Assembly: GCA_021736505.1 (NCBI GenBank)
Contig: JAIPFU010000022.1
Span: 1-16,193 of the forward strand
Length of the DNA: 16,193 nucleotides
From: Spirochaetia bacterium
GTDB taxonomy: Bacteria; Spirochaetota; Spirochaetia; PWKH01
Direction: 5' to 3'
Shown here: one piece after another, positions 1 to 16,193 of the stretch
Numbering within the stretch: position 1 is the stretch's first letter
Layout: the number at the start of each line of letters is the position of its first letter
Translations under genes and position numbers: made by a program
Notes under the pieces: model-generated
What the model saw: the letters and a program-made list of their open reading frames with translations, nothing else
Database searches by the model: none
What the model was told of the DNA's origin: nothing

Positions 1-647
1 TGGTCATTGACGAATTTGCCCTTCCCGGGGAGCCTACTGATTCTGACAGCGCCTTACCCGGAGCCCATGGCTATATTGCCGGCCTTCGTTTTGCCAAGAC
101 CCTGCCATTAGGTATGCTTCACTTGAATCTGGAGGGGGCCTATACGGACCCGTATCTCTACTTACGGGATGCCCCAGATGAAGATGATACAAGTAAATAC
201 TCCTATCCTATTGATTTTATCGTTGAACGGCGCCAGTTCACCAATGGCAGCAAGGTAATGTCGGACCAGAATTTCCTCGGCTATGAATATGGAGGGGATG
301 CAGTTGTGATAGACCTGCAAGCTGGACTTTCATCCTTTAAGAATTGGGAGATCACCGGAGAGTTCATGTATATGCTCCATGGAACTCACAATCTGGATAC
401 TGAATGGCAAAAAGGTTCGGACGCGGCCTCAGCCGTAAGCCCGACGTCTGAATCCTTGGATGATCCGGCAAAGGATGCCGTTGAAAATACTCTTCTCCTT
501 GAGATAGCTGGTTCATACAATTTTCTGGAAAATGCCTCCGTTTTCGGCCAGCTGAATTGGATCAGCATTCAGAATATCGACAATGTGCAATCAAACGGCG
601 ATGCCTCTGACCTGCAGGCTGCATTGGGGCTGAGCTACTCTTTTTAA
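1..647 (+). CDS. Wzi-like outer-membrane beta-barrel protein, C-terminal part (5' end outside window)
   Basis: The reading frame is open from the first complete codon at position 3, so the ATG at 114 is internal and the gene is cut by the window edge; about 214 codons are visible. The visible part is the C-terminal portion of a beta-barrel: alternating hydrophobic and polar strands and a last strand ending in SYSF, with a terminal Phe as is usual for substrates of the outer-membrane assembly machinery. It is a clear paralogue of the minus-strand gene at 764-2419: both contain YTDPYLYLRD, then an RRQF segment, then FLGYEYG followed by an alternation of V/L-rich strands and a C-terminal LG(L/V)SYS. 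Family membership (capsule assembly Wzi type) is inferred from the better preserved paralogue. Capsule binding itself is not shown. A strong terminator follows 30 nt after the stop. Confidence 0.7.
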   Translation, partial: VIDEFALPGEPTDSDSALPGAHGYIAGLRFAKTLPLGMLHLNLEGAYTDPYLYLRDAPDEDDTSKYSYPIDFIVERRQFTNGSKVMSDQNFLGYEYGGDAVVIDLQAGLSSFKNWEITGEFMYMLHGTHNLDTEWQKGSDAASAVSPTSESLDDPAKDAVENTLLLEIAGSYNFLENASVFGQLNWISIQNIDNVQSNGDASDLQAALGLSYSF

Positions 648-677
648 AGCTTTAAATTAGGGGGTCAAGAGCTGAGA

Positions 678-706
678 AACGCAGGGAGAGAATCCCTGCG
701 TTTTTT
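678..706 (+). terminator. Rho-independent terminator after the first barrel gene
   Basis: A 10-bp perfect stem (AACGCAGGGA 678-687 with TCCCTGCGTT 693-702) encloses a 5-nt loop, and the run of T continues to 706. It lies 30 nt after the stop at 647. On the minus strand the stem is followed only by GTTT, so it is at best a weak terminator for the convergent gene. Confidence 0.9.
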
Positions 707-763
707 CTTCTTCCATTTCAGCTTTTTACTAAGATTTACCGTTAACTATGATTTAATTACTGA

Positions 764-2419
764 TTAATTAAGCGAATAAGAAACACCAAGACTGCCCTGC
801 ATATCCCAGCCTTCTTCTCCCGGCAAATTTCTTATGTTGTTTTTATGGATAAGATCATATCGCCCCCAAAGAGATAGCTTGTCGGAATGCATATACTCAG
901 CGCTGAGACTTCCTATAATAGTCCCCTCTACAATCCCGGAGGGCGTTACAAGGCTATTATCAAAATTTTCTTCTCCATCTCCATCTCCAATAGAAGTTTG
1001 AAGAGTATTCTCCCCATGCCTCATAAAAAAAAGCTCCAGTCCTGTCCGGAACTTACCCGGCAGATCATAGCCGAGTACTGCATTCAGCACCAAGACATCA
1101 CTTCCATACTCATACCCTAGAAATTTTTCTACCGGTTTAAAACCATAACCAATCACAAACTGGCGTCTGAAAGCTTTGAAATCAACCAGATCCCTGAGGT
1201 ATAGATAGGGGTCTGTATATACCAATTCAATTCCCCCATGGAAATAACCTGAAGCAGCTGGAACTGTCAGACGCAGTCCTCCTAGATGCCCAAATGTATT
1301 CGGCTGAGAGTTACTCTCCAGCGGAGCCCTAGCCTGATCAATAACAAACTGATAATAGAGACCCACCCCACTTTTAAGCATAATATCAAACTCCAGAGAG
1401 GCAATTGCATTGAACATTGACCGGTTATTCAAGTTGTGGAAAATATACACCGGGTTCAGGTACTGAGGATTCAAAACCTCATTCTGATACATGACATTTT
1501 CAGTTGCTGAAATGAGTATCTGCGGCAGAGGGCGAAACTCTACTCTGTGCCCAAGAAAAGCTTTAATGCCCTTAGACTGAACTTCGTCGTCTACTTCCAG
1601 CAAAGCGGGATGTTCCAAAAATACATAGGTAATCTCATACTTGAAATTATCATGATATGAGACAAAGCGCAGATGATCGTGAAAATCCGCATGGCTGCCT
1701 AAAATAAGATTTCCCGTCTCACCATTACCCCACTCCAGCAGATCCCTGCCCAAAGAGAAATTCCAGCCCTCCCCGCCAAATGTCTGAAAGGCACGGTAAG
1801 GAGTTTCAAAATCGACGAATTGTACATCAAAAAGATTTGAATTGAATCCAGACCCATAGATCACTGAAGAATCAGCTTCATCCCCGTCCAAATCATCAAT
1901 GGCGCCGAACCTATTCTTCTTATATTCAAGATCTAAATATGTATAGAGCCAAGAATGCAGGGATAACTCCATCCAGAGTTTTGCCGCCGGTGCACGTTCG
2001 TTATAACCAAAAGGCCAGTCTTCTTCCTGATCAAACTGACTCGTATTTGTATGGGCATAAGCTTCGAGAAAAACCTGGAACCCCAATTCGGCAGTAAGAT
2101 CTGATTCCTCCATGAATTTGAAAGAATTATTGATATTTCTTAATCCCCTCTGCAGTTGATCATACGTCCTCAGTCCTGACTGCGAGAGGGTTTCTCTGTC
2201 GATACGCTCCAGGATGCTCGTAAATTCATCAATACTCCAAGGTTTGGAATGAGACGGAGGAGCAAACATGGACTCAGCATAGAGATAATCTGCCATTGCA
2301 TAGAATTCACTGTCTACAGGAACTATACCTGCTCTATTTATCTCTTTGCCGAATACAGACGTTAGGAAAAAAAGGAGGGATACAAATGTCAGCAGGCTTA
2401 TGATTAGATTTTTTTTCAT
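764..2419 (-). CDS. Capsule assembly Wzi-family-like outer-membrane protein
   Basis: A 551-residue exported protein. Residues 1-24 form a signal peptide (MKKN, hydrophobic core, end SVFG). The N-terminal ~90 residues hold a small helical region with PVDSEFYAMADYLY and PWSIDEF, followed by a long beta-barrel. Segments that fit the Wzi family are GRDLLEWGNGETGNLILG near residue 225, the HR-x-E-F-R-P-L-P strand, and NPQYLNPVYIFH. The last strand ends SYSLN. Known Wzi binds capsular polysaccharide at the cell surface; in spirochaetes related barrels may have other surface roles, so the function is inferred. The start is supported by the signal peptide and a weak GGAT Shine-Dalgarno; the next ATG would destroy the signal peptide. 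It is convergent with, and paralogous to, the gene ending at 647. Confidence 0.65.
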   Translation of the reverse strand: MKKNLIISLLTFVSLLFFLTSVFGKEINRAGIVPVDSEFYAMADYLYAESMFAPPSHSKPWSIDEFTSILERIDRETLSQSGLRTYDQLQRGLRNINNSFKFMEESDLTAELGFQVFLEAYAHTNTSQFDQEEDWPFGYNERAPAAKLWMELSLHSWLYTYLDLEYKKNRFGAIDDLDGDEADSSVIYGSGFNSNLFDVQFVDFETPYRAFQTFGGEGWNFSLGRDLLEWGNGETGNLILGSHADFHDHLRFVSYHDNFKYEITYVFLEHPALLEVDDEVQSKGIKAFLGHRVEFRPLPQILISATENVMYQNEVLNPQYLNPVYIFHNLNNRSMFNAIASLEFDIMLKSGVGLYYQFVIDQARAPLESNSQPNTFGHLGGLRLTVPAASGYFHGGIELVYTDPYLYLRDLVDFKAFRRQFVIGYGFKPVEKFLGYEYGSDVLVLNAVLGYDLPGKFRTGLELFFMRHGENTLQTSIGDGDGEENFDNSLVTPSGIVEGTIIGSLSAEYMHSDKLSLWGRYDLIHKNNIRNLPGEEGWDMQGSLGVSYSLN

Positions 2420-2475
2420 CTTACAGCATCCAATTTTTTTCAGTATTTTCAGGATGTTACATGGATAACCTGCTT

Positions 2476-2504
2476 ATTCTAATAGCTAAAGAGATGGAAG
2501 TAAA
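2476..2504 (-). promoter_or_regulatory. Promoter of the Wzi-like gene
   Basis: On the minus strand TTTACT (2504-2499) and TAGAAT (2481-2476) are separated by 17 nt, matching sigma-70 consensus at 4/6 and 5/6. Predicted start near 2469, giving a leader of about 50 nt. Sequence match only. Confidence 0.5.
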
Positions 2505-2514
2505 GTTTAAATCT

Positions 2515-2540
2515 TAAAAAAGGGTGCTGATTAGCACCCC
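2515..2540 (-). terminator. Rho-independent terminator of the FKBP gene
   Basis: On the minus strand the 7-bp stem GGGTGCT/AGCACCC (arms 2522-2528 and 2533-2539, 4-nt loop) is followed by TTTTTT. It lies about 85 nt after the FKBP stop and just upstream of the Wzi-like promoter. On the plus strand it is followed by TTTT after an extra C, so weak bidirectional action is possible. Confidence 0.85.
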
Positions 2541-2622
2541 TTTTCATATCATCTCATTTTCTGACTGATATATTGTCTGGTGTATATCAATCTTTTGATC
2601 TTTCAATCAATCTTATTGATTA

Positions 2623-3432
2623 TTATTCAGCATCTTCAGGATTGATATCAAGCAGTTCCACTTCAAAAATCAGCAGTTCATTGGGCCCAATCACAGGAGC
2701 ACTGCCGGTTTCACCGTAACCAAGTTGGGGAGGAATGTAGAATCGGTATGTACTGCCCACGGACATCAGCTGGAGGCCTTCAGTCCAACCAGGAATAACG
2801 CCATTCAGAGGGAAGGTTACAGGTTCATCTCGTTCATAGGAACTGTCAAATACCTGCCCGTCAGTAAGAGTCCCTTCATAATGGACTTTAACTACATCAG
2901 TCTCTTTAGGCATTTGAGATTCATCACCTGCTTCAAGCACTTCATACTGCAGTCCGGATTCAGTTTCACTAATGTCATCATTAGCTCTGTTAGCTTCAAG
3001 GATTTCATTAGCTTTCTTCAAGTTCTCTTCTGCAGCTGCCTGCTGTGCAGCCTGCTGATCCGCTTCAATTTGAGCCTGGTATTCTTGAAGAGCCTGATTC
3101 ATAGCTTCTACAGTCAAGAGCGGTTCTTCACCATATATAGCATCCTTCATGGCCTGGGTAAAATAATCTACATCAACATCAATACCCTGTTGTGCAAAAT
3201 TCTGGGCAGACAGATACCCGAAGGCATAACTAAATCTACTTTTTAACGATTCAGGAGCATCCATTCCTTCAAATACTTCTTCTGCTTCTTCCACAGCTTC
3301 ACTGGCTTCGGGAGCCTCTTCGCTTGTTTCAGTTTCCATTTCAGCAGGTCCCTCCTGCTGACCCTTTGCTAAAAGAGTCCCAAAGGGAAGAACAAGGAAA
3401 ATCATCAGTGCAAATACAATTGTTTTTTTCAT
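2623..3432 (-). CDS. Exported FKBP-type peptidyl-prolyl cis-trans isomerase (FkpA/Mip-like)
   Basis: A 269-residue protein that catalyses prolyl cis-trans isomerisation, probably in the periplasm. Residues 1-22 are a signal peptide (MKKTIVF...GTLLA, then KGQQEG); no lipobox cysteine is seen. Residues 28-58 are an acidic Glu/Ala linker. Residues 60-155 match the helical FKBP dimerisation domain (FGYLSAQNFAQQGI, then a Gln/Ala-rich coiled helix). Residues 178-263 are the FKBP catalytic domain, with VHYEGTLTDGQVFDSSY, VIPGWTEGLQLMSVG and YIPPQLGYGE all intact. The start at 3432 is chosen over the ATG at 3444 because the Shine-Dalgarno AGGATGG sits 8 nt before 3432 and overlaps the upstream ATG. 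It is divergent from the diguanylate cyclase gene. It most likely acts as a general envelope folding factor; the partner proteins are unknown. Confidence 0.9.
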   Translation of the reverse strand: MKKTIVFALMIFLVLPFGTLLAKGQQEGPAEMETETSEEAPEASEAVEEAEEVFEGMDAPESLKSRFSYAFGYLSAQNFAQQGIDVDVDYFTQAMKDAIYGEEPLLTVEAMNQALQEYQAQIEADQQAAQQAAAEENLKKANEILEANRANDDISETESGLQYEVLEAGDESQMPKETDVVKVHYEGTLTDGQVFDSSYERDEPVTFPLNGVIPGWTEGLQLMSVGSTYRFYIPPQLGYGETGSAPVIGPNELLIFEVELLDINPEDAE

Positions 3433-3524
3433 CAGAATAACCATCCTATTTTTGTGTTATTATTCAATGTAACAATTTTTCAGCTGTGACGTAAAGAGTA
3501 AATGTATGTTTTCTTCAATTCCCC

Positions 3525-3553
3525 TTGTAAGTATAATATTGAGCACCTATAAT
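3525..3553 (+). promoter_or_regulatory. Promoter of the diguanylate cyclase gene, placed for a leaderless mRNA
   Basis: TTGTAA (3525-3530) and a perfect TATAAT (3548-3553) are 17 nt apart. The -10 box ends 6 nt before the ATG at 3560, so the predicted +1 falls on or beside the start codon. A second TATAAT lies at 3532-3537 without a good -35 box; if used it would give a leader of about 16 nt. Confidence 0.55.
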
Positions 3554-3559
3554 AAAAGC

Positions 3560-5461
3560 ATGAAAAATGTAATCTTTTTCCTGGCTTCAGTTGTAGTCAT
3601 TATCCTACTAGGCTTAAATATAACCTTCATGCTGCTCCAGCAGGAAGCTGAACCAATCATTCAGGGGGCAATCGACAGCTCTCACATAGATTTTCATAAT
3701 AATGAAACAACATGGCTGCGCGGTGAATGGGATTTCATTCCTGAACAGTTTTCGGATCCCTCCGAATTCAGAGGCAGCACCACGCCATTCAATACTGATT
3801 CCATAACAGTCCCGGTTTCATGGCACTCAGACATAAACAGTCATCTGAATTTGGAAAGGAACTCCTTCGGCACCTATCATCTTCAGATTAAAATCCCGGA
3901 AGACAGCGGACAGCTGGGGATATACATTCCCTGGATCAATACAGCTTACACCTGCTACATTGATGAAGAGTTAATGATAGAGGTGGGAACACCTGGGAAA
4001 GACAGGCAATCCCACGAACCGCAGTATTTACCCGCTGTTTTCAATTTTATGCCTGATGGAAATACTGTTGATATTGTTCTGCACGTCAGTAATTTCTCAC
4101 ACAGAGACAGCGGACTGATGAGACCAATAATCTTCGGAAGCAGTAAAAGCATTTCACGGCTCTTTCAGACGACAAATAATTCTTCCATCTTTCTTTCCGG
4201 TATAATGTTCATGGCCACCGCTTCCCTCCTTATGCTCTACGCTTCACCGATTGAGAATAGACGTCTTCTGTATATAGCAATTTTAACTGCTGCCATCGGA
4301 ATCCGCACAACCTTAGGGAATACAATGGTACTGAATCAAGTTTTCCCCTTCATCCCCTGGACCGTAAGCATCAGAATTGAATATATTACTGTACCAATAG
4401 CAATTATTGCTTTTACATACTATATCGCCTCAACCTTTCCAGATTTTTTTTCCCGTAAGATACTCAGCGTTTTCAAATGGATAAGCATCATATTCAGCAT
4501 CATCATTTTAACTACCCCCCATACCATTTACGGCTTAGGTCTCAAACTTTACTACATTCTGATCGTCATCTATTTTCTGTACTGGCTCTATATTATGATT
4601 AAGGGACACATCTGGAAAAATACGAATAATCAAATTATCTTTATTACGGCAACGGTTTTCGGCATCCTCACGCTCATTGACTTGCTGGCATATTCTGTGG
4701 ATAAACAAAAATTCATACCTATTGAATTCTCTTCCATCGGGCTATTTATATTCATCTTCGGTGAAGTGTATATTGCTGCGGATGATTTTATAAAAGCGCT
4801 AAAGACTTCACAGGAGTTGACCCAGGAACTTGAGATCAAGGTGAATGAAAGAACTCTGAAACTCAAGGAGGCTAACCAGAAACTCTACAGGATGGCATCT
4901 ATGGATGACCTTACTGGCCTGTGGAACAGAAATGAGCTTCAAAAGCGTACAGAGGAGGAATCCTATCGTCACAACAGATATTATAATTCAGTAACTCCAT
5001 TTTTTTGTGTTCTCTATATGGATCTGGATAATTTCAAGTATTTTAATGATACCTTTACTCATGATACTGGTGATTTCATACTTAGGGAGTTCGGAAAACT
5101 GCTTGTTAAATCTTCTCGGCGTTCTGATTCCATTTTCCGTGTTGGAGGGGATGAATTCATCATGTTCCTGCCAAGGACTGATACGGCAGGGGCTATTAGA
5201 ATATCCCGGAGAATACTTGAGGGTATTACCAAAATCAACAAGCTTGTTGAGAAACGAGAGAGCGCTTTGGTTGGGGAAGGTAAATCCATAGAATTACCGG
5301 TTGAAAAATATTTAACCTGTTCCATTGGAATAGGAATCCACGGATATAAGGAGCTGAATATTGAGCGGCTTATTCAGTATGCCGACACGGCACTGCTTAA
5401 GGCTAAAGAGACGGGTAAAAACCGTTACTATATTTTTAATTCGTTAAATGAATCCTCTTAG
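3560..5461 (+). CDS. Membrane diguanylate cyclase, 7TMR-DISM sensor plus GGDEF
   Basis: Makes cyclic di-GMP from two GTP. From the ATG at 3560 the product is 633 residues: signal anchor 3-25; an extracytoplasmic jelly-roll-like domain of about 30-200 (LRGEWDFIPEQF, VPVSWHS, YIPWINTAYTCYIDEE, VSNFSHRDSG), as found beside 7TMR-DISM regions; a seven-helix region at about 208-405; a coiled linker at 410-445 (TQELEIKVNERTLKLKEANQ); and a GGDEF domain at 446-633. The domain has DDLTGLWNR, the metal-site segment YMDLDNF, GGDEF at 529-533 and an RxxD inhibitory site (RRSD, 520-523) exactly five residues before it. The enzyme should therefore be active and product-inhibited. No EAL domain is present. 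An in-frame ATG at 3506 would add 18 atypical residues before the anchor; neither start has a convincing Shine-Dalgarno. The ligand of the sensor domain is unknown. Confidence 0.9.
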   Translation: MKNVIFFLASVVVIILLGLNITFMLLQQEAEPIIQGAIDSSHIDFHNNETTWLRGEWDFIPEQFSDPSEFRGSTTPFNTDSITVPVSWHSDINSHLNLERNSFGTYHLQIKIPEDSGQLGIYIPWINTAYTCYIDEELMIEVGTPGKDRQSHEPQYLPAVFNFMPDGNTVDIVLHVSNFSHRDSGLMRPIIFGSSKSISRLFQTTNNSSIFLSGIMFMATASLLMLYASPIENRRLLYIAILTAAIGIRTTLGNTMVLNQVFPFIPWTVSIRIEYITVPIAIIAFTYYIASTFPDFFSRKILSVFKWISIIFSIIILTTPHTIYGLGLKLYYILIVIYFLYWLYIMIKGHIWKNTNNQIIFITATVFGILTLIDLLAYSVDKQKFIPIEFSSIGLFIFIFGEVYIAADDFIKALKTSQELTQELEIKVNERTLKLKEANQKLYRMASMDDLTGLWNRNELQKRTEEESYRHNRYYNSVTPFFCVLYMDLDNFKYFNDTFTHDTGDFILREFGKLLVKSSRRSDSIFRVGGDEFIMFLPRTDTAGAIRISRRILEGITKINKLVEKRESALVGEGKSIELPVEKYLTCSIGIGIHGYKELNIERLIQYADTALLKAKETGKNRYYIFNSLNESS

Positions 5462-5580
5462 CTTCTCTGCAAAAATATCTGCCTAAGGCTTTCAGCAAAA
5501 GTCTTATATCTGCATCTGCAAAAGTCTCATAATATCACACGTCATTGATTGGCTCTCCATGCTTGCGCTTGCCCCCGGCC

Positions 5581-5612
5581 TACGTGTCATATGACAAAAG
5601 GCTTTGTCATAT
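5581..5612. repeat. Palindromic element, copy 1 (right arm truncated)
   Basis: These 32 bp are identical to 5726-5757 of copy 2. They contain the 12-bp palindrome TGTCATATGACA (5585-5596), the loop AGGC and the start of the right arm, forming a 10-bp hairpin (5589-5598 with 5603-5612). After 5612 the right arm diverges; GCC follows where the full element would have continued. Confidence 0.8.
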
Positions 5613-5724
5613 TTGCCTCAGTGAAGCATTATTTTTTGGTATCCTGATACTTCCGCTATGAAAAACGCCATTTTATGCAGCAAAAGCGCTATTTCTAATA
5701 TGCAGCACAAAACAATCAGGCCTT

Positions 5725-5766
5725 ATACGTGTCATATGACAAAAGGCTTTGTCATATGACACGTAT
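5725..5766. repeat. Palindromic element, copy 2: 19-bp perfect stem with tetraloop
   Basis: Arms 5725-5743 and 5748-5766 are perfectly complementary around the loop AGGC. Each arm contains the 12-bp palindrome TGTCATATGACA (5730-5741 and 5750-5761), so the structure is a palindrome of palindromes with 20 bp between the two inner centres. It lies 17 nt past the stop of the minus-strand permease. No T-run follows on that strand, so it is not a classical terminator; it could stabilise the 3' end, bind protein, or be a REP/MITE-like repeat. Confidence 0.85.
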
Positions 5767-5782
5767 GTTGAATAGTTCAGAC

Positions 5783-7072
5783 TTATTCAGCCGGACTTTC
5801 CTTTAGATTCAATGATTTCGGCAGAATTAAATTCAGAATGATACCAACGAATGTTGCCAAAGCTACACCGGATAAATCAAAATTCAAAGCTTCATTGATT
5901 GGGAAAAAAAGTTTCCCGCCGCCGATTCCTAGAACAAGAATAACAGATGTGATAGTAAGATTCCTCTTGCAGCTGTAATCCACTCCACTCTCAACTACGG
6001 TCCGTATTCCGGCACTCGCGATAATGCCGAAGAGCATCATGGAAACCCCTCCCATCACTGGTCCGGGAATAGTCTGTATGATGGCCCCTACCTTCGGGAT
6101 AAACGATAAAACCGAGGCTATGACTGCGGCTCCCCCGATGACCCATACACTGTAGACTCGGCTGATGGCCATAACACCAATATTTTCTCCATAGGTGGTA
6201 TTCGGCGGCCCTCCGAATAGAGCTGCAAAGGACGTGGCCAGACCGTCTCCAGCAAGGGTTCTATGAAGGCCGGGATTTTTATAGAAATCTTTTCCCACAA
6301 CTTTCCCTAGAACCATGGTGTCGCCTAAATGTTCCGCTATGGTAGCTAAACTGACAAGAAGAAAGGTAATAATCGGGACAATGCCGAATTTCGGAATCTG
6401 CGGTCGTGTAATGCCTAACCAGGAGGCTTCACGAACGGTGCTAAAATCTATCAGGGCAAATACTGGAGAAATAGAACCCATAATGATAGTAAAAATATAA
6501 CCGCCCACTATTGCGATAAGTATGGGGATAACCGTAAAAAACCCTTTCAGCACCAGGGATGCTGTAACGGCGATACCCAAGGTTACAGCAGCAATAAGGA
6601 CATGAATCAGGGAATAATTGCCAGATCCGTCATACATGGACTGTTCCATAGCTACTGGAGCCAGGGTCAGCCCAATTACCATAATAACGCTTCCTATTAC
6701 TACAGGAGGAAGGACCCTGTCCAACCAGCCGGTACCTGTCTGTTTTATAATAACTGCGGTGAGACAATAAAAGAGTCCCGTAATAAAAGCAGCCCCCATG
6801 GCATATTCAACACCGAAAGAGCTGCTTACAGCAACAATAGGAGAGATGAAGGCAAATGAGGAACCTAGAAAGGCAGGTACCTTGCCTTGAGTTACGATAA
6901 TATAAATGAGAGTTCCAATACCCGCGGTAAACAAAGCTGTAGAAGGATTCAATCCCGTCAGCAGCGGAACAAGAATGGTTGCCCCGAACATGGCAAAGAC
7001 ATGCTGAAAACTGAGAGGTATCCAGCGCTTGAGCGGCGGCTTTTCATGAAGGCCGATTGTTTCTTGTGACAT
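5783..7072 (-). CDS. uraA: Uracil permease (NCS2 family, UraA-like)
   Basis: A 429-residue inner-membrane proton symporter for uracil, the same length as the E. coli protein. Signature segments are QHVFAMFGATILVP (residues 23-36), GKVPAFLGSSFAFI, VIGLTLAPVA, TIAEHLGD (with the transport-site Glu) and PNTTYGENIGVMA (second key Glu). Roughly 12-14 hydrophobic segments follow the NCS2 pattern. The start at 7072 is chosen because AAAGGAG sits 5 nt upstream and MSQETIGLHEKPP is the natural N terminus; the open frame runs on to 7207 but that stretch is leader and promoter. No pyrimidine gene or PyrR-type attenuator is seen nearby. Uracil is the best guess of substrate; xanthine/urate members of the family differ in these motifs. 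The gene is downstream of the fumarase genes but has its own promoter. Confidence 0.9.
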   Translation of the reverse strand: MSQETIGLHEKPPLKRWIPLSFQHVFAMFGATILVPLLTGLNPSTALFTAGIGTLIYIIVTQGKVPAFLGSSFAFISPIVAVSSSFGVEYAMGAAFITGLFYCLTAVIIKQTGTGWLDRVLPPVVIGSVIMVIGLTLAPVAMEQSMYDGSGNYSLIHVLIAAVTLGIAVTASLVLKGFFTVIPILIAIVGGYIFTIIMGSISPVFALIDFSTVREASWLGITRPQIPKFGIVPIITFLLVSLATIAEHLGDTMVLGKVVGKDFYKNPGLHRTLAGDGLATSFAALFGGPPNTTYGENIGVMAISRVYSVWVIGGAAVIASVLSFIPKVGAIIQTIPGPVMGGVSMMLFGIIASAGIRTVVESGVDYSCKRNLTITSVILVLGIGGGKLFFPINEALNFDLSGVALATFVGIILNLILPKSLNLKESPAE

Positions 7073-7125
7073 ATATACTCCTTTCGCTGCCGAATTCTTG
7101 TTCACAGCGGTAATACAAATTGTCA

Positions 7126-7156
7126 AGTATATAGCCAAAATGAATAAAAATGTCAA
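7126..7156 (-). promoter_or_regulatory. Promoter of the uracil permease gene
   Basis: On the minus strand a perfect TTGACA (7156-7151) is followed after 17 nt by TATATA (7133-7128), or after 19 nt by TATACT (7131-7126). A second TTGACA at 7126-7121 lacks a matching -10. The leader, about 50 nt, has a small CGCTG/CAGCG inverted repeat just before the Shine-Dalgarno AAAGGAG. Confidence 0.6.
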
Positions 7157-7216
7157 GGTTATTACATAAATATACCAATTTTTGTATATTTTTGCTGTTT
7201 TTGTCAAACAGTTGAT

Positions 7217-7903
7217 CTACTTCAAAGACTTCCCAGAAGAAGCATAGATATCTTTTCCCGACGGATCAATTGCTGTGATTACCGGGAAATTCTTGACTTC
7301 TAAACGATAAAGGGCTTCAGGTCCTAAATCTTCATAGGCAGCGGTGTAGATCGACCGAACGCAGGAGGCATACAAAGCTCCGCAGCCGCCGAATGCATAA
7401 AAATAGATTCCTCTGTACTCAGCTGCAGCCTCTGCTACTGAGCGGCTTCGAGGCCCTTTGCCAATCATACCCAGCAGACCGTGCTCCAGAAGAATTTCTG
7501 CAAATGGATCCATCCGTGAAGCCGTAGTAGGTCCGCAGGAACCAATTATCATGTTAGGAGGGGCCGGCGCAGGGCCCATATAATACATCAGTTGGTTTGT
7601 GATATCTACAGGAAGTTCTTCCCCGTTTTTCAGAGCAGCAGCCAGACGCTTATGGACTTGATCCCTTCCTACAAGAATTGATCCGGAAAGCAGCACAGCA
7701 TCTCCTGCCTGCAGCTCAGAGATACTTTTTTTGTCAGCCGGTACGGTAATGTGACGGCTCTCAAGCTCTTCAAGCTCTTTAAGCTCTTCAAGCTCTTCAA
7801 GCTCTTCAAGCTCTTCAAGCTCTTTAAGCTCTTCAAGCTCTTTAATCTTCTCAAAATCCTGCTTTTGTTTGAGATAATCTCCGGGATTTGCACTATTGTT
7901 CAT
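7217..7903 (-). CDS. Class I fumarase / tartrate dehydratase, beta subunit, with N-terminal (K/E)EL repeat
   Basis: The C-terminal-domain subunit of the Fe-S hydro-lyase that interconverts fumarate and malate (or dehydrates tartrate; the two cannot be told apart here). Residues 52-228 are the standard subunit: LQAGDAVLLSGSILVGRDQVHKR, IIGSCGPTTASRMDPF, GMIGKG and FYAFGGCGALYAS. The first 51 residues are an added N-terminal extension containing nine tandem (K/E)EL tripeptides (22-48), encoded by a 9-bp minisatellite. The start is well supported: GGAGG lies 9 nt before the ATG at 7903, so the repeat should be translated. The gene overlaps the alpha-subunit gene by 11 nt, implying translational coupling. 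Such an extension is not a usual part of this family; its role is unknown. It would form a highly charged helix. Confidence 0.9.
   Translation of the reverse strand: MNNSANPGDYLKQKQDFEKIKELEELKELEELEELEELEELKELEELESRHITVPADKKSISELQAGDAVLLSGSILVGRDQVHKRLAAALKNGEELPVDITNQLMYYMGPAPAPPNMIIGSCGPTTASRMDPFAEILLEHGLLGMIGKGPRSRSVAEAAAEYRGIYFYAFGGCGALYASCVRSIYTAAYEDLGPEALYRLEVKNFPVITAIDPSGKDIYASSGKSLK
7763..7843. repeat. 9-bp minisatellite, nine units
   Basis: Nine tandem copies of AAGCTCTT(C/T) with no indels; six end in C and three in T. On the coding (minus) strand each unit gives EEL or KEL. A degenerate tenth unit lies at 7844-7852. The length in bases is a multiple of three, so copy-number change would lengthen or shorten the protein without a frameshift. 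Confidence 0.95.
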
Positions 7904-8837
7904 GGGGATATACCTCCAAAGAGAATTTTCGATCAGCCCAGCAGCTGATGCTTACCCCCACGGGTAACCCTGCAATATGAGTGCTTGTTTGTTCCACCGA
8001 TACTCCTAGGGCTGTAAGAGGCCCCCCTAAACCGCCGGGTCCAATATTCAACTTATTGATCTCCTGCAGCAGCCGAGTTTCTAAAGCAGCATACCGGGCA
8101 TCGCTGTTTCGAACTTCCAAGTCCCGCAGCAGAGCTCGTTTGGACAGAAGCATGGCGACTTCAGCACTCCCCCCGATTCCCACACCTACAACAATGGGAG
8201 GACAGGGTTTCCCGCCTGCCCGCTTGACGGCCTCTATCACAGCAGCGGAGACTCCATCTTCACCCGCCGTAGGATTAAGCATATCCAGGGATGAACAATT
8301 TTCACTTCCGAAGCCCTTAAGCATACCGGAAATCCGCAAAGAATTTCCCGGAACAAAACGATAATGAAAAACAAGCGGAAGATTTGTCCCCGTATTTGTG
8401 CGCTCATATACTGGCTCGGAAACGATGGATTTTCGGAAAAACCCGTCCCTGTAGGCATCCGCAGCAGCCTGCTCAAGTAGACCCTCAAGATTTGACGGGA
8501 GGAGGGGAATATCTTTGCCGATATCGAGAAAGAGAATCAGCATACCCGTATCCTGACAGAGGGGAAGACCGCTTTTTTCAGCCTCTGCAATGTTTTTTCT
8601 TATCATTGAGAGAACAAGGTCCTGTTTGCCCCGGCCAATCTCCTTTTTAAATTTCTGGGGATCGTCTTCTGCTAGCAGCTCAGAATCCTTCTCTGAGTGC
8701 CCATTCTGCTTATCCGTTGCAAAAAGGGCAGAACCTATATCTTCAGGAAGCTGTACGCCTGCTTTGCGGACAGCCTGATAAAACTGCGTATAGATATCAT
8801 CAAGATCCCATTCATAATCACGGATATTTGCACTCAT
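7893..8837 (-). CDS. Class I fumarase / tartrate dehydratase, alpha subunit
   Basis: A 314-residue subunit carrying the [4Fe-4S] cluster of a class I fumarase. Key segments are GLPLCQDTGM (Cys94), the E-P-V-Y-x-R-T-N-T-G-T-N stretch, KGFGSENCSSLDML (Cys181) and PCPPIVVGVGIGG (Cys212), ending with NIGPGGLGG and HIAGLPVGVSISCW. Cys94 and Cys212 are the conserved positions as I recall the family; Cys181 sits where many homologues have Met, so its role as third ligand is uncertain. Residues 41-70 contain a charged, poorly conserved insert. The cluster makes such enzymes oxygen-sensitive, which fits an anaerobe. The start has no good Shine-Dalgarno but follows a strong promoter by 6 nt; no other Met occurs until residue 78. 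Fumarase versus tartrate dehydratase cannot be decided from sequence alone. Confidence 0.9.
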   Translation of the reverse strand: MSANIRDYEWDLDDIYTQFYQAVRKAGVQLPEDIGSALFATDKQNGHSEKDSELLAEDDPQKFKKEIGRGKQDLVLSMIRKNIAEAEKSGLPLCQDTGMLILFLDIGKDIPLLPSNLEGLLEQAAADAYRDGFFRKSIVSEPVYERTNTGTNLPLVFHYRFVPGNSLRISGMLKGFGSENCSSLDMLNPTAGEDGVSAAVIEAVKRAGGKPCPPIVVGVGIGGSAEVAMLLSKRALLRDLEVRNSDARYAALETRLLQEINKLNIGPGGLGGPLTALGVSVEQTSTHIAGLPVGVSISCWADRKFSLEVYPHEQ

Positions 8838-8843
8838 AGGGCC

Positions 8844-8872
8844 ACTATATCGACCGAACGTGTTTCTGTAAA
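8844..8872 (-). promoter_or_regulatory. Promoter of the fumarase genes, placed for a leaderless mRNA
   Basis: On the minus strand TTTACA (8872-8867) and TATAGT (8849-8844) are 17 nt apart, each 5/6 to consensus. Six nt separate the -10 from the ATG at 8837, so transcription would begin at or beside the start codon. This matches the geometry found before the diguanylate cyclase gene. Confidence 0.6.
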
Positions 8873-8901
8873 TACAGCTTTCATATTCTCTTTGAATCTG
8901 G

Positions 8902-8943
8902 TATAGTTTGTTAAGATTTTTGTTAAGATTTATGTAACGAGGT
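8902..8943 (+). promoter_or_regulatory. Leader of the DRTGG operon: -10 box, tandem 12-bp repeats, ribosome binding site
   Basis: TATAGT (8902-8907) is a plausible -10 box without a good -35. It is followed by two abutting copies of TGTTAAGATTT(T/A) at 8909-8920 and 8921-8932, then GAGGT (8939-8943), which decides the ATG at 8954 (10 nt away) over the GTG at 8945 (1 nt away). The repeat may be an operator; no regulator is identified. Confidence 0.4.
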
Positions 8944-8953
8944 AGTGCAGCTT

Positions 8954-9298
8954 ATGACCCTCAGGGAAGTAATGTCCATTTGCAACGGATCTTTAGTATG
9001 CGGTAAGCAGTCTCTGGACCGCACGGTAAAATTGGGATTTGCATCCGATCTGATGAGCGATGTCCTGACCCTACTGGATGATGATATTCTGCTGATAACT
9101 GGCTTATCAAATATTCAGGCCATACGCACAGCAGAGATGTCAGATATTACCCAGATACTTTTTGTACGCAACAAGCCCCCCACGAAAGACATGATCAGCC
9201 TAGCTGAAGCTCAGGGCATTACCCTTATGACCACTCCATTTTCTCTCTTCAGAACCAGCGGCCTTCTCTATGCTGCAGGTTTGGAGGCAATTTATTAA
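8954..9298 (+). CDS. DRTGG-domain protein (putative regulatory subunit of a redox module)
   Basis: A 114-residue cytosolic protein consisting of one DRTGG-type domain: MTLREVMSICNGSLVCG, LDRTVKLGFASDLMSDVL, DDDILLITGLSNIQAIRTA, ITQILFVRNKPP and a C-terminal GITLMTTPFSLFRTSGLLYAAGL. Proteins of this exact size and pattern are known next to HATPase and hydrogenase-like genes in Thermotogae, Clostridia and spirochaetes. The molecular role is unknown; DRTGG domains also occur in phosphotransacetylase and CBS proteins and are thought to be regulatory. It is the first gene of a three-gene plus-strand cluster (31 nt to the next gene) and is divergent from the fumarase genes. The start is set by GAGGT 10 nt upstream of 8954. 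Confidence 0.8.
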   Translation: MTLREVMSICNGSLVCGKQSLDRTVKLGFASDLMSDVLTLLDDDILLITGLSNIQAIRTAEMSDITQILFVRNKPPTKDMISLAEAQGITLMTTPFSLFRTSGLLYAAGLEAIY

Positions 9299-9329
9299 TG
9301 ATTTCGGAAATGGATTGTGAGGATAGCTA

Positions 9330-9755
9330 ATGGAGCTGAACTATAAAATTGTCGCCGGGGACTTCTCCCATGCCGGTTTTGCTTCAAGTGAAACAAAAAA
9401 GGTTCTCAAGCAGCTGAATATCTCTCCAAAAGTAATTAAACGAGTTGTGACAGCACTTTTTGAAGCGGAAGTTAATGTATCAGCCCACTCATACGGCGGA
9501 AAAGTCACCTGTGATATCAATTCACAGGGGATCAGTATTATTGTTGCTGATACCGGACCGGGTATTCCCGATTTAAATCTGGCTATGTCCGAAGGTTACT
9601 CCACCGCATCTCGGGAAATTCAGGAGATGGGTTTCGGGGCGGGAATGGGACTGCCGAATATCAAGAATAATACCGATTCCCTCTCAATCGATACCAGAGA
9701 GGGCGGCAATACGGTAATTTCTATGTGGATAGATTTCAAGAATTCAGCAAATTGA
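9330..9755 (+). CDS. Anti-sigma-factor-type HATPase (GHKL ATP-binding protein)
   Basis: A 141-residue stand-alone GHKL ATPase of the serine-kinase anti-sigma type. The N box is E45AEVN49 followed by SAHSYGG; the G1 box is DTGPGIPD (74-81); the G2 box is GFGAGMGLPNIK (101-112). There is no sensor, dimerisation or transmembrane part, so it is not a classical sensor kinase. GAGG lies 7 nt before the ATG. In the related gene clusters I know of, this protein always accompanies the DRTGG protein and a hydrogenase-like protein; its protein target is not established. No anti-anti-sigma or sigma gene is in the window. Phosphorylating a partner protein in response to the redox state of the neighbouring Fe-S protein is a reasonable inference only. 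Confidence 0.85.
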   Translation: MELNYKIVAGDFSHAGFASSETKKVLKQLNISPKVIKRVVTALFEAEVNVSAHSYGGKVTCDINSQGISIIVADTGPGIPDLNLAMSEGYSTASREIQEMGFGAGMGLPNIKNNTDSLSIDTREGGNTVISMWIDFKNSAN

Positions 9756-9771
9756 AGGAAATGCACTATTT

Positions 9772-11121
9772 ATGATAAAAAAACGGCCATTTCATCATGC
9801 ACTGAAGGTCAGGGAGGATGTATGCCGGGGATGCACCCGCTGCATGAAGAACTGTCCCACCGAGGCCATCAGGATTATTCGGGGAAAAGCCCAGGTAAAT
9901 CCGGAGCTGTGCATAGACTGCGGTCAGTGCCTCAATGCCTGCCCGTATCATGCCATTGTCATAGAGCAGGATGACTTTACCAGTATTTTCAACTATACCA
10001 GGAGGGTTGCAATCCTCCCCTCTGTATTCATCGGGCAGTTTCCTGATGATATTGAAGAGGATACCATCTACCAGTCACTCTTGGATATCGGCTTCACTGA
10101 TTTTTATGAAGCAGAATTTGGTGTGGATATCCTGCAGTCCATTGCTCAGCGCTTTAGTACCTACGCATCATACAAACCGGTCATATCCTCCTATTGTCCT
10201 GCCATTGTGCGGCTGATTCAGATCCGCTACCCTTCATTGGTTGATCATGTGAATCTTCTCCGCCCGCCGGTGGAAATCACAGCTCTCTACGTGCGTAAAA
10301 AACTTTCTGAACAGGGTATCAAAACCGAAGACATCGGTGTATTCTACGTTACCCCCTGTGCAGCAAAAATCGCCGATATAAAAACACCGGGAAATACGCT
10401 GCGCGGTTCAGAACTTGGACAGAATGATGCAGACAGCCCTCTATTTGACGGTGTCATCAATCTTGATTTTCTCTACAATCTTGTCCGGTCAAACATTGTA
10501 AAGAATAAAAATAAATTCAAAAATAGCTGCGCCATCATACCGCCGTTGACAAAGCAGGCCTGCCTCTGGAGTTTGACTCAAGGGGAAAGCAGAACAGTAC
10601 CGGGTAGATCCCTTGCGATAGATGAAATTCATAATGTTATTGAGTTTCTGGAACGTCTGGAAAACGACGAAATAGATAATCTTGATTTTCTTGAACTCCG
10701 AGCCTGCGCCCAAGGATGCGCTGGAGGAATTCTCAATCCATCCAACCGCTTTCTCACTACAGAACGACTGCAGCGCCGTTCTGAGAACCTCAGGAAAATT
10801 ACGGATAAGCAGCTTAGCGAGATCCGAAAACGCTCATCCTACTTGGAAAAGCATATTAAATTGGAATCCATTGAAGCTAAATCAAGCCTTCAGTTGGATG
10901 ATGACATAGCCGTGGCCATCAAAAAAATGGAAGAGGTGAAAAAAATCCTGAAATCTCTTCCCAATATTGACTGCGGATTGTGCGGAGCCCCCACCTGTGA
11001 GGCTCTGGCAAAAGATATTGTAGCGGGAAAAGCCCATATAAGCGATTGCACAGTCCTTCAACTGAGAAAAACGGCACCTAGCATTCAACGCATCTGGGGA
11101 GATAGCCTTAAGAAAACCTAA
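9772..11121 (+). CDS. [FeFe]-hydrogenase-like multi-cluster iron-sulfur protein, probably sensory
   Basis: A 449-residue protein. Residues 18-57 are a two-cluster ferredoxin domain (Cys 18, 21, 24, 28 and 47, 50, 53, 57). Residues 78-325 are an iron-only hydrogenase large-subunit C-terminal domain. The four H-cluster cysteines are present: Cys142 (SSYCPA), Cys196 (VTPCAAK), Cys312 and Cys316 (RACAQGC). Against active enzymes, the proton-relay Cys of TSCCP is Tyr141, the Met of MPCxxK is Thr194 and the Met before AC is Arg310, so H2 turnover is unlikely to be efficient. Residues 340-395 are a charged helical linker, and 401-426 form a C-x2-C-x4-C-x16-C Fe-S domain as in RnfB-type proteins. It is the last gene of the DRTGG/HATPase cluster, 16 nt after the HATPase. 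The Shine-Dalgarno AAGGA lies 12 nt upstream, rather far. No catalytic hydrogenase or maturase gene is in the window. Confidence 0.88.
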   Translation: MIKKRPFHHALKVREDVCRGCTRCMKNCPTEAIRIIRGKAQVNPELCIDCGQCLNACPYHAIVIEQDDFTSIFNYTRRVAILPSVFIGQFPDDIEEDTIYQSLLDIGFTDFYEAEFGVDILQSIAQRFSTYASYKPVISSYCPAIVRLIQIRYPSLVDHVNLLRPPVEITALYVRKKLSEQGIKTEDIGVFYVTPCAAKIADIKTPGNTLRGSELGQNDADSPLFDGVINLDFLYNLVRSNIVKNKNKFKNSCAIIPPLTKQACLWSLTQGESRTVPGRSLAIDEIHNVIEFLERLENDEIDNLDFLELRACAQGCAGGILNPSNRFLTTERLQRRSENLRKITDKQLSEIRKRSSYLEKHIKLESIEAKSSLQLDDDIAVAIKKMEEVKKILKSLPNIDCGLCGAPTCEALAKDIVAGKAHISDCTVLQLRKTAPSIQRIWGDSLKKT

Positions 11122-11178
11122 AGAAACGAAACCACTTCCAGAAAAAGTTTACCTAAGAAACCACTTACCGTGAAAGTC

Positions 11179-14100
11179 TTATAGCGGCAGTGTTGTACTG
11201 TTCTCTCCAAAACCAGAAAGAACCTTTGCTGCATCTTTTACCATATCACGGTTTGTCAGTACCACTGCAGAGTGCTTTTTAAACTCCTGAAGCATCTCTT
11301 CTGCAGCACGGGAAAGCATCTTGCTGTCAACTTTCAGCAGCAGTTCCCTTCGTTCTTCCCTGAACTGGTCTGATATCCCGTAAAGCCAGCGCTTAAAACC
11401 GAGATTTCCTTTTTCGGAAGGAACCAGAGGCCGAATTTCACGCCCTACCGAGGTCAGAACTGCCTGATCAATACTTTTCTTCGGAATTCCCTCTTTTGCA
11501 GCAGTTTCCAGTACCCTTCGAAAGGCTTCCAAGCTTGGTATAATTTGGGGATCACGGTAGGAAGAGAAAAGCACAAGTCCTTCCAGGAGATTTACCGTAC
11601 AGAACGCGCCGTACGCGCCCCCTTTTATGCGAATCTGCTCATACAAATGGTCTATGCTGAGAATATTTGCTAAAAGCCCCTGGTATATCTGATCAGCAGA
11701 ACCCGGTTCTGCTGAAGCAAAGACAAGTGAATTGCTCGCTACCTGGGCAGGACAGATAAGGGCTTCCAGACTGATATCTTCATGATTTTCAGAAACTTTA
11801 CTATTGGAAGTCGTTACTCCGGAAAAAGTCCTTTTCGATAAGCTGTGAAATAGAGAAGCTTCCGCCGTCGCTTCCTTATTGCTTCCTGAATCAGGCAGTG
11901 AACTTAGTAAACCAGAAGCCAAGTCTTTTAATTCTTCTCGAATTTCGCTATCCGCGGTCAAATGCAGAATGCTTCTGCTCCGGCACATGATAGTATTTCG
12001 AAGAGCCTGCAACTCCTCAGCCAGCACTTCCAGCTGTTCAGCATCATCCGCATTCAGTGAAGAGAGATAAAGAAGCTGGTCAATGCCTCTCCACTGGTCT
12101 TCCCGAGCCTGAACTTTGCTCAAACGGGCCGCTGCCCGCATAGAGGTGTAGGAAGGTCCGGAGGAAATGACAGATGAGGAGAAATCGTTCCGCTTCTCCT
12201 TGATGATGGAGCGGATTCGCTGCTGATCAGAGAGGTCCGCCCGAAGTAGTATATCCTGGAGAAGCGTAAAAACTTCTGTTTTATCTTCTTCAAGAAATTT
12301 TACTTGGATTACAAGCATCTCCAGAGCTTTCGCACTCCCCAGCGGCGTTCCGGAATCCAGATAGCTTGACAATCCGCCAGTCAAATGGGCAATTTTTTTT
12401 GATACTTCATGATAGGAAAGTCCTGGAAGTCCAGTCATATACATCAGTCGCCCCAGCAGCGGCAGCAGCCTCATTTCCCTCTGACTGAGACCTGAGACAT
12501 CCAGTACAAGGTCCGCATATACGATACCGTTGGTGTGATAGGGATTATACACAAAAGGAACGTTCACGCCCTCCGCTTCAATGGAGGATACGTCCGTTTT
12601 AATCCTGCGTATTTCCTGGGGGAGGTCCTCCCGATGCAGAACCGGTACAGTGTCCATAGCTTCCTGTGAATCCGGTGTCTCCTGAAATTTTCGCAGTTCC
12701 TCGGCCCCCTTCTGCAAGTTTTTTATAGCCTTTCTGCTGCTGTTTTTCTGCAGTGTTTTAAGAGATTTATCGATAACCTGGGCAAACTTCCGATTATGTT
12801 CGGAGCTTGGAGTTACTGTCACCACAGTACGGTGATTATTATTGAGCAGGTCCTGCTCTATGATTTTTGAAAAATACCGAGGATCATCGGCCCAGAGTTT
12901 TTTTATTTTCTCCATAGCCGGAATGAAAAGCAGAGTCTCTTTGGGATGTTTCCCATGCAGCCATCCCCTCAGGGACTTTGACATGCTCCTTAAGCCCAGA
13001 GGAATTCCGCCCCGCAGTTCACGCTGCCTGAATTCGATCCGTTTTATCGCAGAAGCTATCGTGTCTGCATCCAGACCTGACTCAGCCGTCTCCTTAAGAG
13101 TCTTAAAGATATGTTTTTCAAATGCGTCCCGCAGGGAGGCTTTGCTGTTGCGAATCCCGATGGAAAAGACAATATCCTTCAATTCTCCGTCCATACCGCT
13201 TACCGGGGAGATATCTTCACCTAATCCCGATTCAATAACCGCTGAATAGACAGGAGCTCCCGGATTTCCCAGGAGAATTTCAGTAAGGATATCGTAGGTA
13301 ATAAGATTTACTGGATCGAGGGCACTTCTCGTCAGCCAGTTTATGGTAATTGATGACTTCCATTTTTCAGGATTCTGCGATGCCGCCGAGGATTGAGAGG
13401 ATTCAGAAAATTCAGAAGATTCAGACGCGGGAATTGATCCCTGTTCTGATGTGACTGTCGGATTTGAATTGACTGTTGGAGTTGAATTGACTGCCGGATC
13501 TGCATTAACTGTCGGATCTGCTGATGTGACTGCCGGATCTGCAGCCGCTGCTGTAGATTCATCAGCCGCCTCTTCTTCATTTTCAGGGCTGGTGAGCGTA
13601 AGATATTTCGGTTTTTTCCAGCGCTTCGGAGATGTATACGACCTATCCACTTTTATAGATGTAAAATCATTCAGAAACTCTTTCTGCAGGAATTCCAGCT
13701 GTTCCTCCGTAGGAATATTCCCGTATACATACACTTTGCAGTTGGAAGGGTGATAATAGGCGGCATGAAATCCCTTGAACTCTTCATAGGTAAGATGAAA
13801 GATCTCCCGCGGATCACCACCAGCATCAAAACCCAAGGGAGTATCAGGAAAGAGGGAGTGAACGGAATGAGAAAAAACAAGATCATCATGACTGGAATAC
13901 GCCCCTTTCATTTCATTAAAGACAATACCGTCATACGTAAAATCGCCAGCTTCGCTCACCGTTAAGCGGACACCCTCCTGCTGGAATGTCTCCCTTCGCA
14001 TGAGAGGGAAGAATACAGCATCTCCATACACTCGAAACAAGTTGAAATAATCTTTCTTAATCGGGGAAGCCCCGGGATATACGGTTTTATCCGGATAGGT

Positions 14101-14400
14101 CATGGCATTCAGAAAGGTCTGGGCACTTCCCTGCAGAAGCGCTTTGAAAGGATCTTTGATGGGAAAATGCTGGGACCCGGAAAGAACGGAGTGCTCCACA
14201 ATATGAGCCGCCCCTCGATTGTTCTTAGGAGCAGTCTGAAAGATCAGGGCAAAAAAGTTTTCCGGATCTTCATTCCGGAGGTGAAAGACCTCTAATCCAG
14301 TAGCACTATGGGTACAGCTGATCCCCGTACCGTTGTATTCATCAATTTCATCTATAGAGTTTACGATGAATCCATGGAGCAAATCGCCTTCATGTAGCAT
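11179..14400 (-). CDS. M16C-family zinc metallopeptidase (PreP/falcilysin-like), cytosolic
   Basis: A 1073-residue oligopeptidase; relatives degrade short peptides inside a closed chamber made of four homologous domains. The inverted zinc motif HIVEH is at 66-70, and the third ligand is Glu163 in FNEMKG. Other family segments are SGSQHFPIKDPF, LNAMTYPDKTVYP, FPLMRRETFQQEG and, in the C-terminal half, EQIRIKGGAYGAF and FSSYRDP. There is no signal peptide. Residues ~275-346 are a low-complexity Ala/Ser/Thr/Pro/Val insert between the first and second domain, encoded partly by tandem repeats. The start at 14400 is chosen over 14451 because AGGAGG lies 4 nt before 14400 and MLHEGDLLHGF is the natural N terminus. 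A good promoter precedes it; it is divergent from epmA. Spirochaetes commonly carry this peptidase. Confidence 0.92.
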   Translation of the reverse strand: MLHEGDLLHGFIVNSIDEIDEYNGTGISCTHSATGLEVFHLRNEDPENFFALIFQTAPKNNRGAAHIVEHSVLSGSQHFPIKDPFKALLQGSAQTFLNAMTYPDKTVYPGASPIKKDYFNLFRVYGDAVFFPLMRRETFQQEGVRLTVSEAGDFTYDGIVFNEMKGAYSSHDDLVFSHSVHSLFPDTPLGFDAGGDPREIFHLTYEEFKGFHAAYYHPSNCKVYVYGNIPTEEQLEFLQKEFLNDFTSIKVDRSYTSPKRWKKPKYLTLTSPENEEEAADESTAAAADPAVTSADPTVNADPAVNSTPTVNSNPTVTSEQGSIPASESSEFSESSQSSAASQNPEKWKSSITINWLTRSALDPVNLITYDILTEILLGNPGAPVYSAVIESGLGEDISPVSGMDGELKDIVFSIGIRNSKASLRDAFEKHIFKTLKETAESGLDADTIASAIKRIEFRQRELRGGIPLGLRSMSKSLRGWLHGKHPKETLLFIPAMEKIKKLWADDPRYFSKIIEQDLLNNNHRTVVTVTPSSEHNRKFAQVIDKSLKTLQKNSSRKAIKNLQKGAEELRKFQETPDSQEAMDTVPVLHREDLPQEIRRIKTDVSSIEAEGVNVPFVYNPYHTNGIVYADLVLDVSGLSQREMRLLPLLGRLMYMTGLPGLSYHEVSKKIAHLTGGLSSYLDSGTPLGSAKALEMLVIQVKFLEEDKTEVFTLLQDILLRADLSDQQRIRSIIKEKRNDFSSSVISSGPSYTSMRAAARLSKVQAREDQWRGIDQLLYLSSLNADDAEQLEVLAEELQALRNTIMCRSRSILHLTADSEIREELKDLASGLLSSLPDSGSNKEATAEASLFHSLSKRTFSGVTTSNSKVSENHEDISLEALICPAQVASNSLVFASAEPGSADQIYQGLLANILSIDHLYEQIRIKGGAYGAFCTVNLLEGLVLFSSYRDPQIIPSLEAFRRVLETAAKEGIPKKSIDQAVLTSVGREIRPLVPSEKGNLGFKRWLYGISDQFREERRELLLKVDSKMLSRAAEEMLQEFKKHSAVVLTNRDMVKDAAKVLSGFGENSTTLPL
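13363..13578. repeat. Low-complexity, tandem-repeat insert within the M16C gene
   Basis: The core is five imperfect units of 18-21 bp (13453-13470, 13471-13488, 13489-13506, 13507-13527, 13528-13543), built on GACTG(T/C)CGGAT(C/T)TG, encoding a repeated P-(A/T)-V-(T/N). A second set, three 9-bp units around GATTCAGAA (13399-13425), encodes Ser/Glu-rich residues. All lie in one frame and extend the protein without breaking it. Confidence 0.85.
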
Positions 14401-14438
14401 AAAACCTCCTGCTGAAGCCAAATAACAACAGCCGGCAC

Positions 14439-14467
14439 ATTCTAAGACCAAATAGAGTATTCTTCAA
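14439..14467 (-). promoter_or_regulatory. Promoter of the M16C peptidase gene
   Basis: On the minus strand TTGAAG (14467-14462) and TAGAAT (14444-14439) are 17 nt apart, 4/6 and 5/6 to consensus. Predicted start near 14432, leaving a leader of about 32 nt with the Shine-Dalgarno AGGAGG. Confidence 0.55.
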
Positions 14468-14532
14468 GGTCTTTCCCTCCCATTCAGAAAAGAAATTGCC
14501 CTTGTTCTGGTTTTTATGATACCATACCTTCT

Positions 14533-15645
14533 ATGAATCACCAAACATCAGGAAAGCAAGAATTTCCAAATCGTGAAACCCTCGAAAAACGGGCGCAGCT
14601 GAACCGCAACATCCGTCAGTTCTTCAGCTCCGCCGGCTATCTTGAGGTGGAAACCCCGATACTCTCACCCACAGTAATACCGGAAACCTCAATTGAGTAT
14701 TTTGCAGCGGATTTCATAAATGAATTCATCGGCAGCAGAGAGCTCTACCTGCTGCCCTCCCCGGAAATTTATATGAAACGCCTACTGGCCCAAGGGATGG
14801 GCAATATCTTCCAGATCGGTAAATGCTTCCGCAATGGGGAGGAACTCGGCCGGCTTCACAATCCCGAATTCACCATGCTGGAGTGGTATACCGTCCAGGC
14901 AGACTATGAAGATTCAATAGCTCTTACCCGGGAATTTCTCCAGCAGCTTCCGGTCTTTTCAGATGGCTGCGGAACCGGTAAACATGAAGATATTTTCAAA
15001 CCCCTGGAAGTGATCACCATGCAGGAACTGATTCACACCCATGCGGGTTTTGATCTGACTCAGTACCAGAGCACCCCAAAACTGTACGAGAAAGCAAAGG
15101 AACTCGGCCTTCTTTCTTCTTCACAGACGACAGCCGTGGCTCAGGGATCTCCCCATCCATCCCCCGGTTTCTCCGGTTCCGCTGCCGCTATTACATCATC
15201 CGCTGCCGCCTACACCTGGGAGGAGCTCTTCAACCTGATATTCGTCAGCCTGGCTGAACCCCAGATCCCATCTGACCACCCGGTGATTATAAAAGACTAC
15301 CCGAACAAGATCCGCTGTCTAGCCAAGGATCGGCCGGGAACTCCATGGTCCGAGCGTTGGGAGCTCTACCTCCACGGAACCGAACTGGCTAACTGCTATA
15401 GCGAAGAGACCAATCCAATAAAGGTTGGGGAGTACTTTGAGGAAGCCTCAGCCGCCCTCGCCGACCAGAGATCTTTTTCCAATAAGGCTGTTCCAGATAT
15501 TGATTTACACTACAAAGATCTATATACTAACAAACACCCGCCGTGTTCCGGGACCGCCCTGGGAATCGATAGATTGCTTATGGAACTCACTGGTATTGAT
15601 GATATCGGCGGAGTGATGCTGTTCCCCCTGGCAGACAGGGACTGA
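14533..15645 (+). CDS. epmA: Elongation factor P--(R)-beta-lysine ligase (EpmA/PoxA/GenX)
   Basis: A 370-residue class II lysyl-tRNA-synthetase-like enzyme that activates beta-lysine and attaches it to a lysine of EF-P. It lacks the N-terminal anticodon-binding OB fold of LysRS and starts directly in the catalytic core. Visible are motif 1 (YLEVETPILSPTVIPETSIE), the LYLLPSPEIYMKRLLAQG stretch, motif 2 (FRNGEELGRLHNPEFTMLEWY, with Arg100) and motif 3 (GTALGIDRLLMELTG). Residues ~196-227 are a Ser/Ala/Pro low-complexity insert that explains much of the excess over the E. coli enzyme. The gene has no clear Shine-Dalgarno; a -10-like TATGAT ends 12 nt before the ATG. The efp gene follows 41 nt downstream, so substrate and enzyme are encoded together. 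The aminomutase EpmB that makes beta-lysine is not in the window. Confidence 0.92.
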   Translation: MNHQTSGKQEFPNRETLEKRAQLNRNIRQFFSSAGYLEVETPILSPTVIPETSIEYFAADFINEFIGSRELYLLPSPEIYMKRLLAQGMGNIFQIGKCFRNGEELGRLHNPEFTMLEWYTVQADYEDSIALTREFLQQLPVFSDGCGTGKHEDIFKPLEVITMQELIHTHAGFDLTQYQSTPKLYEKAKELGLLSSSQTTAVAQGSPHPSPGFSGSAAAITSSAAAYTWEELFNLIFVSLAEPQIPSDHPVIIKDYPNKIRCLAKDRPGTPWSERWELYLHGTELANCYSEETNPIKVGEYFEEASAALADQRSFSNKAVPDIDLHYKDLYTNKHPPCSGTALGIDRLLMELTGIDDIGGVMLFPLADRD

Positions 15646-15686
15646 ACTGAAAAAGCAAACAGAAAATTCACACAAACGAGGTACAT

Positions 15687-16193
15687 ATGATCAAAGCAGG
15701 CGCATTAGAAAAAGGTATGGCCGTTCTCATGAAAGGACAGCCGTATGTAGTGGCAGAGAGAGAATTTGTGAAGCCCGGAAAGGGATCTTCCTTTGTTCGG
15801 GCTAAATTAAAAAGTCCAAAGACCGGCCAGGTCCTAAAGGAAACGTTCAAGACCCAGGATCAGGTTGAAGAAATAGTTGTTGATGACGTAGATTTCCAGT
15901 ATCTCTATTCAGACGGTGATTTCTACCATTTCATGGATGCTGAAACCTACGAACAGATTCAGATGCCCATCGAGGGCTTTGAAGATAAGCAATATGTGAT
16001 GAAGGAAGGCGAAACCTACCGGGTCACCATGTGGGAAAAGATGCCTCTGGACATTGTTGTCCCCTACAAGGTTGTCTATGAAGTAACGGAAGCCGAAGAC
16101 GCCGTAAAAGGCGATACCGTAACCGGCGCCACAAAGGTGGTAACCATAGAGACCGGCCTGAAGGTAAAAGTACCGATCTTTATCAAACAGGGG
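15687..16193 (+). CDS. efp: Translation elongation factor P (3' end outside window)
   Basis: 169 codons are visible and the frame is still open at the window end; about 18 residues should be missing. EF-P binds between the P and E sites of the ribosome and rescues stalling at polyproline. Domain I holds EFVKPGKGSSFVRAKLKS with Lys32 at the tip of the loop, the position modified in the beta-lysine type, matching the EpmA gene just upstream. Domain II has LYSDGDFYHFMDAETYEQI, and domain III has KGDTVTGATK and TGLKVKVPIFI. The start at 15687 has GAGG 6 nt upstream. Tandem epmA-efp placement supports both assignments. EF-P rather than the YeiP paralogue is favoured by the Lys at the tip and by the partner gene. 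Confidence 0.95.
   Translation, partial: MIKAGALEKGMAVLMKGQPYVVAEREFVKPGKGSSFVRAKLKSPKTGQVLKETFKTQDQVEEIVVDDVDFQYLYSDGDFYHFMDAETYEQIQMPIEGFEDKQYVMKEGETYRVTMWEKMPLDIVVPYKVVYEVTEAEDAVKGDTVTGATKVVTIETGLKVKVPIFIKQG

Follow-up and report, generated by a model that had tools for sequence, protein, structure and literature searches.

Why should a stand-alone DRTGG protein, an ATPase of the anti-sigma-factor type and a hydrogenase-like iron-sulfur protein be encoded side by side in spirochaete DNA where no catalytic hydrogenase follows them? The original prediction proposed a redox or H2 sensing switch, in which the iron-sulfur protein is the sensor and the ATPase relays its state by phosphorylation. 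We analysed the locus in a window of 16,193 nucleotides (the whole stretch of DNA studied) together with related loci and genomes. The reading that we favour, with a probability of roughly 0.6, is that the three genes encode a small signalling unit with a group D [FeFe] hydrogenase homologue (HydS) at its centre, in which HydS would sense redox state or H2 and control the ATPase (HAT1), which would act on the DRTGG protein (DRT1). The trio reads as a redox or hydrogen signalling unit because its genes are mostly co-inherited, often in spirochaetes where the known H-cluster maturases were not found.

Composition of the trio and its neighbourhood

The three genes lie on the plus strand in the order DRT1 (8954..9298, with an ATG start), HAT1 (9330..9755) and HydS (9772..11121), and the open reading frame list for the window gives intergenic gaps of 31 and 16 bp. 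These gaps, the Pfam assignments and 16 invariant cysteines in HydS confirm the predicted tight packing of a DRTGG protein, a GHKL ATPase and a four-cluster iron-sulfur protein. The statement that no hydrogenase or maturase follows also holds: a Pfam scan of the nine window open reading frames returned no match to other hydrogenase or maturase families, nor to STAS, PP2C, sigma-factor or transcription-factor families, and the next gene encodes a convergent peptidase assigned by Pfam to the M16C/PreP type (11179..14451, minus strand). This absence is valid for the window only, because the window stops ~5 kb past the trio. A convergent M16 gene lies near the trio at 26 of 26 Sphaerochaetaceae and near-window loci, in a count that allows intervening genes (two of them at locus L202), and the peptidase is probably a conserved spirochaete neighbour and not part of the system. 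A role for the trio as regulator of the divergent fumarase genes was dropped, as neither these genes nor the permease turned up in 241 other loci, many of them short. Viral contigs scanned with a single HydS sequence, an approach that detects close relatives only, gave 21 pattern stretches and no relatives.

HAT1 matches HATPase_c_2 (44.2 bits; cut-off 27.4), and its best solved relatives are the anti-sigma F factor (1til, E 2.5e-11; 1l0o, E 2.7e-11) and RsbW (6m36, E 3e-4), placing it with its motifs among GHKL ATPases of the SpoIIAB/RsbW type (anti-sigma factor and Ser kinase). The ATP-site residues (Glu, Asn and His of the N-box, DxGPGI and the GAGMG lid) are conserved in 115-118 of 118 sequences and, judged from these residues, the ATP site of SpoIIAB type is intact; the protein falls below the curated SpoIIAB cut-off (TIGR01925, 48.1 of 135 bits). 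SpoIIAB and RsbW have SpoIIAA/RsbV and SpoIIE/RsbU as partners. The likeness extends beyond GHKL type and catalytic motifs to a small alpha/beta partner gene next door and a phosphoesterase-type (PHP) gene in a larger operon, whereas the HAT1 partner is DRTGG and not STAS, PHP stands in place of PP2C, the sensor is an iron-sulfur protein and no sigma factor is encoded in the window.

HydS as a putative sensory hydrogenase

HydS (449 residues) has Pfam matches to Fer4 in two stretches, to Fe_hyd_lg_C (78.3 bits; cut-off 22.1) and to FeS PF04060 (48.4 bits; cut-off 23), and its predicted structure (pLDDT 82.6) matches [FeFe] hydrogenases with a best E of 1e-16. Sixteen cysteines, a number sufficient for four [4Fe-4S] clusters, are invariant across 32 aligned sequences including that of the window. 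They comprise two N-terminal CxxCxxCxxxC sites (C18/21/24/28 and C47/50/53/57; 9823..9942, plus strand), the predicted [4Fe-4S]H ligands of the H-domain (C142, C196, C312 and C316, kept in 121 of 121 HydS rows), and a C-terminal Cx2Cx4Cx16C motif (C401/C404/C409/C426; 10972..11049, plus strand), which excerpts of PMC8163306 define and describe as typical of groups C and D. TmHydS of Thermotoga maritima (group C, M2f) shares this cluster layout and also has altered second-sphere residues (PMC10055695, in excerpt) but carries a fused PAS domain; in HydS the Pfam scan found no PAS and the protein ends 23 residues past its last cluster cysteine, and a group C identity was rejected on this ground.

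The pocket that would hold the diiron site departs from the catalytic pattern (CpI numbering). Alignment and tree place Tyr141 (10192..10194, plus strand) at the position of catalytic Cys299 and Arg310 (10699..10701, plus strand) at that of Met497, beside the dithiolate bridge; Thr194 occupies the Met353 position, where Ser or Thr, with Cys299 not conserved, is a group D mark. The group D proton-path residues Glu252, Glu289 and Asp265 (TamHydS numbers) correspond to E272, E308 and D284, an assignment made by motif from an excerpt of PMC10407848, TamHydS itself being absent from our alignments. HydS thus carries every group D (M2e) sequence mark checked, namely the N-terminal motifs, the H-domain, a C-terminal motif without PAS, the pocket changes and the proton-path residues, which supports placing it, on sequence grounds, among the putative sensory [FeFe] hydrogenases of group D.

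The family is already described in the literature. TamHydS of Thermoanaerobacter mathranii is a published group D putative sensory hydrogenase whose gene adjoins that of a 'histidine kinase-like ATPase', and a sensory role has been proposed for it (PMC8163306, in excerpt). It shares with HydS two N-terminal 4Fe-4S sites, the four H-domain cubane cysteines, the C-terminal motif, the lack of PAS, Ser/Thr for Met353, the three proton-path residues (matched by motif) and the adjoining ATPase. The window protein differs in having Tyr for Cys299, where the Thermoanaerobacterium relative L077 has Ala, and Arg for Met497, where L077 and, according to the same excerpt, TamHydS have Leu; the window also lacks hydABC, the convergent peptidase following the trio instead. 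Among the papers covered by a search for word co-occurrence, none joined DRTGG, FeFe and hydrogenase. Excerpts of a 2026 TamHydS paper name finding the interaction partners of group D hydrogenases as a next step (PMC13104023).

The strongest competing explanation is the published one for group D, that HydS with a full H-cluster reads H2 and tunes hydABC expression through the neighbouring ATPase; we place it somewhat short of even odds. The group D marks favour it, as does the uptake of a synthetic [2Fe] site by TamHydS (PMC8163306, in excerpt). Against it stands the pocket itself. The window HydS sits in a 91-row branch with Phe or Tyr at the Cys299 position and a charged residue (Arg, Lys, Asp or Glu) at that of Met497, in a quick, midpoint-rooted tree of 118 of the 121 rows with SH-aLRT support only (the truncated or duplicate L041, L066 and L209 were left out). 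In addition, Glu252 is replaced by Gln in 20 of 121 rows (16 from Sphaerochaetaceae and 4 from Bacillota), but the window keeps Glu.

Co-inheritance, hydrogenases and maturases

Of 80 genome loci, 76 have HAT1 within 1.5 kb upstream of HydS and 75 have DRT1 within 2.5 kb; distant loci are under-represented because the best 80 of 358 relatives were taken, and one search of the survey scored 7998 candidates only. Among the four loci that lack HAT1, two (L041 and L066) have fewer than 100 bases of upstream DNA. Across 139 genomes of one spirochaete family, with cut-offs of at least 170 bits for HAT1 and at least 200 bits for HydS, a stand-alone HAT1 is present in 40 of the 41 genomes with HydS versus none of the 98 without it. 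HAT1 and HydS are co-inherited, usually with DRT1. A nearby DRTGG gene is not obligatory, since DRT1 was not found beside HAT1-HydS at six of 14 other Spirochaetota loci or at L069, and L071 has HydS alone. This survey offers HAT1 as the specific partner candidate for HydS, which it accompanies in 40 of the 41 HydS genomes of the family surveyed, with the DRTGG protein next. New here are the HAT1-HydS linkage, the altered-pocket branch, the scarcity of maturases in HydS genomes and a second, CBS-HAT module.

The trio is not always adjacent to a hydrogenase: neither HydA nor HydB was found within 9.5 kb at any of the 26 Sphaerochaetaceae and near-window loci, some of which are shorter than that. 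The switch proposal itself stands in part, with an iron-sulfur protein of putative sensory kind and a near-constant ATPase neighbour, but its separation from hydrogenase genes is weakened, since hydA is often not far away. At least 14 spirochaete genomes carry a convergent hydA on the contig that bears HydS, 12.2-30.7 kb downstream of it and beyond the reach of the window, and this, like the hydABC genes found in the same gene cluster at many Bacteroidota and Bacillota loci, fits H2 sensing. Group D proteins are expected to be encoded together with a group A hydrogenase, of which the window shows none and these relatives a downstream copy. Group A HydA is above cut-off in 38 of the 41 HydS genomes; in the family as a whole HydA is found in 125 and HydS in 41 of 139.

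Maturase genes divide the evidence on H2 sensing. Only 8 (HydF) and 7 (HydG) of the 41 HydS genomes are above the maturase cut-off, leaving 33 and 34 below it, and HydE, HydF and HydG are all absent in five single-contig genomes. Individual genomes may have assembly gaps or missed genes, because HydF and HydG do not always occur together: within the 139 genomes HydF appears without HydG above cut-off in G294, G295, G297, G298 and G299, and HydG without HydF in G270 and G278, while G149 and G201 have HydF and HydE with no HydG above cut-off, and G243 has HydE alone. On the other side, HydF was detected in 13 of the 15 Bacteroidota genomes that were tested, and the genomes nearest the window (G501 and G507, 57% identity) have HydF and HydE; since these belong to the altered-pocket branch, maturase absence was not upheld as a marker of the altered pocket. 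Plus and minus labels were assigned by hand from the HydF, HydG and HydE results, giving 22 maturase-negative rows in the 91-row branch. A HydG fragment in one negative, L059 (genome G025), scores 309.8 bits and narrowly misses the cut-off of 312.15. The canonical HydA of maturase-negative genomes keeps its TSCCPxW, MPCxAKK and MACxGGC motifs intact, so that maturase absence alone is no proof of an H-cluster-free state. Given the altered diiron pocket and the many genomes of the family without known maturases, a sensor using cubane clusters only is a serious possibility in the window's branch. HydS and group A HydA often occurring without detectable HydEFG in this family makes the need of HydS signalling for an H-cluster testable in cultured species.

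A possible route for the signal

In the signalling unit that we favour, the redox state of HydS would depend on H2 if the diiron site is assembled and otherwise on electrons at the level of ferredoxin, and a change in this state may alter the contact between HydS and HAT1. HAT1 could then bind or phosphorylate the DRTGG protein, perhaps on its invariant Ser, residue 35 from the ATG, and the DRTGG protein would pass the signal to a target; plausible ones are the expression or the activity of hydABC and the wider redox balance. Excerpts on TamHydS that report an H2-induced change of secondary structure and sensor-like properties favour such a unit (PMC13104023, PMC8163306); against it, the C-terminal cluster of TamHydS was not reduced by H2 (PMC13104023, in excerpt). 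Many Bacteroidota and Bacillota loci have the order DRT1-HAT1-HydS-DRT2-PHP-HAT2-ferredoxin-like-HydB-HydA, and there the PHP-type phosphoesterase and second DRTGG protein could reverse the mark.

The DRTGG protein may instead bind a ligand, such as an adenine nucleotide, and regulate HAT1 by setting its threshold without accepting phosphate, an alternative we consider rather unlikely. DRT1 matches DRTGG PF07085 (31.4 bits; cut-off 25.2) and has the DRTGG fold by structure comparison, its closest folds being the DRTGG domains from AF1212 and from a CBS-pyrophosphatase whose structure was determined with AMP/Ap4A, which suits ligand binding. So does a paralogous spirochaete module in which a CBS pair fused to HAT replaces HydS, with DRTGG and PHP kept at 13 of 13 fetched loci. 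CBS domains often bind adenine nucleotides. Unlike the DRTGG domains of AF1212 and the CBS-pyrophosphatases, DRT1 is stand-alone and linked to a GHKL ATPase. Against ligand binding, its D-L-[ML]-S-D-V motif (SDLMSDVL, in which Asp and Ser do not vary) is almost fixed among HAT-linked DRTGGs, including those that accompany related HAT proteins, and the AF1212 sequence, in a weak alignment (E 0.18), does not evidently contain it. This suggests that the motif serves a specific partner and not a general ligand function.

The second module also makes the HAT kinase appear to accept swappable sensors. A bolder proposal, which we hold to be unlikely, is a new partner-switching module with HAT1 as GHKL Ser kinase, DRTGG as phosphoacceptor in place of STAS, PHP in place of PP2C, and interchangeable sensors (a hydrogenase-derived iron-sulfur protein or a CBS pair); the sensor of the window's branch would dispense with the diiron portion of the H-cluster and act as a pure iron-sulfur redox gauge, which would explain the persistence of HydS in genomes without HydEFG.

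It is improbable that, instead of signalling, the trio helps to assemble HydABC or supports its activity: the shared Bacteroidota and Bacillota gene clusters, the loose hydA synteny in spirochaetes and HydA in 38 of 41 HydS genomes agree with it, but the 26 loci without adjacent HydA or HydB, the frequency of HydA without HydS and an NADH-linked [FeFe] hydrogenase synthetic operon built and activated in E. coli (PMC4694547, in excerpt) speak against it.

Gene content and cofactor sites of the trio

The window carries a three-gene group D (M2e) [FeFe] hydrogenase unit from a branch whose pocket is altered; this kind of hydrogenase is already known. The original prediction of a DRTGG, ATPase and Fe-S protein trio at 8954-11121 is borne out by the open reading frames and Pfam domains. 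The stand-alone DRTGG gene (DRT1, 8954-9298), the SpoIIAB/RsbW-like GHKL ATPase gene (HAT1, 9330-9755; HATPase_c_2) and the gene for the hydrogenase-like protein (HydS, 9772-11121; two Fer4 stretches, Fe_hyd_lg_C and a C-terminal FeS domain) lie on the same strand with gaps of 31 and then 16 bp, each domain scoring above its curated cut-off. An M16C/PreP-type peptidase gene identified by Pfam (11179-14451) is convergent with them. Its reading frame includes a low-complexity insert rich in Thr, Pro, Ala, Val and Ser (13375-13566, minus strand), and that of a fumarase beta subunit (7217-7903, minus strand) has an unusual N-terminal extension, a run of Leu-Glu-Glu repeats.

Sixteen cysteines are invariant across 32 aligned HydS sequences including that of the window: two ferredoxin motifs account for eight, the H-cluster cubane for four and Cx2Cx4Cx16C for the remaining four. 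This layout is the one published for group D hydrogenases such as TamHydS, a proposed H2 sensor, and sections of that source describe ~16 Fe per reconstituted protein and absence of a PAS domain (PMC8163306). The AlphaFold2 model of the window protein (mean pLDDT 82.6) resembles experimental structures of [FeFe] hydrogenases (best E 1e-16), and E272, E308 and D284 are equivalents of group D proton-path residues given in a portion of PMC10407848. Tyr141, Thr194 and Arg310 occupy the positions of Cys299, Met353 and Met497 in CpI, residues whose roles are described in passages of PMC10055695. Among the matches listed, the nearest named homologues are spirochaetal (e.g. P0006, from a Spirochaetia bacterium, 65% identity), with Bacteroidota proteins ranking lower.

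The best solved relatives of HAT1, searched as a profile of 21 orthologues, are anti-sigma F factor (E 2.5e-11) and RsbW (E 3e-4). The N-box Glu, Asn and His, the DxGxG motif and the lid glycines are nearly invariant in 118 sequences. HAT1 is kinase-like in its ATP site, which resembles that of SpoIIAB, but is not classed as SpoIIAB because it scores under the curated cut-off.

Gene neighbourhood and co-inheritance

One genome-collection scan gave 358 relatives, of which the 80 best loci were examined. HAT1 precedes HydS by no more than 1.5 kb in 76 of these loci, DRT1 is no more than 2.5 kb away in 75, and HydA or HydB falls within 9.5 kb in 51, some loci being shortened by contig ends. Many Bacteroidota and Bacillota share the order DRT1-HAT1-HydS-DRT2-PHP-(NuoE)-HAT2-ferredoxin-like-HydB-HydA. 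All 26 fetched Sphaerochaetaceae and near-window loci contain the trio and, as in the window, a convergent M16 gene nearby, and in none was HydA or HydB seen within 9.5 kb, some being cut by contig ends. In 14 other spirochaete loci HAT1 scored upstream of HydS in 12 and DRT1 in eight; for the two loci without a HAT1 score (L234, L236) the gene order still places HAT1 ahead of HydS. In spirochaete hydABC clusters (L161-L171, L173-L175), a further GHKL ATPase gene distinct from HAT1, HAT2, is flanked by NuoE and a small ferredoxin-like gene. An Alkaliphilus HydS (L071:9926-11227) has no HAT1 nearby, and a Desulfoluna metagenome-assembled genome (L013:9971-13174) has the order HydS-DRT2, then DRT1-HAT1.

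Within one spirochaete family of 139 genomes, HydS reaches at least 200 bits in 41 (in pieces in G312, partial in G345). Stand-alone HAT1 (at least 170 bits) occurs in 40 of these 41, missing in G345, versus none of the other 98. Of the 41, 38 have a group A HydA above the cut-off, as do 125 of all 139 genomes. The claim that no catalytic hydrogenase follows the trio holds for the window but may fail for the genome, because in at least 14 genomes HydS and hydA share a contig, with hydA always convergent and downstream at 12.2-30.7 kb.

Altered pocket and maturases

A quick tree built from 118 HydS sequences places the window and 90 other rows together to one side of a branch with SH-aLRT support of 99; these 91 rows have Phe or Tyr at the Cys299 position and Arg, Lys, Asp or Glu at the Met497 position. 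The other 27 rows, including the Thermoanaerobacterium protein, have mostly Ala or Ser at the former and mostly uncharged residues, often Leu or Met, at the latter, with one exception (L074, Tyr/Arg). The charged residue hints at a missing diiron site but does not prove it, since Met497 is reported in part of PMC8163306 to show poor conservation across groups C and D. A proton-path Glu is replaced by Gln in 16 Sphaerochaetaceae and four Bacillota rows, and four of those 16 come from HydF-bearing genomes.

Across the family, HydF exceeds its cut-off in 38 of 139 genomes (8 of the 41 with HydS) and HydG in 35 (7 of 41); HydE was found in 13 of 39 chosen genomes. Looking beyond the family, an initial set of 25 genomes, four of them family members, gave HydF above its cut-off in 20; another 30 chosen spirochaetes likewise gave 20, among them the two genomes nearest the window (G501, G507; 57% identity). 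Maturase absence should not be over-read, because HydF and HydG disagree in several genomes; HydF alone of the two passes in G294, G295, G297, G298 and G299, and also in G149 and G201.

None of the three maturases was found in five Sphaerochaetaceae genomes of essentially one contig each (G305, G306, G308, G315, G325; 3.2-3.6 Mb; loci L161-L165, L211, L217, L220, L221, L226). Besides the trio, each has two group A HydA, and the one HydA copy read per genome has intact H-cluster motifs. Sequence divergence is an unlikely cause of the absences because maturase-bearing close kin reach 473-490 bits for HydF, 421-439 for HydG and 319-334 for HydE in the same searches. The five genomes point either to an undescribed route of maturation or to complexes resembling hydrogenases that would run without the diiron site. 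The three maturases were likewise not found in a Parabacteroides isolate (G009, locus L011), which retains HydS and a motif-intact HydA. H2 production potential of Sphaerochaeta pleomorpha and S. globosa was inferred from their genomes in 2018, according to part of PMC6052044, where maturases do not come up.

Proposed signalling and a sensor-swapped paralogue

We propose that HydS would gate HAT1, that HAT1 may act on the DRTGG protein and that the PHP protein could reset the system. For TamHydS, portions of PMC13104023 report that H2 induces a structural change and that the C-terminal cluster is not reduced by H2.

The trio has a sensor-swapped paralogue. The HAT1 profile also detects a paralogue in 44 of the 139 family genomes, in two of them as pieces at contig edges, and 12 of the 44 lack HydS. 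Thirteen such loci were fetched (L242-L254, e.g. L248:7130-9202); two CBS domains are fused to the HAT1-like domain in all 12 proteins read out, and in 13 of 13 loci the next genes encode a DRT2-type DRTGG protein that shares the Ser motif of DRT1, and a PHP protein. Mainly because this paralogue keeps DRTGG and PHP, HAT and DRTGG, with or without PHP, can be read as a putative module with exchangeable sensors. Pfam pairs PF00571 with PF13581 in many homologues.
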